From positions 620,001-684,000 of the forward strand of contig NZ_FNSO01000003.1 in assembly GCF_900105945.1 (NCBI RefSeq): 64,000 nucleotides of DNA, in the 5' to 3' direction. Below the pieces are notes generated by a model that saw nothing but the letters and a program-made list of their open reading frames with translations, did no database searches and was not told where the DNA came from. Below, piece by piece: positions 1 through 64,000 of the stretch. Numbering within the stretch: the first letter of the stretch is position 1; each line of letters starts with the position of its first letter. Position numbers and translations under genes: made by a program. The stretch is from Amycolatopsis tolypomycina. GTDB taxonomy: Bacteria; Actinomycetota; Actinomycetes; Mycobacteriales; Pseudonocardiaceae.

Positions 1-93
1 GCGGTGGATTCGTTGCTACGGCTGGCGATGACCTCCGCCGCCACAGAGGAGGCCATCGCCGGTGCCATCACGGCGCTCAAAGCGCCACAGTAA
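1..93 (+). CDS. C-terminal end of an unidentified protein (cut by window edge)
   Basis: Only the last 30 codons are present, ending with TAA at 91-93. The visible tail is Ala-rich and helical-looking. A DUF397 gene starts 11 bases downstream; in actinomycetes such genes often follow an XRE/Scr1-type regulator, so this could be its end, but the residues here are too few to confirm it. No function is assigned. Confidence 0.5.
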   Translation, partial: AVDSLLRLAMTSAATEEAIAGAITALKAPQ

Positions 94-104
94 AAGGGGA
101 CTGG

Positions 105-296
105 ATGATCGTACCTAATAGGACCGGCAGGAAGTGGAGGAAATCGAGTCACAGCGGCGAAAACAACCAGTGCGTCGAGGTCGCCCTCGAACCATCACCG
201 GGTGTCGGTGTGCGCGACAGCAAAGCGCCGACGTCGGGCGAGCTGAACGTCCCAATGGCATCGTGGGCGGCGTTGCTCGAACACCTGCGGCGGTGA
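105..296 (+). CDS. DUF397 domain protein
   Basis: A 63-residue protein with the DUF397 pattern: a W-R-K-S-S-H-S motif near residue 11, then C-V-E-V-A at about 23-27, G-V-G-V-R-D-S-K at about 33-40 and W-A-A-L-L near the end. Members are small, abundant in Streptomyces and Pseudonocardiaceae and usually sit beside an XRE/Scr1 regulator; some pairs act as toxin-antitoxin-like or developmental switches. The ATG at 105 has AAGGGGA about six bases upstream. It probably forms an operon with the partial gene before it. The cellular role here is unknown. Confidence 0.85.
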   Translation: MIVPNRTGRKWRKSSHSGENNQCVEVALEPSPGVGVRDSKAPTSGELNVPMASWAALLEHLRR

Positions 297-300
297 CCTG

Positions 301-333
301 GCGCCCCGGCACACGTCACTTGTGCCGGGGCGC
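301..333. terminator. Hairpin terminator between convergent genes
   Basis: A perfect 13-bp inverted repeat (301-313 with 321-333) with a 7-base loop follows the DUF397 stop and precedes the stop of the minus-strand gene at 342. The stem is very GC-rich and lacks a long T run, as is usual in actinomycetes. It can serve both strands. Confidence 0.75.
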
Positions 334-341
334 TGGCCACA

Positions 342-602
342 TCAGGATGCCTGCCATTCGACAGTTTCGGCATCCGAGAGCGTGCGAAGTGTGGTCGGTG
401 TCCCGTCGGATCCGGTGGCGAACGCCCACGTCAGCGGCGTGGGCGTTCGCTCCTTCTTCGAGTTGTCGAGCTGGCGCTTGCTGTTCACCCAGACCCAGCC
501 GTGCTGCAGGCGGGCGAGGTACCGGGTCTGGCCGGCCTGCTCGTTGACGAGCACGCTGACGTCCGGTCCCGGCTCGGGGTCGCCGGTCGTGAAGGAATTC
601 AC
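342..602 (-). CDS. Hypothetical protein, third gene of coupled operon
   Basis: An 86-residue soluble protein with no family I recognise; it has a W-V-W-V-N stretch in the middle and reads like a small mixed alpha/beta domain. The GTG start at 602 overlaps the stop of the upstream gene as GTGA, the same coupling used between the first two genes of this operon, which decides this start over a longer one at 695. It lies in the integrase-bearing segment and is probably element cargo. Confidence 0.6.
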   Translation of the reverse strand: MNSFTTGDPEPGPDVSVLVNEQAGQTRYLARLQHGWVWVNSKRQLDNSKKERTPTPLTWAFATGSDGTPTTLRTLSDAETVEWQAS

Positions 603-913
603 CGGGTCACCGCCGTCGCTGCGCGTCGAGCGCGGCGCAGTGTCGTGACGTGGCGGTCCCAGGTGTGCAGCATCTTCGTGATGACGCCCCACCACACCAG
701 CAGGACCCCGATGGCGGGGAACACGAACCAGGGGTCACGCATCCCGCGCCCGTAGTACTCCACGGGCAGGACCAGCAGCACGTAGACGGTCAGGGCCACG
801 CAGGCCATCGCCCACCACCGGTACTCGGCGAGCAGCTGGTCCGCCGTCTTCGCGCGGTGCCGGCCGCGCTCGGCACGAGGGACCGCGGGCGCACGGTGAG
901 TACCGGTCGTCAC
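599..913 (-). CDS. Small membrane protein with two transmembrane segments
   Basis: A 104-residue protein with a basic N-terminal third, two hydrophobic helices at about 33-50 and 61-79 separated by a short charged loop, and a basic C-terminal tail. This resembles the small two-helix membrane proteins of actinomycete integrative elements, though no family is recognised. The GTG start at 913 overlaps the TGA of the preceding gene, and its own stop overlaps the next start, so all three genes should be translated together. Confidence 0.65.
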   Translation of the reverse strand: MTTGTHRAPAVPRAERGRHRAKTADQLLAEYRWWAMACVALTVYVLLVLPVEYYGRGMRDPWFVFPAIGVLLVWWGVITKMLHTWDRHVTTLRRARRAATAVTR

Positions 914-1587
914 GCCGCACCGTCCTGGTCGATTGTGGCGACCGCCGATTGGCGGCGTCCCTGGTGTGGCATCTCGGCGAGCCGGCCGGTGCGTGTCTGG
1001 CAATCCCGGCCGGGCTGGGCGCCGCACGTCGTGCAGGACTCGTTGCGTGTCTGCTCGCGGATGCGCTGCTCTCGCTCCGCCGCGCGGCGTTCCGCAGCGC
1101 GCTTCGACTCCCACGTGCCGAGGCCGGGAAGCCCATCGAGGCCGTCGAGGTACGAGACGCCGGGTTCGGCGTGGTCGGCCCGCCAGGGCGCGTCCGATCG
1201 CGTGAGGGCCTTGATCTGGTGGTGGGTGAGCACCGTGGACAGCCGCTTGCCGTACTTCGTCTGGGTGGGGTCGACCCCGTAGGCGGCGAACCCCCACGGC
1301 TCGGTCCCGCCGAATGTGCGGGCGAGCGGACGTTCTTCGGTGATGATCGCGTCGACCTCGGCCACGGTCTCGGCGAGGCCGGCCAGGCGGTTGCCCACGG
1401 TGCCGAGCTCCTCGCAGAGCTGGTTGAACTCGACCGGAACTGCCGGCCGCTCGGCGGCAATGCCGAGCTGACGTAGCCAGACCGCGGCGGCTGACAGGTG
1501 CGTGGCGAGCTCTTCGAGCGTAATCCGGTCGCCGGCATGCAGGTGGGCGGTGTCGGCCGGGTCGGTGCTGTGCTGGTGGGTGGTCAT
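910..1587 (-). CDS. Element protein with C-terminal zinc-finger-like motif
   Basis: About 225 residues. The middle is rich in helices and Glu/Arg, with a clear coiled stretch of Arg/Glu/Ala around 165-190. Near the C terminus there is a C-x2-C-x7-C pattern (C-T-T-C, then P-G-R-D-C) followed by a His about 15 residues later. Such zinc-finger-like tails are common in small proteins of actinomycete plasmids and phages. ATG at 1587 is chosen; an in-frame ATG at 1602 is equally possible because neither has a good ribosome binding site. It is first of three genes with GTGA overlaps. Function unknown. Confidence 0.6.
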   Translation of the reverse strand: MTTHQHSTDPADTAHLHAGDRITLEELATHLSAAAVWLRQLGIAAERPAVPVEFNQLCEELGTVGNRLAGLAETVAEVDAIITEERPLARTFGGTEPWGFAAYGVDPTQTKYGKRLSTVLTHHQIKALTRSDAPWRADHAEPGVSYLDGLDGLPGLGTWESKRAAERRAAEREQRIREQTRNESCTTCGAQPGRDCQTRTGRLAEMPHQGRRQSAVATIDQDGAA

Positions 1588-1724
1588 TCGGTGAAGATCC
1601 ATTCGCTGGTTGGGTCGTGGTTTACGGTTGTGAGGCGGCCGGGCGCCTACTCTGCGCCCGGCCGCCCGGCCGTCCCTTGCGAAGTCGGTGGCGGGTGGTG
1701 GTCCACGGTTGCGGCGGCCGTCGC

Positions 1725-2651
1725 TCATGCGGAGCGCTTCCGGCGGTAGTCGGACGGTTCGTCGGGTACGACCGTCCGAAGGTCTGCGCCAGGCACGGGG
1801 AGCGTCTTGCCCAGATGGTTGACCGTCGTGACGGCCGTTCGCTGCGCGAGTTCGACGTAGAGCGCGGTGGTTGACGGGTTCGAGTGCCCGAGCAACTCTT
1901 GAGTCGCGCGGATGTCCTTGCATAACCGGTAGTGCTGAGTGCCGAACCTGTGCCGACACCAGTGGAGCGTGTACGGCATTCCGATGCCGGTGAAGAACTG
2001 GGAAGCCGTGGTGCTGACGTAGTTGCCGGTGGCCAGCAACCCGGTAGCCGTTCGGAACCAGCGTCCGCGGCACGCGACGCTGCGAATCATCAGGTGCATC
2101 GCTTCGGGGATCGGCACGATGCGTTCCTTGCCTCCCTTGCCATCGACGCGCAGGAGAAGCGTGTTCGTGGGGTCACCGTCCTCGTCGACGTCCACCTCGA
2201 CCAGCGAGGTGTCGTTGAGACCAGCGATCTCGCCGGCGCGCAGTCCGCACCATCCGGCGAGACCCAGCCACACCTGCATCCGTGCGTCGGCGCAGCGGAA
2301 CGCCAACGCGAGATCCTTTTCAGGGATCGGATGGGGTTTCCGCCGAGGCAGCCGGGGCATCGGGAGATCGGCAGCCGGATCGTCGTCACGATGGTGGGCG
2401 CTGCGCAGCCATCTGTAGAAGGCTCGCGTGTGGCCGGTGTACGTCTGCACGCTCGACGTGCTCACGGTCAGGCCGCTCTGCCACCGAGTCAGGTCGCGCG
2501 ATGTGGCGGCCAGCAGGCCCCCTGTCACGCGCAACAGCTCGAGCTGCCGAGCCAGGCGGCGCACGTTGTCGCGTCGATGGTCGATCGTCTTCTGTCTCAT
2601 GCCGCATCGGCGCAAGTAGTCGAGATGCTCCTCAATCAGTCCGTCATCCAT
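1725..2651 (-). CDS. Tyrosine recombinase / integrase
   Basis: About 308 residues with an N-terminal SAM-like core-binding domain (roughly 1-95) and a C-terminal catalytic domain. The catalytic set is visible: Arg in L-R-A-G-E-I, the beta-hairpin Lys in D-G-K-G-G-K-E-R, H-W-C-R (H-x-x-R), L-L-G-H-S and the nucleophile Tyr in A-L-Y-V-E-L. It catalyses site-specific recombination, most likely integrating the element to its left. The start is uncertain: ATG at 2651 fits the family N terminus, and GTG codons at 2693 and 2753 are in frame upstream. No tRNA or duplicated att core is visible next to it. Confidence 0.9.
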   Translation of the reverse strand: MDDGLIEEHLDYLRRCGMRQKTIDHRRDNVRRLARQLELLRVTGGLLAATSRDLTRWQSGLTVSTSSVQTYTGHTRAFYRWLRSAHHRDDDPAADLPMPRLPRRKPHPIPEKDLALAFRCADARMQVWLGLAGWCGLRAGEIAGLNDTSLVEVDVDEDGDPTNTLLLRVDGKGGKERIVPIPEAMHLMIRSVACRGRWFRTATGLLATGNYVSTTASQFFTGIGMPYTLHWCRHRFGTQHYRLCKDIRATQELLGHSNPSTTALYVELAQRTAVTTVNHLGKTLPVPGADLRTVVPDEPSDYRRKRSA

Positions 2652-2846
2652 AAGACGAACGTCGCATTCCTGATTGGCCCGTTTAGCCGACACGGCGCAC
2701 CATCGCTTGAGTGGGCGCGTCCGGTCGGGCGACGCCCGAATCAACGTGCGCACGACGAGCGAGCCGGTCGGTCAGGTCGATGACGTGCGCAAACTCACCT
2801 ACGGGCGACAGACTCCGGAACACATAAGGTCCCGTAACCTTGCCGG

Positions 2847-3575
2847 ATGGCTGACCTGGTTTACCCGCCCGTGATCGCGGCGGCCCGGACGATGTTCCGG
2901 GTACTCGACAACCGCATCCGGGTCGAGGGCGCGGAGCACATCCCGCGTCGTGGTGGCGCGGTCATCGCGTGCAACCACATCAGCTACCTGGACTTCATCT
3001 TCTGCGGCCTCGGCGCGCGCCCGGCCAAGCGGCTGACGCGGTTCATGGCGAAGAAGGAGATCTTCGACAACCGGATCGCCGGGCCGCTGATGCGCGGGAT
3101 GCACCACATCTCCGTCGACCGGTCCGCCGGGCTGGCCTCCTACCGCGAGGCGCTCGGGAAGCTGCAGGCCGGCGAGGTCGTCGGCGTGTTCCCCGAGGCC
3201 ACGATCAGCCGCTCGTTCACGGTCAAGGAGATCAAGTCGGGCGCGGTCCGGATGGCCGCGGCGGCCGACGTCCCGGTGGTCCCGATGGCGCTGTGGGGCA
3301 CCCAGCGGCTCTGGACGAAGGGCCGTCCGAAGGACCTGACCCGGCGGCACGTGCCCATCTCGATCCTCATCGGCGAGCCGATGCACCCGGCCAAGGGTGA
3401 CGACTGGGACGTCGTCACGAAGGAGCTGCGCACCCGGATGAGCGCGCTGCTCGACCGCGCCCAGGCCGAGTACCCCGACCAGCCGGCGTCCGACGAGGAA
3501 CGCTGGTGGCTGCCCGCGCACCTCGGCGGCACCGCGCCGACCCCGGCCGAAGCGGCCGAGTTCGACCGCCACTAG
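2847..3575 (+). CDS. 1-acyl-sn-glycerol-3-phosphate acyltransferase (PlsC family)
   Basis: This 242-residue enzyme would transfer an acyl group to lysophosphatidic acid in phospholipid synthesis at the inner face of the membrane. The acyltransferase motifs are present: N-H-I-S-Y-L-D (NHx4D) at about 41-47, a basic K-K-E segment near 72, and F-P-E-A-T in the position of the usual F-P-E-G-T block. Length fits the family. The ATG start leaves about 195 bases to the integrase. The C-terminal 35 residues are an acidic/Pro-rich extension. Substrate specificity cannot be read from the sequence. Confidence 0.9.
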   Translation: MADLVYPPVIAAARTMFRVLDNRIRVEGAEHIPRRGGAVIACNHISYLDFIFCGLGARPAKRLTRFMAKKEIFDNRIAGPLMRGMHHISVDRSAGLASYREALGKLQAGEVVGVFPEATISRSFTVKEIKSGAVRMAAAADVPVVPMALWGTQRLWTKGRPKDLTRRHVPISILIGEPMHPAKGDDWDVVTKELRTRMSALLDRAQAEYPDQPASDEERWWLPAHLGGTAPTPAEAAEFDRH

Positions 3576-3621
3576 CGGACTTCCGAAACCGGAGTTGCGT
3601 AAATCCGCGACATCCGGCTAA

Positions 3622-3653
3622 CCTATATACGAAACGCAAGTATCGTATATAGG
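3622..3653. promoter_or_regulatory. Probable TetR operator (11-bp perfect inverted repeat)
   Basis: CCTATATACGA (3622-3632) is mirrored exactly by TCGTATATAGG (3643-3653) with a 10-base spacer, unusually AT-rich for this genome. It ends eight bases before the ATG of the TetR gene and overlaps the AGGGGA ribosome binding site. Size, symmetry and place fit autoregulation by a TetR dimer; binding itself is inferred. Confidence 0.75.
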
Positions 3654-3660
3654 GGAACCC

Positions 3661-4284
3661 ATGGACACCTCCCGCGGCCGGCCCCGCGACAGCGACGCGG
3701 ACCGGCGTATCCTCCAGGCCGCCCGGCAGGCGCTGCTCACCGCCGGCTACGCCGGACTGGCCATCGACGAGGTGGCCCGGCACGCCGGGGTGGCCAAGAC
3801 CACGCTCTACCGGCGCTGGCCGACCAAGGACCACCTCGCCATCGCTGTGTACGCCGACATGCTCGACCAGGAAGTGCCGGTCACCGACACCGGTGACGTG
3901 CGTGCCGACCTGAGCGCCTACCTCAAGCAGATCGCCGGCGCGCTCGACAGCGTGCGCCGCGCCGGGCGGCCGGCGCACGACACCGACCCGTCGGCCGGCA
4001 TCGTCGCGGAGCTCGTGGCGGCCGCGGCCCGGCACCCCGACGTCGGGGAGGTCATGCGCGGCCTGTACCGGCGGCGGATCCGGCTCGCCGTCGAACTCGT
4101 CGAACGCGCCACCGAGCGCGGCGAACTGCGGGCGGGCACCGACCCGGTGCTGCTGCTCGACCAGCTGGCCGGCGCCCTCTACTACCGCGTGCTCATCACC
4201 GGCGCGCCGGTCGGCGACAACTACCTCGAACGCCTCGTCGGCGCCGCCCTCGACGGCGCCCTGTCCACAAAGGAGCAGAGATGA
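3661..4284 (+). CDS. TetR-family transcriptional regulator
   Basis: A 207-residue repressor. Residues about 14-60 form the helix-turn-helix domain, with the signature A-I-D-E-V-A-R-H-A-G-V-A-K-T-T-L-Y-R-R-W-P. The remainder is the ligand-binding/dimerisation domain (TetR_C-like). The 11-bp palindrome immediately upstream is the probable operator. The stop overlaps the start of the SRPBCC gene (ATGA), so the two are one transcript and the repressor probably controls its partner. The ligand is unknown. Confidence 0.92.
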   Translation: MDTSRGRPRDSDADRRILQAARQALLTAGYAGLAIDEVARHAGVAKTTLYRRWPTKDHLAIAVYADMLDQEVPVTDTGDVRADLSAYLKQIAGALDSVRRAGRPAHDTDPSAGIVAELVAAAARHPDVGEVMRGLYRRRIRLAVELVERATERGELRAGTDPVLLLDQLAGALYYRVLITGAPVGDNYLERLVGAALDGALSTKEQR

Positions 4285-4832
4285 CCCTCACCGAGCACCC
4301 GGCCCGGGAAAGCAAGAAGCCGAGACGGAAGCGCCTGCTCGTGGTGGCGGCCCTGGTGCTGGCCACCCTCGCCGGGTACGCGGTCTGGACCAACGTCGTT
4401 CCGTACACCCTCAGCGCCTCGATCGAGATCGACGCCACGCCGGACGAGGTGTGGGCGGTGCTGGCCGACCTGGACGCGTACGACGAATGGAACCCCTTCA
4501 TCGTCGCCTCCAGCGGCACGGTCGCGGCCGGCGCCACCCTGACCAACACCATGCGCGACGCCACCGGGGAAACCACGTTCACGCCCACCGTGCTGGCCGC
4601 GACGCCCGGCCGTGAACTGCGCTGGCTGGGCAAGCTCGGCCCGGGCGGGGTGTTCGACGGCGAGCACGCGTTCCTGATCGACCAGGTGCGGCCCGGCCGG
4701 GTCCGGCTCGTCCAGACCGAACGCTTCTCGGGCGTCCTGGTGCCGTTCTTCCGGGGCCAGCTGCACGACAACACGCTGCCGCAGTTCGGCGCCATGAACG
4801 AGGCGCTGGCCCAGCGGGTCGACCGGGGCTAG
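4281..4832 (+). CDS. Membrane-anchored SRPBCC (START-like) domain protein
   Basis: A 183-residue protein with a basic N terminus, one transmembrane helix at about 20-38, and an SRPBCC fold from about 48: S-I-E-I-D-A-T-P-D-E-V-W-A-V-L is the classic first strand/helix, followed by D-E-W-N-P-F. The fold makes a hydrophobic cavity for lipids or polyketide-like ligands; whether it is an enzyme or a carrier is not visible. It is translationally coupled to the TetR gene. Its stop overlaps that of the convergent HAD gene. Confidence 0.85.
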   Translation: MTLTEHPARESKKPRRKRLLVVAALVLATLAGYAVWTNVVPYTLSASIEIDATPDEVWAVLADLDAYDEWNPFIVASSGTVAAGATLTNTMRDATGETTFTPTVLAATPGRELRWLGKLGPGGVFDGEHAFLIDQVRPGRVRLVQTERFSGVLVPFFRGQLHDNTLPQFGAMNEALAQRVDRG

Positions 4833-5650
4833 AACCAGCGCTCGAGAACCTGTGCCACACCGTCCTCGCCGGCCGGGCCGGTGACCTCGTCGGCGACCGC
4901 GAGCAGCTGCGGGTGCCCGTTCTGCATCGCGACGCCGTGGCCCGCCCAGCGGAGCATCTCGACGTCGTTGGGCATGTCGCCGAACGCGATGACCTGGCCG
5001 GGGTCGACGTCCAGCCGGGCGGCGACGTCGGCCAGGCCGGTCGCCTTGGTGATCCCGTGCGCGGACACCTCGACCAGCCCGCCCGACGACGAGTACGTGA
5101 CGTCGACGTCCCGGTCGAACAGCGCGTTCACCGCGTCGGCCATCTCCTCGGACGACATGCCGCGGTGGCTGACCAGCAGCTTGATCGCCGGGTGGCCGAG
5201 GACCTCGGCGCGCGGCGCGGTGCGGCCTTCGCCGTCGCCCCACGGGTTGTGGTAGTCCGGCTCGATCACGAAGTTGCGCATCGCGTGGTCGGCGCCGTCC
5301 TTTCCGACGCTGACGCGCTCGGTGGCCAGCCGGCAGCCGGGCAGGGCCTTGTCCAGCGCGTGCGCGATGTCGTGGAGCAGCTCCGGCGGCAGCAGGCCGT
5401 GCACCGCCACGACCTCCTCGCGGCCGCAGTCGTAGAGGACGGCGCCGTTCGCGCACACCGCGTACCCGGTCAGCTCGAGCGGCCCGGCCACGGGCGCGAT
5501 CCAGCGCGGCGGCCGTCCGGTGGCCAGCACGAACGGGACGCCCCCGTCGATCGCCCGGCGGACGGCGGCGATCGTGCGGCCGGTCAGGGATTCGGAGGGG
5601 CCGAGCAGGGTGCCGTCGACGTCGGACGCGATCAACTGGGGTCTCTCCAC
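4829..5650 (-). CDS. HAD-superfamily phosphatase (Cof type)
   Basis: 273 residues. Motif I D-V-D-G-T-L-L is near residue 10, motif II A-T-G-R near 41, the Lys of motif III in P-A-I-K-L-L, and motif IV G-D-M-P-N-D near 222. The layout with a large C2 cap between motifs II and III is that of Cof/YbiV-type sugar-phosphate or nucleotide phosphatases. GTG at 5650 is the first start that keeps the protein at family length. Divergent from the oxidoreductase gene. The substrate is not predictable. Confidence 0.88.
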   Translation of the reverse strand: MERPQLIASDVDGTLLGPSESLTGRTIAAVRRAIDGGVPFVLATGRPPRWIAPVAGPLELTGYAVCANGAVLYDCGREEVVAVHGLLPPELLHDIAHALDKALPGCRLATERVSVGKDGADHAMRNFVIEPDYHNPWGDGEGRTAPRAEVLGHPAIKLLVSHRGMSSEEMADAVNALFDRDVDVTYSSSGGLVEVSAHGITKATGLADVAARLDVDPGQVIAFGDMPNDVEMLRWAGHGVAMQNGHPQLLAVADEVTGPAGEDGVAQVLERWF

Positions 5651-5731
5651 CCGGCCATTGTCCCTGACTCGTTCGGGGGAATGCTTCCCCGTCCGTGCGA
5701 CGGCCGGTCGTTGCCGATAGCGTCCGGAATC

Positions 5732-6613
5732 GTGCGAGCAGGAATCGTCATTCTTCCGGAAGATCGTTGGTGGGCCGCCGAGCCGAAGTGGCGCGCCGCC
5801 GAGGAGTACGGCTTCGACCACGCTTGGACGTACGACCACCTGGGCTGGAGAAACCTGGTCGACGGCCCGTGGTTCGCCGCGGTCCCGACCCTGACCGCGG
5901 CGGCGATGGTGACGTCCCGCATCCGGCTGGGCACGTTCGTGGCGTCCCCGGTGGCCCGGCACCCCGTGCCGTTCATGCGCGAGCTGAACACCCTCGACGA
6001 CGTCTCGGACGGCCGGTTCGTCCTCGGCGTCGGCGCGGGTGTCGACCACACCCGCTACGACGGCGCGGTGCTCGACGCCCCCGAGCTGACGCCCAAGCAG
6101 CGCGTCGACCGCTTCACCGAGTTCGTCGAGGCGCTCGACGGGCTGCTCATGACCGACAAGTTCGACTTCGACGGCGAGTACTACCGGGCCCGCGAGGCCC
6201 GCAACCTGCCCGGCCCGGTCCAGCGGCCGCGGCTGCCGTTCGTCGTCGCGGCGAACGGCCCGCGCACGATGACGCTCGCCGCGCGCTTCGGCGCCGGCTG
6301 GGTCACGACCGGCAAGGGCGGCGAGACCGCCGACGAGTGGTGGCGCGGCATCAAGGAGCTGTGCGAGGTCTTCGACCGGCGGCTGGACGCGGCGGGCCGC
6401 GACCGGCCGAGCATCCAGCGGTTCCTCAGCCTGGACGCGTCGCCGGTGTATTCGCTGACCAGCGTGGAGGCGTTCCGCGACGCCGTGGGCCGCGCGCAGG
6501 AGCTGGGCTTCACCGACGTCATCTCGCACTGGCCGCGGTCGTCGTCGCCGTACGAGGGCCGGGAAGCCGTCCTGGAGCAGATCGCGAGCGACGTCCTGCC
6601 CGAGCTGCGATAG
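5732..6613 (+). CDS. LLM-class F420-dependent oxidoreductase
   Basis: A 293-residue luciferase-like TIM barrel. It opens with a beta strand (R-A-G-I-V-I-L-P), contains the T-Y-D-H-L-G-W motif near residue 33, a strand-loop L-G-T-F-V-A-S-P-V-A-R-H-P near 72 and G-V-G-A-G near 105. These are typical of deazaflavin (F420)-dependent reductases rather than FMN enzymes. GTG start at 5732. It ends two bases before the convergent membrane-protein gene. Substrate unknown. Confidence 0.85.
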   Translation: MRAGIVILPEDRWWAAEPKWRAAEEYGFDHAWTYDHLGWRNLVDGPWFAAVPTLTAAAMVTSRIRLGTFVASPVARHPVPFMRELNTLDDVSDGRFVLGVGAGVDHTRYDGAVLDAPELTPKQRVDRFTEFVEALDGLLMTDKFDFDGEYYRAREARNLPGPVQRPRLPFVVAANGPRTMTLAARFGAGWVTTGKGGETADEWWRGIKELCEVFDRRLDAAGRDRPSIQRFLSLDASPVYSLTSVEAFRDAVGRAQELGFTDVISHWPRSSSPYEGREAVLEQIASDVLPELR

Positions 6614-6615
6614 CG

Positions 6616-8625
6616 CTACTTCACGATCCGGTAGATGACCGCGCCCGGGTTCCGGTACACGACCTGCAGGAAGTCGCGCCCGTCCAGGTGCTGCAGGCCC
6701 CCCGCGATGGGCGTGTCACGGCGGATGGTGCCGCTGCCGATCAGCACGTAGTGGATGTTCAGCCGGTGCACGGCGGCCCGCACTTGCGCGTCGCTGTCGT
6801 AGTCGGCGAAGTGCTGGGCCAGGTAGAGCGCGTCCGGCGGGGCCACGCCGGCGTCGTAGTGGCCGGCGACCGGGTGCACGCCGGTCAGGGCGTACATCCA
6901 GGCCGTGCCGTCGAGCCGGTCGTTGAGCACCTTCTGGTCGGCGGGGATGCCGAGCGTGCCGAGGTGGTCCATCGCGTCGATCTCGTCGCGGCTGACCGGC
7001 GGGACGACCTCGCCGGGCAGGCCGTTGTAGTAGAGCAGCGACACGGTCTTGGCGTTGGCCGCGCGGTAGAACCCGCCGGTCAGCACGCCCATGGCCACGA
7101 CCAGCAGCACCGCCGTCGCGAGGCCGACGCGGCCGGTCAGCCACGGCCGGGCGCGCACCCACGCGCGGCCGCTCGCGAGCTTCGCCAGCCACGCTTGCGT
7201 CTCGCTCATGCCGTGCGCGGCGAGCAGGCACAGCGGGATCGACGCCAGCGCCATCAGCCGGAACCGGTCGTTCCACCAGGGCCGCGACAGGCTGATCACC
7301 CAGTCTTCGCCGCCGAAGCACGCCACGACGACGAACAGCGCCGACAGCCCGAGCGCCGAGAGCCCCAGCCAGCGCATCCGCCGCAGCGCGACGAGCGTCA
7401 GCACGCCGATCACCAGGAACACGGTCAGCCAGATCTGCGGGACCGGCAGCACCTGCTTGAACGTCGCCAGCATGGCCAGCGCCTTCCACACCGGCATGTG
7501 CGAGCCCCAGGCGTGGTACGGGTACGAGCCGGAGGTGAAGCCGATCGCGCCGAGGATCATCGGCGCGGCCAGCACCCCGGCCACCACCATCACCGGCAGC
7601 ATCCGCAGGACGTCGCCGACGGCCACCCGCCAGGCGGGCGTGTCTTCGGGGACGCCGTCGACGCGGCGGCCGCGCACCGCCCGGTACCAGCGCTGCACGA
7701 CCAGCGGGAACGCGAACAGGATGGCCCCGAACAGCGCGCTCGAGTGCGCGGCGAGCAGGCCGGCCGCGCTCAGCGCGAGCACCGCGCCGGTGTCGACGCC
7801 CGGCCGCGCGAGGAACCGCTGCAGGGCGACCACCGCCAGCGGCGTCAGCACGATGCCGAGCGCGAACGGCAGCAACCCGCTCGACACGGACTCGTACGCG
7901 CCGGTCGTCGCGCCGCCGGCGACCAGCGCGGCGCTGCCCGCGAACACCGCGCGGCCGCCGAGCTGCCGGACCAGCGCGGCCATGGCCAGCGCGAACAGCC
8001 CGGCGATCGGCATCGTGATCGCGTTGAGCGTGACCGGGATCGACGTCCCGGACAGCTCGTAGACCAGGGCGCCGACCAGGTGGTAGGCGTTCGGGTAGAA
8101 GGAGCCGTCCGGGTACCAGTTGATGGTGCCCATGCCGGTCAGCGAGCCGTCGCCGGTCTCGGCGATGTAGCGGATGCCGTTCGCGTGGAACACGGTGTCC
8201 CAGCGCTGGAACACCGCGGTCGTGCCGCCGCGGCCGGTGACGACCACGGCGATGGACACGGCGACGGCGATCGCGACGCAGGCCCCGACGGCCAGGTGCG
8301 CCCGGCGCGTCCACGGCAGCAGCCCCGGCACCTCGCCGGGGGTGAGCCAGCCTCGCGCGGTCGCCAGCCGGCGCAGGCCGTAGAGCACGGCGGCGAGCAG
8401 CAGGGTGACCGCGGCCACGCTGAGCGAGCCGTACGGGACGTGCGCGATGGCCAGCCAGGGGCCGGCGAGGCCGGTGATGGCGTAGCTGAGCAGCGGCGCG
8501 AGGCCGGCCAGGGCCCACCCGCGCAGGCCGGCGGCCCACCCGGCGACCCCGCCGGGGACCGCCAGCACGGCCAGGTAGGTGGCCACCGCGCCGAAGTAGC
8601 TCCAGAAGTCCTCGGGTGCAGGCAC
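6616..8625 (-). CDS. DUF6541 polytopic membrane protein, wall-glycan locus
   Basis: About 669 residues with at least a dozen hydrophobic helices and a soluble C-terminal domain of roughly 120 residues (from about 545, after a final helix). The W-Y-P-D-G-S-F-Y-P-N-A-Y-H segment near 170, and the general architecture, match the DUF6541 family, which includes Rv3779 of M. tuberculosis and looks like a GT-C-fold glycosyltransferase. It is divergent from glf, consistent with a wall polysaccharide role. GTG at 8625 is the chosen start; starts further upstream would run into the glf promoter. The enzymatic step is unknown. Confidence 0.75.
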   Translation of the reverse strand: MPAPEDFWSYFGAVATYLAVLAVPGGVAGWAAGLRGWALAGLAPLLSYAITGLAGPWLAIAHVPYGSLSVAAVTLLLAAVLYGLRRLATARGWLTPGEVPGLLPWTRRAHLAVGACVAIAVAVSIAVVVTGRGGTTAVFQRWDTVFHANGIRYIAETGDGSLTGMGTINWYPDGSFYPNAYHLVGALVYELSGTSIPVTLNAITMPIAGLFALAMAALVRQLGGRAVFAGSAALVAGGATTGAYESVSSGLLPFALGIVLTPLAVVALQRFLARPGVDTGAVLALSAAGLLAAHSSALFGAILFAFPLVVQRWYRAVRGRRVDGVPEDTPAWRVAVGDVLRMLPVMVVAGVLAAPMILGAIGFTSGSYPYHAWGSHMPVWKALAMLATFKQVLPVPQIWLTVFLVIGVLTLVALRRMRWLGLSALGLSALFVVVACFGGEDWVISLSRPWWNDRFRLMALASIPLCLLAAHGMSETQAWLAKLASGRAWVRARPWLTGRVGLATAVLLVVAMGVLTGGFYRAANAKTVSLLYYNGLPGEVVPPVSRDEIDAMDHLGTLGIPADQKVLNDRLDGTAWMYALTGVHPVAGHYDAGVAPPDALYLAQHFADYDSDAQVRAAVHRLNIHYVLIGSGTIRRDTPIAGGLQHLDGRDFLQVVYRNPGAVIYRIVK

Positions 8626-8680
8626 TGCTTTCCAGGTGTGTCGTAGGCCGAAATGTGATAGTCGGGTGCGGGCCGGGTGA

Positions 8681-10435
<1,755 letters not shown>

Positions 10436-10439
<4 letters not shown>

Positions 10440-11398
10440 GCGAGACGACCGAGCAGCGCAACAGCGACGAAACTGCCGTGACGCCTGAGGCTGTTGTCGA
10501 GCCGACGGCGGCACGTGGCCCGTTGGGCCTGGTCGGCGGCGTCATCAAGACGGCGCGGCCGCGGCAGTGGGTGAAGAACGTCCTGGTCTTCGCGGCCCCG
10601 TTCTTCGCGTTCTCGAAGTCGACCGACCGCACCGGTCTGCTGATCGACGCGATCATCGCCTTCGTGGCATTCTCGCTGGTGGCGAGCTCGGTCTACCTCA
10701 TCAACGACGCCATCGACGTCGAGGCCGACCGCGCCCACCCGACCAAGCGCAACCGGCCCATCGCGGCCGGGATCGTGCCGGTCCCCGTCGCGTACGGGGC
10801 CGCGGTCGTGTTCTTCCTGGCCGGCCTCGGCGTGTCGTTCCTCGCCAGCTGGCAGCTGGCGGTCGTGCTGGGGGTCTACGAGGCCGTCCAGCTCGGCTAC
10901 TGCTTCGGCCTGAAGCACCAGCCGGTGGTCGACCTGGCCATCGTCGGCTCGGGCTTCCTGATGCGCTCCATCGCCGGTGGCGTGGCGGGCGGCATCGCGC
11001 TGTCCCAGTGGTTCCTGCTGGTCACGGCGTTCGGCTCGCTGTTCATGGTGGCGGGCAAGCGCTACGCGGAGATCATGCTGTTCGAGCGGACGGGCGCGAA
11101 GATCCGCTCGTCGCTGAAGAAGTATTCGGCCAGCTACCTGCGGTTCGTCTGGGCGACGTCGGCGGCGATCCTGATCATGTCGTACTGCCTGTGGGCGTTC
11201 GAGATCCGCCAGACCGAGCACAACTCGGTGTGGGCGCTGATTTCGATGGTCCCGTTCCTGGTGGCGGTGCTCCGGTACGCGGTCGACGTCGACGGCGGCA
11301 TCGCGGGCGAGCCCGAGGAGATCGCGCTCAAGGACCGCATCCTGCAGGTGCTGGGCGCGACCTGGGTCATCACGCTGTTCCTGTCGTTCTACCTGTGA
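10436..11398 (+). CDS. ubiA: Decaprenyl-phosphate phosphoribosyltransferase (UbiA family, DPPR synthase)
   Basis: 320 residues with about nine membrane helices. It would join phosphoribosyl pyrophosphate to decaprenyl phosphate, the first committed step toward the arabinose donor DPA. The first Asp-rich motif N-D-x2-D-x3-D lies at about 90-98, and a second motif Y-A-V-D-V-D-G follows near 280. The N-terminal 35 residues are a hydrophilic tail. The ATGA overlap with the PAP2 gene and the glf context match Rv3806c. Confidence 0.93.
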
Positions 11399-11505
11399 CC
11401 CATTGCGGATCGACAGGTTCGCTACAGGTCACGCACAGCTGAGCGGCGCACCCTGAGGTGGTGGGGGCGGGCACTGCGCCCGTCCCCGTGACCACAGGAG
11501 CGACC

Positions 11506-12249
11506 ATGAACGACCAGCCGCGCGAGGAGAAGGCCCCGGACCGGGCCGAGCAGCCGACTGTCGAGCAGCCCACACCGGCCGCCGAGCCGACAGCGATGCA
11601 CGAGACCCCGGCCGCGGCCGCTGCTTCCGGCCAAGGGGATGCCGCCACCGCGCCTGCCGCAGGTGAGCCGGGTTCGCCGGCCGCCACCCCTGCCGCGGGA
11701 GCGCCGGGTTCGCCGGCAATTGGCCCCGCCGCAGGCCCGGCCGAACCCGCCGCCTCCGCCCCTGCTGCGGGAGCGGCCGCCGGGCCGGGTTCGCCAACCG
11801 CCGCGTCCGGCCAGGGGGATGCCGCCACCGCGCCTGCCGCAGGCCCGGCCGCCGGGCCGGGTGCCGCCGCGGCCGGGCCCGCCGCCTCCGGTGCCACCCC
11901 GGCCGCCCAGAGCGCCGCGCACGGGCAGCAGCCGCCGCCCGCCCCCGGCCAGCCCTACGGCGCCTGGAACCCACCTCCCGCCGCCCCGCGGCCGCCCGGT
12001 GGCTTCCGGCGGTTCGTTGGCCACCGCGCCACCCAGCTCGTCGGCGTCGGCGTGCTCGGCATGCTGGTCGGCGCCGGGATCGTCGGCGGGATCGCGGCCG
12101 CGAGCCACCACGGTCCCCGGGACGGCCGGCCCGGCATCCACCGCCAGTACAACGGCCCCAACCAGGGCTTCGACGGCCGCGGCCCCGGCTTCGGCGGCCG
12201 CGGCAACGCCGGCTCGAACAACGGCTCCGGAGCCGGCGACGGCATCTGA
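11506..12249 (+). CDS. Ala/Pro/Gly-rich single-pass membrane protein
   Basis: 247 residues. The first 150 are low-complexity Ala/Gly/Pro with an internal duplication (A-S-G-Q-G-D-A-A-T-A-P-A-A-G occurs twice, about 60 residues apart, and the DNA repeats too at about 11624 and 11803). One transmembrane helix lies at about 177-200, followed by a Gly/Asn/Arg-rich tail. ATG at 11506 has ACAGGAG upstream. It may be a wall-associated anchor protein, but no family or activity is recognised. Confidence 0.7.
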   Translation: MNDQPREEKAPDRAEQPTVEQPTPAAEPTAMHETPAAAAASGQGDAATAPAAGEPGSPAATPAAGAPGSPAIGPAAGPAEPAASAPAAGAAAGPGSPTAASGQGDAATAPAAGPAAGPGAAAAGPAASGATPAAQSAAHGQQPPPAPGQPYGAWNPPPAAPRPPGGFRRFVGHRATQLVGVGVLGMLVGAGIVGGIAAASHHGPRDGRPGIHRQYNGPNQGFDGRGPGFGGRGNAGSNNGSGAGDGI

Positions 12250-12256
12250 CCCCACT

Positions 12257-12314
12257 GTGGCCTAGGCCACCCGTACCCCGCTCAGATCACAGAAGCATCA
12301 CGAGCGGGGTACGG
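12257..12314. promoter_or_regulatory. Palindrome plus 13-bp hairpin abutting the next start
   Basis: A 14-bp palindrome (12257-12270) is followed directly by a 13-bp perfect inverted repeat (12271-12283 with 12302-12314, 18-base loop). The right arm holds the G-rich stretch nearest to the start of the AftB-like gene. It could act as terminator of the preceding gene or as a hairpin masking the ribosome binding site. Confidence 0.55.
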
Positions 12315-12322
12315 TGGCCGGG

Positions 12323-13840
12323 ATGCGAAGCGCCTCCGCAGAACTCCCCAACGCCGTCCGCGCGCTGCCGACGGCCGTTCCCGTCGCCCGTTCGTGGGCC
12401 CTGCCGGTGGGCGCCGCGGCGGCCTCCGTGCTGGTGTTCGCCCTGGTCAGCGGGCATCTCATCGATGACACCTACATCACGCTGTCCTACGCGAAGAACC
12501 TCGCCTTCCACGGGCACTGGGGCCTGATCGAACAGGGGACGGCGAACACCGCGACGTCCCCGCTGAACGTCCTGGCCCTCGGCGCGGTCACGTTCGTCGT
12601 GCGCGACGCCGTGCTGGCCGCCGGCGTCGTGTTCGTCGCCGCGCAGGTGCTGCTCGTGCTGGGCCTGCGCCGCCTGGGCGAGCGCACCGGCCTGCCGGCC
12701 GCGTTCGCGCCGCTGACGTTCGCGTTGCTGCTGCTCAACCCGCTGCTGCTGTCCTCGATCGGCCTGGAGGTGGCGCTCGGCGCGACCGGCGTCGTGTGGA
12801 CGCTGGTCTACGCGGGGGAGCGCCACGCGGGCCGGCTGGGCGTCGTGATCGGGCTGCTCGCGCTCGTCCGGATCGACCTGCTGCTGATCGCCGGAGTGCT
12901 GTTCGCCGCCCGCCGGGAGTTCTGGACCGGCATCTGGCGAACCGCGTTCGCCGCGCTCGCGGTGACGCTGCCGTGGTTCGGGTTCAGCTGGGTCGTGCTC
13001 GGCTCGGCCGTGCCGGACACGCTCGTCATCAAGATCAGCCAGCAGTCGTGGGGACCGTTCACCTTCACCAACGGCCCGCTGCTGTACTGGCACAACTTCC
13101 CGGCCGCGGCGGCGCTGTCGTTCCTGCCGCTGCTGCTCGGCGGCCTCGCCGGAATCGCCTGGATCGTCCAGTACCGCCGCGGCTCCGCGACGGCCCGCCG
13201 CCTGACGCCGTTCGCGGCGCTCGCCGTCGCCGGCGCCCTGCACTACCTGGCCTACAGCCGGCTCGGCGTGCCGCCCTACCACTGGTACTACGCGCCGAGC
13301 ATCATCGGCGCCACGATCTTCCTGGCCGCCTGCGCGTCGGCGGTCCCGGAGCGCGTGCGCCGCGCGACCTGGACGGCGGCCGGCGCGGCGCTCGTGGCGA
13401 GCGCCGCCGTGTACGCGCTGCCGGGCCTGCCCCGCCAGTTCGCGCCGATCACGAGCAACCACGCGTCGACGACGGAGTACCGCGAGATCGGCCACGAGCT
13501 GGCGGCCATCGCCCACGGCCGCAAGGTCGAGACGGCGGGCGAGGTCGGCGCGCTGGCGTACGCGTGCGACTGCGAGCTGGTCGACGAGTTCTCCGACCGC
13601 GGCGCGGTCGACCCGGCCATCACCGAGACGAAGCGCCGCAGCGGCGACCTCGGCCGGGCGCTGCTGGAGGCCAACTTCCACAACTTCGACCACAGCGTGG
13701 CCCCGATCAGCCCGGACCTGGTCCTGGCGACCACCCGCCGCACCCCGCCGCGGACGGCGCTGGCGAGCTGGCACATCGACTCACCGTGGGTGGGCAGCCA
13801 GAACCTCTACCTGGTCCCCGCCCATGCCGTCGGCGGCTGA
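12323..13840 (+). CDS. AftB-like GT-C membrane arabinosyltransferase (probable)
   Basis: About 505 residues with some ten membrane helices. After the first helix comes L-I-D-D-T-Y-I-T-L-S-Y-A-K-N (Asp-Asp at residues 48-49), the paired-acid motif of GT-C enzymes using polyprenyl-phosphate sugars, then N-T-A-T-S-P-L-N. This layout resembles AftB (Rv3805c), which follows ubiA in M. tuberculosis as this gene does, but it is about 120 residues shorter than AftB. A GTG at 12314 is an alternative start. The transferred sugar is inferred to be arabinofuranose. Confidence 0.65.
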   Translation: MRSASAELPNAVRALPTAVPVARSWALPVGAAAASVLVFALVSGHLIDDTYITLSYAKNLAFHGHWGLIEQGTANTATSPLNVLALGAVTFVVRDAVLAAGVVFVAAQVLLVLGLRRLGERTGLPAAFAPLTFALLLLNPLLLSSIGLEVALGATGVVWTLVYAGERHAGRLGVVIGLLALVRIDLLLIAGVLFAARREFWTGIWRTAFAALAVTLPWFGFSWVVLGSAVPDTLVIKISQQSWGPFTFTNGPLLYWHNFPAAAALSFLPLLLGGLAGIAWIVQYRRGSATARRLTPFAALAVAGALHYLAYSRLGVPPYHWYYAPSIIGATIFLAACASAVPERVRRATWTAAGAALVASAAVYALPGLPRQFAPITSNHASTTEYREIGHELAAIAHGRKVETAGEVGALAYACDCELVDEFSDRGAVDPAITETKRRSGDLGRALLEANFHNFDHSVAPISPDLVLATTRRTPPRTALASWHIDSPWVGSQNLYLVPAHAVGG

Positions 13841-13845
13841 GAGCC

Positions 13846-15117
13846 TCAGGCCCGTGACAGGGCGCGTGCCACCTTCATGGCCGCGAGCGCCTCGCGCAGG
13901 AACACCGCCGAGCCGTCCGCGAACCCGAACCGGATCGAGGGCGACGGCGGGAAGCTGGGGCCGCCGGGTACCGCGTCCAGCCGGGTGACCACCCGCGGAT
14001 CGAACTCCTCCGCCGTGGTGAACGGCCCGCCGGTGCCGCCGGCCAAGCGGCTCGTCGGGTAGACGATGGCGAGCCGCTGGTGCGTCCAGGTCAGCCGCGC
14101 GTGGCCGCCGCTGCCGGCGAAGTGGTCGGCCAGCCGGACGGCGACCTGGCCCGGGTCGTCGGCGATGGCCCAGTAACCGAGCGCCGGGTCGTCGGCCCAG
14201 TGCTCGTCCGAGACGGCGTCGGTGGGCAACGGCCAGCGTGGCGTTCCGTCGGTGACCGCCGGTACCTCGCGCGCGGGCACGTACGGCGCGTGCCGGACGC
14301 CGCCGAGCCGCAGCCCGACGTGCGCGTGGTACGGCGGGCAGCCCAGCCGCAGCACCTCGCCGGAGCGCAGCCAGTGCCCGTGGTACTCGCGCTCGATGAT
14401 TTCGTCGACCTTTTCGGCGGTTCTCACCTCGAGGTCCGCCCCCGTCCGCTCCTCGAGGAAGTCGAGCCCGGAACCGTCCACAAGAGACACGCGCAGCACC
14501 GGCTTGCGGCCGCGCTTCGCCCGGTCCACCCGCGCGATCCGCGCGCCGGGGAGCTCGGCGACGGGGACGAACTCCCGCAGCCCGATCGGTTCGCCTTCGC
14601 GGTTCTCGCCGTAGGTCTTCGTGCGGTCGGTGAGGATCTCGGCGACGTCCTTGCCGAACTTCGCGACGCCGCGGCCGAAGCCGATCGCCTTGCCCAGCAA
14701 CGACTTCTCCGCCTCGGGTGCCGGTTCCGGCGGGGGCACCGGCGCGTCGAGCACCAGCAGCCGCGCTCGCGTCAGCACCCAGAGCCGCTGGATCGCGGCG
14801 CGCGCCGGGAGGCCGCGCAGGAACTCGTGCGCGAGCACGCCCGCACGGTCGCCGAACGCGATCACCTGCGGGGGCGGCGGCTTGTCGGACCCGCTGTCGT
14901 CCCCGCCCGCGATCGCTTCGAGCACGAAGTCGCCCGCGAACCCGGCCGCGCCGGAGCCGAGCTTGCGCAGCAGGCTCTTGTCCGGCTGGCCGAGCGCGGT
15001 CAGGCCGCGCACGTCGTAGTTGAGCACCCGGCCGTACGCCGCCCACTGCGGCGGTTCGCCGGGGCGGAGGTACGGCCGGGCCTGGGTGGCCGCGCCGAGG
15101 GGGTCGGAGAGGTTCAG
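13846..15117 (-). CDS. Uncharacterised protein coupled to dprE2
   Basis: About 423 residues, soluble, no family recognised. A Lys-rich linker near 150-175 separates an N-terminal region from a central domain; an [10 protein letters not shown] segment follows in the C-terminal half. The frame opens directly after dprE2: a CTG at 15117 overlaps the dprE2 stop as CTGA. A rare CTG start would be needed; the next clean start is GTG at 15027. Its position makes it a fourth partner of the dprE1-dprE2 transcript. Possibly a stress or membrane-quality-control protein, but this is a guess. Confidence 0.6.
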
Positions 15118-15869
15118 ATCGGCAGCTTGCGGAAGATCGGCCGCGGCACGTGCCGCAGCACCGACATCACCAACCGGAACGGCGCCGGCGCCCACACGAG
15201 CTCCTTGCCCGCCCGGGCGGCGCCGACCGCGATCTCGGCCACCTGCTCGGCCGTCTGCGCCAGCGGCGCGTCCTTCAGGCCCTCGGTCATCTTCGTCTTC
15301 ACGTGACCCGGGCGGACGACCGTCACCTGCACCCCGAACGGCGCCAGAGCCTCGCCGAGGCCCAGGTAGAACCCGTCGAAACCGGCCTTCGTCGAGCCGT
15401 ACACGAAGTTGGACCGGCGGACGCGCTCGCCCGCCACCGACGACAGCGCGATCACCGTGCCGTGGCCCTGCGCCTTCAGCTTCTCCGACAGCGCCACCCC
15501 GACCGACACCGCCGCCGTGTAGTTCACCGTCGCCAGCTCGACGGCCTTCGCGTGGTCCTGCCAGACCTCTTCCGGGTCGCCGAGCAGCCCGAACGCCACG
15601 ACCGCCACGTCGATGTCGCCGCCCTCGAACGCCTTGGCCAGCACACCGGGGTGCGAGGCCGTGTCCGCAGCGTCGAATTCCACTGTGGACACCTCGGCGC
15701 CGCGGTCCTTCAGGCGCTGGGCGGCCGCCTCCAGCCGGGGCGACGGCCGGGCGGCCAGCACGACCCGCAGCGGCTTCTCGGCGAGGTACTTCTCGGCGAT
15801 CGCCAGCGCGATGTCGGACGTGCCGCCGAGCAGGAGCAGGGACTGGGGGTTGCCCACCGCGTCGATCAC
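15114..15869 (-). CDS. dprE2: Decaprenylphosphoryl-2-keto-ribose reductase
   Basis: 251 residues, short-chain dehydrogenase fold. NAD(P)H binding motif G-G-T-S-D-I-A at about 15-21; catalytic Ser in A-L-S-S-V-A and Y-x3-K as Y-G-S-T-K. With DprE1 it epimerises decaprenylphosphoryl-ribose to decaprenylphosphoryl-arabinose, the only arabinan donor. The GTG start at 15869 overlaps the dprE1 stop by 4 bases. Confidence 0.96.
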
Positions 15870-17236
15870 AGTTCGAGCCTCCGGCTCATGTCAGAGGCGA
15901 AAACGCCTTCGGGGTCGATGGAAGCGCGCACCTTGCGCCACTCTTCGAGGCGCGGGTACATCTTCGCGAACGTCTCGGGCGAGGTGCGCGAGTCCTTCGC
16001 CGTGTACAGCCGGCCGCCCAGTTCCAGGACGTCTTCGTCGAGTTCCTGGCAGAACCGGCTCAGGCCGTCCTTGATCGGGAAGTCGACGCAGACCATCCAG
16101 CCCGGGTGCGGGAACGACAGCGGCGCCGCGTTGCCCTCGCCCATCCGCTTGAAGACGTTGAGGAAGGACACGTGTCCCGACTCGGCGATCTTCCGGACGA
16201 TGTTCCGCAGCGGCTCGTGCGCGTTCAGCGGCGTCGAGAACTGGTACTGCAGGAAACCCTTCGAGCCGTAGGCCCGGTTCCACTCGCCGAACATGTCGAG
16301 CGGGTGGTAGAAGGCCGTCAGGTTCTGGATCACGCCGCGGGCTTCCTTCGGCGTCTTCCGGTAGTACAGCTCGCCGATGGTGCCGAAGGTCAGCTTGTTG
16401 GCCAGGCCGTTCGGGAAGACGTCCGGCAGGGTCGCCAGCTGCGGGGCGTCGAACTTCAGCGGGTTCGCGCGCAGCTTGGGCGGCAGTTCGTCCAGCTTGG
16501 CGAGCGAGCCGCGGCCGAAGGCGGCGCGGCCGAGCTTCGAGCCGGTGGAGATCGTGTCGAACCACGCCGACGAGTACGTGTAGTTGTCGTCGGAGCCGTT
16601 GCTGACCAGTTCGAGCGTCTCGTCGAGGTTGTTCGTGCGCTCGTTGTCCGCGAGGAAGTACGCGGTCTCCGTCTTGGTCATCCGGATCTTCGCCCGGACG
16701 ATGATGCCGGTCAGGCCGATGCCGGCCACGGTCGCCCAGAACAGCTCGGCGTCCGGGCCCTCCGGGGTCAGCGTGCGGATCTGCCCGTCGGCGGTGATCA
16801 GGTCCATCGACACGACGTGGTTGCCGAAGCTGCCCGCGCTGTGGTGGTTCTTGCCGTGGATGTCGTTGGCGATCGCGCCGCCGATCGTCACCTGGCGCGT
16901 GCCCGGCAGCACCGGGACCCACAGGCCGTACGGCAGCGCCTCGCGCATCAGCTGGTCGAGGCTGACACCGGCGTCGAGGTCGACGAGCGCGGTGTCCGGG
17001 TCGATCGAGTGGATCCGGTTGAGCGCCGTCATGTCGACGACGAGGCCGCCGGCGTTCTGCGCCGGGTCGCCGTAGGACCGGCCGAGGCCGCGCGCGATCA
17101 CGCCGCGTGCACCGGCCTGGGCCACGGCGCGCGCGATGGTCTCTACGTCCGGCGTGGTCAAGACGTCGGCGATGGTCGGTGCGGTCCGCGCCCAGCCCAT
17201 GAGCGTGCGACGCTGTGTGTTGGGTACGTGGGTCAC
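15866..17236 (-). CDS. dprE1: Decaprenylphosphoryl-beta-D-ribose 2'-oxidase
   Basis: 456 residues, FAD-dependent oxidase of the VAO family, close in length to the 461-residue M. tuberculosis enzyme. The FAD-binding half has R-G-L-G-R-S-Y-G-D at about 49-57 and D-I-H-G-K-N-H-H at 125-132. In the substrate domain Cys383 (P-G-W-M-V-C-V-D-F) aligns with Cys387, the residue attacked by benzothiazinones, and Lys414 in Y-T-A-K-D-S-R aligns with Lys418. GTG at 17236 is the start; divergent from the GtrA gene. Confidence 0.97.
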
Positions 17237-17361
17237 TCGACCAGGGTAGCCACGCCCAACCACGCCCGGAACGTGACCCTGAAGTGCCCATCTCTACACT
17301 TTGCGCATCAAGGCACAAGCGCCCGCGCGGGTGACCATGACTCAGGTGACGAGGTAATGCA

Positions 17362-17829
17362 GTGGTGGCGACCGATCCGCAAGCCGACATAGCGGCTGCG
17401 CAGTCCTCCCCAGGACTGCTGGGCCAGCTCATCCGCTTCGCCCTGATCGGGGGCTTCTGCGCCCTCGTCGACCTGGGCACCTACACGCTGCTGACGCAGG
17501 TGGCCGGGATGGCCACCTCACCGTGGGTCGACATCGCCCGCGCTATCTCTTTCATCGTGGGCACGACCACGGCGTTCTTCCTGAACCGGAAGTTCACCTT
17601 CGCCGGCGGGCGCCGCGACGGGAAGGCGCAGATCGGCTCGTTCGTCCTGCTCTACACCGTGACGTTCTTCGTCGCGGTCGGGGTGAACCAGCTGGCCCTG
17701 CAGGTGCTGCCCGAGTCCGCGTGGCAGCACACCCTGTGCTGGGCCGTGTCGCAGGCCACCGCCACCGTGATCAATTTCGTGATGCTCAAGTGGGTCGTTT
17801 TCCGCGAGCCGTCGACCAAGGAGAACTGA
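17362..17829 (+). CDS. GtrA-family membrane protein (Rv3789-like)
   Basis: 155 residues with four predicted membrane helices, including F-A-L-I-G-G-F-C-A-L-V-D-L near the N terminus and F-F-L-N-R-K-F-T-F after helix 2, the GtrA signature. GtrA proteins are linked to flipping or handling of polyprenyl-phosphate sugars; Rv3789 lies beside dprE1 in mycobacteria and is implicated in arabinan synthesis. The gene is divergent from dprE1 and six bases upstream of glfT2. GAGGT lies upstream of the GTG. Confidence 0.88.
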   Translation: MVATDPQADIAAAQSSPGLLGQLIRFALIGGFCALVDLGTYTLLTQVAGMATSPWVDIARAISFIVGTTTAFFLNRKFTFAGGRRDGKAQIGSFVLLYTVTFFVAVGVNQLALQVLPESAWQHTLCWAVSQATATVINFVMLKWVVFREPSTKEN

Positions 17830-17835
17830 GGAACC

Positions 17836-19755
17836 ATGCCCGGTAAGACAGCCACCCCGGCGCCGGCCACCGAAGCCGGCGCGGCCGCCGAGACGCGGTT
17901 CACCGAGCACACTCCGCAGGGCCGCCTGACGGCGCAGCGCGGGCTCTACGCCGGCCCCGCGCCGATCGTCAGCAAGGACCTGTACGCCGAGCTCGAGTGG
18001 GGTTCGGCCGTGCGGGAACGTGCGTCGATCACCCTCGAGCCCGCCTCCAAGGTGTCGGGCAACACGTACTTCGGCCGGTTCCCGGCCAGCTACTGGCAGC
18101 GCTGGACGACGGTGACCGAGGTCTCGGTCGAGGCGGTCGTCACCGGCACCGGCCTGCTGTCCATGGGCGCTTCCGACGTCGAGGGCGAGCCCCGCGTGGT
18201 GGCCGCCGAGCAGGTCAAGGACGCCAAGCAGGCGAAGGTGGCGCTGACCGGCAAGCTGGACAAGTTCTACGACGGCGGCGCGCTCTGGCTCGACCTCGAG
18301 ACCGAGGGCGGCCAGACGCTGCGCGTCGAGCAGGTCCGCTGGACGGTCGAGGCCCCGGAGAAGATCCGCCCGACCGCGGTGACCATCTGCACGATGAACC
18401 GCGCCGACGACTGCCTCAAGAACCTCCAGGCCCTCGCCGCGGACGTCTCCTCGCTGGACACCCTGGACGCGATCTACGTCGCCGACCAGGGCACCGACCT
18501 CGTCGAGTCGCGCGACGGCTTCGAGCAGGCCGCCAAGGACCTCGGCGAGAAGCTGCACTACATCAAGCAGCCGAACCTCGGCGGCGCCGGCGGCTTCACC
18601 CGCGGCCTCTTCGAGGTGGCCGGGCACACCGCGACCGAGCACGCGAACGTCCTGTTCATGGACGACGACGTGCTGCTCGAGCCGGACCTGGTGATCCGGA
18701 TGACGGCGTTCTCCAACCGCGCCGCCAACCCGATCATCGTCGGCGGCCAGATGCTGAACCTGTTCCACCCGAACCAGCTGCACGTCGGCGCCGAGTACGC
18801 GCGGCTCAACACGCTGGAGCCGGGCCAGCCGGTCGAGCACTCGCTGTCCACCGCCGACCTGCTCGGCGTGGACGAGGAGACGCTGAAGCCGAACCGCCAG
18901 GAGCGCCGTCTCGACGCCGGCTACAACGGCTGGTGGTCGTGCCTGATCCCCTACGAGGTCGTCCAGGCCACCGGCTACCCGCTGCCGTTCTTCTTCCAGT
19001 GGGACGACGCCGAGTACTCCTACCGGGCCCGCGCGCACGGCTTCCCGACCGTCACCCTGCCGGGTGCGGGCGTGTGGCACGCCGACTTCCACATGAAGGA
19101 CTGGGACGAGTGGCACCGGTACTTCAACCTGCGCAACTCGATCATCACCGCGGCGCTGCACTCGCCGTTCAACCTGAACCTGCTTTCGCGGGTGCTCATC
19201 GCGCAGCTGGTCCGCTACCTGCTCGGCATGCAGTACGGCCTGTCGGCCACGCTGATCAAGGCCGTCGAGGACTTCCTGAAGGGCCCCGAGGTCCTGCGTG
19301 ACGGCGGTGTCGAGGCGATGCAGGAGATCCGCCGCATCCGCGACAACTACCCGGAGACCAAGCGCCACAAGGCGACCGACGTCCCGGGCATCGCGTCCAA
19401 CGACATCGGCATCATCAACAGCGCGCCGCGGCCCAGCATGCAGCGCCTGGTGCTGATCAAGCGGGTCCTCGACCGGGTGCTCGGCCGCAGCCGCTTCGGG
19501 CTCGGCGCGGTGCCGATCGACGAGGCCAACTGGTGGCACATCGCGCTGTTCGACACCGCGGTCGTCACCGACGCCAGCCAGGAAGGCGTCCGCGTCCGGT
19601 CCTACGACCGGGTGAAGATGTTCGCGCTGGCCAAGCAGGGCGCGCGGGTCATCCAGCGGCTCCGCAAGGAAGGCGCGGCGGTGCAGGAGCAGTACAAGCG
19701 GGCCATGCCGGAGCTCACCTCGCGTGAGAACTGGAAGCGCCTGTACAAGCTCTGA
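17836..19755 (+). CDS. glfT2: Galactofuranosyltransferase GlfT2
   Basis: 639 residues. It polymerises the galactan backbone with alternating beta-1,5 and beta-1,6 galactofuranose. An N-terminal beta-rich domain (about 40-175) precedes a GT-A domain with the metal-binding D-D-D at 276-278, W-W-S-C, Q-W-D-D with Asp390-Asp391, and the metal ligand His415 in W-H-A-D-F. These match D256/D258, D371/D372 and H396 of the M. tuberculosis enzyme with a constant offset near 19-20. A helical C-terminal domain follows. Confidence 0.96.
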   Translation: MPGKTATPAPATEAGAAAETRFTEHTPQGRLTAQRGLYAGPAPIVSKDLYAELEWGSAVRERASITLEPASKVSGNTYFGRFPASYWQRWTTVTEVSVEAVVTGTGLLSMGASDVEGEPRVVAAEQVKDAKQAKVALTGKLDKFYDGGALWLDLETEGGQTLRVEQVRWTVEAPEKIRPTAVTICTMNRADDCLKNLQALAADVSSLDTLDAIYVADQGTDLVESRDGFEQAAKDLGEKLHYIKQPNLGGAGGFTRGLFEVAGHTATEHANVLFMDDDVLLEPDLVIRMTAFSNRAANPIIVGGQMLNLFHPNQLHVGAEYARLNTLEPGQPVEHSLSTADLLGVDEETLKPNRQERRLDAGYNGWWSCLIPYEVVQATGYPLPFFFQWDDAEYSYRARAHGFPTVTLPGAGVWHADFHMKDWDEWHRYFNLRNSIITAALHSPFNLNLLSRVLIAQLVRYLLGMQYGLSATLIKAVEDFLKGPEVLRDGGVEAMQEIRRIRDNYPETKRHKATDVPGIASNDIGIINSAPRPSMQRLVLIKRVLDRVLGRSRFGLGAVPIDEANWWHIALFDTAVVTDASQEGVRVRSYDRVKMFALAKQGARVIQRLRKEGAAVQEQYKRAMPELTSRENWKRLYKL

Positions 19756-19764
19756 TCGTGCTTC

Positions 19765-19803
19765 GCGAAGGCCGTCTCACGTACGTCGTGAGGCGGCCTT
19801 CGC
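19765..19803 (+). terminator. Terminator after glfT2
   Basis: A 17-bp stem (one G-U pair) with a 5-base loop starts ten bases after the glfT2 stop. The convergent gene at 19808 begins its stop just beyond, so it may serve both strands. Confidence 0.85.
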
Positions 19804-19807
19804 CGTG

Positions 19808-20053
19808 CTAGGAGTGCATGCCGAAGACCGTGCTCTTCCGGGCGAGGTCGTCGACGTACGCGGCGGCGACGTGGGCGAAGTTGATCGCGACCGGCGAGTG
19901 GTCCTTGGTGGTCACCGTTTCGACGGCGCCGTCCTCGACGAGCTGGGCGAGCCTGCCCGTCAGCCGTGCGGACTCTTCGGTGGTCAGCGCGAACAGCAGC
20001 GGTTCGCCGCCGGTCGCCAGGTGCAGGACGAGAGCGGGTTTCGGGTCAGCCAT
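19808..20053 (-). CDS. Small conserved hypothetical protein
   Basis: 81 residues: two beta-like strands (A-L-V-L-H-L-A, P-L-L-F-A-L), a helix with E-E-S-A-R-L, and a V-A-I-N-F-A-H-V-A-A-A-Y-V-D-D-L segment. Similar small proteins with an N-F-A-H-V-A core occur widely in actinomycetes, but I know no function. The ATG at 20053 (M-A-D-P-K) is preferred over an in-frame start further out because it removes an Arg-rich, unconserved-looking extension. Confidence 0.6.
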   Translation of the reverse strand: MADPKPALVLHLATGGEPLLFALTTEESARLTGRLAQLVEDGAVETVTTKDHSPVAINFAHVAAAYVDDLARKSTVFGMHS

Positions 20054-20158
20054 GCGTCCATCGGACCAGCGCCGATCTTGCCCCGGCAAGCAGGTTCGCT
20101 GAGGGCGGAGCTACGGTTTTCGCGAACGCCGGACTCATCCGCGGGGGGTTGGAAGCGA

Positions 20159-20923
20159 ATGCCGCACTCGTTCTCGCTGTCACTGGCAGCGGTGGACATC
20201 CTGCTGGAACAGCTCGGTCTCGGCCGCGCGCCGACACCGTTCGAGGTCCCGCACGTGGGGACGACGGTCGAGCAGCGCGCGATGATCCGCGACGCCGTCG
20301 TCCGCGACCTGACCGGCCGCGGGCTGTGGAGCCGAGGCCGCCTCGACCCGGACGCCGAGCTGGCGCTGGCGACGTTCGTCCGCGGCAGCGTGACGATCAG
20401 CGCGGCCGCCGAGCTGGGCGACCGCCACCTGTTCGCGCGGGTGGCGTCCGACGGCCAGTTCGCGGTGCTCGCCCGCCAGGAGGAGAACCTCATCGTCTTC
20501 GAGGAGGTCCGCCCCACGGGCATCGTCCCGGCGATCGTCGACCTCCTCCCGCTGACCCCGGCGGCGCCCGGCCAGTCGGTGACGATTTCGCGGCCGGTCC
20601 AGCAGCCCCGCCACCAGCGCCGCGACGAGGCGTACGACCCGTTCGCCGGCGTAACCGGCCCGCGGTCCCAGAGCGCGGGCGGCGGCCCGCAGGTCCGCAT
20701 GATCGAGCGGGTCTTCCAGGAGCCGAAGAAGCGCGTGGGCCAGTTCACCGCCCAGACCCGCGGCGGCACGCTCCCCCCACTGGCCTGGTTCGACACCCCG
20801 AGCGGCCGCTGGCTGATGTCCTCCCGGTCGGCCGCGGACGGCCAGCGCTGGATCACCTACGCCCCGGCCGACAACGCCCGGCTGGCCCAGCAGCTGTACG
20901 CCCAGCTCGAAGGCCAGTTCTGA
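20159..20923 (+). CDS. EspG-family ESX secretion-associated protein
   Basis: 254 residues. The N terminus (L-A-A-V-D-I-L-L-E-Q-L-G-L-G) and the helix T-V-E-Q-R-A-M-I-R-D-A-V-V-R-D-L match the EspG family, cytosolic chaperones that bind PE/PPE substrates of type VII secretion. GGAAG lies just before the ATG. It is followed by a helical protein, a lipoprotein and a PPE-like protein, so it probably handles the product encoded at 22083. No ESX core genes (EccB/C/D) are in the window. Confidence 0.85.
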   Translation: MPHSFSLSLAAVDILLEQLGLGRAPTPFEVPHVGTTVEQRAMIRDAVVRDLTGRGLWSRGRLDPDAELALATFVRGSVTISAAAELGDRHLFARVASDGQFAVLARQEENLIVFEEVRPTGIVPAIVDLLPLTPAAPGQSVTISRPVQQPRHQRRDEAYDPFAGVTGPRSQSAGGGPQVRMIERVFQEPKKRVGQFTAQTRGGTLPPLAWFDTPSGRWLMSSRSAADGQRWITYAPADNARLAQQLYAQLEGQF

Positions 20924-21052
20924 GCGGTGCGGAACCGGCTGAGCGGCCGGTGCGTCCGAACTGAAGATCGGTGAACGGCCGTGGCGGAGGGTGCCCGGCT
21001 AGTAGACTCCCGGGTGCACACGCACGGGCGAAGCGATTCGGGGTGGAAAGCG

Positions 21053-21499
21053 ATGTTGATTGCCGACGGTGGTGGAGGCTCGGTCAGGGACATCACCAAC
21101 CCGCTTTCGACGGCAAGCATGGGCGCCGCGGTGCAGGCGGTTACCGCCGAGACCCAGAAGCTGGTCGACGCGGCCAAGGGCGGCGGCTTCAAGATCACGC
21201 CGGAGGGCGTCAAACCGCTCCGGGACGCCCTGACCGAGCTGGTCAACGACCTCACCAGCCTCAGGGCCGAGACCTATGCGCTCGACCAGGCGCCCCAGCT
21301 CGGCAGTCACCCGTACGGGCAGACAGTCGCGTCGCACGACCAGAAGAGCGCCACCGAGGCCGAAGGCTCGGCCACGGCCGTGCTGACCCAGCTCCAGCAG
21401 GTCGCGAAACAGGCCGACGAAGCACTGGCGAGGGCTGCGGGCCTGTACAAGGAAACCGAGAGTGGAGCCTTCGCCGCGCTCCAGACCAAGCAGGCCTGA
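21053..21499 (+). CDS. Helical protein of the EspG/PPE-like cluster
   Basis: 148 residues, almost wholly helical, with two long amphipathic helices and a short loop rich in Gly/His/Pro near the middle, similar in size and shape to WXG100-like or PE-like partners but without a clear W-x-G. The ATG at 21053 is preferred because GGTGGAAAG lies just upstream; a GTG at 20981 is possible. It may be the partner of the PPE-like protein two genes on. Inferred from context. Confidence 0.6.
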   Translation: MLIADGGGGSVRDITNPLSTASMGAAVQAVTAETQKLVDAAKGGGFKITPEGVKPLRDALTELVNDLTSLRAETYALDQAPQLGSHPYGQTVASHDQKSATEAEGSATAVLTQLQQVAKQADEALARAAGLYKETESGAFAALQTKQA

Positions 21500-21503
21500 G
21501 GTA

Positions 21504-22073
21504 ATGACAAAACTGTTTTTCGTTCGTGCCGTGCTCCCGCTCGTGGCCGGTGGCGCGCTCCTGGCCGGCTGCACCAGCACGCAGCCGGGAACCGCGTCGC
21601 CCGCTCAGTCCTCTTCGGCGTCCGCCGCGCCCACGGAGAGCTCGTCCGCCGGCGGGAGCGGCACGCAGTCGATCACCGATCCGTGCTCGCTCCTCGAGAT
21701 GAGTGACCTCAGCAGCTACGGCCAGTTCAACCAGCCCGAGAGCAAGACGCTCGGCGGCGCCCGCACGTGCAAGTACCAGAAGAAGATCGCCTCGGCCAGC
21801 GACGCCACCATGGTCATCGGGGTGAACGTCCGCGACGATGCTTCGGTCGACCAGGTGCGGGACACGGGCGGGGGTGTGGCCGACAAGGACATCAACGGCC
21901 GGCGGGCGAAGGAAGCGCCGGACGGGGCCGCGGTGGGATGCACGCTCGGACTGGCCGTCGGTGCTTCGTCGCGGGTGGACGTGGCGGTGCTCCTGGACAG
22001 CTCGTCGAACGAGGCCTGCCAGGTCGCCGAGGCGGTCGCGAAGTCCGTCGAGCCGAAGCTGCCGAAGGGATAG
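21504..22073 (+). CDS. DUF3558 lipoprotein
   Basis: 189 residues. A signal peptide ends in a lipobox L-L-A-G-C with the lipidated Cys at residue 23, followed by a Ser/Ala-rich linker and the DUF3558 domain starting at D-P-C-S-L-L. Two further Cys residues (R-T-C and G-C-T) probably form a disulfide. DUF3558 lipoproteins are frequent near ESX accessory genes in Pseudonocardiaceae. The gene is tightly spaced, 4 bases after the helical protein and 9 before the PPE-like gene. Function unknown. Confidence 0.85.
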   Translation: MTKLFFVRAVLPLVAGGALLAGCTSTQPGTASPAQSSSASAAPTESSSAGGSGTQSITDPCSLLEMSDLSSYGQFNQPESKTLGGARTCKYQKKIASASDATMVIGVNVRDDASVDQVRDTGGGVADKDINGRRAKEAPDGAAVGCTLGLAVGASSRVDVAVLLDSSSNEACQVAEAVAKSVEPKLPKG

Positions 22074-22082
22074 GGGAACCCC

Positions 22083-23564
22083 ATGAGCACGCGACAGAGC
22101 CCGCCGCCGCCGAAGACTCCGGACAAGACGCCCCAGGAAGTCCAGAACATGGCGCCCGCCGAGCGGGATGCCTACCTGCAGCAGAAGGCCGAAGAGGGCG
22201 TCGACCCCAGCAACTGGCTGTTCGGCCCGCTCCAGCAGTGGATGGCGCAGGCCAGGGCGAAGGACCAGGCCCAGCAGATGGGCGACAAGAACGTCGAGGC
22301 GGCCACCAAGGGCCGCGACGTCCAGTACGTCTCGGGGCTGCACGCGCCGAACGCGGACTACAAGGGCACCGACCACACCCAGCTGCAGGCGTTCCTCCAG
22401 AGCAACCTGAACGTCGACCAGGTGTCCGAGGTGTCGACCGCCTACCACCAGGTCCACCAGGTCTTCGACAAGTTCGCCCAGTCGATGAACACCGCCGTCA
22501 ACGCCTCCAAGGGCACCTGGGAAGGCGCCGCGGCCGAGAACGCGCAGCAGTACTTCACCAGCCTGAGCAAGTGGTCCGACGCCAACTCGCAGAACGCCAA
22601 GCTGGCCTCGGAAACCATCTACGACCAGGGGCAGGCCGCCGCCACGGCGAAGAACTCCATGCCTGCGCCCATTCCGTTCAGCTGGACCGACGAGTTCAAG
22701 GGCTGGGCGACCTCGAACCCCTTCAGCCTGCCCGACAACGTCGACAAGTCGCTCCAGAAGCAGAAGGACAGCCAGGCGGCGCACGACGAGGCCGCCGGCG
22801 TCATGTCGACGTACGACAAGAACCTCTACGAGGCCGCCTCCAAGCAGCCTGCCTTTGCGCCGCCGCCGAGTTTCAGCACCGGGGGCGGCAGTGGTGACTC
22901 CGACGGCACCGGTGACCAGAACGGCATCAACCGGCCGTCCGGGGTGAACATGCCCGGCGGCAACTCGGGCACCACGCCCGGTAGCCACGCGCAGGGCTTC
23001 ACGTCCGGGCCGGTCCCGGGCATGGGCGGGCCGGGCGCGCAGATCTCCGGGCCCGGCTCGACCACCGGCGCGGGGCTCATGCCCGCGGGCACGACCACGC
23101 CGTCCGGCTTCACGCCCGGCTCGGTGCCGGCGGCCTCGACGCAGAACCCGAACCAGCAGTTCGGCGGGATGCCGCCGATGAGCCCGATGCCGATGGGCGG
23201 GATGAACCTCGGCGGCGACGAGGCCTACAACTCCAAGGTCGGCAGCGGACGCGGGGGCGGCGGCGGGTTCGGCCCCGGTGGCTCCGGCGCCGGCAACGCG
23301 ACGGGCGCGGGCGCCGCGTCGGGTGCCGCGCGGCCGGGTGGGATCGGGGCCGCGGAAGCCGCCGCGGGACGCGGGATGGGCGGCCTCGGTGCCGGTGCCG
23401 CCGGTCGCGGGGGCATGGGGCCCGGTGGTGGTCTCGGCCGCGGCCAGAAGGGCGAGGGCGACGAGGACACCGAGCACTCGCGGCCGACCTACCTGGTCGA
23501 GGGTGACCCCGACGAGGTCTTCGGCACCGACATGCGCACCGCGCCGCCGGTCATCGGCGAATAG
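22083..23564 (+). CDS. PPE-like / WXG-containing type VII secretion substrate
   Basis: 493 residues. The N-terminal half (about 1-260) is helical and contains W-E-G-A-A-A-E-N-A near residue 141, a W-x-G turn typical of ESX substrates, preceded by a helix with repeated V/F. The second half is a Gly/Pro/Met-rich low-complexity linker. The acidic end R-P-T-Y-L-V-E-G-D-P-D-E-V-F-G resembles the conserved tail of actinomycete PPE-like proteins. Probably exported by a type VII system with the help of the EspG protein encoded upstream. Confidence 0.8.
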   Translation: MSTRQSPPPPKTPDKTPQEVQNMAPAERDAYLQQKAEEGVDPSNWLFGPLQQWMAQARAKDQAQQMGDKNVEAATKGRDVQYVSGLHAPNADYKGTDHTQLQAFLQSNLNVDQVSEVSTAYHQVHQVFDKFAQSMNTAVNASKGTWEGAAAENAQQYFTSLSKWSDANSQNAKLASETIYDQGQAAATAKNSMPAPIPFSWTDEFKGWATSNPFSLPDNVDKSLQKQKDSQAAHDEAAGVMSTYDKNLYEAASKQPAFAPPPSFSTGGGSGDSDGTGDQNGINRPSGVNMPGGNSGTTPGSHAQGFTSGPVPGMGGPGAQISGPGSTTGAGLMPAGTTTPSGFTPGSVPAASTQNPNQQFGGMPPMSPMPMGGMNLGGDEAYNSKVGSGRGGGGGFGPGGSGAGNATGAGAASGAARPGGIGAAEAAAGRGMGGLGAGAAGRGGMGPGGGLGRGQKGEGDEDTEHSRPTYLVEGDPDEVFGTDMRTAPPVIGE

Positions 23565-23571
23565 AACGAAG

Positions 23572-23597
23572 AAGGGGCCCCTGCGAAGGGGCCCCTT
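23572..23597. terminator. Bidirectional terminator between PPE-like gene and glfT1
   Basis: A 10-bp perfect stem (AAGGGGCCCC with GGGGCCCCTT) and a 6-base loop, followed by TTTT on the plus strand. It sits between two convergent stops, 7 bases from one and 1 base from the other. Confidence 0.9.
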
Positions 23598-23598
23598 T

Positions 23599-24510
23599 TC
23601 AGTAGCGGTAGAACTTTTCGGCGCGGCCCTGCCGCACCAGCTTCAGCCATTGCAGGAACGCCTTCGGGTCCCGCTTCACGCCCACGAAGTACAGTCCGAA
23701 CCGGACGATCTCCAGCGCGCCGATCTTCCGCATCCCCGGCTGCGACAGCAGGTACCCGCGGTTGCGGTACGTGTAGTAGCGCTTGACCTCGTTTTCCGGG
23801 TCCTGCGCGTGGAACTTGCCGCCCAGCATCGGCTTGAACTCGTCCGAGCCGTCCGGGTGCAGGTACTTCGTCTTCAGCGACGTGCCGAACGGCAGCCCCG
23901 AGCGGGCCAGCCGCCGGTGCAGCTCGACCTCGTCGCCGCGGAAGAACAGGCGCAGGTCCGGCACGCCGACGACGTCCAAAGTGGACGCACGGAACAGGGC
24001 GCCGTTCATCAGGGACGCGATACCGGGCAGGAAGTCCGCGCCCAGCTCGGACTGCGACCGCTTCCAGGTCAGCCCGCGGCGCAGCGGGAACGCCAGCTTG
24101 TCCGGGGCGTCGATGTTGGACACCACCGGCGAAATCTCCGCCAGGCCCCGCTTTTCCGCTTCCTCCAGCAGGATGGCGAGCACGTTCTCGTCGGCCGGGC
24201 GGCCGTCGTCGTCGGCCAGCCAGATCCAGTCCGCGCCCAGCGACAGCGCGTGCAGCATGCCCAGCGCGAACCCGCCGGCGCCGCCGAGGTTGCGGTGGGA
24301 CGGCAGGTACGTGTGCGGCAGCGGGTAGTTCTCGACGACCTCGCGCGCGGAGTCGTCCGGCCCGTTGTCCACCACGACCAGGTGGTCGACCGGCCGGGTC
24401 TGGGCCGCGATGATCTTCAGTGAGTCCGCGAGCAGCTCGCGCCGGTGCCGCGTGACGACCACACCGACGACAGCGCCGTCGGGCAGCTGCCGGGTCTCGC
24501 TGGTCATCAT
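23599..24510 (-). CDS. glfT1: Galactofuranosyltransferase GlfT1
   Basis: 303 residues, GT2 family. It adds the first galactofuranose residues to the rhamnosyl-GlcNAc linker lipid. The N-terminal strand V-V-G-V-V-V-T, V-V-V-D-N-G, and N-L-G-G-A-G-G-F at about 75-82 are followed by the metal-binding A-D-D-D-G near 98-102 and F-R-G-D-E-V-E-L. Size matches Rv3782. The start (ATGATG) overlaps the wzt stop, so it is the last gene of wzm-wzt-glfT1. Confidence 0.93.
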   Translation of the reverse strand: MMTSETRQLPDGAVVGVVVTRHRRELLADSLKIIAAQTRPVDHLVVVDNGPDDSAREVVENYPLPHTYLPSHRNLGGAGGFALGMLHALSLGADWIWLADDDGRPADENVLAILLEEAEKRGLAEISPVVSNIDAPDKLAFPLRRGLTWKRSQSELGADFLPGIASLMNGALFRASTLDVVGVPDLRLFFRGDEVELHRRLARSGLPFGTSLKTKYLHPDGSDEFKPMLGGKFHAQDPENEVKRYYTYRNRGYLLSQPGMRKIGALEIVRFGLYFVGVKRDPKAFLQWLKLVRQGRAEKFYRY

Positions 24511-25322
24511 TCCCCGCCGTTCGTCGTCGCCACCGGCTCGATGCCCAGGCGCTGCAGCGTTTCCTTGCTCATGTCCTGGAACGGGTCGCGGCCCTTGTAC
24601 CCGGTGAGGACGTCCCGCAGCGAGCCCTGCTGCTTGATGTGCCCCTCGTCCATCCAGAGCGCCGAGTCGCAGAGCTCGAAGAGGAATTCGTCGGCGTGGC
24701 TGGCGAACACCAGGATGCCCGAACGCTTGACCAGGTCCTTGAGGCGGTCGCGCGCCTTGTTGAGGAACGCCGCGTCGACCGCGCCGATGCCCTCGTCGAG
24801 GATGAGGATCTCCGGGTCGATCGACGTGACGACACCCAGCGCCAGCCGCACGCGCATACCGGTGGAGTACGTCCGCAGCGGCATCTTCAGGTAGTCGCCG
24901 AGCTCGGTGAACTCCGCGATGTCGTCGACCCGCTTCTCCATCTCCTTCGCGGTCATGCCGAGGAAGAGGCCGCGGATGATGATGTTCTCTTCGCCGGAGA
25001 TCTCCGGGTCCATGCCGACGCCGAGGTCGAAGACCGGCGCGATCTTGCCATCGATCCGGGCCGACCCGCGGGTCGGCTCGTAGATCCCGGCGAGCAGCCG
25101 CAGCAGCGTGGACTTGCCGGCACCGTTGTGCCCGACCAGGCCGACGCGGTCACCCTCGCGGAGGTTCAGGGTCACGTCGTGCAGGGCCTCGATGATCGGC
25201 ACCTTGGTGTCGGTGCCGATCTTGCCGCCGACCTTGCCGAGGACCTTCTTCTTCATCGACCGGGTCTTCGCGTCGAAGATCGGGAAGTCGACGAAGGCGT
25301 TCTGGACGTCAATGCTGACCAT
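24507..25322 (-). CDS. wzt: ABC transporter ATPase for galactan lipid export (Wzt-like, Rv3781)
   Basis: 271 residues. Walker A G-H-N-G-A-G-K-S-T, signature Y-S-T-G-M-R-V-R-L and Walker B I-L-I-L-D-E-G-I are all present, plus the switch His in A-S-H. The S-T-G-M variation of the signature is typical of polysaccharide exporters of the O-antigen/teichoic acid group. It has no C-terminal carbohydrate-binding domain. It energises transfer of the lipid-linked galactan across the membrane with the Wzm permease 6 bases upstream. Confidence 0.93.
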   Translation of the reverse strand: MVSIDVQNAFVDFPIFDAKTRSMKKKVLGKVGGKIGTDTKVPIIEALHDVTLNLREGDRVGLVGHNGAGKSTLLRLLAGIYEPTRGSARIDGKIAPVFDLGVGMDPEISGEENIIIRGLFLGMTAKEMEKRVDDIAEFTELGDYLKMPLRTYSTGMRVRLALGVVTSIDPEILILDEGIGAVDAAFLNKARDRLKDLVKRSGILVFASHADEFLFELCDSALWMDEGHIKQQGSLRDVLTGYKGRDPFQDMSKETLQRLGIEPVATTNGGE

Positions 25323-25328
25323 TTTGTG

Positions 25329-26282
25329 TCACACCCAGTAGGAGACGCGGGCACGGTAGTTGCGCATCGCGACGAGCGCGAGCGCCCAGCCGACGACGGT
25401 GATGGAGCCGACCACGATCCAGTTGCCGGGGGTGAACGACTGGCCGATCAGCGGCGCCCGGACCACCTGCATGAAGTGGTACAGCGGGTTCGCCTGGATG
25501 ATCGGGAGCACCCAGGAAATGCCCGACCGCACCCCGCCGCCCATCAGCTGGTCGACCGGCCACACGATCGGCGTGCCGTAGAAGAGCAGCTGGATCAGCG
25601 AGTTGATGACCTGCGGGATGTCGCGGAAGCGGGTCGAGATGATGCCCAGCAGCAGCGTCACCCAGCCCGCGTTCAGCGCGAGCAGGAAGAAGCCCGGGAT
25701 AGCCAGCAGGATGTTCCAGCTCAGGCCGGGGTGGCAGTACAGGCCCGCGTGGCAGAGGCCGTCCGGCGAGCCCAGCGAGTACTGGTTGTCCAGCGCCGAG
25801 AAGAAGATCACGAGGATCACGACGTAGACGATCATGTTGTGCGCCAGCAGCAGCGTCTGCCGCCACACCGTGCGCAGCATGTACACGCTCAGTGGTGCCG
25901 GGAGCTGCTTGATCAGCCCCTCGTTGGAGATGAACGTCTCCATGCCCTCGGCGAGGCAGCCGCTGATGAAGCCCCACAGGATGAACCCGGTGGACAGGTA
26001 GGGCAGGAACACCTCGATCGGCGCGTTGAACAGCTGCGAGTACAGCAGCCCGAGCCCGAGCGCGATGACGGCCTGGCTGATGGTGATCCAGAAGGGCCCG
26101 ATCACCGAGCGGCGGTAGCGCTGCTTGATGTCCTGCCAGCCGAGGTGACCCCAGAGCTCGCGGGCGCGGAAACCGGCCTTGATGTCGGCGAAGGCACGCG
26201 AGAACGTCTTGCTGTCCGACGCCGGCGGAGCGGGCGTCGCCACGGGGGAGTCTGCGGCCTGAACCGTGCTGGTGGCATGCAC
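25329..26282 (-). CDS. wzm: ABC-2 type permease for galactan lipid export (Wzm-like, Rv3783)
   Basis: 317 residues with six membrane helices after a soluble N terminus of about 60. The L-W-G-H-L-G-W-Q-D-I-K-Q-R-Y-R-R-S segment is the conserved amphipathic entry of O-antigen/teichoic-acid exporters, and F-R-D-I-P-Q-V-I is the coupling loop. GTG at 26282 is the only start that fits; no strong ribosome binding site is visible. First gene of wzm-wzt-glfT1, divergent from neuB with 129 bases between. Confidence 0.92.
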   Translation of the reverse strand: MHATSTVQAADSPVATPAPPASDSKTFSRAFADIKAGFRARELWGHLGWQDIKQRYRRSVIGPFWITISQAVIALGLGLLYSQLFNAPIEVFLPYLSTGFILWGFISGCLAEGMETFISNEGLIKQLPAPLSVYMLRTVWRQTLLLAHNMIVYVVILVIFFSALDNQYSLGSPDGLCHAGLYCHPGLSWNILLAIPGFFLLALNAGWVTLLLGIISTRFRDIPQVINSLIQLLFYGTPIVWPVDQLMGGGVRSGISWVLPIIQANPLYHFMQVVRAPLIGQSFTPGNWIVVGSITVVGWALALVAMRNYRARVSYWV

Positions 26283-26411
26283 GTGGACGAGGGTACCGAT
26301 GGGATCCGCGGCACCCTGGGCAGGGCACTGGCGTCGGGCGGGACCAGGCCCGGCGGCCCACGGGATAAGGTCGGGGACGGACCGCAGCCACGCAGCGACC
26401 CGGAGGTCTCC

Positions 26412-27437
26412 ATGTTCATGCTCGGCGAGCACCCGGTCGGTGCCGACCACCCCCCTCTCGTGATCGCCGAGATCGGGATCAACCACGAAGGCGACCCCAA
26501 GAAGGCGCACAAGATGGTCGACGACGCCGCGGACGCCGGCGTCCAGGTCGTCAAGATCCAGACCCACGTGGTCGACGACGAGATGATCCCGAACGACGTC
26601 GTGCCCGGCAACGCCGACGAGCCGATCTGGGACATGATGAACCGCGTCGCGCTCACCGCCGAGGACGAGCGCGAGATCAAGGCGCACGCCGAGGAGCGCG
26701 GGCTCGTCTTCCTGTCGACGCCGTTCTCGCGCGCCGCCGCCGACCGCCTGGCCGAGCTGGGGGTCGAGGGCTTCAAGATCGGCTCGGGGGAGTGCAACAA
26801 CTACCCGCTGATCCGCCACGTGGCCTCGTTCGGCAAGCCGGTCATCCTCTCGACCGGGATGAACGACATCGCGTCCATCACCCCGGCCGTCGAGATCCTG
26901 CGGGCCGCGGGGGTCGGGTTCGCCCTGCTGCACTGCACGTCGCTGTACCCGACGCCGCCGGAGCAGGTGCGGCTCGGCGCGATCGCGGAGCTGCACGCCG
27001 CGTTCCCGGACGCCGAACTCGGGCTTTCCGACCACACCACCACGATCTACCCGTGCCTGGGCGCGGTCGCGCTCGGCGCTTCGGTGCTCGAGCGGCACTT
27101 CACGTCGGACATGAGCTGGCCGGGCCCGGACATCCCGGTCTCGTCGACCCCCGCCGAGTTCAAGCAGCTCGTCGAGGGCTCGCGGCTGATCCACGCCTCG
27201 CGCGGCGGGTCGAAGCAGATCCTGGCCGAGGAACAGCCGACGATCGACTTCGCCTACGCCTGCGTCGTCACCACCAAGGACGTCGCCGAGGGTGAGGCCC
27301 TGACCACGGACAACATCTGGGTCAAGCGCCCGGGCACCGGCGAGATCAAGGCGAAGGACTACGACAGCCTGCTCGGCCGCACCGTCAGCAAGGCGCTGCC
27401 GGCGAACACGCAGGTGAGCTGGGCGGACCTTGGCTGA
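26412..27437 (+). CDS. neuB: N-acetylneuraminate (nonulosonate) synthase
   Basis: 341 residues. It would condense phosphoenolpyruvate with ManNAc (or a related 6-carbon sugar) to form a nine-carbon nonulosonic acid. The NeuB barrel is clear: I-A-E-I-G-I-N-H-E-G at about 18-27, K-I-Q-T-H, F-L-S-T-P-F-S, I-G-S-G-E-C-N-N, L-S-T-G-M, L-H-C-T-S-L-Y-P and E-R-H-F-T. The last 65 residues form a SAF/antifreeze-like lid. GGAGG lies 5 bases before the ATG. It overlaps neuC by 8 bases. Confidence 0.93.
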   Translation: MFMLGEHPVGADHPPLVIAEIGINHEGDPKKAHKMVDDAADAGVQVVKIQTHVVDDEMIPNDVVPGNADEPIWDMMNRVALTAEDEREIKAHAEERGLVFLSTPFSRAAADRLAELGVEGFKIGSGECNNYPLIRHVASFGKPVILSTGMNDIASITPAVEILRAAGVGFALLHCTSLYPTPPEQVRLGAIAELHAAFPDAELGLSDHTTTIYPCLGAVALGASVLERHFTSDMSWPGPDIPVSSTPAEFKQLVEGSRLIHASRGGSKQILAEEQPTIDFAYACVVTTKDVAEGEALTTDNIWVKRPGTGEIKAKDYDSLLGRTVSKALPANTQVSWADLG

Positions 27438-28560
27438 GACCGGGCGGCGTGAGGTCCTCTTCCTCACCGGGACCCGCGCCGACTTCGGGAAGCTGCGGGA
27501 CGTCATGCTCGCCGTGCAGCAGAGCTCGGTGCTGTCCGCCCGCATCGTCGTCACCGGCATGCACATGCTGCGCAGCTACGGCTACACGGTGCGCGAGATC
27601 GAGCTGGCCGGCCTGCAGCGGCTGCACCTCATCCCGAACCAGATCGAGGACGAGCCGATGGCGCTCGTGCTGGCCAACACCGTCCAGGCGCTGGCCAGGC
27701 TGGTGCACGAGGAGCAGCCCGCCGCGATCGTCGTGCACGGCGACCGGGTGGAGGCCCTCGCCGGCGCGATCGTCGGCTCGCTGGCGAACGTGCGGGTCGT
27801 CCACATCGAGGGCGGCGAGGTCAGCGGCACGATCGACGACGTCATCCGGCACTCGCTGTCGAAGCACGCCCACGTGCACCTGGTCGCCAACGAGACGGCC
27901 AGGCGTCGTCTCCTGCAGCTCGGCGAGGAGGAGGACCGGATCTTCGTCGTGGGCAGTCCCGAGGTGGACGTCCTGACGTCGGCGCGGCTGCCCGACCTCG
28001 ACGAGGTCCGGCGCCACTACGAGATCCCGTTCACCGACTACGGCCTGCTGGCCCTGCACCCGGTGACGACCGAGCGCGACCAGAACCGGCGCAACGCGGC
28101 GGCCGTCGTCGACGCGGTGCTCACCGAGGGCAACTGGGTGGTCATCGACCCGAACAACGACGAAGGCTGCCGCGAGATCAGGAGCGAGCTCGACCGGCTC
28201 GAAGGCCCGCGGTTCGTGCGGCTGCCGTCGATGCGGTTCGAGTACTTCGTCACGTTGATGAAGAACGCGGCCGTCGTGCTGGGCAACTCGAGCGCCGGCG
28301 TGCGCGAGGCGCCCGTGCTGGGCACGCCGTCGGTCACCGTCGGCACCCGGCAGCGCAACCGGGCGATGGCGCCCAGCGTGCTGTCGGTCGAGCCCACCGC
28401 CGAAGCCGTCACGGCCGGGATCGGCAAGGCCCGCGCCATGGGCCGCTGCGAGCCGCACACCGAGTTCGGCGAGCCGGGCGCGCACCGCCGGATCATCGAC
28501 CTCCTCGAAGGCGAGGAGATCTGGCGGCCCTCGCTGTACAAGGCCTTCGTGGACCGCTAA
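27430..28560 (+). CDS. neuC: UDP-GlcNAc 2-epimerase (hydrolysing), NeuC type
   Basis: 376 residues, GT-B-like fold. The N terminus V-L-F-L-T-G-T-R-A-D-F-G-K-L is diagnostic of hydrolysing 2-epimerases making ManNAc for sialic-type acids. V-V-H-G-D-R-V-E at about 100, H-I-E-G-G-E-V-S-G-T-I-D-D near 122 and G-N-S-S-A-G-V-R-E-A near 291 are the UDP-sugar and catalytic motifs. A TTG start inside the end of neuB gives tight translational coupling. No dehydratase/aminotransferase pair for legionaminic acid is nearby, so ManNAc is the simplest product. Confidence 0.9.
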   Translation: MAETGRREVLFLTGTRADFGKLRDVMLAVQQSSVLSARIVVTGMHMLRSYGYTVREIELAGLQRLHLIPNQIEDEPMALVLANTVQALARLVHEEQPAAIVVHGDRVEALAGAIVGSLANVRVVHIEGGEVSGTIDDVIRHSLSKHAHVHLVANETARRRLLQLGEEEDRIFVVGSPEVDVLTSARLPDLDEVRRHYEIPFTDYGLLALHPVTTERDQNRRNAAAVVDAVLTEGNWVVIDPNNDEGCREIRSELDRLEGPRFVRLPSMRFEYFVTLMKNAAVVLGNSSAGVREAPVLGTPSVTVGTRQRNRAMAPSVLSVEPTAEAVTAGIGKARAMGRCEPHTEFGEPGAHRRIIDLLEGEEIWRPSLYKAFVDR

Positions 28561-29231
28561 CCGGCCGCGTGCTGCTCGGCGAGGACGAGGTCCGCGGCCG
28601 AATCGATGTCGATCGCGCGCTCGACCGGCACGAACTGGGGCCGCACCTCGGGGATGAAGAACCGCTCGTGGCGGCGGAGGTCGCCGGCGCGGACGAGGTA
28701 GATGCCGCCGGTGGGCCGCAGCACGACCGGCAGCGTCTGCCGGGGGGCTTCGAGGTCGGCCCAGTCGCGGACCGGGGCGATCCCGCCGTCCGGTGTCTCC
28801 AGGCACACCTTCAGCGGGTGGTGCTCGGTGGCGCGGCACATCTGCACGACCGAGCCGGTGGGCCGGTCCGCGTGGATGTCGAGGCACTCGGCGACGTCCC
28901 CGGCCGTGCGCAGCGGCGAAGTGGGCTGGAGCAGCAGGACGAGCGTCGAATCGGGGACGCCGAGCGTGTCGATCGCGTGGGTGACCGCGGGCAGGGTCCG
29001 GCTCGTCGCGTCCGCGAGGTGGGCGGGCCGCCGGACGGTCCGGGCACCTTCGGCCTCGGCCGCGGCGGCGATCTCGGCGTCGTCCGTGGTGACGACGACG
29101 TCCGCGATCCCGGCCGTGACGGCCGTGTGCACGGTGTGCGCGACCAGCGGACGGCCCCGGAAGAGCGCCAGGTTCTTGCCCGGCAGCCCGACGGAGCCGC
29201 CCCTCGCCGGGACGATGGCCAGCGCGGTCAC
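28557..29231 (-). CDS. neuA: CMP-nonulosonate (CMP-sialic acid) cytidylyltransferase
   Basis: 224 residues. It would activate the nonulosonic acid with CTP. The nucleotide-binding loop I-V-P-A-R-G-G-S-V-G-L-P-G-K-N-L is at the N terminus; V-V-T-T-D-D, L-L-Q-P-T-S-P-L-R and the metal-binding I-D-I-D-S near 210 follow. The GTG at 29231 has AAGGGG upstream. The gene faces neuB-neuC and shares four bases of stop with neuC. It is divergent from the GT29 gene. Confidence 0.93.
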   Translation of the reverse strand: MTALAIVPARGGSVGLPGKNLALFRGRPLVAHTVHTAVTAGIADVVVTTDDAEIAAAAEAEGARTVRRPAHLADATSRTLPAVTHAIDTLGVPDSTLVLLLQPTSPLRTAGDVAECLDIHADRPTGSVVQMCRATEHHPLKVCLETPDGGIAPVRDWADLEAPRQTLPVVLRPTGGIYLVRAGDLRRHERFFIPEVRPQFVPVERAIDIDSAADLVLAEQHAAG

Positions 29232-29333
29232 AGAGGACCCCTTCCGGGTAACGACAGTGGTCTGTCGGCTATTGTCCGTCTGCTCGGCTGCCCCCTGACG
29301 GCGGCCCCGGACACCGTTGCCAATGGGGGAGCG

Positions 29334-30026
29334 ATGAATCGGACTCAGTTCGCGGGCGAAGCGTCCGAGCAGCTCGACGAAGGTGACACCGGCCGCATGC
29401 TCCGTGAGCTCCTCACCGCCTACGCCCGTGGCCAGCGCGTCGAGACGATCGCCGTGGTCGGGAACGCGCCGATGGCGCCCGACGCCGAACGGGCCGCGCT
29501 GATCGACGGCAGCGACCTCGTCTTCCGCATGACGACCTTCGCGCTGGACGAGCCGGACGCCGAGCCGACCTACGGCCGCCGCACGGACGTCGTGGTGATC
29601 CACCGCGGGGTCATGGTCTCGCCCTACACGTTCGCCGACTACACCTCCCGCCTCTACCTGCTCGCCGAGCCGGGCCGGCTGTTCTGGGAACCCGAGACGC
29701 TGCCCGACTGGTGGCCCGCCGACCTGGGGTTCGTGCCGATTTCGAACCGGGAGTTCGTGCTGCCGCTGTCCCGGCTGCTCGGCCTTTCGGCGGACGAGAA
29801 CGTCTGGGCCACGACCGGCACCCTGGTGACGTACCTGTGCCGGCAGCTGTTCCCGAAGGCGCTGGTGCGCCTCACCGGGGTGTCGATCGTGGAACGGCCG
29901 GACCAGACCGACTTCGAGCACGCCTGGGGCGGCAAGGTCGGGGTGACGGCGGAGCACCGGCTGCACGCGGAATCGAAGCTGCTGAGCACTTGGCGTGACT
30001 CCGGAAGAATCGAGATTATACAGTGA
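29334..30026 (+). CDS. GT29 (eukaryotic-type) sialyltransferase-like protein
   Basis: 230 residues. Three family-like blocks occur in the right order: an L-motif-like block (A-V-V-G-N-A-P at 40-46, I-D-G-S-D-L-V-F-R-M at 57-66, Y-G-R-R-T-D-V at 80-86); an S-motif-like block (A-T-T-G-T-L-V-T-Y-L at 159-168, then L-T-G-V-S); and H-x4-E at His208-Glu213, the catalytic VS motif of sialyltransferases. No signal or membrane helix is seen, so it should act in the cytoplasm. The CMP-sugar genes beside it support the call. GGGGGAG precedes the ATG. Confidence 0.7.
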   Translation: MNRTQFAGEASEQLDEGDTGRMLRELLTAYARGQRVETIAVVGNAPMAPDAERAALIDGSDLVFRMTTFALDEPDAEPTYGRRTDVVVIHRGVMVSPYTFADYTSRLYLLAEPGRLFWEPETLPDWWPADLGFVPISNREFVLPLSRLLGLSADENVWATTGTLVTYLCRQLFPKALVRLTGVSIVERPDQTDFEHAWGGKVGVTAEHRLHAESKLLSTWRDSGRIEIIQ

Positions 30027-30478
30027 GTGACATTCGCGGAGTGGTGGTTCCCCGGGCGAAGGCGCTCGTAGGCATGGCCTGGCGACCGGTGATGGCGAGG
30101 CTGCGGCCGCGGATCGAGCAGATCGCGACCGACCGGATGCAGCCCGAGCTCGACCGGCTGCACGCGGACATCGCCGTGCTGCGCGAGGACCTCGGGCGGG
30201 CCACGCAGGACCTCGACGGCCATGTGAAGTGGCTCTACGACGAGCAGCGCCGGCTGGCGCCGCACCTGGCCGCCCTCGAAACGCGGGTCGCCGCCTTCGA
30301 ACGACCGGGCGCGGTGGCCCGGCCCGACGGACGGCTCGAGTACGCCCCGGACGAGGCCGAGGAGGTCCGCGCCGAGCACGCGCGCATCCGCGCGCGCCTG
30401 GCCGCGATCTCCAAGTACGAAGAGCGCCTGGCCCGCCTGGAAGCGGACCTCGCGGCCACCCGCGAGGTGGCCGGCTGA
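30023..30478 (+). CDS. Coiled-coil protein downstream of GT29 gene
   Basis: 151 residues, charged and helical from about 25 on, with heptad-like Leu/Ala spacing in two stretches (about 35-95 and 115-148) separated by a Pro/Gly turn. No enzymatic motif. The GTG start overlaps the stop of the GT29 gene as GTGA. It could be a scaffold or length-controlling partner of the glycosyltransferases; this is inferred only from position. Confidence 0.65.
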   Translation: MSDIRGVVVPRAKALVGMAWRPVMARLRPRIEQIATDRMQPELDRLHADIAVLREDLGRATQDLDGHVKWLYDEQRRLAPHLAALETRVAAFERPGAVARPDGRLEYAPDEAEEVRAEHARIRARLAAISKYEERLARLEADLAATREVAG

Positions 30479-30504
30479 GCCTCGTCGACACCAGGAGGCC
30501 CGGC

Positions 30505-32139
30505 GTGCTCCGGCGGGCCTCCTGGGCATGGCTGCTGCTCCTGGTCCCGCTGGCGCTGACGATCGCCTGGACCGGGCTCAACCACGACGTCCGGTTCGTC
30601 CTCGGCACGCTCCAGACGGCCGGTCGGGCGGGGCTGTCGCCGTCCGAGGTCTTCGTCCACCGGCCGATGGCCTACCGGCTGGTGCTGGCGGCCGGTGACG
30701 CCGGGAGCGCGCTGCCGCTGCCCGTCCGGGAAGCCGTCGTGCGGGTCCTGGCACTGGGCGCCGTCCTGCTGGTTTCGCTGCTGCTGCGCGCCGGCCTCCG
30801 GCGGTACCGCCCGGCCCAGGAGGCGACGGCCGTCGCCGCGGCCACGGGCGTCGCGCTGGCGCTGGCCCCGAACTGGGACTTCCTGCAGCCCGAGTGGCTG
30901 GCCGCGGTGTTCGCGGCCGGCGGGGTGGGCGCGGCCCTGCGGATCCCGCGGCTGGTCCCCGCCACGGTGGCCGGTGGGGTGTTCCTGGCCCTCGCCGTGC
31001 TGGTCAAGTACACGACGGCGCCGACCGCGCTGGTCGCTCTGGGAGTCGTCGCGGTGCTCGACCGGCGGCGCGCGCTGCTCACCGGTGTGCTCGGCGTGCC
31101 GATCTGCCTCGGCCTGTTCGGGCTGACGGTGCTGGTCGAGCCGCGCGAGTGGCGGTGGCTCGGCGAGCTGTCCTCCCTCAACGGCGGAAGCCCGCTCAGC
31201 CGCGGCTGGGCGCTGAGCGACGTGCAGGCGCTCGCCGGGACGGTGCTGAACGAGGCCGTGGGGGTCCCGGCGGTGGCCCTGCTCCCGGTGAGCGTCGCCG
31301 TGCTGGTGCGGCTGGCGCCGGGGCGGCGGGCGCGCCTGGCGTGGCTCCTCCTGCCCGCGGCCGCGGTTCTCGTCGTGCTCGCGGCGGTCGTGCTGCAGGG
31401 ACAGTGGTTCCAGTACCACCTGGCGGCCCTGGTGCCCTTCGCGGCCGCGCTCGGCGCACTCGCCGTGGCGCGGTGGTCAGCCGAGCACGGCGGTCCTTCC
31501 CGGGCGCTGGTGCTGGTCGCGATCGTGCTCGGCGCCGGGGTACCGATCGTCTCGGCGGCGACGACGGAGTGGCGCCTGGCGCACGGGACGCCCGTGTACG
31601 CGGCGCTGACGGGGCTGGTCGTCGCGGGCGTGCTGTTCGCGGCGAGGGATCGTGGCCGGACCTGGCCGGTGGTGGCGGTGCTCGCCGCGTCGGCGGTGTT
31701 CGCGGTCCCGGTGTGGCCGAGCGCGCCCTACTCGTTCGACGGGATCCACCCGGACTACACGAACTCCGAGCGGGTCGCGGCCGCCGAGCTCGACGAGCGC
31801 CTGATCGCGCCGGTCCGCGCCCGCATCGGGGCGGACACGCCCGTGGTGTACCTGGCGTTCGGCGACATGGCGTACTTCTTCGGCAACCCGGAGAACTGCC
31901 GGTACCCGGCGCCCGTGTTCGTGCAGCGCGGCACGTACATCCCGGCCGTGCGCGGGCTGGAGAGCTACCGGGAGAACCTGGCCTGCTTCGAGCACCCGGA
32001 CGCCCGGTACCTCGTGGTGCAGCCGTCCTGGCTGGCCCTGGACCGCCTGCCGGCCGAGGTCGCCGCCGGCGTGCGCAGCCGCTTCGACTGTGATCGCCCT
32101 TTGCCCGCGGGCCAGCTGACGGTCTGTCCGCGGCGCTGA
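30505..32139 (+). CDS. Polytopic membrane protein, probable GT-C glycosyltransferase
   Basis: About 544 residues with ten or more hydrophobic helices, then a soluble C-terminal domain of about 130 residues with paired Cys (N-C-R-Y-P, A-C-F-E-H, F-D-C-D-R) that suggests an exported, disulfide-bonded part. Loop 1 contains H-D-V-R-F and H-R-P-M-A-Y-R, acidic/His motifs common in GT-C proteins. The start is decided by a perfect AGGAGG six bases before GTG 30505. Third gene of the GT29 operon, so it may use a lipid-linked sugar made nearby. Exact reaction unknown. Confidence 0.7.
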   Translation: MLRRASWAWLLLLVPLALTIAWTGLNHDVRFVLGTLQTAGRAGLSPSEVFVHRPMAYRLVLAAGDAGSALPLPVREAVVRVLALGAVLLVSLLLRAGLRRYRPAQEATAVAAATGVALALAPNWDFLQPEWLAAVFAAGGVGAALRIPRLVPATVAGGVFLALAVLVKYTTAPTALVALGVVAVLDRRRALLTGVLGVPICLGLFGLTVLVEPREWRWLGELSSLNGGSPLSRGWALSDVQALAGTVLNEAVGVPAVALLPVSVAVLVRLAPGRRARLAWLLLPAAAVLVVLAAVVLQGQWFQYHLAALVPFAAALGALAVARWSAEHGGPSRALVLVAIVLGAGVPIVSAATTEWRLAHGTPVYAALTGLVVAGVLFAARDRGRTWPVVAVLAASAVFAVPVWPSAPYSFDGIHPDYTNSERVAAAELDERLIAPVRARIGADTPVVYLAFGDMAYFFGNPENCRYPAPVFVQRGTYIPAVRGLESYRENLACFEHPDARYLVVQPSWLALDRLPAEVAAGVRSRFDCDRPLPAGQLTVCPRR

Positions 32140-32140
32140 G

Positions 32141-32184
32141 TTGTCCACAGGTGTTGTCCACAGGCCCTCCGGTCTGTGGACAAC
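32141..32184. promoter_or_regulatory. Three DnaA-box-like repeats forming a terminator-like hairpin
   Basis: TTGTCCACA occurs at 32141-32149 and 32154-32162, with its inverse at 32175-32183. All three equal the Streptomyces-type DnaA box. The second and third form an 11-bp stem with a 10-base loop between convergent stops, so the site may simply be a terminator. Confidence 0.65.
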
Positions 32185-32198
32185 TCCCGCGGCGAACG

Positions 32199-32762
32199 TC
32201 AGAGGTACTGGCCGGTGCCGGAAATGCCCGGTCCGTGCTCGTGCCCGTGGCCGGCGGCGGCCGCCCCCGACGGACCCGCCGGGAGGCCGCGGCGCATCTG
32301 CTCCAGCTGGACCCGGGCCGCCATCTGCTGGGCGAACAACGCCGTCTGGATCCCGCTGAACAGGCCCTCCAGCCAGCCCACCAGCTGGGCCTGGGCGATC
32401 CGCAGCTCCGCGTCCGACGGCGTCGAGTCGTCCGTGAACGGGCGGACCAGGCGCTCCAGCTCGTCCTGCAGCTCCGGGGCCAGCGCCTTCTCCAGCTCGC
32501 GGATCGACGTCTGGTGGATCTCGCGGACCCGCGTGCGGGACGCGTCGTCCAGCGGGGCCGCGCGGACCTCCTCCAGGAGCTGCTTGATCATCGTGCCGAT
32601 GCGCATCACCTTCGCCGGCTCTTCGACGAGGTCGCCCACCGACTCCGGGTGGTCGCCGTCGACGGGGGCGCTGCCCACCGGTGTGCCGTCCGGTCCGACG
32701 ACCACCACGTGGGGTGAAGATTCGTGCCCCGGGTCACCCGCTGTGAAGTTCGGCTCGGTCAT
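32199..32762 (-). CDS. bpa: Bacterial proteasome activator
   Basis: 187 residues, DUF2587 family (Rv3780, PafE). It forms a ring that opens the 20S proteasome for ATP-independent degradation. Four helices span about 45-150; the C terminus is a flexible Gly/His-rich tail ending in G-Q-Y-L, the motif that docks into the proteasome alpha ring. ATG at 32762 is chosen; an ATG nine bases upstream is possible. It lies between wall genes and the aminotransferase-like gene, the same synteny as in M. tuberculosis. Confidence 0.95.
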   Translation of the reverse strand: MTEPNFTAGDPGHESSPHVVVVGPDGTPVGSAPVDGDHPESVGDLVEEPAKVMRIGTMIKQLLEEVRAAPLDDASRTRVREIHQTSIRELEKALAPELQDELERLVRPFTDDSTPSDAELRIAQAQLVGWLEGLFSGIQTALFAQQMAARVQLEQMRRGLPAGPSGAAAAGHGHEHGPGISGTGQYL

Positions 32763-32905
32763 GTGCTCCATCCTGGCTTGCGTTCGACACGCTCCGCGAC
32801 ACCCACGGGGTGTCCGTCTCCGAGCGTAGCCGCAAACCGGGTTCCCGGTGGCTCTCCACCCAACCCCGGACGCACGGCGAAACCGCACGTCCGTACGGTG
32901 TCCCC

Positions 32906-34105
32906 ATGGCGTTCGACGTCGCTCGTATCCGTGGGCTCTTTCCCGCGCTGGGTGACGGCTGGATTCACTTCGACGGCGCCGCCGGAATGCTGGTCCCGGA
33001 ACAGGTCGCTTCGGCCGTGTCCACGGCGATGCGCGCCCCGGTGTCCGGGCCGGGCGGAGCGTTTCCGGCCTCACAGCGCGCGGAAAGCATCGTGACCGCG
33101 GCCCGCCGGGCCGTGGCCGACCTGGTCGGTGCCGACCCGGCTGCCGTCGTGCTCGGGCCGAGCGCGCCGGTCATGCTGCGCCGGCTCGTCGACGCGCTCG
33201 CCGAGCGCTGGACCATCGGCGACGAAGTCGTCGTGTCCCGGCTCGACGAACAGGCGAACCTGGCGCCCTGGCAGCGCGCCGCCAAGCGCGTCGGCGCCGT
33301 CGTGCGCTGGGGCGAAATCGACATCGAGACCTGCGAGCTGCCCGCGTGGCAGTACGAGCAGCTCGTGTCCGCGCGCACCAAGGCCGTCGCCGTCACGCTC
33401 GCGTCCGGCTCCGTCGGCACCCGGCCGGACGTGCCGACGATCATCGAGTTCGCCAAGCGGGTCGGCGCGCTCGTCGTCGTCGACGCCACCTACGCCGCGC
33501 CGTTCCTGCCGCTCGACATCAACGCCCTCGGCGCCGACGTCATGGTCGTGTCCGCGCAGGCCTGGGGCGGCCCGTCGGTGGGCGCCCTCGTCTTCCGCGA
33601 CCCCGAGCTCATCGAGCGGATCCCGTCGGCCTCGCTCGACCCGATGGCCCGCGGCGCCGCCCGCCTGGAGCTCGGCCCGCACGCCTATCCGCTGCTCGCC
33701 GGGCTGATCGCGTCGATCGACTACCTCTCGGGCCTCGACGACGCCGCCACCGGCTCCCGCCGCGAGCGCCTGGTCACCTCGCTCGGCTCGGCGAAGTCCT
33801 ACCACGCCGGGTTGCTCGCGCAGCTGTCCACGGAACTGCTGTCGCTGCGGCACATCATGGTCATCGGCAACGCCATGCGCCGGATCCCCGCGCTCGCCTT
33901 CGCCGTCGCCGGCAAGAAGGCGCCCGAGGTCGCCGAGTACCTGGCGACGCAGGGGTTGTGCGCCTTCGCCGACGACGGCACCAGCGGCGTCTTCGCGTCA
34001 CTCGGCGTCGGAGAAGTGGGCGGTGCCGTGCGGATCGGGCTCGCCCACTACTCCAACGTCTTCGAGATCAACCAGCTCGTGCGGGTCCTCGAAGAGCTGC
34101 GTTAG
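32906..34105 (+). CDS. Cysteine desulfurase-like (class V aminotransferase fold), PLP lysine missing
   Basis: 399 residues resembling the cysteine-desulfurase-like family and Rv3778c in position. The N terminus has F-P-A-L-G-D-G-W-I-H-F-D-G-A-A-G, and A-V-T-L-A-S and V-V-V-D-A-T-Y are the usual core strands. Where family members carry S-x-H-K-x-x-G-P, this protein reads S-A-Q-A-W-G-G-P, so the Schiff-base Lys is an Ala (residue 219). It is therefore unlikely to be a normal PLP transaminase or desulfurase. Its stop overlaps that of the convergent oxidoreductase gene. Confidence 0.8.
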   Translation: MAFDVARIRGLFPALGDGWIHFDGAAGMLVPEQVASAVSTAMRAPVSGPGGAFPASQRAESIVTAARRAVADLVGADPAAVVLGPSAPVMLRRLVDALAERWTIGDEVVVSRLDEQANLAPWQRAAKRVGAVVRWGEIDIETCELPAWQYEQLVSARTKAVAVTLASGSVGTRPDVPTIIEFAKRVGALVVVDATYAAPFLPLDINALGADVMVVSAQAWGGPSVGALVFRDPELIERIPSASLDPMARGAARLELGPHAYPLLAGLIASIDYLSGLDDAATGSRRERLVTSLGSAKSYHAGLLAQLSTELLSLRHIMVIGNAMRRIPALAFAVAGKKAPEVAEYLATQGLCAFADDGTSGVFASLGVGEVGGAVRIGLAHYSNVFEINQLVRVLEELR

Positions 34106-35079
34106 GACTTCGCCGCCAGCAGGACCTTGCCGAACACGCTGCCCTCTTCGAGGACGCGGTGCGCGGTCGAGGCCTCGGCCATCGGCACGACCTGGCCGAC
34201 GATCGGCTTGACCAGACCGTCGGAAACCAGGGGCCACAGCCGCTCGCGGACGTCGGCGACGATCGCCGCCTTCTGGTCCAGTGGCCGGAAGCGCAGGCCC
34301 GCCGCGAACACCGAGGCCCGCTTGCCGAGCAGGGCGCCGACGTTCAGCTCGCCCTTGACCCCGCCCTGCATGCCGATGACGACCAGCCGGCCGTCCTGCC
34401 GCAGCGCGTCGACGTTGCGGCCGAGGTAGGACGCGCCCATGTTGTCGAGGATGACGTCCGCGCCGCCGGTCTCCTCGCGGAGCACCTCGACGAAGTCGGC
34501 CGTCTTGTAGTTGATCGTGATGTCGGCGCCGAGCTGGCGGCAGCTTTCGAGCCGGTCCGGCGAGCCCGCGGTGACGGCGACGGTGGCGCCCAGCGCCTTG
34601 CCGACCTGGATGGCGTGCGTGCCGATGCCGCCCGCGCCGCCGTGGACCAGCAGCACCTCGCCCTCGCCGAGCTTCGCGTGCATCACGACGTTCGCCCACA
34701 CCGTGCAGGCCACCTCGGGCAGCGCGGCCGCGGTGATCAGGTCGACCTCGCCCGGCACCGGCAGCAGCTGAGCCGCCGGGACGACGGCCTTCTCCGCGTA
34801 GCCGCCGCCGGCCAGCAGCGCGCAGACCTCGTCGCCGACGGCCCAGCCCTCGACGCCTTCGCCGAGTTCCGCGATCGTGCCGGAGCACTCGAGGCCGAGG
34901 GTTTCGCTCACCCCGGGTGGCGGCGGGTAGTGGCCCTGGCGCTGCAGCAGGTCCGCGCGGTTCACCGCGCTCGCCGCGACCTCCAGCAGAACCTCGCCGG
35001 GACCGGGCCGCGGGTCCGCGACCTCCGCCCACTCGAGAACGTCCGGGTCACCTGGTTCACGGATGGTGATCGCGTACAT
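34102..35079 (-). CDS. NAD(P)H-quinone oxidoreductase, medium-chain dehydrogenase
   Basis: 325 residues, zeta-crystallin/QOR type. N-terminal GroES-like domain with V-N-R-A-D-L-L-Q-R-Q-G-H-Y; nucleotide-binding loop H-G-G-A-G-G-I-G-T at about 145-153; no structural zinc Cys cluster, as usual for QOR. It would reduce quinones with NADPH. ATG at 35079. Orthologous position to Rv3777. Confidence 0.93.
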   Translation of the reverse strand: MYAITIREPGDPDVLEWAEVADPRPGPGEVLLEVAASAVNRADLLQRQGHYPPPPGVSETLGLECSGTIAELGEGVEGWAVGDEVCALLAGGGYAEKAVVPAAQLLPVPGEVDLITAAALPEVACTVWANVVMHAKLGEGEVLLVHGGAGGIGTHAIQVGKALGATVAVTAGSPDRLESCRQLGADITINYKTADFVEVLREETGGADVILDNMGASYLGRNVDALRQDGRLVVIGMQGGVKGELNVGALLGKRASVFAAGLRFRPLDQKAAIVADVRERLWPLVSDGLVKPIVGQVVPMAEASTAHRVLEEGSVFGKVLLAAKS

Positions 35080-35160
35080 GTGTCGACTGTATACCGCGGC
35101 GAAAGGACCCGCCGAAAGGCGCATTGACGGACTTCGCAAATCGAACAAAGGTGAGCAACC

Positions 35161-36702
35161 ATGTCACTCTTTCGAAGTAGATTTCTCCCGCCGGTGGCCA
35201 TCGCCGCCGGCGCGACCCTGGTGCTCGGCCTGACCCCGGCCGCCGCCGCGAACACCCTCCCCGACGGTCCCGCCCTGGCGAAGCAGCTCGTCAACAAGGT
35301 CGGCGTGAACGGTGTCAACCGGCACCTGATCGCGCTCCAGCGGATCGCCGACAGCAACGGCGGCAACCGGGCGGCGAGCTCCGCGGGCCACGCGAAGTCC
35401 GCCGAGTACATCGCGACCAAGCTCGAGGCGGCCGGCTTCCAGGTCACCCGCCAGGAGTTCCCCTTCACCTTCTCCGAGACGCTCGCCGAGCGGCTGACCG
35501 CGGGCGGCGCGGACGTCCCGATCATCGCCATGTCGTACACGACGTCGACGCCGGTCGGCAGCATCACCGCGCCGCTCGCCGTGATCGCCGTGGACGACAC
35601 CAGCGGCTGCGAGGCCACCGACTACACCGCGGACGTCGCGGGCAAGATCGCGCTGATCAAGCGCGGCGGCTGCTCGTTCGCGCAGAAGCAGCAGACCGCC
35701 GCGGCGGCGGGCGCGGTCGGTGCGGTCATCTACAACAACACCGACGGGCCGGTGAACGGGACGCTGGGCGGCCCGGAGAACGCGCGGATCCCGACCGGGG
35801 GCGTGACGGCGGCCGCGGGGGCGCAGCTGGCCGCGCTCGGCGGGCAGAACGTGACGCTGGAGCTGCGCACCATCCAGGAAGCGCGGACCAGCTACAACGT
35901 CATCGCCGAGACCAAGACCGGCCGCAAGGACAACGTCGTGATGCTGGGGTCGCACCTCGACAGCGTCACGGACGGCCCGGGCATCAACGACAACGGCACC
36001 GGCTCGGCCGCCCTGCTCGAGACGGCGCTGCAGCTGGGGAGCACCCCGAAGGCCAACAACGCCGTCCGCTTCGGCTTCTGGAGTGCGGAGGAGTTCGGCC
36101 TGGTCGGCTCGACCTACTACGTCGACCAGCTGAGCTTCGAGCAGCAGCTCGACATCGCGCTGTACCTGAACTTCGACATGATCGGCTCGCCGAACGCCGG
36201 CTACTTCGCCTATGACGGCGACAACTCCGACGGCGTCGGCGCGGGTGCCGGCCCGTACGGCTCGGCGCAGATCGAGAAGACCTTCGTCGACTTCATGCAG
36301 GCCGCGAAGGGTGTTGCGCTCGAGGGTTCCGACTTCACCGGCCGTTCCGACTACGGCGAGTTCATCGCCGTCGGCATCCCGGCGGGTGGCCTGTTCACCG
36401 GGGCCGAGGTCCTGAAGACCCCGGCGCAGGCGGCGAAGTGGGGCGGCACGGCAGGCGTCGCGTACGACCCCTGCTACCACCAGCCCTGCGACAACCTCGG
36501 CAACGTCGACCGGGTCGCGCTGGAGCGCAACTCCGACGGCGTCGCCTGGGCCCTCGGCGTCTACGCGACGAGCACCGAGAGCATCAACGGCGTGAAGCCC
36601 GGCCAGGCCGCGGCGAAGTCGCTGACGGCGAAGAAGCGCTCCGCGCAGCGCTCGTTCACGGCGCACGCCGTGGCGGGTGACCCGCACGCGCTGGCTTCCT
36701 GA
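35161..36702 (+). CDS. Secreted M28 aminopeptidase with PA domain
   Basis: 513 residues. A signal peptide ends near A-A-A-A-N (about 30). A PA insertion (about 130-230) holds two Cys (G-C-E, G-C-S). The M28 zinc site is complete: G-S-H-L-D-S-V, N-D-N-G-T-G, W-S-A-E-E-F-G, L-N-F-D-M-I-G and a C-terminal His in C-Y-H-Q-P-C-D. It resembles the Streptomyces griseus aminopeptidase group, cutting N-terminal hydrophobic residues outside the cell. The last 50 residues are basic. Good AAGGTGAGCAACC spacing before ATG. Confidence 0.93.
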   Translation: MSLFRSRFLPPVAIAAGATLVLGLTPAAAANTLPDGPALAKQLVNKVGVNGVNRHLIALQRIADSNGGNRAASSAGHAKSAEYIATKLEAAGFQVTRQEFPFTFSETLAERLTAGGADVPIIAMSYTTSTPVGSITAPLAVIAVDDTSGCEATDYTADVAGKIALIKRGGCSFAQKQQTAAAAGAVGAVIYNNTDGPVNGTLGGPENARIPTGGVTAAAGAQLAALGGQNVTLELRTIQEARTSYNVIAETKTGRKDNVVMLGSHLDSVTDGPGINDNGTGSAALLETALQLGSTPKANNAVRFGFWSAEEFGLVGSTYYVDQLSFEQQLDIALYLNFDMIGSPNAGYFAYDGDNSDGVGAGAGPYGSAQIEKTFVDFMQAAKGVALEGSDFTGRSDYGEFIAVGIPAGGLFTGAEVLKTPAQAAKWGGTAGVAYDPCYHQPCDNLGNVDRVALERNSDGVAWALGVYATSTESINGVKPGQAAAKSLTAKKRSAQRSFTAHAVAGDPHALAS

Positions 36703-36795
36703 CCCAAGCGCCCCAATGTGGCGTTCGGTGCGTCAGACGCACCGAACGCCACATTGGGTGCGCTGGACGCAACCAACGCCACATTGGGGCGCTTG
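36703..36795. repeat. Composite hairpin repeat, copy A (between convergent genes)
   Basis: A 93-bp element made of three copies of a C-C-A-A-T-G-T-G-G-C-G-T-T unit, the first forward and the other two reversed. Outer arms pair over about 22 bp. It fills the gap between the M28 stop and the metallopeptidase stop exactly and should form a strong bidirectional terminator. Copy B at 45315-45409 has identical flanks but an inverted 31-nt core (here 36735-36765). Confidence 0.9.
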
Positions 36796-37725
36796 CTAGC
36801 CGAGGTTGTTCGTCCCGAACGTGTCGCAGCGGGCGGGCTCGCCGGTCTGGAAGCCGGTGGTGAACCACTTCTTGCGTTGCGCGGACGTGCCGTGGGTGAA
36901 CTTCGAGCGGTCGACCTGGCCGCCCCCGAGCTTCTCCTGGATGTAGTCGTCGCCGATGCGGGACGCGGTGTCCAGCGCGGAGTCGATGTCGTCCTGGGTG
37001 ACGTCGGTGATCAGCGGTTTGCCGCTCTCGGTCGGCGTCGTCGAGGCGTGGTTGGCCCAGACGCCGGCGTAGCAGTCGGCCTGCAGCTCCAGGCGCACCG
37101 AGCCGGACGTCGGGCCGGTGCCGGTGCCCTTGCGGGACGTGCCGAGCAGGTTCTGCACGTGGTGCCCGTACTCGTGGGCGAGCACGTACGCCTCGGTGAA
37201 GAGACCGCCCTGCGCGCCGAAGCGGGTCTTCAGCTCGTCGAAGAAGGTCAGGTCGATGTAGACCTCGGAGTCGGCCGGGCAGTAGAACGGCCCGGTGTCG
37301 GAGGTCGCGCTGCCGCAGCCGGTGCGCACGCCGCCGTTGAAGAAGTTCGTCGGCGCCTTCCGGTAGGTCGAGCCGGAGCGCGCGAACTGCTGCGTCCAGT
37401 AGTCCTGGACGGAGTTGACGACCGCGACGATGGCGCAGTCGTGGTTCTTGTTGGCGTCCGCGCCGGTCTTGCACTCACTGGCCAGCTTCGAGTTGTCGAC
37501 CGCCTGGCCAGACCCGACGCTGCCCAGCCCGCCGCCCAGGTCGCTGCCGCTCGGCACGCTGACCCCGCCCAGCTGGGACAGCACGAAGTAGATGATCACG
37601 CCGACGATCCCGAGCCCACCGCCGCCGAGCGCCACGCGGCCGCCGATCCCGCCGCCGCCTCCACCGCTTCCGCGCAGGTCCTGGACTTCGGAGGCGTCCA
37701 GGCCGGCGTCGTCGTCGAATCTCAC
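36796..37725 (-). CDS. Neutral zinc metallopeptidase (YpfJ / KPN_02809 family)
   Basis: 309 residues. Short N-terminal region with a Gly-rich stretch and one membrane helix at about 35-52, then an external peptidase domain. Zinc motif H-E-Y-G-H-H at about 199-204 and the third ligand in L-E-L-Q-A-D-C; D-N-A-P-Y/Y-C-P-A-D-S type motif as F-Y-C-P-A-D-S-E-V-Y-I-D. Three Cys pairs fit an extracellular protein. GTG at 37725; a 17-bp-stem hairpin lies directly upstream. Confidence 0.9.
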   Translation of the reverse strand: MRFDDDAGLDASEVQDLRGSGGGGGGIGGRVALGGGGLGIVGVIIYFVLSQLGGVSVPSGSDLGGGLGSVGSGQAVDNSKLASECKTGADANKNHDCAIVAVVNSVQDYWTQQFARSGSTYRKAPTNFFNGGVRTGCGSATSDTGPFYCPADSEVYIDLTFFDELKTRFGAQGGLFTEAYVLAHEYGHHVQNLLGTSRKGTGTGPTSGSVRLELQADCYAGVWANHASTTPTESGKPLITDVTQDDIDSALDTASRIGDDYIQEKLGGGQVDRSKFTHGTSAQRKKWFTTGFQTGEPARCDTFGTNNLG

Positions 37726-37741
37726 CCGGAAAATACTAACG

Positions 37742-37782
37742 AGCCTGGGTGCGGCCGTCGCGCTGACGGGCGCACCCAGGCT
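37742..37782 (-). promoter_or_regulatory. Leader hairpin upstream of the metallopeptidase
   Basis: A 12-bp perfect outer stem (37742-37753 with 37771-37782) plus a 5-bp inner stem (37755-37759 with 37765-37769). It begins 17 bases before the GTG on the minus strand and no minus gene lies upstream, so it is not a plain terminator; it may be a repressor site or an mRNA control element. Confidence 0.6.
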
Positions 37783-38233
37783 TGTACCGAGGTATGTCAT
37801 TGGTCGAGCGGTTGGCCGCTTCCGGGGCCGGCGTTCAGGCGCTGTCGTCACGGCTTCCGAGGCCGTGACCGGAGCCAGACCCGACCGACGCCGTATGCGT
37901 GATGCGCATGGAAGCCCGCTCTCGGCTGTTCACAATCGCGGCCGACCCGGTAGGTTTCCGTTCCGGTCGCGGGGACGCAGCTGGCGGTCAACCGCGAGAA
38001 TCACCCGCCACACAACCACCTGACCTCTCCTGGCGGGGAGCCAAGCCGGCACGTCGCCGTCGCCGCGCCGCCTACCCTGGCCGACCATCCGCCACAAGCA
38101 GAATGCGCCTTTGCGGACCGAGTCTCAACCTTTTCGTAACCCCACCTTCGGGCGATGTTGCGCCGGGGTTTTCAACGGCCGACGGATCGGCGTCGAAGCG
38201 CGCGGTTCGTTGATCAGCGTTCTACGCTGCCTT
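37783..38233. other. Intergenic region between divergent metallopeptidase and MarR genes
   Basis: About 450 bases without a credible gene. It must hold the promoters of both divergent genes. An 8-bp inverted repeat (37847-37854 with 37862-37869) is seen. I looked for a c-di-AMP or similar riboswitch and found no convincing match. Composition is slightly lower in GC near the MarR start. Confidence 0.6.
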
Positions 38234-38707
38234 ATGACCGAGGAGCGTGCGGTGCGGTGGTTGAACGATGCCGAGATGGCGGCGTGGCGCTCCTACGTCG
38301 TGTCGACGCTCCTGCTGCGGCAGCGGCTGCACCGGGAGCTGGCCGAACGGCACGACGTGTCGCTGACCGACTACGAGGTGCTCGTCTGCCTGCAGTCCCA
38401 GCCCGGCCGGCGGATGCGGATGTCCGAGCTGGCGATGTACATGGGGTCGACGAAGAGCAAGCTCTCGCACCAGGTGGCCAAGCTGGAGGAGGCGGGCCTG
38501 GTCCGGCGGGCGCGTGACCCGGAGGACAAGCGCGGCGTGATCACGGAGGCGACCGACGAGGGCCTGGCGCTGCTGGAGAAGGCCGCGCCGACGCACGTGG
38601 AAGGCGTGCGCGAGCACCTCATCGACCTGCTGAGCCCGCAGGAGCAGGCGACGATCGCCGCGGCGTTCGAGCGCGTGCAGGCGCACCTGCTGGAGGCGGA
38701 AAGCTGA
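38234..38707 (+). CDS. MarR-family transcriptional regulator
   Basis: 157 residues with the winged helix: L-T-D-Y-E-V-L-V-C-L, then R-M-S-E-L-A-M-Y-M-G-S-T-K-S-K-L-S-H-Q-V-A-K-L-E-E-A-G-L at about 68-95 and the wing R-x-R-D-P-E-D-K-R-G. Long N- and C-terminal helices for dimerisation. Target unknown; divergent from the metallopeptidase, which it may regulate. Confidence 0.92.
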   Translation: MTEERAVRWLNDAEMAAWRSYVVSTLLLRQRLHRELAERHDVSLTDYEVLVCLQSQPGRRMRMSELAMYMGSTKSKLSHQVAKLEEAGLVRRARDPEDKRGVITEATDEGLALLEKAAPTHVEGVREHLIDLLSPQEQATIAAAFERVQAHLLEAES

Positions 38708-38722
38708 GCCCGGGCGCTCAGA

Positions 38723-38752
38723 GCGGTAGCGGTGGGATTCGAACCCACGGAG
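38723..38752 (-). repeat. 3' fragment of tRNA-Ser, inverted copy
   Basis: 30 bases identical to the end (T arm, acceptor arm and two flanking bases) of the intact tRNA-Ser(UGA) at 39815-39901, but on the opposite strand. The rest of a tRNA is absent, so it is not functional. Such fragments are usually scars of integration or rearrangement. Confidence 0.85.
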
Positions 38753-39085
38753 AGGTTGCCCCCCCCGCCTGCGCCCGGAGCAGGTGCGACGCGTAGTCGC
38801 CGACCGGTCGCGGCGGCGGTGCTGGGCGAGAGACAGCCGTCGAACTGCGCTCCGGGGTTCGCCGCCCGCCGTGCCGACGTCGTCGTTCGCGGGCTACGGC
38901 GCGCGGCGCCGGGTTGTTGTTCGTGGACGTCATCGTGGCTCATGGACCCGTCCGGCGTGAGAGTCCGGGTTTGGCCTGGCGGGATGATCAGCATGATGCT
39001 AACCTCCCCAGGCGTATTCGATCCTGACTGGGGAAGGCTGGATTCTATTTCGCGTTTTGCCATGCATTGAAATCGGCAACTCATG
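38753..39085. other. Gene-poor stretch beside the tRNA fragment
   Basis: No supported gene. An 8-base C run is near the left end. Base composition falls toward AT after about 38940, unlike the neighbouring core genes, which points to foreign DNA feeding into the small secreted-protein gene. Confidence 0.5.
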
Positions 39086-39113
39086 CGTTATCTGCTTGAA
39101 TGAGCAGATAACG
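39086..39113. promoter_or_regulatory. 11-bp inverted repeat upstream of small secreted protein
   Basis: CGTTATCTGCT (39086-39096) pairs perfectly with 39103-39113 around a 6-base loop. It lies 31 bases before the GTG at 39145, in AT-rich sequence, and could be an operator or a leader hairpin. Confidence 0.6.
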
Positions 39114-39144
39114 AATTCCATCTGCAATTCTCAAGGGGGGAATT

Positions 39145-39432
39145 GTGAAGAATCTTGTGAAGACATTCATTGTGGCCGGGGCCGCAGTGGGGGCGTTGGC
39201 TGTTCCGGGTGTCGCGATGGCTGCTCAGGGCGGCACCGCGGCGCCGTCGACCGGTGTCGGCGTAGCGGATGTCAACAGCAAATGGTGCGGCCACAACTAC
39301 AACAGCTGTGTCATTGAGCGGAGCCAATTCGCCCGATACTACAATGTTGGGCCGCTCGAGTACTTTCCTTATGACCCCAGTTGCGCGGGTATCTGCTACA
39401 GCGGCTACAGGTTCTATTACTGGCCTAAGTGA
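39145..39432 (+). CDS. Small secreted protein with four cysteines
   Basis: 95 residues. A clear signal peptide (V-K-N-L-V-K-T then a hydrophobic core) ends at A-M-A-A near residue 27. The mature part, about 68 residues, has four Cys in two pairs (C-G-H-N-Y-N-S-C and C-A-G-I-C) and is rich in Tyr, Phe and Trp. No family is recognised; two disulfides and this size would fit a small secreted toxin, bacteriocin-like or surface peptide. A strong AAGGGGGG lies 4 bases before the GTG. Local GC is below that of the genome. Confidence 0.75.
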   Translation: MKNLVKTFIVAGAAVGALAVPGVAMAAQGGTAAPSTGVGVADVNSKWCGHNYNSCVIERSQFARYYNVGPLEYFPYDPSCAGICYSGYRFYYWPK

Positions 39433-39814
39433 TTGAGGCGGCGGTGGGACGCTTCGGCGTCCCACCGTGTTTCACGCGCTGGGCCGGCTGAACCCCTGTC
39501 GGGATCTGCGGAAACCGAGTCGGCGCCAGTCCGCACGGTCAGGGGTGCGCGGCCCATCGGCACCGGCTGTGCTCAGGTGCTCGCCGAGGGCGACCACCTC
39601 GCACACATGTTCGAAGTTGTCCCCAAGTTGTCCCCACCTGTGGATAAACGCATGTCCGATCGCTTCATCTCGTGGCTACGCACGAGTGGCTCACCCGCGT
39701 ACTGCTCGGCTTGGCGCAGCTGCCGACCTGCCGCAGGCCAGACGGCTACCCCGCCGTAGGCGACGCCGGTTGGCATAACGACTTCGGCGCTCGGATACCC
39801 TGATCGGCAAGCCG
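39433..39814. other. Gene-free stretch before tRNA-Ser
   Basis: No gene can be supported. It contains two TTGTCCCCA repeats (39617-39625, 39628-39636) and an exact inverse DnaA box TGTGGATAA at 39639-39647, which may be chance or replication related. Confidence 0.5.
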
Positions 39815-39901
39815 GGTAGCGTGTCCGAGCGGCCTAAGGAGTGCGTCTTGAAAACGCATGAGGGTTGATCCCCTCCGTGGGTTCGAATCCCACCGCTACC
39901 G
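39815..39901 (+). tRNA. serT: tRNA-Ser (anticodon UGA)
   Basis: 87 bases with a 7-bp acceptor stem (GGTAGCG with CGCTACC, discriminator G), a 5-bp anticodon stem (39842-39846 with 39854-39858) and loop CTTGAAA giving anticodon TGA at 39849-39851, which reads UCA. A long class II variable arm and G-T-T-C-G-A-A T loop follow. CCA is not encoded. Confidence 0.97.
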
Positions 39902-39910
39902 CACGGAACG

Positions 39911-39947
39911 AAGGTGCCCCGCATCCAACCCGGGTGCGGGGCACCTT
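39911..39947 (+). terminator. Terminator of tRNA-Ser
   Basis: A perfect 13-bp stem (39911-39923 with 39935-39947) and an 11-base loop, ten bases after the tRNA. Confidence 0.85.
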
Positions 39948-39952
39948 GTCGT

Positions 39953-40191
39953 TCAGGCAAAGACACGCGGTCGGGCGTGCGGTTCCCACCCGAGCAGGAC
40001 GAACCCGACGCCGTCGCGGTAGGCCGGATACCTGCCGGCGGGTACGGGATGACGTTGTCCGGCAGGCTGTCGAACGGAAACCACTCGACCCCCTGAGCAC
40101 GTGTCGGCTCACGGTTGACCGGCCCGGAGCCGTGCACGGTGTGCACGTGGCGCAGGTCCGTCGGTTCGATCAGCACGCTGACCTCCACGAG
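39953..40191 (-). pseudogene. NUDIX hydrolase remnant, 5'-truncated and frameshifted
   Basis: The minus strand encodes the C-terminal part of an actinobacterial NUDIX protein: V-H-T-V-H-G, N-R-E-P, V-E-W-F-P-F-D-S-L-P-D-N-V-I-P-Y-P-x-A-G-I-R. A one-base loss near 40025 then shifts the frame; in the next frame the expected A-Y-R-D-G-V-G-F-V-L-L-G-W end follows to a TGA at 39953. The N-terminal half with the Nudix box is absent. It is therefore a dead fragment. Confidence 0.8.
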
Positions 40192-40243
40192 CGTAGCCGA
40201 CGGCCCGAGGCAACCCCGGCCGTGGCTCCGGCGTGCTCACGGC

Positions 40244-40717
40244 ATGCGGACGCGATGGGACCCGGACGGCCCCGGCCGGCGGCAGGCGGCCCCTGGCCCG
40301 CCGGTGACGGTGTTCTCGGTGCTCTGCCTGGCGATCGTGCTGGTGTCGTTCGGTGGCCTGATCTTCCTCGGGGTCACGTTCAAGGAGCGGGCCGGCTCGC
40401 TCGTGGCGCCGGCGACCGTGGAGCGCGTGCTCAGCGTGGGCCGGGTCGCCGCGCGCCTCGACGACGGGCGGCGGCTGGACGTGGTGACCGACACCAGGTT
40501 CAACCGCCGCACGCGCACGACGTCCGGCCCCGGCTACGTGCCGGGCCGCCGCATCGAGGTGCGCTACTGGCCGGGGAAGGCCGAGCCGCCGGCCGACACC
40601 GCCGGTGAAGTCCGGGTGCCGGGACCGTGGATCTTCGCCGTGCCGGCTGCCGGGCTGCTGCTCGGGATCGCCGGCCTGCTGGTGCCGAACCGGCCGCTCA
40701 GGTCCAGGTCAACGTGA
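40244..40717 (+). CDS. DUF3592-like two-helix membrane protein
   Basis: 157 residues with helices at about 25-45 and 128-148 and an external domain between (T-V-E-R-V-L-S-V-G-R-V-A-A-R-L-D-D-G-R, then Y-V-P-G-R-R-I-E-V-R-Y-W-P). This matches the small DUF3592 layout, function unknown. Its 3' end lies inside the left direct repeat of the island; in the ancestral arrangement it would have overlapped the convergent patatin gene. Confidence 0.7.
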   Translation: MRTRWDPDGPGRRQAAPGPPVTVFSVLCLAIVLVSFGGLIFLGVTFKERAGSLVAPATVERVLSVGRVAARLDDGRRLDVVTDTRFNRRTRTTSGPGYVPGRRIEVRYWPGKAEPPADTAGEVRVPGPWIFAVPAAGLLLGIAGLLVPNRPLRSRST

Positions 40718-40728
40718 GTGCCGCACCC
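40702..40728 (+). repeat. Left 27-bp direct repeat of the 1.9-kb island
   Basis: Identical to 42643-42669. On the minus strand it spells the last codons of the patatin gene (A-A-L-T-L-T-W-T), and the preceding TCA (stop) is conserved too, with one mismatch between. Confidence 0.9.
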
Positions 40729-40827
40729 GTCTCGATTCGAATAGTCGGCCCCGTCACCCCCTGTCGCTTCGGAGAGTGTTCGGACCGTGGTAGCTTGCGC
40801 GTCTACTTTGGACGTTGGGAGCGCCTG

Positions 40828-41316
40828 ATGGGTGTGTCGGCACTGCTGGACCCTGCTTGTGTCGAACTACCGCATCAGCACCTGGTCGACCGGCAACTGT
40901 GGTCTCGGCTCGTGCGCAGAATCCACGCTGACCTGGAGTTTCAGCACGCGTTCGGCAAGGAGCGGCCGGACGCTGCCGTCCGCTGGGCTGAGCGCGTACT
41001 CGATCAAGCGCTGGCTTTTCTCGTATTGTGCGCAGATGGTCAAAACGGACCTTACGCTCCGTCAGCATTGGTGGACATCGGCTGGCACAACTTCCTCATG
41101 TACACGGCCGAGTACGCAGAGTTCTGCGCGCGCCATGCTGGTCGGTTCATTCACCACCGGCCCAACGATGACGAGGCGGGCTCCGAAGTGCCGCTTGTGG
41201 CGCACACGGCCGCGAGCATGCGGGCTCTCGGGCTGGTTGTCGATGACGAGCTGTGGCCATCGGAGGCGCTGGGGGAGAAGTGCTACGCCTGCTCGGATGG
41301 CGGTTGTCGCAGCTAG
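40828..41316 (+). CDS. GRDP/DUF1399-like protein in the island
   Basis: 162 residues. The core V-D-I-G-W-H-N-F-L-M-Y-T-A-E-Y-A-E-F-C-A-R-H with G-R-F-I-H-H-R-P resembles the glycine-rich-domain-containing protein family (pattern V-D-x-x-W-H-x-H, T-x-x-Y-x-x-F-C, F-x-H-H-x-P). The His/Cys set suggests a metal or heme site. The C terminus has C-Y-A-C and C-R-S. Function unknown. First island gene; its stop overlaps that of the minus-strand neighbour by 4 bases. Confidence 0.65.
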   Translation: MGVSALLDPACVELPHQHLVDRQLWSRLVRRIHADLEFQHAFGKERPDAAVRWAERVLDQALAFLVLCADGQNGPYAPSALVDIGWHNFLMYTAEYAEFCARHAGRFIHHRPNDDEAGSEVPLVAHTAASMRALGLVVDDELWPSEALGEKCYACSDGGCRS

Positions 41317-41498
41317 TCGGTGAGCGCTTCGTCCAAGTCCTTGAACAGTGTTCGGCGCGGTATGCGGTAGCTGACATGGTCTCCGTTGCAGGTGGTGAGG
41401 CTGACCTCGGCCCACTCCCCGTCGATGTTCTTGCGGTGCTCGAACCAAGAGCCTTCTGTGCTCTCCCCGGAGTCTGCCTGCTCGGTTGAATGGTCCAC
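41313..41498 (-). CDS. Small island protein (61 aa)
   Basis: 61 residues, acidic N terminus then W-F-E-H-R-K, W-A-E-V-S-L-T-T-C and Y-R-I-P-R-R-T-L-F, like a small beta-sheet domain. AAAGGAAG lies about six bases before the GTG start. It lies 28 bases downstream of the membrane-GAF gene and is probably co-transcribed with it. No family recognised. Confidence 0.55.
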   Translation of the reverse strand: MDHSTEQADSGESTEGSWFEHRKNIDGEWAEVSLTTCNGDHVSYRIPRRTLFKDLDEALTD

Positions 41499-41526
41499 GG
41501 TGGCTTCCTTTCGGCTTTTGGAAGAG

Positions 41527-42453
41527 TTACTGTTTGGTGCGGAACTGGGTAAGTGCGAGTTGCAGCGCTTGGGCGAACGCGCCGCCGATGGCGACATCAT
41601 AGGTTTGGTGGAACACTTCTGTCTCCAGTGAATCCACGCAGAGAAACCCGATGATCTCCAGGTCGCTCTTGTGCCCCGTGGACACGTCGCCCGCGCGCCC
41701 GATAGGCCAGACGATCGTCGATCGGTAATCGAACTCGCCTGCTTCTATCGTCTTCTCGTCCCAGTGGGAGTTGCGGTAACCCTTGCTGATCGCGGCAACG
41801 AGATCGTTGCAGAAGAACTTGGGTTCATTGTGCAGGAATATGTGTTTGAAGTCGGTGTTGTCGCTGATTCGGTCCGGTCGGTTGCTTGGTTCCGGGGAGT
41901 TGTGATCTCGGCAAAGCGTCGAAACCGTGAGGTCGCCAGTTGGTCCGTTCGGGGCTGCGACCAGTTTGATCGACGATCTGCACGTGACTCCGGTGATCAG
42001 GGTGAACGCCTCCGAGAAGTAGCGGAGAGACTCCTGTAGGTGCAGTCGAAATGCTTCTGGTGAGGTGTCGCCCCGAAGGTGATTCCAAGATGCCTCGGCC
42101 ACATCAGAGTACGCTCGTCTGAGGGGGAGCATGGCTGGTCCGTACCGCATCTCGCGCTGCGCGGCTTCGATCTGCTCCTGGTGTTTCTTTGCCTCGTTGA
42201 GGTAGTCGTCCTGGTATTTTTTCACCTGAGCGATGTAGCGATTCTCCTGGCGGATCATGAGAATGATCAAGGTAGTGCAGAGTACGCAAATGTAGACTGA
42301 TAGGACCGCAGCTGGTGTCGACAACGAACCAGTGATCACGAAAGCGACGATCGAGGCGATCGGGAAGACCAAGCCGGTGATGGCGGCGAGCCGCGCCATC
42401 ACTGACCAGAGTCGCGACTCCTGGTTGCCGAGCCAGTCCGGTACTCGGTTCAC
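41527..42453 (-). CDS. Membrane protein with coiled coil and C-terminal GAF-like domain
   Basis: 308 residues. Two helices at about 20-40 and 46-67, a Gln/Glu/Lys coiled coil at about 68-102, then a GAF-like sensor domain from about 125 (Y-F-S-E-A-F-T-L-I, S-T-I-V-W-P-I, I-I-G-F-L-C-V-D-S, A-F-A-Q-A-L-Q). Such an architecture suggests an inner-membrane sensor that signals to a cytosolic partner; the small co-transcribed protein is a candidate. No kinase, cyclase or nuclease domain is attached. ATG at 42453. Confidence 0.65.
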   Translation of the reverse strand: MNRVPDWLGNQESRLWSVMARLAAITGLVFPIASIVAFVITGSLSTPAAVLSVYICVLCTTLIILMIRQENRYIAQVKKYQDDYLNEAKKHQEQIEAAQREMRYGPAMLPLRRAYSDVAEASWNHLRGDTSPEAFRLHLQESLRYFSEAFTLITGVTCRSSIKLVAAPNGPTGDLTVSTLCRDHNSPEPSNRPDRISDNTDFKHIFLHNEPKFFCNDLVAAISKGYRNSHWDEKTIEAGEFDYRSTIVWPIGRAGDVSTGHKSDLEIIGFLCVDSLETEVFHQTYDVAIGGAFAQALQLALTQFRTKQ

Positions 42454-42638
42454 GAGCGGCTCCTGATGCGTCGGTCTCCCTGGAAAGCCATGCTCCGACC
42501 TAAGTCGTGCCTGGTCATTGCCGGGTTACACAGTCATCCGGGTGGGCTGCCTTCACTCCTCTGCGTGACAAAGAGAACCTCGTAGGTTACCTGCCGCGAT
42601 CGGCTTCGCGTACCTCCGATGGAGTCAACAGACCGCCT

Positions 42639-43478
42639 TCAAGTCCAGGTCAACGTGAGTGCCGCACCCTGGGCACGGCCCGCTTCGGCGGCCGGCGTGC
42701 GGGTGGCCGGGTCCAGCGGGTTGTCGCCGACCGCGGCCTGCGAGGCCTCGTCCGGGGTGATCAGCGCGACCTCCGCGCCCGCCGCGCGCAGGTCGTCCAG
42801 CACCTGTGGCAGTGGCTTCTCCATCGGCAGCGGGTTGTCGACGCCCAGCGGTGCGATCACCGTCACGCGCCGGTGGCCCGCCGCGTAGTCGGCGTTCTCG
42901 GCCGAGCGGACGCCGCCGTCGACGTACCGGCGGCCGTCGATGGTCACCGCCGGCCAGACGCCCGGGACCGCGCAGCTCGCCGCCACCGCGTCGACCAGGG
43001 GAACGCCGGACTCGCCGTCGAAGCGGCGGGGCTCGCCGGTCTCCGCGTCCACGGCCACGATCACGAGGCGCTGCCTCGGCCACTCGTGCACCGGCAGCCT
43101 CCCCTCGATCACCGCGCGCCTTTTCGCTTCGGACACCGTTTCGGCCGCCAGCGCGAGCTTGCCGACCGCCCGCCGCACCTCGGCCGGGTCGGTCGTGCCG
43201 GTGACCGCGCCGCCGAAGTCGGCGGCGAACTTCTCGAAGTCGATGTCGGCCGGGATCTCCGGTGCCTGCCGCGCCGGGTCGGCCTGGCGCGCGTACAGCT
43301 CGTCCAGCGAAAGACCGCTGGTGACCTGGGCCGCGACGACCGAGCCCGCCGACGTGCCGACGAGCAGGTCTGCACCCGTCAGGTCCTGGCCGTGGCCGGC
43401 CAAGCCCGCCAGCAGCCCCGTTGTCCACGCGATCCCGGCGACCCCGCCGCCGCCCAGCACCAAAGCCTGTCCGTTCAT
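42639..43478 (-). CDS. Patatin-like phospholipase
   Basis: 279 residues. Oxyanion loop G-G-G-G-V-A-G-I at about 9-16, nucleophile elbow G-T-S-A-G with Ser near 44 and the Asp dyad residue in Y-V-D-G-G, all typical of patatin hydrolases that cleave acyl lipids. Length fits the bacterial class. Its final eight codons lie in the right island repeat, so the insertion kept the protein complete. Confidence 0.92.
   Translation of the reverse strand: MNGQALVLGGGGVAGIAWTTGLLAGLAGHGQDLTGADLLVGTSAGSVVAAQVTSGLSLDELYARQADPARQAPEIPADIDFEKFAADFGGAVTGTTDPAEVRRAVGKLALAAETVSEAKRRAVIEGRLPVHEWPRQRLVIVAVDAETGEPRRFDGESGVPLVDAVAASCAVPGVWPAVTIDGRRYVDGGVRSAENADYAAGHRRVTVIAPLGVDNPLPMEKPLPQVLDDLRAAGAEVALITPDEASQAAVGDNPLDPATRTPAAEAGRAQGAALTLTWT
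42643..42669 (+). repeat. Right 27-bp direct repeat of the island
   Basis: Same sequence as 40702-40728, here as the live 3' end of the patatin gene. Confidence 0.9.
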
Positions 43479-43553
43479 CCGGGCAGCCTAACGACGGGGT
43501 CCGACAGTTTCCGGCCGCCGGGTTTACCCTCCAGGTCGACGAGAGGGGCGGCG

Positions 43554-43988
43554 ATGACCGCGAGGATCGAAGGCTTCCACCACGTCAAGTTCCCCGTGCG
43601 CGACCTGGCGCGCAGCCGCGAGTGGTACGAGCGCGTGCTGGGCCTCGACGTCACCCACGAGTTCCCGGACGCCGACGGCGTCGTGCGCGGGGTGGCCGGG
43701 AGCGTCGACGGCGTGCCGGTGGCTTTGCGCGTGCAGGAGAAGGCCGCGGCGGGGCTCGCCGGGTTCGACCCGGTCTGCTTCTCGATCGCCGACCGCGCGG
43801 CCGCCGAGGCGTGGATCGCCCGGCTCGACGAGCTCGGCGTCGAGCACCCGCCGCTGTTCGAAGCCACCACCGGCTGGATGGTCCGCTTCACCGACCCCGA
43901 CGGCACCGAAATCCGGCTCTACAGCCTGTCCGCGGACGACGGCGTCGACCACACCGGAGAGCAGGGCTACGCGCAGCGCCTGCCATGA
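43554..43988 (+). CDS. VOC-family (glyoxalase/dioxygenase fold) protein
   Basis: 144 residues with the paired beta-alpha-beta-beta-beta modules: F-H-H-V-K-F-P-V-R-D-L-A-R-S-R-E-W-Y near the start and F-T-D-P-D-G-T-E-I-R-L-Y near the end, which supply metal ligands His and Glu. Substrate unknown. GAGAGGGG precedes the ATG. Confidence 0.9.
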   Translation: MTARIEGFHHVKFPVRDLARSREWYERVLGLDVTHEFPDADGVVRGVAGSVDGVPVALRVQEKAAAGLAGFDPVCFSIADRAAAEAWIARLDELGVEHPPLFEATTGWMVRFTDPDGTEIRLYSLSADDGVDHTGEQGYAQRLP

Positions 43989-43989
43989 C

Positions 43990-44271
43990 TCAGGGCCGGC
44001 GCAGGGCCTTCGCGGCGATCCGCGCCTGCACCTCCGGCCGGCGCAGCGGCGGCACGGTCGCCGGCGGCTGGCGGCGCTCGGGCAGCTGCGCCAGCAGCCG
44101 GGCGGTGATCTCGGTGATTTCGGCGACCGCCGCCTCGAACGGCTCGCGCGTGGCGTCCGACAGGGACTGCACGCCGGTGACCTTGCGGACGTACTGGCGG
44201 GCCGCGGCCTCGATCTCCTCGCCCGTCGCGGCCGGCTGGAGCCCCCGCAGGGTGGTGATGTTTCGGCACAT
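43990..44271 (-). CDS. DUF2277 protein
   Basis: 93 residues starting M-C-R-N-I-T-T-L-R-G-L, the invariant start of DUF2277, with the helix A-A-R-Q-Y-V-R-K-V-T-G following. Some family members bind or sense small molecules; function unknown. Confidence 0.92.
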   Translation of the reverse strand: MCRNITTLRGLQPAATGEEIEAAARQYVRKVTGVQSLSDATREPFEAAVAEITEITARLLAQLPERRQPPATVPPLRRPEVQARIAAKALRRP

Positions 44272-44330
44272 GCCGCCCAGGGTAATGCTTTTCGCGGCCT
44301 TCGATCACACGGTCGGGTAGGCCCGGCCCG

Positions 44331-45314
44331 GTGTCGTTGACGCCCGATCCGGCGCTGGGCAAGGTCGGGGAAGTGCCTCTCAGACCGCGCCCGTTCCGCT
44401 CCGCCCGCCCCGAACCCGGCATCCTCGAAGAAGAACCGCCGGAAACCCCGATCCCGGAACAGGCCTGGCCCCGCGTGCGGGCCGACGAACTGGTCACCCT
44501 CGTCGCACACGTCTTCGCCGCGCACGGTCTCCCCGAAGCGCGCGCCCGGACGGCCGCCGAAGCGCTCTGCCACGGCGATCTCACCGGCTCGCCGGAGACG
44601 GGGGTCGCCGAGCTGACCCGCGTGCACCTGCCGCTGCTGAAGAACGGCCTGGTCGTGCCGCACGCCCAGCCGCTGATGATCGCCGACCGCGGGGCCGCCG
44701 CGCTGATCGACTACCGCCGCGCGCCGGGCCTGTGGGCGGTCGGCGACGCGATGGACAGGGCGGTGGCGCGGGCCGGCCGGTTCGGCGTCGGGCTCGTGTC
44801 GCTGCGCGGGATCGGGCCGTTCGGCCGGGCCGGGCACCACGCCGCGCGGGCCCTGCCGCACGCCATGATCGGGCTGGTGCTCGCCGCCGGCGGGGAGCCC
44901 GGCCAGCCGATGAACCCGCTGGGCATGGCGGCGCCGGGTGGCGCGTATCCCGAGTTCGTCTTCGACATGGACCGGCCCGGTGCCGAAGCGGCCGGGTTGA
45001 CTCTGCTGGTCGAGGTGCTTGCCGGGGTGCTCTGCGGCGTTGCCGACCATGAGCACGACACCGGGCTGCTGGTGCTGGCGATCGCGCCGACGACGTTGCG
45101 CAGTGCCGATGGGTTTTATCGGGCGGCGAGTGCGTTGTTCGGCAGCATGCTCGGGTGGGAGGGGGGTGCGCCGATTCGGTATCCGGGGTGGCGGGAGGCT
45201 CAGCATCTTGAGCAGTGCCGGGCCTTGGGGGTGCCGCTGGCCGGGCCGGTGCGGCGGGAGCTGGACGCGCTCGCCGCCGCGCTCGGCCTGCCGTCCCTGA
45301 CCAGCGTGGGGTGA
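44331..45314 (+). CDS. Ldh-family (malate/lactate dehydrogenase-like) oxidoreductase
   Basis: 327 residues of the PF02615 family: helices A-R-T-A-A-E-A-L-C-H-G-D near 75 (ordinary members read A-D-L-x-G-x-x-S-H-G), N-P-L-G-M-A near 205 and F-D-M-D near 217. NAD(P)-linked reduction of a 2-keto acid is the family activity. The expected S-H-G-V substrate motif is altered (S-P-E-T-G-V) and the C terminus is short, so the enzyme may have drifted. GTG start. Ends at the copy B repeat. Confidence 0.7.
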   Translation: MSLTPDPALGKVGEVPLRPRPFRSARPEPGILEEEPPETPIPEQAWPRVRADELVTLVAHVFAAHGLPEARARTAAEALCHGDLTGSPETGVAELTRVHLPLLKNGLVVPHAQPLMIADRGAAALIDYRRAPGLWAVGDAMDRAVARAGRFGVGLVSLRGIGPFGRAGHHAARALPHAMIGLVLAAGGEPGQPMNPLGMAAPGGAYPEFVFDMDRPGAEAAGLTLLVEVLAGVLCGVADHEHDTGLLVLAIAPTTLRSADGFYRAASALFGSMLGWEGGAPIRYPGWREAQHLEQCRALGVPLAGPVRRELDALAAALGLPSLTSVG

Positions 45315-45409
45315 CCCAAGCGCCCCAATGTGGCGTTCGGTGCGTCCAGCGCACCCAATGTGGCGTTCGGTGCGTTGGACGCAACCAACGCCACATTGGG
45401 GCGCTTGGG
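45315..45409. repeat. Composite hairpin repeat, copy B (between convergent genes)
   Basis: A 95-bp element with outer arms of 23 bp (45315-45337 with 45387-45409). Its left 32 and right 30 bases are identical to copy A at 36703-36795, while the 31-nt core (45347-45377) is the reverse complement of that copy's core at 29 of 31 positions. It again lies between two convergent genes and should terminate both. Confidence 0.9.
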
Positions 45410-45417
45410 GCCGTGGG

Positions 45418-45642
45418 TCAGTGGACCAGCACGACCTTGCCGCTGTCCGGGCCCACCGTCACTATGTCGCCGTTCGTCAGCTGGCGGCCTCGGCGGGTCT
45501 CTGTCTCTCCGTTGACCCTTACCTCCTCCGCGTCGAGGAGGTCCTTGGCGTGGGAGCCGTCCTCGGCGAGGCCGGCCAGCTTGAGGAACTGGCCCAGCCG
45601 GATCGGCTCTCCGGTGATGGGTACGTCGACGGGGTCGCTCAT
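45418..45642 (-). CDS. S4-domain RNA-binding protein
   Basis: 74 residues with the S4 fold: I-R-L-G-Q-F-L-K-L-A-G-L, A-K-D-L-L-D-A-E-E-V-R-V-N-G-E, R-x-G-R-Q-L-x-x-G-D near the end. Similar to YaaA/YbcJ small RNA-binding proteins, possibly ribosome associated. ATG at 45642. Confidence 0.9.
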   Translation of the reverse strand: MSDPVDVPITGEPIRLGQFLKLAGLAEDGSHAKDLLDAEEVRVNGETETRRGRQLTNGDIVTVGPDSGKVVLVH

Positions 45643-45659
45643 GCCCGCATCATGCCGCC

Positions 45660-46460
45660 TCAGGTGCGGGCCGTTGTCTGGCGGTAGAGGGCCAGGACGT
45701 CCGTGTCGAAGTAGCTCGAGTACGACGTGTCGGCGTCGGCGCCGCCGAACTCGAAGCCGCCTATCACGCCGATCACCGTGCCCAGGCGGGTCTGGGGGTT
45801 CTGCTCCGTCACCCACGGGCCGCCGCTGGTGCCCGTCGGGAAGCCCGCGCAGTCCACCCGGAGCTGGAACGTGTCCTGCTTGGTCGTGGTGTTCTGGCAG
45901 ACCGCGGGGACCTCGGAGTCGTCCGGGTAGCCGGTGAGGGTGATGGGCTGCTCGAACGGCGTGCCGGTGGCCAGCAGGTTCGCGCCGACCAGGCTTTCCA
46001 AGGACTTCGTCGTGCCTGCCTGGTGCGCGGTGGCGAAGCCGACGTCGAGGTCCGGGTCGGACGAGGAGCTCCAGCCCGGCGCGACGAGCTCGTCCGACAC
46101 CGTCCAGTAGCCGAACGGGGCGATCCCGTCGTGGTAGCCGGGGGCGAAGGTGAGGCCGGTGAGGTAGCCGCCGCCCTCGCCGTTGTGGATGCAGTGGGCC
46201 GCCGTCAGCAGGACGTCGCCGCGCTCGCTGTGGACCACGCTGGCCGTGCAGAAGTGGCCCCCTTCGGCGAACAGCGGGCCGACCGCGGGGCTCGACACCG
46301 CCGGCAGGGTGGCCACCGGGGCCGCCTCGACGGTGGCGGGCTCCGGTGGCAGCGCGACGGCGGGCTCCGGTTGCCGGGCCTTGACGACCGCGACAGCGGT
46401 TGCGCCGAGCAGGGCGATCGAGGCGAGGGTGAGCAGGACGGCCGGCCGCCGCACGGTCAT
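45660..46460 (-). CDS. Secreted trypsin-like serine protease
   Basis: 266 residues. An N-terminal signal/anchor helix (about 8-27) leads to an S1 domain with His in T-A-A-H-C, Asp in D-L-D-V-G-F-A and Ser in G-T-S-G-G-P-W. Cys pairs fit an extracellular enzyme. GAGGAGG precedes the ATG at 46460. Divergent from the SDR gene. Confidence 0.9.
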   Translation of the reverse strand: MTVRRPAVLLTLASIALLGATAVAVVKARQPEPAVALPPEPATVEAAPVATLPAVSSPAVGPLFAEGGHFCTASVVHSERGDVLLTAAHCIHNGEGGGYLTGLTFAPGYHDGIAPFGYWTVSDELVAPGWSSSSDPDLDVGFATAHQAGTTKSLESLVGANLLATGTPFEQPITLTGYPDDSEVPAVCQNTTTKQDTFQLRVDCAGFPTGTSGGPWVTEQNPQTRLGTVIGVIGGFEFGGADADTSYSSYFDTDVLALYRQTTART

Positions 46461-46613
46461 CGCCTCCTCGTCTCGCGCTGTCTTGATCTTGCCGGGGTGC
46501 TGCCGACCAGACCACCATAGGGCGACGCACCGGCACAATCAGCACACCCACAGCAAGCTCACAGCCGCTAACATTCCCTACTCGGGAGTAGCAACGCACG
46601 GTCTGGAGGGCCG

Positions 46614-47423
46614 ATGAAGCAGTTCGCGGACAAGGTCGTGGTGATCACCGGAGCGGGCTCGGGCATCGGCCGCGCGCTCGCGTGCGAGTTCGCCCGGCGC
46701 GGGGCCAGGGTCGCGCTCTCCGACGTCGTCACCGCGAACGCGGAGGAGACGGCGAAGCTGGCCGGCGACAACGCCCGTGCGTACACCCTCGACGTCGCCG
46801 ACCGCAGCGCCGTGCTCGCCCACGCCGAAGAGGTCGCCGACGAGTTCGGCGCGGTCAACGTCGTGGTGAACAACGCGGGCGTGGCGCTCGGCGCCACCGT
46901 CGAGGAGATGACGTTCGAGGACTACGACTGGCTGATGGGGATCAACCTCGGCGGCGTCGTGAACGGCACGAAGGCATTCCTGCCGCACCTGATCGCCTCC
47001 GGCGACGGGCACGTCGTCAACATTTCCAGCGTCTTCGGTTTCGTCGGCGTGCCGACGCAGAGCGCCTACAACGCGGCGAAGTTCGCGGTTCGCGGATTCA
47101 CCGAAGCGCTGCGCGAAGAAATGCTGATCGCCCGGCACCCGGTCGCGGTGAGCTGTGTGCACCCGGGCGGGATCAAGACGAACATCGTGCGCAACTCCCG
47201 TAGTGCCGCCGACGACCAGGAGAAGGCCGCGCAGGGCTTCGAGAAGATCGCCCGCACGACACCGGAGAAGGCGGCGCAGACGATCCTGCGCGGGATCGAG
47301 CGGAAGTCGGCGCGGATCCTCATCGGGCCGGACGCCTACGTGATCGACGCCATTCCCCGCGTGCTCGGTTCGGCCTACCAGCGGCCGCTGGCGGCGCTTG
47401 CGCGGCTCGGGCTCAAGTCGTAG
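46614..47423 (+). CDS. Short-chain dehydrogenase/reductase
   Basis: 269 residues: T-G-A-G-S-G-I-G at about 12-19, D-V-A-D-R, N-N-A-G-V near 88, Ser in N-I-S-S-V and Y-N-A-A-K near 149-153. Classical SDR using NAD(P)H; substrate unknown. The C-terminal region is extended, similar to the acetoin-dehydrogenase-like SDRs of mycobacteria. Confidence 0.9.
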   Translation: MKQFADKVVVITGAGSGIGRALACEFARRGARVALSDVVTANAEETAKLAGDNARAYTLDVADRSAVLAHAEEVADEFGAVNVVVNNAGVALGATVEEMTFEDYDWLMGINLGGVVNGTKAFLPHLIASGDGHVVNISSVFGFVGVPTQSAYNAAKFAVRGFTEALREEMLIARHPVAVSCVHPGGIKTNIVRNSRSAADDQEKAAQGFEKIARTTPEKAAQTILRGIERKSARILIGPDAYVIDAIPRVLGSAYQRPLAALARLGLKS

Positions 47424-47565
47424 CGCCGAAGCCGAATCCGTTTCACGCCGTAACGCAATGGAGTTACGCGCCGTTCTATCACTCAATGGAGTTGCGTTTC
47501 GGACAGCACCGTCCGAAATGGTCCAGAATGCGTGGGGTCCGCCAGCCCCGTCCCGGAGGTCCCCG

Positions 47566-48192
47566 ATGCTTCGCGCCGCCCCGCGCAGTGCGACCCGTTC
47601 GTCCAGCGACCGCGCCGCGGTGGAGCTGCTGGACCGCACCGGCATCGTCGCGGCGAGCCTGCCCCGGCGCCGCCGCACCGACGACGAAGCGGCCCGGGCG
47701 GACACCCCGATCTTCACCCGGCCGCCGGTGTGCGACCAGGACCTGCGCCCGAAGTCGGTGGTGATCCGGCGCCGCGCCCGCGCGTGGCTCGGCGGCGGCG
47801 CAGCGGTACTGCTCGTCGGGGCCGGCTGGCTGGGCGGCGGGCTGTTCACCGGCGGCCTGTTCGCCCCGGCGCCGGAACGTGACGTCGCCCAGCTCGACGC
47901 GCGCCCCGCCGTCGCCGCGGCTCCCGCGCCGGAACCACTGCCGGTGGCTCCGCAGGCGCCGGTCGTCGTCACGCCCGCGCCGAAGACCGTGTACGTGCCG
48001 GTGCCCGCGAAGCCGGCTCCGAAGCAGGTGCAGGCGCAGGCGAAACCGCAGCCGAAGAAGCCGCCGGTGCCGGTCGAGGAAGCCGAGGCGCGGGCCGACC
48101 TGCCGCCGTCGGCCGCACCGTCGACCACCAACCCGATCCAGGCGTGGTTCGACGTCGCCGAGAGCATGGCGCAGCGCTACGGCGGCCGCTGA
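47566..48192 (+). CDS. Membrane-anchored Pro/Ala-rich protein
   Basis: 208 residues. A basic cytoplasmic region of about 70, one helix at 75-97, then a Pro/Ala/Lys-rich extended segment and a short helix at the end (W-F-D-V-A-E-S-M-A-Q-R-Y). GGAGG lies 6 bases before the ATG. Looks like a wall-spanning stalk; no family recognised. Confidence 0.7.
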   Translation: MLRAAPRSATRSSSDRAAVELLDRTGIVAASLPRRRRTDDEAARADTPIFTRPPVCDQDLRPKSVVIRRRARAWLGGGAAVLLVGAGWLGGGLFTGGLFAPAPERDVAQLDARPAVAAAPAPEPLPVAPQAPVVVTPAPKTVYVPVPAKPAPKQVQAQAKPQPKKPPVPVEEAEARADLPPSAAPSTTNPIQAWFDVAESMAQRYGGR

Positions 48193-48193
48193 A

Positions 48194-48853
48194 TCAGGCC
48201 CCCGACCAGCGGTATTCGTGCTCGGGGCGGCCGGTCGCGCCGTAGCGCAGCCGCATCTGGACCGTCCCCGACTCCGCCAGCGCGGTGAGGTACCGCTGCG
48301 CCGTGGCCCGTGCCATGCCCAGCTCGCCCGCGACCTCCGCGGCCGACAGCGGCCGCCCGGCCCGCCGCAGCTGTTCCGAGACCAGCCGGGACGTCGCCGT
48401 CGACTGGCCCTTCGGCGCGGTCGTGCGGTCCTGGTCGTGCAGCACGCGGTACGCGCGGTCGACGTCGTCCTGGGCCATCGGCCGGTCTTCGGCGAGCAGG
48501 CCGCGGAAGCGCGCGTACGACGTCAGCCGTTCCGCGAGCTGGCGGGTGGTGAACGGCTTGATCAGGTAGTTCAGCGCGCCGGCCCGGATCGCCGCGGCCA
48601 CCGACGCGCTGTCGGTCGCCGCGGACAGCACGATCGTGTCCGTCTGCAGCTCGGGGAGCACAGCGAGGCCGGACTCGTCGGGCAGGTAGACGTCGAGCAG
48701 GACCAGGTCCGGCGAGAGCTCCCGGACGCGGGCGCGCGCCTCGGCGGCGGTGTGCGCGGTGCCGACCACCGCGAACCCCGCGACCTCCTCGACGAACCCG
48801 GCGTGCACCCCGGCGACCCGGAAGTCGTCGTCGACGATCAGCGTGCGGATCAT
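48194..48853 (-). CDS. Citrate/C4-dicarboxylate-type response regulator
   Basis: 219 residues. Receiver domain with acidic pocket D-D-D (9-11), phosphoacceptor Asp in L-L-D-V-Y and K in I-K-P-F. The C-terminal domain contains a helix-turn-helix (S-A-A-E-V-A-G-E-L-G-M-A-R-A-T-A-Q-R-Y-L) of the DcuR/CitB class. Overlaps the sensor kinase gene by four bases. Confidence 0.9.
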   Translation of the reverse strand: MIRTLIVDDDFRVAGVHAGFVEEVAGFAVVGTAHTAAEARARVRELSPDLVLLDVYLPDESGLAVLPELQTDTIVLSAATDSASVAAAIRAGALNYLIKPFTTRQLAERLTSYARFRGLLAEDRPMAQDDVDRAYRVLHDQDRTTAPKGQSTATSRLVSEQLRRAGRPLSAAEVAGELGMARATAQRYLTALAESGTVQMRLRYGATGRPEHEYRWSGA

Positions 48854-50466
48854 CCGTCCTCCGTCAGCATTCCGGGCAGTTTGGCGACGAACAGGGCACC
48901 CGTCTCGCCTTCGCCGGGGTCGGCCAGCCATACGTCGCCGCCGCGGGCGCGGGCGGCCTGCCGGGCGAGCGCGAGGCCGAGGCCGTGCCCGGGCGCGATC
49001 TTCGTCGAGACGCCTTCGTCGAACAACGTCCGCCGCAGGTCTTCGGGCACGCCCGGCCCACTGTCCACAACGGACACGTGCAGCGTGGTGCTCTCGGCGA
49101 GCAGGCTGACCTCCACGGTCGCCGGCCGCCGCGGGCCCATCCGGGCGGCGTGCAGGGCGTTGTCGACGAGGTTGCCGATCACGGTGTTCGCGGCGATCGG
49201 GTCGGTCACCGTCGTCGGCACCCAGGTGTCTTCGGCGAGCTTGAGCGCGAGCCCCTTTTCCTGCGCCTGCTCGGTTTTCGCGACGAGCAGCGCCTGCAGG
49301 TAGGGGTCGGCGACGGCGTCGCCCAGCTCGCTCGGCCGTGCCGACGACGAGTCCGTCAGCGTCTGCAGGTACTCGACGGCCTCGGTGTGGTGGCCGAGCT
49401 GGAGCAGCCCGTAGAGCGTGTGCAGCCGGTTCGCGAACTCGTGCCGCTGCGCGCGCAGGCCGTCGGACAACGCACGGATGCCGTCGAGCTCGCGGGTGAG
49501 CGTGTCGAGGTCGGTGCGGTCGCGGAAGGTGAGCACGGTGCCGATCGGCCGGTCGTCCAGGCGCACGGCCCGGCTGTTGATCACCAGCACCCGGTTCCCG
49601 GCCACCGCGAGGAGGTTGTCGACCGGGCGCCCCTCTTCGACGGCCTTGTGGACCCGGGGGGAAAGCGGCAGTTCGGACATCGCGGCGCCGAGCGGGAGCT
49701 CGGTGCCGAGGAGGCGTTCGGCCTCGTCGTTGCGGACCGAGACGCGGTTCGCCTCGTCGACCGCGAGCACGCCTTCGCCGATCCCGTGCAGGACGGCTTC
49801 ACGTTCGTAGAGCAGCTCGGTGAGTTCGTGCGGTTCGAGGCCGTGGGTGACGCGCCGGAGCCGCCGGTTCAGCAGCGCCGACGCCCCCGCGCCGAGCAGC
49901 AGCGCGCCGCCGGCGAACAGCAGCGTGTACACCAGCAGCTGGTTGAACGCACTGATCGGCTGGGCCACCTCGAACCCGACGCTCACCTCGCCGACCACGC
50001 GCGGGCCCTGCCGGATCGGGGTCTTGCTGCGCACGGACAACCCGAGCGTGCCGCTCTGCACCGCGCTGATCTCGTCGAACCCGGCGAGCGCCCGCTCCGG
50101 GGACGTGCTGACCGGCTTGCCGATCTCGGACAGCGTCGGGTGGGCGAGCCGGATGCCCTTGTCGTCGGTGATCACGACGAAGAGCGCGTCGTTGGCTTCC
50201 GTGACGGCGAGGACGCGTTCTTCCAGGGGGCCGCCGGGGATCTTCGCGGCCGCGTTCGCGACGACGACCGGGTCCGCGGCGACGGACTTCGCGATGGCCA
50301 GCGCGCGGCGGCCGTACTGGTCGGTCAGGGTGCTCCGCAGGAGAACGCTGACCAGTGCGACGCCGAGCCCGACGACCAAGGCGACCACGCCGATCTGCAG
50401 CAGCAGGACCTGCCTGCTGAACCGCATCCGCGGGAAGAGCGCCCACTTTGGCATGGCGGGGACCAT
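48850..50466 (-). CDS. Sensor histidine kinase, DcuS/CitA type
   Basis: 538 residues. Two membrane helices (about 20-43 and 180-202) flank an extracellular PAS-like sensor, followed by a cytoplasmic PAS domain (about 220-330). The phospho-acceptor is His in L-R-A-Q-R-H-E-F-A-N-R-L-H, then N-x-x-x-N-A box and G-H-G-L-G-L. Family members sense C4-dicarboxylates or citrate. It is divergent from the ABC transporter operon, which it may control. Confidence 0.92.
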   Translation of the reverse strand: MVPAMPKWALFPRMRFSRQVLLLQIGVVALVVGLGVALVSVLLRSTLTDQYGRRALAIAKSVAADPVVVANAAAKIPGGPLEERVLAVTEANDALFVVITDDKGIRLAHPTLSEIGKPVSTSPERALAGFDEISAVQSGTLGLSVRSKTPIRQGPRVVGEVSVGFEVAQPISAFNQLLVYTLLFAGGALLLGAGASALLNRRLRRVTHGLEPHELTELLYEREAVLHGIGEGVLAVDEANRVSVRNDEAERLLGTELPLGAAMSELPLSPRVHKAVEEGRPVDNLLAVAGNRVLVINSRAVRLDDRPIGTVLTFRDRTDLDTLTRELDGIRALSDGLRAQRHEFANRLHTLYGLLQLGHHTEAVEYLQTLTDSSSARPSELGDAVADPYLQALLVAKTEQAQEKGLALKLAEDTWVPTTVTDPIAANTVIGNLVDNALHAARMGPRRPATVEVSLLAESTTLHVSVVDSGPGVPEDLRRTLFDEGVSTKIAPGHGLGLALARQAARARGGDVWLADPGEGETGALFVAKLPGMLTEDG

Positions 50467-50619
50467 ACCCCCAGGTCACGGCAGTGCGCTAAATGAGCAA
50501 AACATTCAGAACGCACAGCTCGCGCGGAGAACGTCGACAAGCTTCACCTCGGCGCCACACGTACTTAACGTCCCTTCCCAACGTGAGCCCCACCACGTGA
50601 CGAAGGAGTCACCTCCACC

Positions 50620-51426
50620 ATGGTTCCCCCACTGATCGAACTCACCGGAGCCACCAAGCGGTTCCCGAGCGGGTCCGGTTCCGTGCACACGGCCGTCCGC
50701 GATCTGACCATGACCGTCCAGCCCGGCGAGTTCGTCGCCGTCGTCGGCCCCACCGGCTGCGGCAAGTCGACGACGCTTTCGCTGGTCTCCGGCCTGCAGC
50801 CGCCGTCGGCCGGCCGGGTGCGGGTGAACGGCGAGGACGTGAAGTCCATTCCGGACGGGGTCGGCTACATGTTCCAGACCGACGCCGTGATGCCGTGGCG
50901 CTCGGTGCTGGAGAACGTCGCCTCCGGCCCGCGGTTCCGCGGGGTGCCCAAGGCCGAGGCCCGCGCGCAGGCCGTCGACTGGATCGCCCGCGTCGGGCTC
51001 GCCGGGTTCGAGAAGTACTACCCGCACCAGCTCTCCGGCGGCATGCGCAAGCGCGTCGCGCTGGCCCAGACACTCGTCACCCGGCCGAAGATCCTGCTGA
51101 TGGACGAGCCGTTCTCGGCGCTCGACGTCCAGACGCGGGCGCTGATGCAGGACGAGCTGCTGCGGCTGTGGTCCGGGTCCGGTGCCGCGGTGATCTTCGT
51201 GACGCACGACCTCGACGAGGCGATCGCGCTGGCGGACAAGGTCGTCGTGCTGACGACTTCGCCGGCCACCGTGAAGGACGTCTTCGAGATTCCGCTGGAG
51301 CGGCCGCGGAAGGTGGAGGAGCTGCGGCTGACCGAGGAGTTCCGCAAGCTGTACGCCGACATCTGGGAATCACTGCGCAGCGAGGTCGACAAGGCCCGTG
51401 AGAAGGGAGCGAGCAATGTCGCTTGA
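50620..51426 (+). CDS. ABC transporter ATPase, nitrate/sulfonate/taurine family
   Basis: 268 residues. Walker A G-P-T-G-C-G-K-S-T, Q loop F-Q-T-D, signature L-S-G-G-M-R-K-R and Walker B I-L-L-M-D-E-P-F. Fits the SsuB/TauB family. AAGGAG lies upstream. Overlaps the permease gene by 11 bases. Confidence 0.95.
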   Translation: MVPPLIELTGATKRFPSGSGSVHTAVRDLTMTVQPGEFVAVVGPTGCGKSTTLSLVSGLQPPSAGRVRVNGEDVKSIPDGVGYMFQTDAVMPWRSVLENVASGPRFRGVPKAEARAQAVDWIARVGLAGFEKYYPHQLSGGMRKRVALAQTLVTRPKILLMDEPFSALDVQTRALMQDELLRLWSGSGAAVIFVTHDLDEAIALADKVVVLTTSPATVKDVFEIPLERPRKVEELRLTEEFRKLYADIWESLRSEVDKAREKGASNVA

Positions 51427-52330
51427 GACCCCCGCGGCCCCGGCCGCGCCAGGTGGGGCGGGTGGGCAGGAGAAAATACTGCCGGTACTGGAGACCGAGC
51501 AGGACATCCTGGCCCGCGCGAAGCAGGCCACCGCGCGCCGCAAGCGCAACATCTGGCTGCTGCGCCTGGCGATCGTCGTCGTCTGGCTGGGCAGCTGGGA
51601 GCTGACCGCCACCTACTGGATCGACCCGTTCTTCTACTCGAAGCCGTCGAAGATCTGGGAGCGGCTGGTCGAGTGGTTCAGCACCGGCACCGACTTCGGT
51701 TCGATCTGGTACCAGATCCTGGTGACCGTCGAGGAGGCCGCGATCGGCTTCGTCATCGGCGCCATCGCCGGTGTCGTCCTCGGCGTGATCCTCGGCCGCA
51801 GCGCGTACCTCGCGCAGGTGCTGGCGCCGTTCATCAAGGCCGCCAACGCCCTGCCGCGCATCGTGCTCGCCGCATTGTTCGTCATCTGGTTCGGGCTCGG
51901 GCTGTCGTCGAAGGTCGCGACCGTCGTCGTGCTCGTGTTCTTCGCGGTGTTCTTCAACGCCTTCACCGGCGCCCGCGAGGTCGACCGCAACCTGATCGAC
52001 AACGCCCGCATCCTCGGCGCGACCCGCGGCCAGGTGCTCAAGTCGATCGTGCTGCCCAGCGCGACGTCGTGGATCCTGTCGTCGCTGCACGTGGCGTTCG
52101 GCTTCGCGCTGATCGGCGCGGTCGTCGGCGAGTACACCGGCGCCAAGGCCGGCATGGGCTTCCTGATCGCCAACGCACAGGGCACGTTCGACACCGCCGG
52201 CGTGTACGCCGGGATGCTGATCATCACCGTCGTCGCGCTGCTGGCGGAGTGGGGGATCAGCACGCTGGAAGGCAGGCTGCTGCGGTGGCGCCCGCCGTCC
52301 GCCTCCGAAGCCGCGATCAAGGCGGTCTGA
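51416..52330 (+). CDS. ABC transporter permease, nitrate/sulfonate family
   Basis: 304 residues with six helices after an N-terminal soluble stretch of about 45. EAA loop E-V-D-R-N-L-I-D-N-A-R-I-L-G-A-T-R-G-Q contacts the ATPase. SsuC/TauC type. Confidence 0.94.
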   Translation: MSLETPAAPAAPGGAGGQEKILPVLETEQDILARAKQATARRKRNIWLLRLAIVVVWLGSWELTATYWIDPFFYSKPSKIWERLVEWFSTGTDFGSIWYQILVTVEEAAIGFVIGAIAGVVLGVILGRSAYLAQVLAPFIKAANALPRIVLAALFVIWFGLGLSSKVATVVVLVFFAVFFNAFTGAREVDRNLIDNARILGATRGQVLKSIVLPSATSWILSSLHVAFGFALIGAVVGEYTGAKAGMGFLIANAQGTFDTAGVYAGMLIITVVALLAEWGISTLEGRLLRWRPPSASEAAIKAV

Positions 52331-52331
52331 C

Positions 52332-53387
52332 ATGCGTCTCAAAAGGACAGTCGGGGTGGTGGCCGCGCTCGCGGTCACCCTGGCCGGGGTCACCGCGTGC
52401 CGCGACTCGCGGGAGATCGCCCTGGGCACCACCGGCAAGCCGCACATCAAGATCATGGTCGGCGGCCTGTCGAAGGTGATCTACCTGCCCGGGCAGCTCG
52501 CCCAGCAGATCGGCGCGTACCAGCGGCAGGGCCTGGACGTCGAGCTCTTCGACCAGCCGTCCGGCGCGAACGCCGAGACGTCGCTGCTGGCCGGCGAGGT
52601 GCAGGCGGTCGTCGGGTTCTACGACCACACGATCGACCTGCAGGCCAAGGAACAGTGCATCGAGAGCGTGGTGCAGTTCGCGAACGTGCCGGGCGAGGCC
52701 GAGATGGTCGCGACGGCCAAGGCGGGCGAGGTCAAGTCGGGTGCGGACTTCAAGGGCCGCAACCTCGGCGTGACGTCGCTGGGTTCGTCGACGGACTTCC
52801 TCACGAAGGCGCTGGCCCTGCGCGGCGGCGTCACGTCGAAGGAGTACACGCCGGTGAAGGTCGGCGCCGGGCAGACGTTCATCTCGGCGATGAACCAGGG
52901 TTCGATCGACGCCGGCATGACGACCGACCCGACGATCGCGCAGCTGACGAACACGGGTCAGGCGAAGGTGCTTTACGACATGCGCACGGTCGAAGGCACG
53001 AAAGCCGCTTTGGGTGGTTTGTACCCGGCGAGCTCGTTGTACATGGGCTGCGAAATCGTGAAACGCTATCCGGACATCGTGCAGAAACTGGCCAATGCGT
53101 ACGTCGAGACCCTGAAATGGATTTCGACGCACACACCGGAACAGGTCGCCGCGATGATGCCGCCGTCGTTCGCCGGCGGGGACAAGGCGCTGTACGTGAA
53201 GTCGCTCGAGGACAGCCTCCCGATGTTCACCAAGGACGGCCGGATGGACCCGGCGGGCGCGCAGAACGTGCTCAAGGTGCTCGGCGAGTCGTCCAGCAAC
53301 GTGAAGCCGAAGAAGGACAAAATCGACCTGTCGAAGACGTACACGACCCAGTTCGTGGACGCCGCGCACGCGCAGGCACAGCAGTAG
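52332..53387 (+). CDS. Substrate-binding lipoprotein of the ABC transporter
   Basis: 351 residues. Signal peptide ends in a lipobox-like V-T-A-C with Cys at residue 23. SsuA/NMT1-type domain: G-G-L-S-K-V-I-Y-L-P, G-L-D-V-E-L-F, G-E-V-Q-A-V-V-G-F, F-K-G-R-N-L-G-V-T-S-L-G-S-S-T. Ligand could be a sulfonate, pyrimidine precursor or related compound. One base separates it from the permease gene. Confidence 0.93.
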   Translation: MRLKRTVGVVAALAVTLAGVTACRDSREIALGTTGKPHIKIMVGGLSKVIYLPGQLAQQIGAYQRQGLDVELFDQPSGANAETSLLAGEVQAVVGFYDHTIDLQAKEQCIESVVQFANVPGEAEMVATAKAGEVKSGADFKGRNLGVTSLGSSTDFLTKALALRGGVTSKEYTPVKVGAGQTFISAMNQGSIDAGMTTDPTIAQLTNTGQAKVLYDMRTVEGTKAALGGLYPASSLYMGCEIVKRYPDIVQKLANAYVETLKWISTHTPEQVAAMMPPSFAGGDKALYVKSLEDSLPMFTKDGRMDPAGAQNVLKVLGESSSNVKPKKDKIDLSKTYTTQFVDAAHAQAQQ

Positions 53388-53424
53388 CCCCGCTCACCTG
53401 ACCGGGCGGTTGGTGAGCGATATG

Positions 53425-53467
53425 GACCCGTAAAGGCCTCTTTCCCCCGCGGAGGCCTTTACGGGTC
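53425..53467 (+). terminator. Terminator of the ABC transporter operon
   Basis: A 16-bp perfect stem (53425-53440 with 53452-53467), 11-base loop, followed by TTTT, 38 bases after the lipoprotein stop. Confidence 0.93.
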
Positions 53468-53573
53468 TTTTCGGACAATGGAAGACCATGCGAAAGTAGC
53501 TACCTTCTTGTCGGTGGGAAACCAACACTTGGACACACGCTTTTCCGGTCCCCATCGGTGAATGGAGTCCCGC

Positions 53574-54266
53574 ATGTCCAAAACCCTTCGCGTCCTCACG
53601 GTGGTCGCCGCCGCGGCGGCTTCGCTGGCCGTCTCGGGCACCGCGCACGCTGCCGTCTTCGGTGCACACTTCCACGGTCACCAGTTCTCGGGCGGCAACT
53701 GGGGCGGGTACGTCAGCTTCGGCAGCTTCACCACGGCGACGGCGAGCTGGACCGAGCCGTCGGTGAGCTGCACGTCCACCAACGACCTCTTCGCGCCGTG
53801 GGTCGGCATCGACGGCGACGGATCGTCCACTGTGGAACAGACCGGCGTGGCCACCGACTGCTCGAGCGGCCGCCCGGTTTACCAGGCCTGGTACGAAATG
53901 TACCCGGCCGCACCGGTGTACTACTCGAACACGGTCAGCGCCGGCGACCACATCACCGCCACGGTGACCCGGACGGCGACGAACACCTACCGCCTCGACA
54001 TCAGCGACACGACCAAGGGCTGGTCGAAGTCGATCACCAAGTCGCTGACCTCGAGCCACGCGTCGGCGGAGGCGATCATCGAGTCGCCGACGGACTCGTA
54101 CCCGTCGATCTCCGGCGGCATCAAGTTCACCGGCGTCAAGTTCAACGGCACGAACCTGGCCTCGACGAGCCCGTCCGGCCTGGACGCCGACGACAAGGGC
54201 AGCTACACCTGGAGCCCGAGCGCGATCGGCTCCGACGGCCAGAGCTTCACGATGACCCGCCACTGA
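53574..54266 (+). CDS. Secreted G1 (glutamic) peptidase-like protein
   Basis: 230 residues. Signal peptide to about A-H-A-A (26-29), then the eqolisin core: N-W-G-G-Y-V, A-S-W-T-E-P-S-V-S-C, A-P-W-V-G-I-D-G, E-Q-T-G with Gln89, Y-Q-A-W-Y-E-M-Y and S-A-E-A-I-I with Glu166. Gln plus Glu form the G1 catalytic dyad, so an acid-active endopeptidase is likely. GGAG five bases before ATG 53574 supports this start over an ATG 12 bases earlier. Confidence 0.88.
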   Translation: MSKTLRVLTVVAAAAASLAVSGTAHAAVFGAHFHGHQFSGGNWGGYVSFGSFTTATASWTEPSVSCTSTNDLFAPWVGIDGDGSSTVEQTGVATDCSSGRPVYQAWYEMYPAAPVYYSNTVSAGDHITATVTRTATNTYRLDISDTTKGWSKSITKSLTSSHASAEAIIESPTDSYPSISGGIKFTGVKFNGTNLASTSPSGLDADDKGSYTWSPSAIGSDGQSFTMTRH

Positions 54267-54267
54267 G

Positions 54268-54939
54268 TCACTTCAGGTTGTTGATCGCCCAGGCGACGAC
54301 CATCACCGCCAGCACCAGCGACACGGCGGCCTGCAGCATCATCGTCAGCTTCGCCCAGATCCGCAGGGGCATGACGTCGGTGGGGCTGAAGGCCGCCGCG
54401 TTCGTGAACGAGAAGTACAGGTAGTCCAGATAGGACGGTTCCCAGTCCTGGTGCGCCAGGCCCGGGTCGGCCATCTGCGGGAACTGCAGGTCGGGGTACT
54501 CGGCCCGGCCCGCGGCCCGCCGGCCCGGGCCGCCGCGGTCGAACTCCCAGTACCAGAGGGAGAAGGCGACGATGTTCGTCCAGTAGACGATCCCGCCGGT
54601 CACCAGCACGGCGCCGGCCCGGTCCCCGGCCGAGCCGGTCGCGATGCCGTAGACGAGCGACACCGCGGACCAGGCGTTGACCGCGGTGACGAGGCCGACG
54701 ATGAGCAGCGAGATGGTCCGCTCGACGGCGCTGAACTGCGTCATCCGCCCCGGGTTGACCAGCAGCAGCGCCACGACGAGCAGCACGGAGACGCCGGGCA
54801 GCAGCCACCACGGCCGCAGCGCCATGTCATCGGGCAGGGCGACCTGCAGGACGAGCGTCGCGACGACGACGCCCATCGCGGGCCACCGGGTCTCGCCGGA
54901 AGTCCGCCGCCGCCACGCGGGAAGTGCCTCTTCAGTCAC
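54268..54939 (-). CDS. DUF1345-like membrane protein with ion-channel-like end
   Basis: About 223 residues with five or six helices. The loop Y-L-D-Y-L-Y-F-S-F-T-N-A-A-A-F-S-P-T-D-V near the C-terminal third resembles DUF1345 and the pore region of two-helix ion channels. GTG at 54939. Transport role inferred; substrate unknown. Confidence 0.75.
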   Translation of the reverse strand: MTEEALPAWRRRTSGETRWPAMGVVVATLVLQVALPDDMALRPWWLLPGVSVLLVVALLLVNPGRMTQFSAVERTISLLIVGLVTAVNAWSAVSLVYGIATGSAGDRAGAVLVTGGIVYWTNIVAFSLWYWEFDRGGPGRRAAGRAEYPDLQFPQMADPGLAHQDWEPSYLDYLYFSFTNAAAFSPTDVMPLRIWAKLTMMLQAAVSLVLAVMVVAWAINNLK

Positions 54940-54974
54940 CGGCCCAAGGTAACGCGGGCCGCCAGCGAGCGTCC

Positions 54975-55023
54975 TGAACGACTCTTTCATTACGCCAGAC
55001 GTCATGAACGACTCTTTCATGAC
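54975..55023. repeat. Tandem palindromic short repeat
   Basis: TGAACGACTCTTTCAT occurs at 54975-54990 and 55005-55020, exactly 30 bases apart. The second forms an 8-bp stem (55001-55008 with 55016-55023). It lies between the LuxR stop and the membrane-protein start, on the minus-strand reading. Confidence 0.75.
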
Positions 55024-55036
55024 GTTTCGGGCGGGG

Positions 55037-57946
55037 TCAGCCGGCCGGTGCCGTCGTCACCTCGCCGGGGAGCTTGCGGGCCACGTCCGTCCGGGAGCGG
55101 GCCCCGAGTTTTCGCAGCACCTTCGCCACGTGCTGTTCCACCGTGCGGGGCGAGAGGAACAGCCCGTCGGCGATCTCGCGGTTCGTCCGGCCCTCCGCGA
55201 GCATCCGCGCCACCTCGCGCTCCCGTGGCGAAAGTTCGCTGCCGTACCCCCGCCGTCCGCGTTGCGAGGGTGCCCAGGCGCCGTGCTCGCGCAGCTGGTG
55301 ACGGCAGCGTCCCGCATCCCGGGTCGCCCCCAGCTGTTCGTACGCCTCGGCTGCCGAAGTCAGCTCGTCGACCGCCGACCGGTTGCCCGCGGCCAGGCGG
55401 CACATCGACGCGCGTTCGCGCATGGCCGTCGCGGGGTAGGGCATCGGCAGGGCGGTGTAGCCGGACGCCGCTTCGTCGAACAACGTCGCCGCGGCCAGGT
55501 GCTTTCCCCGCGCCTCGAGCAGCACCGCGCGGCCGGCCACCAGCGCGGCCGCGGCCACCGGCGCGTCGCGGCCCTCGATGCCGCGCGCGAACGCCTCGAC
55601 CACGTTGTCGGCCTCCGGCCAGCGCCCGGCGCGCGCGTACGCCTGCGCCGCCGCCGGAACCAGCGCGGCCGCCCAGATCCAGACGCCCTTGCGCCCGGCC
55701 GCGGCCACCGCCGTGTCGGCCGCCGCGCAGGCGCCGTCGACGTCGTCGGTCGCCAGCAGCACGGAGATCAGCACCCCGGCGGCCGAGAGCACCACCGGGA
55801 TCGGCCCGCGGTCCGGCGCGTGGACGCTCGCGGCCGCCAGGTGACGCTGGGCGGCGGCGAACTCGCCGCGCACGGCCGCGAGCCCGCCGAGCACCAGGGA
55901 GGACTCCATGACGATGGGGCCGAGCTCCGGGTAGCTGTCCCGCAGCTGCTCGGCGGCCTCGGCCAGGCCGGTCCACCGCCCGCGCACCCAGTCCAGCCGG
56001 ACGCGGGTGCCCTGGATCAGGCCGATCGCGTACAACGCGCCCGCGTCGGTCGCGCGCCGGACGCCCTCGGTCACCAGCCGTTCGGCGCGGTCGAGGTGCC
56101 CGGCCCACGACTGGCCGTCGGCCAGGTTGCACCACAGCCGGGCCAGCTGGACGCGCTCGGCGACCGTGCCGACGGTGTCCGACAGCGCTTCGAACTCGGT
56201 CCACGCCGAGCCGTCGCCGACGTGCGAGGCGGCCGCGATCCGGTCGGCGGTCAGCGCGAGCCGCAGTTCGGGGTCGTCGAGCCGCTCGTACACCTCGCCC
56301 GCGCGGGCGCGCCAGGATTCGTGCCACGACAACGGCGTCAGCCCGTCGATCGGCTGGGCGAGCAGGGTGATCCCGCGGGCGGCGAGGTCCGGCCGGTCGG
56401 TCAGCTCGCCGATCGCCCGCTCGACCTCGAGCCGGCCGCGGCCGAGCCCGCCGATGGTCCGGACCAGCAGCATGCCGAGGCTCAGCCGGATCGACCCGCG
56501 GACCGACGGCGGCAGCGTCACCTCTTCGAGGACGCGCTCCAGCGTGCCGATGACATCGGGGCGGAATCCCCGCAGCGCGACCTGGCTCAGCTTGCCCGCC
56601 ACGCGCCCGACGTCGGACTGCGCGGGACCGGGCTCGGCGAGCACCGACTGCAGGAGGTCGATGGCGCGGGACGTCTCGCCGCGGGTGATCGCCTCGTCCG
56701 CGGCCGCTTCGGCGTAGTGGCGCCACTGGTCGACGCGGCCGGCCGCGCGGCTGTGCCGGGCCAGCAGGGTGAGCGGGGGCGACGGCTGCGCGGCGAGCAC
56801 CCGGATCGCCTGCGCGTGCAGCAACGCGCGTTCGGGCCCGCTCACCGTGTCGTAGACCGCTTTGCGTGCCAGCGGGTGCCGGAAGCCGTACTTGCCGTCG
56901 CCGGCTTCGCCGAGCACCCCGCCGGTGAGAGCGGCGAGCAGCGCCGAGCGGAGGGTGTCGTCGGCGAGCCCGGCCAGCTCGCCGAGCACGGCGGCTTCGG
57001 CGCCGACGCCGAGCACCGCGGCCGCGCCGGCGAGCCGGACCGCGTGCTCGGGCAGCGCGGCGAGCCGTTCGGTGACGGCTTCGCGCAGCAGCACCGGGAC
57101 TTCGAGGTTTTCGAGCAGGCGGTCGGACAGGACTTCGCCGACCGGGAGCCGTTCGGCCGCTTCCTTCAGCGCACGCAGCGTTTCCTCGGCGACGAACGGG
57201 ATCCCGGCGGTGCACTCGTGCAGCTTCGCCGCGAACTCGTCGGTGACCCGGGGCAGCTCGAGGATGTCGGCGGCCAGCCTGCGCACGGCCGCGACGTCGA
57301 GCGCGCCGAGCGCGACGCGGGCGGAGTGCACGGCCGGATCGGCGCGAAAGGGGCTGCCGAGCGGGCCGGGCCGGACGTCGGTGGCCGACCGGTAGGTGGC
57401 GACCACGGCCAGCTCCGGCGGCATCGCGCCGGCGAGGAACCGCATGAGGTCGCGGGTGTCCTCGTCGGCCCACTGGAGGTCGTCGATGAGCACGAGCGTC
57501 GGGCCGCAGGCCTGGAGGAGCTCCCGCACCGCGCGGAAGACGCGGTGGCGTTCGGCGACCGGGTCGGCGAGGGGTTCGGGCCGCGGGGGAAGCGCTTCCG
57601 CGAGTTCCGGCAGCAACGGCCGCAGGACGCCGGCGACCGGGCTGAGCGGCCCGAGCGGGGTGTCGCCCACCGCGCGAAGCGCTTCCAGAACGGGCCCGTA
57701 GGGGAAGGGCTCCCGCAGTGGCTGGCACGCGCCGGTGAGGACGCGGCCGCCGTCGAACTCCCGGCGCCTGCCGATCTCCGCGAGCAGCCGGGTGCGGCCC
57801 ATGCCCGGCTCGCCCTCGATGAGGACCGCGGCCGGGCGCTTTCTCAGCACGGCGACGATGGCGTCGAGCTCGGCGTCGCGGCCGGTCAGCCGGGCGGGTC
57901 CGGACCGGACGGATACCGAGGTGGGGCGGGGGGTGGTCAGCCACAT
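55037..57946 (-). CDS. Large LuxR-family (LAL-type) ATPase regulator
   Basis: 969 residues. An N-terminal AAA/NTPase domain has a Walker A-like G-E-P-G-M-G-R-T (the usual Lys is Arg) and Walker B-like L-V-L-I-D-D-L-Q-W; a central TPR-like helical region follows; the C terminus is a LuxR helix-turn-helix (L-S-P-R-E-R-E-V-A-R-M-L-A-E-G-R-T-N-R-E-I-A). LAL regulators often control secondary metabolism or sugar use. GAGGAGG lies before the ATG. Confidence 0.92.
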   Translation of the reverse strand: MWLTTPRPTSVSVRSGPARLTGRDAELDAIVAVLRKRPAAVLIEGEPGMGRTRLLAEIGRRREFDGGRVLTGACQPLREPFPYGPVLEALRAVGDTPLGPLSPVAGVLRPLLPELAEALPPRPEPLADPVAERHRVFRAVRELLQACGPTLVLIDDLQWADEDTRDLMRFLAGAMPPELAVVATYRSATDVRPGPLGSPFRADPAVHSARVALGALDVAAVRRLAADILELPRVTDEFAAKLHECTAGIPFVAEETLRALKEAAERLPVGEVLSDRLLENLEVPVLLREAVTERLAALPEHAVRLAGAAAVLGVGAEAAVLGELAGLADDTLRSALLAALTGGVLGEAGDGKYGFRHPLARKAVYDTVSGPERALLHAQAIRVLAAQPSPPLTLLARHSRAAGRVDQWRHYAEAAADEAITRGETSRAIDLLQSVLAEPGPAQSDVGRVAGKLSQVALRGFRPDVIGTLERVLEEVTLPPSVRGSIRLSLGMLLVRTIGGLGRGRLEVERAIGELTDRPDLAARGITLLAQPIDGLTPLSWHESWRARAGEVYERLDDPELRLALTADRIAAASHVGDGSAWTEFEALSDTVGTVAERVQLARLWCNLADGQSWAGHLDRAERLVTEGVRRATDAGALYAIGLIQGTRVRLDWVRGRWTGLAEAAEQLRDSYPELGPIVMESSLVLGGLAAVRGEFAAAQRHLAAASVHAPDRGPIPVVLSAAGVLISVLLATDDVDGACAAADTAVAAAGRKGVWIWAAALVPAAAQAYARAGRWPEADNVVEAFARGIEGRDAPVAAAALVAGRAVLLEARGKHLAAATLFDEAASGYTALPMPYPATAMRERASMCRLAAGNRSAVDELTSAAEAYEQLGATRDAGRCRHQLREHGAWAPSQRGRRGYGSELSPREREVARMLAEGRTNREIADGLFLSPRTVEQHVAKVLRKLGARSRTDVARKLPGEVTTAPAG

Positions 57947-58395
57947 ATGACCTCCTCGACGCGCACCGGGCACTGTGCGCGGGAGCCTAAGCAGCGCTGA
58001 TCCGTCCGTAAACCTTTCACCGAATACGTAGCCGGTGCTGTTGTCACACGTCCGCCTACCGACCGTCACCGGTTTGCTGCGGGAAGCGGCGGGATCGGGT
58101 CACCCTGCGTGCGAAACGCGGGCCGATCGCACGTTCGAACGTCGCTTCACGCGTTCGAGTGCTGCCTGTGGCTACTCAAAGTAGTTCACGGAAACCCTAC
58201 TTACGGACCTGTCCGACCGGGTGACGTCGGCCGCTTGAGCCCGGCTGGAGCAGGGGATTCGTCCGCGGTGAATGCGTATACCCATTCGCCGCCCGCCCGG
58301 ATTGCACCGTAATGCCCCCTGCGGGGACGCTCACCCGGGGGAGTACCACTGCGTGGCCGGTGCGGAGCCGCGCGTAACCACACCTAGGGAGAAGC
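57947..58395. other. Divergent promoter region, LuxR and serine protease genes
   Basis: About 450 bases without a supported gene. It should hold both promoters; AGGGAG before the protease ATG is the only clear signal. Confidence 0.6.
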
Positions 58396-59499
58396 ATGAA
58401 GATCGCGAGACTTCTCGGTGCCGCTGCCACCGCGGTGATGGCGACGGGCGCGCTGGCCGCGACCGCCGTCCCCGCGTCGGGCCAGGACCTGCTGAACCCG
58501 GACATCGTGCCCGCCATGCAGCGGGACCTTGGCCTGACCCACGACCAGGCGCTCGCGCGGCTCAAGAGCGAGGACGTCGCGAACAAGGTCACCGCATCGC
58601 TCACCGCGGCGCTGGGCGACGCGTTCGGCGGCGCGACCTACAACGCCGTCACGGGCAAGGCGCACGTCACCACGACGAACGCCGCCCTGGCCGGCAAGAT
58701 CCGCGAAGCCGGCGCGGAAGCGGAAGTCGTGCGGTTCAGCGCCCGCCAGCTCAACTCCACTGTGGACACGCTCAACGCCGCGGACAAGGCGGCCCCCGCC
58801 GCGGTCACCGGCTGGGGCGTCGACGACGTCACCAACCGCGTCACCCTCGACGTGCTGCAGGGCCAGCGCGCCGCCGCGGAGGCGTTCCTCGTCAAGTCCG
58901 GTGTGGACAAAGCTGTCGTGACGATCCGCGAGACGGCGTCGAAGCCGACGACCTACGCCAACATCCGCGGTGGCGACGCCTACTACATCGGTGGTTCGTC
59001 GCGCTGCTCGGTCGGCTTCTCGACGACCACCGGCTTCGTGACCGCCGGGCACTGCGCCGCGCTCACCGGTGGCGGCAGGCTGACCGGCTCCAACGGCGCC
59101 GCGCTCGGCTCGTGGGGCACGTACCGGTTCCCGGGCGGCGACTACGCGCGGGTCAACACCAGCAGCGGCTGGACTCCGCTCGCTTCGATGAACAACGGGA
59201 CCGCGGTGCGCGGCCAGTCGAACGCCGCGACCGGCACGTCGGTCTGCAAGGCCGGCTCGACCACCGGCTGGACCTGCGGCACCATCGGCGCCAAGAACCA
59301 GAGCGTCCGCTACGCCGAGGGCACGGTCAACGGCATGACCGCGACCAACGTCCGCTCGGCCGCGGGTGACTCGGGCGGCGGCTTCATCGCCGGCAACTCG
59401 GCGCAGGGCATCCTGTCCGGCGGCAACACGTCCGTGACGTACTTCTACCCGATCGGCGCGGCCCTTTCGGCCACCGGCGCCACGCTGAAGACCAGCTGA
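58396..59499 (+). CDS. Secreted S1 serine protease (streptogrisin/alpha-lytic type) with pro-region
   Basis: 367 residues. Signal peptide to about 28, an alpha-lytic-type pro-domain (about 35-190), then the mature protease with His219 in T-A-G-H-C, Asp249 in G-G-D-Y-A-R-V and Ser326 in G-D-S-G-G-G. Four Cys can form two disulfides. Like the Streptomyces proteases, it should fold with the pro-region and be cleaved outside the cell. Followed by a strong terminator. Confidence 0.95.
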   Translation: MKIARLLGAAATAVMATGALAATAVPASGQDLLNPDIVPAMQRDLGLTHDQALARLKSEDVANKVTASLTAALGDAFGGATYNAVTGKAHVTTTNAALAGKIREAGAEAEVVRFSARQLNSTVDTLNAADKAAPAAVTGWGVDDVTNRVTLDVLQGQRAAAEAFLVKSGVDKAVVTIRETASKPTTYANIRGGDAYYIGGSSRCSVGFSTTTGFVTAGHCAALTGGGRLTGSNGAALGSWGTYRFPGGDYARVNTSSGWTPLASMNNGTAVRGQSNAATGTSVCKAGSTTGWTCGTIGAKNQSVRYAEGTVNGMTATNVRSAAGDSGGGFIAGNSAQGILSGGNTSVTYFYPIGAALSATGATLKTS

Positions 59500-59518
59500 G
59501 TCTTCGCGAGAACCGCGA

Positions 59519-59563
59519 AAGGGCGGGTTTCGGGCGCCTCCAGCGCGCCCGAAACCCGCCCTT
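59519..59563. terminator. Terminator after the S1 protease gene
   Basis: A 19-bp perfect stem (59519-59537 with 59545-59563) with a 7-base loop between convergent genes. Confidence 0.92.
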
Positions 59564-59596
59564 CGTTCCTCGCCGCGGGAATGGGAGGTCTGCGGG

Positions 59597-60001
59597 TCAG
59601 ACGTTGCTGATCTCCTCGATCAGCCCGTCGACGTCGAAGTGCGCGCTCTCTTCGCCGAGCGGCACCAGTTCGATGGAGGCGTCCAGGAAGGTCCGGACGT
59701 CTTCGACTTCGAGCTCGAACGACGCATAGCCGTCCGGTGACTCGATTTCCAGGGTGAGGAAGTCTTCGTCTTCGGAGAGGTCCGGGCGGATCCGGACGTC
59801 ACCGAGGCCGGCCGGCTCGTCGAGGCCGGCGACCAGGAGGTCACGCGCGAAGGTCCACTCGATCCACCGGCCGCGTTCGGTCCGGAAGGCCACGGTCACC
59901 GCGAAGGGTTCGTGGGAGTGGTAGGACAGGCGCGACAGGACGGGCGTGGTGCTCTCGTTCAGCAGCACGAACTGGCTCTGGTGTACGGCGTCGGTGTGCA
60001 C
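59597..60001 (-). CDS. SsgA-family sporulation/cell-division regulator
   Basis: 134 residues with the SsgA-like fold: L-S-Y-H-S-H-E-P-F-A-V-T-V-A-F, W-I-E-W-T-F-A-R-D-L-L-V-A-G-L and G-D-V-R-I-R-P. Members direct septum placement and peptidoglycan remodelling in morphologically complex actinomycetes. AGGAGGGG before the GTG start is ideal. The C terminus is acidic and helical. Confidence 0.94.
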   Translation of the reverse strand: MHTDAVHQSQFVLLNESTTPVLSRLSYHSHEPFAVTVAFRTERGRWIEWTFARDLLVAGLDEPAGLGDVRIRPDLSEDEDFLTLEIESPDGYASFELEVEDVRTFLDASIELVPLGEESAHFDVDGLIEEISNV

Positions 60002-60156
60002 GGCCCCTCCTGGAGTCTCGCGGTCGGTTCGCGCGGCGCGAACTGTTCGGCAAGGAGATGACCAGGGCGGACGGTCATGACGGAGAAAGTCTCACGTTCA
60101 CTTGATCGGTTGCATCCGTCCATTGTGGTGTAACACCGGGCACATACCCCTTGCGC

Positions 60157-61392
60157 TCACGCGGCCACGGGTGGTGACGGTTCGCGCAGCGCGTGGGGCA
60201 GTTTCCGGCGCAGCGCGAGCAGCGCGGGGACCGCGGATGCGCAGGTCAGGGCCAGAATCGACCAGGTGAGGGCGTTGCTCGCGCTGAGCAGCGCGGCCAG
60301 CAGGCCGGGCGCGAGCGCGATGGGCAGGCCCCACGAGAGCTGGAAGATCGAGCTGGCCCGCCCTTCGGCCCCGGGCGGCGCGGCCGCGGCGGCCGCGGCG
60401 GTGGCGGTCGGCCCGAAGAGCGCTTCGGCGATCGAGAAGCCGAGGCTGGTGAGCAGGATCAGCGCGGTGGCCACGGACAGCGGCACGGCTTCCAGCGGGA
60501 TCAGCAGCGCGAAGCAGAGGGAGAAGAGAACGGCGGACCCGACGAGCCCGGCGGTCCGGCTCCGCCCGGCGAGCAGGGCGACGATCGGCCGCTGCGCGGT
60601 GACGACGACCACGGTCCCGAGCGTGATGGCGGTCCCGGCGATCCACTGTGGACCGTGAAGGAGATCCCGGACGACGAGCGGGAGTACGGAGAACTTGCTC
60701 GCGCTGGCGAGGGTGAACGCCATGTGGGTGACGCAGAACCCGGTGAAGGCCCGGTCGCCGAGGACGGCCCGCCAGCTCCCCGCAGGCACTTTCACGTGAA
60801 AGTGCCCCTTCCGGCTGGGGGTGGCGGCACTTTCACGTGAAAGTGCCCTGGGGAGGAGGCGGATCAGGAGCGCTGCCGCCGCGAAGCTCGCCGCGTTCAC
60901 GTACGCCAGCAGGTGGAAGGCCCATGGGCTCGTGATCGTCGGCAGCACCGCCGTCGCCGCCGCGCCGAGGCCCGCTCCCGCGAACCGGCCCACCGTCTGC
61001 GTCGCCAGCACCCGGTCCGTGTCCGCCCCGGCTGTGAGCCGGGCCACCATCGGCGCGTTGCACGTCCAGAACAGGCGGTCGCCGAAACCCGCCACCGCCG
61101 AGACCGCGATCACCTGCCAGCTCGTGTGCGCCAGCGGGTAGGCCGCGAAGGCCGCGAGGCGCACCAGGTTGCCCGCTATGAGCAGCGCCCGGGGGCCGAA
61201 GCGGTCCATCGCCACCCCGGTCGCCGGGCCCGTCACGAGGGCCAGCAGGGCGCCGATCGTCAACGACGTCCCCGCGTCGACCAGGTCCATGCCCTGCCCG
61301 TGCACCAGGAACAACAGGGCGAAGGGGACCCACAGCCCGCTGCCCAGCGCGTCGATCAGCGTCGCGGCCAGGAAGATCCGGCGCGTGCTCAC
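60157..61392 (-). CDS. Major facilitator superfamily transporter
   Basis: 411 residues with about twelve helices. The loop between helices 2 and 3 has G-V-A-M-D-R-F-G-P-R, the MFS motif A. The central loop, about residues 180-205, is encoded by two copies of an 18-bp palindrome and looks inserted. GTG at 61392 overlaps the AsnC stop as GTGA, so the two are an operon and the regulator may control export of an amino acid or related ligand. Confidence 0.9.
   Translation of the reverse strand: MSTRRIFLAATLIDALGSGLWVPFALLFLVHGQGMDLVDAGTSLTIGALLALVTGPATGVAMDRFGPRALLIAGNLVRLAAFAAYPLAHTSWQVIAVSAVAGFGDRLFWTCNAPMVARLTAGADTDRVLATQTVGRFAGAGLGAAATAVLPTITSPWAFHLLAYVNAASFAAAALLIRLLPRALSRESAATPSRKGHFHVKVPAGSWRAVLGDRAFTGFCVTHMAFTLASASKFSVLPLVVRDLLHGPQWIAGTAITLGTVVVVTAQRPIVALLAGRSRTAGLVGSAVLFSLCFALLIPLEAVPLSVATALILLTSLGFSIAEALFGPTATAAAAAAAPPGAEGRASSIFQLSWGLPIALAPGLLAALLSASNALTWSILALTCASAVPALLALRRKLPHALREPSPPVAA
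60785..60847. repeat. Pair of perfect palindromes inside the MFS gene
   Basis: CACTTTCACGTGAAAGTG and flanks form a 22-bp perfect palindrome at 60785-60806 and again at 60826-60847, 41 bases apart. They are translated in two different frames (A-L-S-R-E-S-A and G-H-F-H-V-K-V-P) and fall in a cytoplasmic loop. Confidence 0.9.
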
Positions 61393-61862
61393 TGGTCGAG
61401 CGGCAGGCCGAGCCCCACTTTCACGCGGTCCATCGCCACGCTCGTCGTGAAGTGCCGGACGTTCGGGTTGTCGAAGAACATGCGCCGGGTGAACGCCTCG
61501 AAGCCCGCCATGTCCGGGCACGTGACGATCAGCACGAAGTCCGCCGCGCCGGTGACGTAGTAGCACTGCTGGACGGCGTCCTCGGCGAGCACCTGACGGC
61601 GGAAGCCGTCGAGGACCGCGAGGTTCTCCCGCTCCATCTCGACCGTCACCACGAACGTCATGCTCAGCCCGAGCGCCTCCGGCGACAGCACCGCCACCTC
61701 GCGCTCGATCACCCCCGCCTCGCGCAGCCGCTTGATCCGCCGCTGGACCGCCGCGGCCGAAAGCCCGACCTTGGCGCCGATCGTTTCGGCGATCGTGCGG
61801 GCGTCCGCCTGGAGGCAGGCGAGGATGGCGATGTCCAGCTGGTCGAGGTCGGGTGTCCGCAC
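61389..61862 (-). CDS. Lrp/AsnC-family transcriptional regulator
   Basis: 157 residues. N-terminal winged helix (L-D-Q-L-D-I-A-I-L-A-C-L-Q-A-D-A-R, A-A-A-V-Q-R-R-I-K-R-L) and C-terminal ligand-binding RAM domain (Y-Y-V-T-G-A-A-D-F-V-L-I-V). Coupled to the MFS gene. Confidence 0.93.
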   Translation of the reverse strand: MRTPDLDQLDIAILACLQADARTIAETIGAKVGLSAAAVQRRIKRLREAGVIEREVAVLSPEALGLSMTFVVTVEMERENLAVLDGFRRQVLAEDAVQQCYYVTGAADFVLIVTCPDMAGFEAFTRRMFFDNPNVRHFTTSVAMDRVKVGLGLPLDQ

Positions 61863-62063
61863 CCCAGCAGGCTATCCGGCACCCCCGACAGTTCGCCGCC
61901 TTTCACTCCTCCGTGACGTCGCTCACTACTCCGTCCGAGGCGAAGATGAAACAACTTTCTGAGTGAGGTGGAACACAACTGACCGGTCTACCAGGGGGTA
62001 GCCCATAGAAGTGGAAGACCAGCCGGTCGCTCCGCCAACCCGCCGGCGTGGGGAGGCTATCCC

Positions 62064-63050
62064 GTGCCCGCACCTGCCGCCGTGCTGACCGGTCTCGGCT
62101 CGTGGTTGCCGACGAAAGTCCTGGACAACCACGAGATCGCCGCCCGGCTCGACACCTCGGACGAGTGGATCCGGACCCGCACCGGGATCCGCGAACGCCG
62201 CGTCGCCGGGCCGGACGAGTCCACTGTGGACCTCGCCGTCGGGGCGGGCCGCGAAGCGCTCGCGGGCGGCACGGCCGACGCCGTCGTCCTCGCCACCTCC
62301 ACCCCCGACCAGCCCTGCCCGGCCAGCGCGCCGCAGGTCGCCGCCCGGCTCGGGCTCGGCACGGCCGCGGCGTTCGACGTCAACGCCGTCTGCAGCGGCT
62401 TCGTCTACGCCCTCGCCACGGCGGCCGGCTTCATCGCGGGCGGGCTGGCCGAGCGCGTGCTCGTGATCGGCGCCGACACCTTCACCACGCTCGTCGACCC
62501 CGGCGACCGCACCACCGTCCCGATCTTCGGCGACGGCGCCGGAGCCGTCCTCCTCCGCGCCGGTGACGCCGATGAGCCCGGCGCGTTCGGCCCGTTCGAC
62601 CTGCACAGCGAGGGCGAGCACGCCGAGCTGCTGTGGGTCGAGGCCGGCGGCGCCCGGCGGCGGCTCTCGGAGACCCCGGCCGACCGCTTCCTCGCCATGC
62701 AGGGCACGGCCGTGTTCCGGCACGCCTGCGCGCGGATGGCGGAGTCGTCGCGCACGGTCCTGGACCGCGCGGGCTGGATGGTCGGCGACGTCGACCGCTT
62801 CGTCGGGCACCAGGCGAACATCCGGATCCTCCAGGCGACGGCGAAGCAGCTCGGCATGCCCGCCGACGCCGTGGTCGCCAACATCGACCGGGTCGGCAAC
62901 ACCAGCGCCGCGTCCATCCCGCTCGCGCTGGCCGACGCCCGCGCCGACGGCACCCTCGCCCCGGGCCACCGCGTCCTGCTCAGCGCGTTCGGCGCGGGCC
63001 TGACCTGGGGTTCGACCGTGCTGCGCTGGCCGGACCTGGGTCAGCTCTGA
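62064..63050 (+). CDS. fabH: 3-oxoacyl-[acyl-carrier-protein] synthase III
   Basis: 328 residues, thiolase fold. Cys110 in V-N-A-V-C-S-G-F, His249 in G-H-Q-A-N and Asn279 in R-V-G-N-T-S are the KAS III triad. G-D-G-A-G-A-V follows. It starts fatty-acid chains from acyl-CoA and malonyl-ACP. No other fab genes are adjacent, so a dedicated or accessory role is possible. GGGAGG lies before the GTG. Overlaps the convergent cyclase gene by 10 bases. Confidence 0.9.
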   Translation: MPAPAAVLTGLGSWLPTKVLDNHEIAARLDTSDEWIRTRTGIRERRVAGPDESTVDLAVGAGREALAGGTADAVVLATSTPDQPCPASAPQVAARLGLGTAAAFDVNAVCSGFVYALATAAGFIAGGLAERVLVIGADTFTTLVDPGDRTTVPIFGDGAGAVLLRAGDADEPGAFGPFDLHSEGEHAELLWVEAGGARRRLSETPADRFLAMQGTAVFRHACARMAESSRTVLDRAGWMVGDVDRFVGHQANIRILQATAKQLGMPADAVVANIDRVGNTSAASIPLALADARADGTLAPGHRVLLSAFGAGLTWGSTVLRWPDLGQL

Positions 63051-64000
63051 GCGGCCGCCGTCCAGGTCGGCGTCGCCTCCTGGCGGCCGCGGAGCTCCAG
63101 TTCGCCGTGCTTCTCCCAGTGCGCGGCCTCGCCCGGCAGCGCCGCGGAGACGACGGCGTCGCTGGCCAGCACCCGTGACGGCACGCCCTTGGCGAGCTCG
63201 GTGAGCCGTGCGGCCTCGTTGACCGCGTCACCGATCACGGTGTACTCGAGCCGGCTGCTGGACCCCAGCTGCCCGGCGAACACCGGGCCGCTGGAGACGC
63301 CGATGCCGAGGTCGAGCTCGCCGGTCTCGCGCACCGCGTCGCGGATCGCCCGGGCGGCGGCCAAGGCGGCCGTCGGGGCGTCCGAGAGCCGCGTCGGCGC
63401 GCCGAAGATGCACAGGGCGGCGTCGCCCTGGAACTTGTTGACCAGCCCGCCGCGCGCGTTGACCGCGGAGACGACCGCGGCGAACAGCCGGTTCAGCTTC
63501 CCGACCAGTTCCTCCGGCGGGGTGCGGTAGGCCAGCGCGGTCGAGTCGACGACGTCGACGAACAGCGCCGTGACCTCGCGGACGTCACCCGAGAGGGAGG
63601 CGCCGTACTCCAGGGCGTGGCGGGCGACGTCGGCGCCGACGTGCCTGCCGAACAGGTCCCGCATCCGCGCCTGCTCGCGCAGGCCGGCGGCGAGCTGGTT
63701 GACCGACGTCTGGAGCCTGCCGATCTCGCTGGAGTCGTCGACGTCCACGGCCACGTCGTTGTTGCCGCGCGCGATCTCGTCGAGCGCCACGCGCAGCCGG
63801 TGCAGCGGTGCCGCGACCGCCCTGGCCAGCAGTGCCGTGCTGATCGCGCCGACGCCGAGGCCGATCACGGACAGCATGATCAGGCTCGCCGTGTGGTCGC
63901 CCGAGCCCAGCTCCGGCGGGGTGGCGATGAGCAGCACCCCCACCAGCGGGACGCCGCCGGCCAGCGCCCAGGTGACGACCAGCCGGGTCAGCACGGTGAC
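63041..64000 (-). CDS. Class III adenylate/guanylate cyclase with HAMP domain (cut by window edge)
   Basis: About 319 residues are visible; the gene continues past 64000. A hydrophobic helix is followed by a HAMP linker (A-A-P-L-H-R-L-R-V-A-L-D-E-I-A-R-G) and the catalytic domain with V-T-A-L-F-V-D-V-V-D, K-F-Q-G-D-A and G-D-A-V-N-E-A-A-R-L. The F-Q-G-D-A (not F-x-G-D-G/E) reading is usual in actinobacteria. It makes a cyclic nucleotide at the membrane in response to an unknown signal. Confidence 0.88.
   Translation of the reverse strand, partial: VTVLTRLVVTWALAGGVPLVGVLLIATPPELGSGDHTASLIMLSVIGLGVGAISTALLARAVAAPLHRLRVALDEIARGNNDVAVDVDDSSEIGRLQTSVNQLAAGLREQARMRDLFGRHVGADVARHALEYGASLSGDVREVTALFVDVVDSTALAYRTPPEELVGKLNRLFAAVVSAVNARGGLVNKFQGDAALCIFGAPTRLSDAPTAALAAARAIRDAVRETGELDLGIGVSSGPVFAGQLGSSSRLEYTVIGDAVNEAARLTELAKGVPSRVLASDAVVSAALPGEAAHWEKHGELELRGRQEATPTWTAAAQS

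Follow-up and report, generated by a model that had tools for sequence, protein, structure and literature searches.

Descriptions of the wall usually treat arabinogalactan as a conserved core polymer. In the mycobacterial galactan export locus, the genes glfT1-wzt-wzm adjoin bpa. Nonulosonic acids are found in the actinobacterial wall as teichulosonic acids, the Kdn polymers of actinomycetes. Among O-antigens exported by ABC transporters, the described chain terminators are WbdD, WbbB (GT99), and Klebsiella O4 ORF7 (GT137), which is CMP-Kdo-dependent. Among the papers listed by searches of an open-licence library, none was recognised, from titles and abstract openings, as a description of the cassette reported here.

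The window, a stretch of 64,000 nucleotides from Amycolatopsis tolypomycina (contig NZ_FNSO01000003.1, positions 620,001 to 684,000), shares glfT1-wzt-wzm and a nearby bpa with the mycobacterial galactan export locus; unlike that locus, it has a cassette inserted between wzm and bpa. The order is glfT1, wzt, and wzm, followed by neuB, neuC, neuA, a GT29-like gene, a coiled-coil gene, a GT-C-like gene, and bpa (Table 1). The neuC gene has a TTG start and overlaps the end of neuB, neuA is convergent with neuC, and the GT29-like and coiled-coil genes overlap by 4 nt. Gene calls and NCBIfam/Pfam matches bear out the content and order between exporter and bpa given in the preliminary description, and gene order and family matches agree with its claim that a module for nonulosonic acid synthesis and transfer adjoins the galactan exporter.

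Table 1. Features of the galactan export site in the A. tolypomycina window.
Feature	Position	Strand	Basis and remarks
glfT1, initiating galactofuranosyltransferase	23599..24510	-	NF050113 505.8 bits, cut-off 330
wzt, galactan exporter ATPase, 271 aa	24507..25322	-	NF050108 467.1 bits, cut-off 400
wzm, galactan exporter permease, anchor of the site	25329..26243	-	NF050109 426.9 bits, cut-off 380; start called at 26243, exact position unsure
neuB, N-acetylneuraminate synthase, NeuB and SAF domains	26412..27437	+	Pfam NeuB 240 bits, SAF 41.5
neuC, hydrolysing UDP-GlcNAc 2-epimerase	27430..28560	+	TIGR03568 360.9 bits, cut-off 235.9
neuA, CMP-nonulosonate cytidylyltransferase	28557..29231	-	Pfam CTP_transf_3 68 bits
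GT29-like transferase, constant core of cassette	29334..30026	+	
coiled-coil partner protein, constant core of cassette	30023..30478	+	
GT-C-like polytopic membrane protein, at the site but outside the core	30505..32139	+	appearance as polytopic membrane protein
bpa, opposite border of the site	32199..32762	-	PF10759 253.9 bits; stop at 32199, start called at 32762

N-acetylneuraminic acid (Neu5Ac) is the best guess for the sugar made in this strain, because NeuB is nearest to the Neu5Ac synthase SiaC, NeuC is nearest to a 2-epimerase/ManNAc kinase, and the genome lacks LegB and PseB matches at cut-off. Among solved structures, NeuB matches SiaC best (410 bits; presumably the N. meningitidis protein), and it scores 357.8 bits against the Neu5Ac-synthase equivalog TIGR03569, below the cut-off of 399.65. 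At E<=0.001, the genome has no second NeuB match. NeuC passes the hydrolysing UDP-GlcNAc 2-epimerase equivalog TIGR03568, and among solved structures it is closest to a bifunctional UDP-GlcNAc 2-epimerase/ManNAc kinase (183 bits), which outscores a diacetylbacillosamine 2-epimerase (155 bits). NeuA matches CMP-N-acetylneuraminic acid synthetase 1eyr (151 bits) and reaches no NCBIfam equivalog cut-off. Genome-wide, the best LegB and PseB candidates attain 163.1 of 475 and 71.6 of 407.75 bits; with no LegB at cut-off, legionaminic acid is rejected as the product here. The SiaC match, the NeuC relatives, and these genome-wide results back the earlier proposal of Neu5Ac as the simplest product here. 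What did not stand is a tie between Neu5Ac and the site, at which three sugar types, Neu5Ac among them, replace one another.

The transferase itself is related to GT29 at the edge of detection. The window protein is hinted at by the Pfam GT29 model (E 0.038, 13.8 bits), and since this score lies below the gathering cut-off of 23, it is named GT29-like rather than filed as a family member. The label is supported by its relatives, 33 of 48 of which match the model at E<=0.1 (best 1.1e-5), and by modelling, in which the predicted fold of the transferase agrees with the GT29 fold. Residues H208 and E213 are invariant in all 48 relatives, and an H-x4-E motif, which we take to be sialylmotif VS of GT29 sialyltransferases, is present in 69 of 72 loci; in the alignment with ST8SiaIII, this motif pairs with the His and Glu only in a second stretch, which is not significant (-2.7 bits). 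The predicted fold, the motif L region, and H-x4-E are common to the cassette protein and GT29 sialyltransferases, both mammalian (ST3Gal1, ST6GalNAc2, ST6Gal1, and ST8SiaIII) and proteobacterial (PMC5811610). In contrast to those enzymes, the cassette protein is actinobacterial, is about 230 aa long with no membrane anchor seen, falls below the Pfam cut-off in its window copy, and accompanies Neu5Ac, pseudaminate, and Kdn-type pathways.

The constant companion of this protein is the coiled-coil protein, which is strongly matched in every one of the 61 genomes that carry the GT29-like gene and in 1 of the rest of the 249. Its gene lies directly 3' of the GT29-like gene on the same strand in each of the 69 loci retrieved, 4 of which are duplicates. 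Heptad periodicity is detected at p<=0.05 in 45 of 70 relatives, and a windowed periodicity test is positive for 43 of 70 relatives versus 0 of 40 controls. As judged from sequence, the two proteins form a unit. In genome G103, an assembly of about 620 contigs, a coiled-coil gene was found without a GT29-like match. The GT-C-like membrane protein, which has no Pfam, NCBIfam, or PDB match, had been described as a member of the module, and here the comparison disagrees: its relatives occupy the site without a NeuB match in three genomes (L127-L129), and a number of cassettes (L082, L087, and L096, for example) lack it. It is thus placed outside the core and rejected as an essential part.

Comparison of the region across Pseudonocardiaceae genomes, which the preliminary description had proposed, finds the GT29-like gene in 61 of 249, most beside Wzm; the other 188 lack it, although 247 of the 249 have a Wzm match. 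The idea that the cassette is peculiar to a single strain is therefore rejected. Amycolatopsis rifamycinica (L103) also bears it. In 53 of the 61 genomes, the same contig carries a NeuB-family gene no more than 6 kb from the GT29-like gene, and chance adjacency is rejected on this count. The association runs in one direction: genomes carrying the GT29-like gene almost all have NeuB as well, but NeuB-family genes, some of them weak matches, occur without it in 14 of 72 genomes. The core adjoins Wzm in at least 56 of 61 genomes, a count in which G136 and G049 are added from gene maps and one placeholder coordinate is left out. It lies away from Wzm in G201, G228, and G032, as well as in Saccharothrix obliqua (L115), and in G017 and G167 the neighbourhood is cut by contig ends. 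In a second family of the same order, the core recurs beside glfT1-wzt-wzm, and 7 of 11 core loci are away from Wzm with no galactan gene labelled nearby in the gene maps. The names purE, purK, and GtrA-like at second-family loci were assigned by sequence reading. Across 396 genomes of the phylum, a scan hit the genome that the window comes from and, besides it, a 68-residue segment of a large multi-domain protein. The gene maps come from our own codon-usage caller, which missed some genes (neuC in L098, for example, was recovered by tblastn), and the 20 core-less loci were hand-picked, not random.

The sugar genes at the site are exchangeable, and from their matches we infer sets for Neu5Ac, pseudaminic acid, or a Kdn-type sugar. 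Types were assigned by blastp to one representative per gene, with family models run on L063 and L084 only. In L063, which represents type B (pseudaminic), PseB (482.5 bits, cut-off 407.75) and PseI (464.8, cut-off 340.25) pass, while PseC (411.7 of 423.5), PseG (85.4 of 153.55), PseH (37.6 of 93.1), and a PseF candidate (27.6 of 205.7) fall below. In L084, which represents type C (Kdn-type), the Kdn-9-phosphate phosphatase model NF058599 gives 79.9 bits (cut-off 180) and KdsC models give 82-89 bits, also below cut-off; Kdn is proposed because the cassette has no 2-epimerase, with Neu5Ac-9-phosphate as a possible alternative. Two further kinds of gene in the gap, a pyruvyltransferase and a methyltransferase, resemble sugar or glycan modifiers; one of each was scanned against family models (L121 and L131), and the others share their blastp cluster. 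When the first 95 residues are tested, methyltransferases from the site show no significant plain periodicity (4 proteins, p 0.24-0.41) and borderline windowed periodicity (p 0.04-0.076), so a coiled coil in them is at most suggested. A GlfT2 paralogue lies within the operon in 6 genomes; apart from it and the GT-C proteins, no repeat-unit glycosyltransferase was seen in the cassettes. An epoxide-hydrolase relative with no evident glycan link is also present in the wzm-bpa gap.

On the transferase tree, sugar type changes 8 times versus 29.4 in shuffles. Its clades thus partly track sugar type, and a single transferase need not accept all of the sugars. This is a quick tree with SH-aLRT support only and a long-branch warning; on its starred branches alone, types A, B, and C need 5, 2, and 3 changes, respectively. 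Types were set by hand for L066, L098, L191, L090, L185, L186, L187, and L079, because their sugar genes were more than 9 kb off, lay on another contig or beyond the end of one, or were missed; four loci duplicating genomes (L108, L110, L112, and L114) were left out.

The genes, the unit of GT29-like and coiled-coil proteins, its tie to nonulosonate genes, the exchange of pathways, and the site can all be read from the DNA. The location of the cassette beside the exporter suggests that its hosts decorate a wall polymer with sialic-acid-type sugars. The reading we prefer, plausible but held with reserve, is that the unit would place a nonulosonic acid on lipid-linked galactofuranan before export by Wzm-Wzt. 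In the cytosol, the simplest route here would convert UDP-GlcNAc to ManNAc (NeuC), Neu5Ac (NeuB), and then CMP-Neu5Ac (NeuA). The soluble transferase, perhaps held at the membrane by its coiled-coil partner, would transfer the sugar to the lipid-linked chain at the cytosolic face, most likely at the growing end; Wzm-Wzt would then export the chain, which would enter arabinogalactan. We infer the enzyme activities, the sugar that each set makes, the acceptor, the membrane binding, and a part for the coiled coil in capping or as a ruler. Several results count against such a pathway. With Wzt accounted for, distances of the core proteins hardly follow those of GlfT1 (0.098, p 0.029 for the GT29-like protein; 0.087, p 0.056 for the coiled-coil protein). 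Further points are the cores located away from Wzm, the 188 genomes that lack the GT29-like gene, a Wzt that has gained no carbohydrate-binding domain, periodicity in no more than 45 of 70 coiled-coil copies, and transferase clades that partly track sugar type.

The weak co-variation with GlfT1 would fit a rival for which there is a real if lesser chance, that the pair modifies a different glycan of the envelope (teichulosonic-acid-like polymer, lipoglycan, or exopolysaccharide) and that the Wzm-Bpa gap simply tolerates the insertion of variable surface genes. The cassettes located elsewhere in the genome, the epoxide-hydrolase relative in the gap, and the Kdn of Streptomyces coelicolor teichulosonic acid (PMC7831098) favour it as well. 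The predominance of the site beside Wzm, its recurrence beside glfT1-wzt-wzm in the second family, the GlfT2 paralogue, and the two modifier-like gene kinds argue the other way, and so does the lack of other repeat-unit glycosyltransferases seen in the cassettes, which, like the site, differs from teichulosonic acid systems. Transfer by the GT-C-like protein from a lipid carrier, outside the membrane, to arabinan or finished arabinogalactan, the lipid-linked variant of the preliminary description, is improbable: the GT-C-like gene does end the window cluster and other such proteins occur at the site, but its patchy presence, a CMP-sugar donor, and the GT29-like identity of the constant transferase-fold protein speak against it. 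A role of the enzymes in making a small molecule, cytosolic or secreted, is very improbable even though the hosts are rich in secondary metabolism, given a sialyltransferase-fold protein in fixed link with a coiled-coil partner beside the galactan exporter, and window genes between wzm and bpa that leave none for such a product.

If the preferred reading, decoration of lipid-linked galactofuranan, is carried further, Pseudonocardiaceae and the second family might cap galactan using a sialyltransferase-fold terminator and a coiled-coil ruler, with the cap (Neu5Ac, pseudaminate, Kdn, or pyruvate/methyl) swapped at a single variable locus to give wall-polymer serotypes; we regard this as speculative and rather unlikely. 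By analogy, and with the same doubt, such capping could be the actinobacterial counterpart of Gram-negative O-antigen chain termination. Common to both would be an acidic ulosonic sugar from a CMP donor, a putative coiled coil tied to the transferase, an adjoining ABC exporter, and a site where methyl modifiers can stand instead. Unlike O-antigen terminators, the cassette would act on actinobacterial galactan with a GT29-like fold, separate genes for transferase and coiled coil, and three exchangeable nine-carbon sugars, and capping would be its presumed role. Wzt also differs: residues 4-246 of 271 cover the galactan Wzt model over all of its 244 positions, no carbohydrate-binding domain is added, and the called Wzt genes (n=84) encode 253 to 292 aa, except one of 363. 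Export therefore need not depend on the cap, unlike in Gram-negative systems.

If true, the finding would reveal a means by which the ends or the length of galactan can be marked, an open point in mycobacteria (PMC10951656). The sialyltransferase fold would gain an actinobacterial branch, found with three different sugar pathways. Because the sugar genes are exchangeable, the wall would bear an acidic sugar that differs between strains, and an acidic sugar on arabinogalactan that varied by strain would alter how wall charge, phage adsorption, and recognition are viewed in actinomycetes.

All the genes that the preliminary description named in the nonulosonic-acid module are present, in the place and order it gave, between bpa and wzm, the permease gene of the galactan export locus (glfT1-wzt-wzm). 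Wzm, Wzt, and GlfT1 of the window pass galactan-specific NCBIfam cut-offs, and NeuC scores above the cut-off of its own NCBIfam model. The window, 64 kb of a 10.36 Mb genome, holds the only NeuB match genome-wide; against the Neu5Ac-synthase equivalog model this protein scores 357.8 bits, below the cut-off of 399.65, and its full-length alignment with SiaC, a Neu5Ac synthase, reaches 410 bits. The nearest relative of NeuA is a CMP-N-acetylneuraminic acid synthetase. Since a model scan places neither LegB nor PseB above cut-off anywhere in the genome, Neu5Ac is still the simplest product of the window cassette, as had been proposed. The closest named relatives of the GT29-like protein come from Amycolatopsis strains, including A. 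rifamycinica at 97%. ARAGORN calls tRNAs within wzm and the GT29-like gene, probably false positives, and EspG-like, small, and PPE-like genes (named by reading) between GlfT2 and GlfT1 recur in many fetched relatives.

Coordinates of wzm-adjoining methyltransferase genes in fetched loci of relatives (L numbers) and of features in the window
Feature	Locus	Position
GT-C-like membrane protein	window	30505..32139 (+)
tRNA call within wzm	window	25460-25551
tRNA call within GT29-like gene	window	29468-29541
EspG-like, small, and PPE-like genes	window	20159-23564
Methyltransferase adjoining wzm	L122	12992-13807
Methyltransferase adjoining wzm	L131	5006-5872
Methyltransferase adjoining wzm	L148	5386-6237
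Methyltransferase adjoining wzm	L149	4950-5801
Methyltransferase adjoining wzm	L064	
Methyltransferase adjoining wzm	L081	

The original observation was correct and understated in its reach: the module is a nonulosonate cassette that can be exchanged, built around a sialyltransferase-fold core of the GT29-like and coiled-coil genes. Counting the GT-C-like membrane protein as part of it went too far, as this gene lies outside the core. The family sample of 249 genomes, counting this one, has the GT29-like gene in 61 (8 of 17 in the genus), a NeuB-family gene in 72, and Wzm in 247. A NeuB-family gene accompanies the GT29-like gene in 58 of the 61; in 53 the two share a contig and are no more than 6 kb apart. 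Wzm is near it in 56, 54 by coordinates (≤8 kb) and two (G136 and G049) by gene maps; of the remaining five, three (G201, G228, G032) have the GT29-like gene elsewhere, and contig ends leave two (G017, G167) undecided. A coiled-coil profile strongly matches (E<1e-30) 62 genomes, namely all 61 plus the fragmented assembly G103, with nothing stronger than weak matches in 11 more. The coiled-coil gene lies immediately downstream of the GT29-like gene on the same strand in all 69 fetched loci with both called (4 duplicates); in 24 the two genes overlap by 4 nt, and distances of the two proteins correlate strongly when Wzt is accounted for (partial Mantel 0.89, 47 loci). The two proteins behave as one unit. 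Heptad periodicity is found in 45 of 70 coiled-coil proteins vs 1 of 30 transferase controls.

An order-wide scan of 348 genomes finds the core outside Pseudonocardiaceae in 11, all of one other family, where it again adjoins glfT1-wzt-wzm in four loci (L184-L187). Matches in a phylum scan (396 genomes) comprise the window's own genome and a 68-residue match in L192, a short GT29-like stretch in a large multi-domain protein.

Three sugar sets surround the core, and all three recur with it in the second family. In type A these are neuB-neuC-neuA, and in type B genes of a pseudaminic-acid pathway; in the type B representative, L063, PseB and PseI score above cut-offs, PseC falls 12 bits short, PseG and PseH match below cut-offs, and no specific model calls the cytidylyltransferase. 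Type C (representative L084) combines a fusion of cytidylyltransferase and KdsC-like phosphatase with a NeuB without an SAF domain, which suggests a route to Kdn via a 9-phosphate; because the L084 phosphatase is below every phosphatase cut-off, Neu5Ac-9-phosphate is a possible alternative. By rule, 72 loci (4 duplicates) divide into 27 B, 18 C, and 16 A, with 11 left unassigned. On a quickly built tree with 69 transferases, 8 of whose loci had their type assigned by hand, at least 8 type changes are needed, compared with a possible minimum of 2 and a shuffled mean of 29.4. If just the well-supported branches are counted, A must still change 5 times, C 3 times, and B twice, which argues that the types are clustered on the tree yet exchanged several times. 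In L101, neuB, neuC, and neuA adjoin a pse-type transferase, its coiled coil, and a leftover pseF; this looks like a recent swap.

Nonulosonate genes also occur without the GT29-like gene. Genus g3 (L137, L138, L139) has another NeuB-family gene (36-39% identity) and a NeuC-like gene (31-33% identity). Genus g5 (L140, L141, L142, L143) has pseudaminic-acid genes close to homologues of two arabinogalactan-region genes of the window, 9921 and 10436 (10436 being UbiA-like by reading); nonulosonates may thus be linked to that region a second time and independently.

Of the 46 loci with transferase, wzm, and bpa all called (duplicates included), 45 have the transferase between the other two. In 20 hand-picked loci from genomes lacking the core, the stretch from wzm to bpa has no called gene in 5 (it spans 245 bp in L124, of the same genus as the window). 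The gene after wzm is a GT-C with no other gene in 4, a polysaccharide pyruvyltransferase (PF04230 in L121, the one scanned) in 7 (L117, L118, L119, L120, L121, L123, L125), and a methyltransferase whose N-terminus looks like a coiled coil in 2; the last 2 have other genes there. An epoxide-hydrolase-like protein lies near several of these pyruvyltransferases. The methyltransferase (Methyltransf_24/TylF in L131, the one scanned) recalls WbdD-type terminators. The occupants are in the main alternatives, and not strictly exclusive, because some loci combine them with the cassette or core: the methyltransferase adjoins wzm next to a pseudaminate cassette in L064 and L081, and in L148 and L149 while the core sits elsewhere in the genome, and L154 has a pyruvyltransferase relative near a pseudaminate cassette.

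What might the cassette act on? One report (PMC11231755) describes, for Gram-negative ABC-transporter systems, a coiled-coil protein that belongs to the terminating machinery and serves as a length ruler, the terminating enzyme being in some cases a CMP-Kdo-dependent transferase or a methyltransferase. In mycobacteria, galactan is assembled on the cytosolic side before Wzm-Wzt exports it, and how its size is controlled is still under study (PMC10951656). The capping hypothesis rests on this parallel. Besides the site, which recurs in L184-L187 of the second family, galactan is suggested by a GlfT2 paralogue (~50% identity) that retains both its DDD and its WDD motif and heads the operon in six distinct type C genomes (L082, L083, L085, L087, L109, L113), in three of them with a 4-nt overlap into the following gene; ordinary GlfT2 is also kept in all four checked. 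Other type C loci, e.g. L084 and L086, lack the paralogue.

Several points argue against this galactan reading. Core distances scarcely track GlfT1 once Wzt is allowed for (0.098, p 0.029; 0.087, p 0.056). The core lies elsewhere in G201, G228, G032, and Saccharothrix obliqua, and beside putative purE and purK (named by reading) in 7 of 11 second-family loci. Wzt has no added binding domain, most coreless relatives also have the exporter, periodicity is passed by just 45 of the 70 coiled-coil proteins, and genus g5 keeps pseudaminate genes near arabinogalactan genes without a GT29-like gene. Modification of lipid-linked galactan by the cassette is credible at slightly less than an even chance, and the stronger reading, in which a nonulosonate would cap galactan with the coiled coil as ruler, is rather unlikely. 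The cassette is a putative glycan-end or glycan-decoration system, carried by roughly one in four of the family genomes sampled and also by members of one other family.
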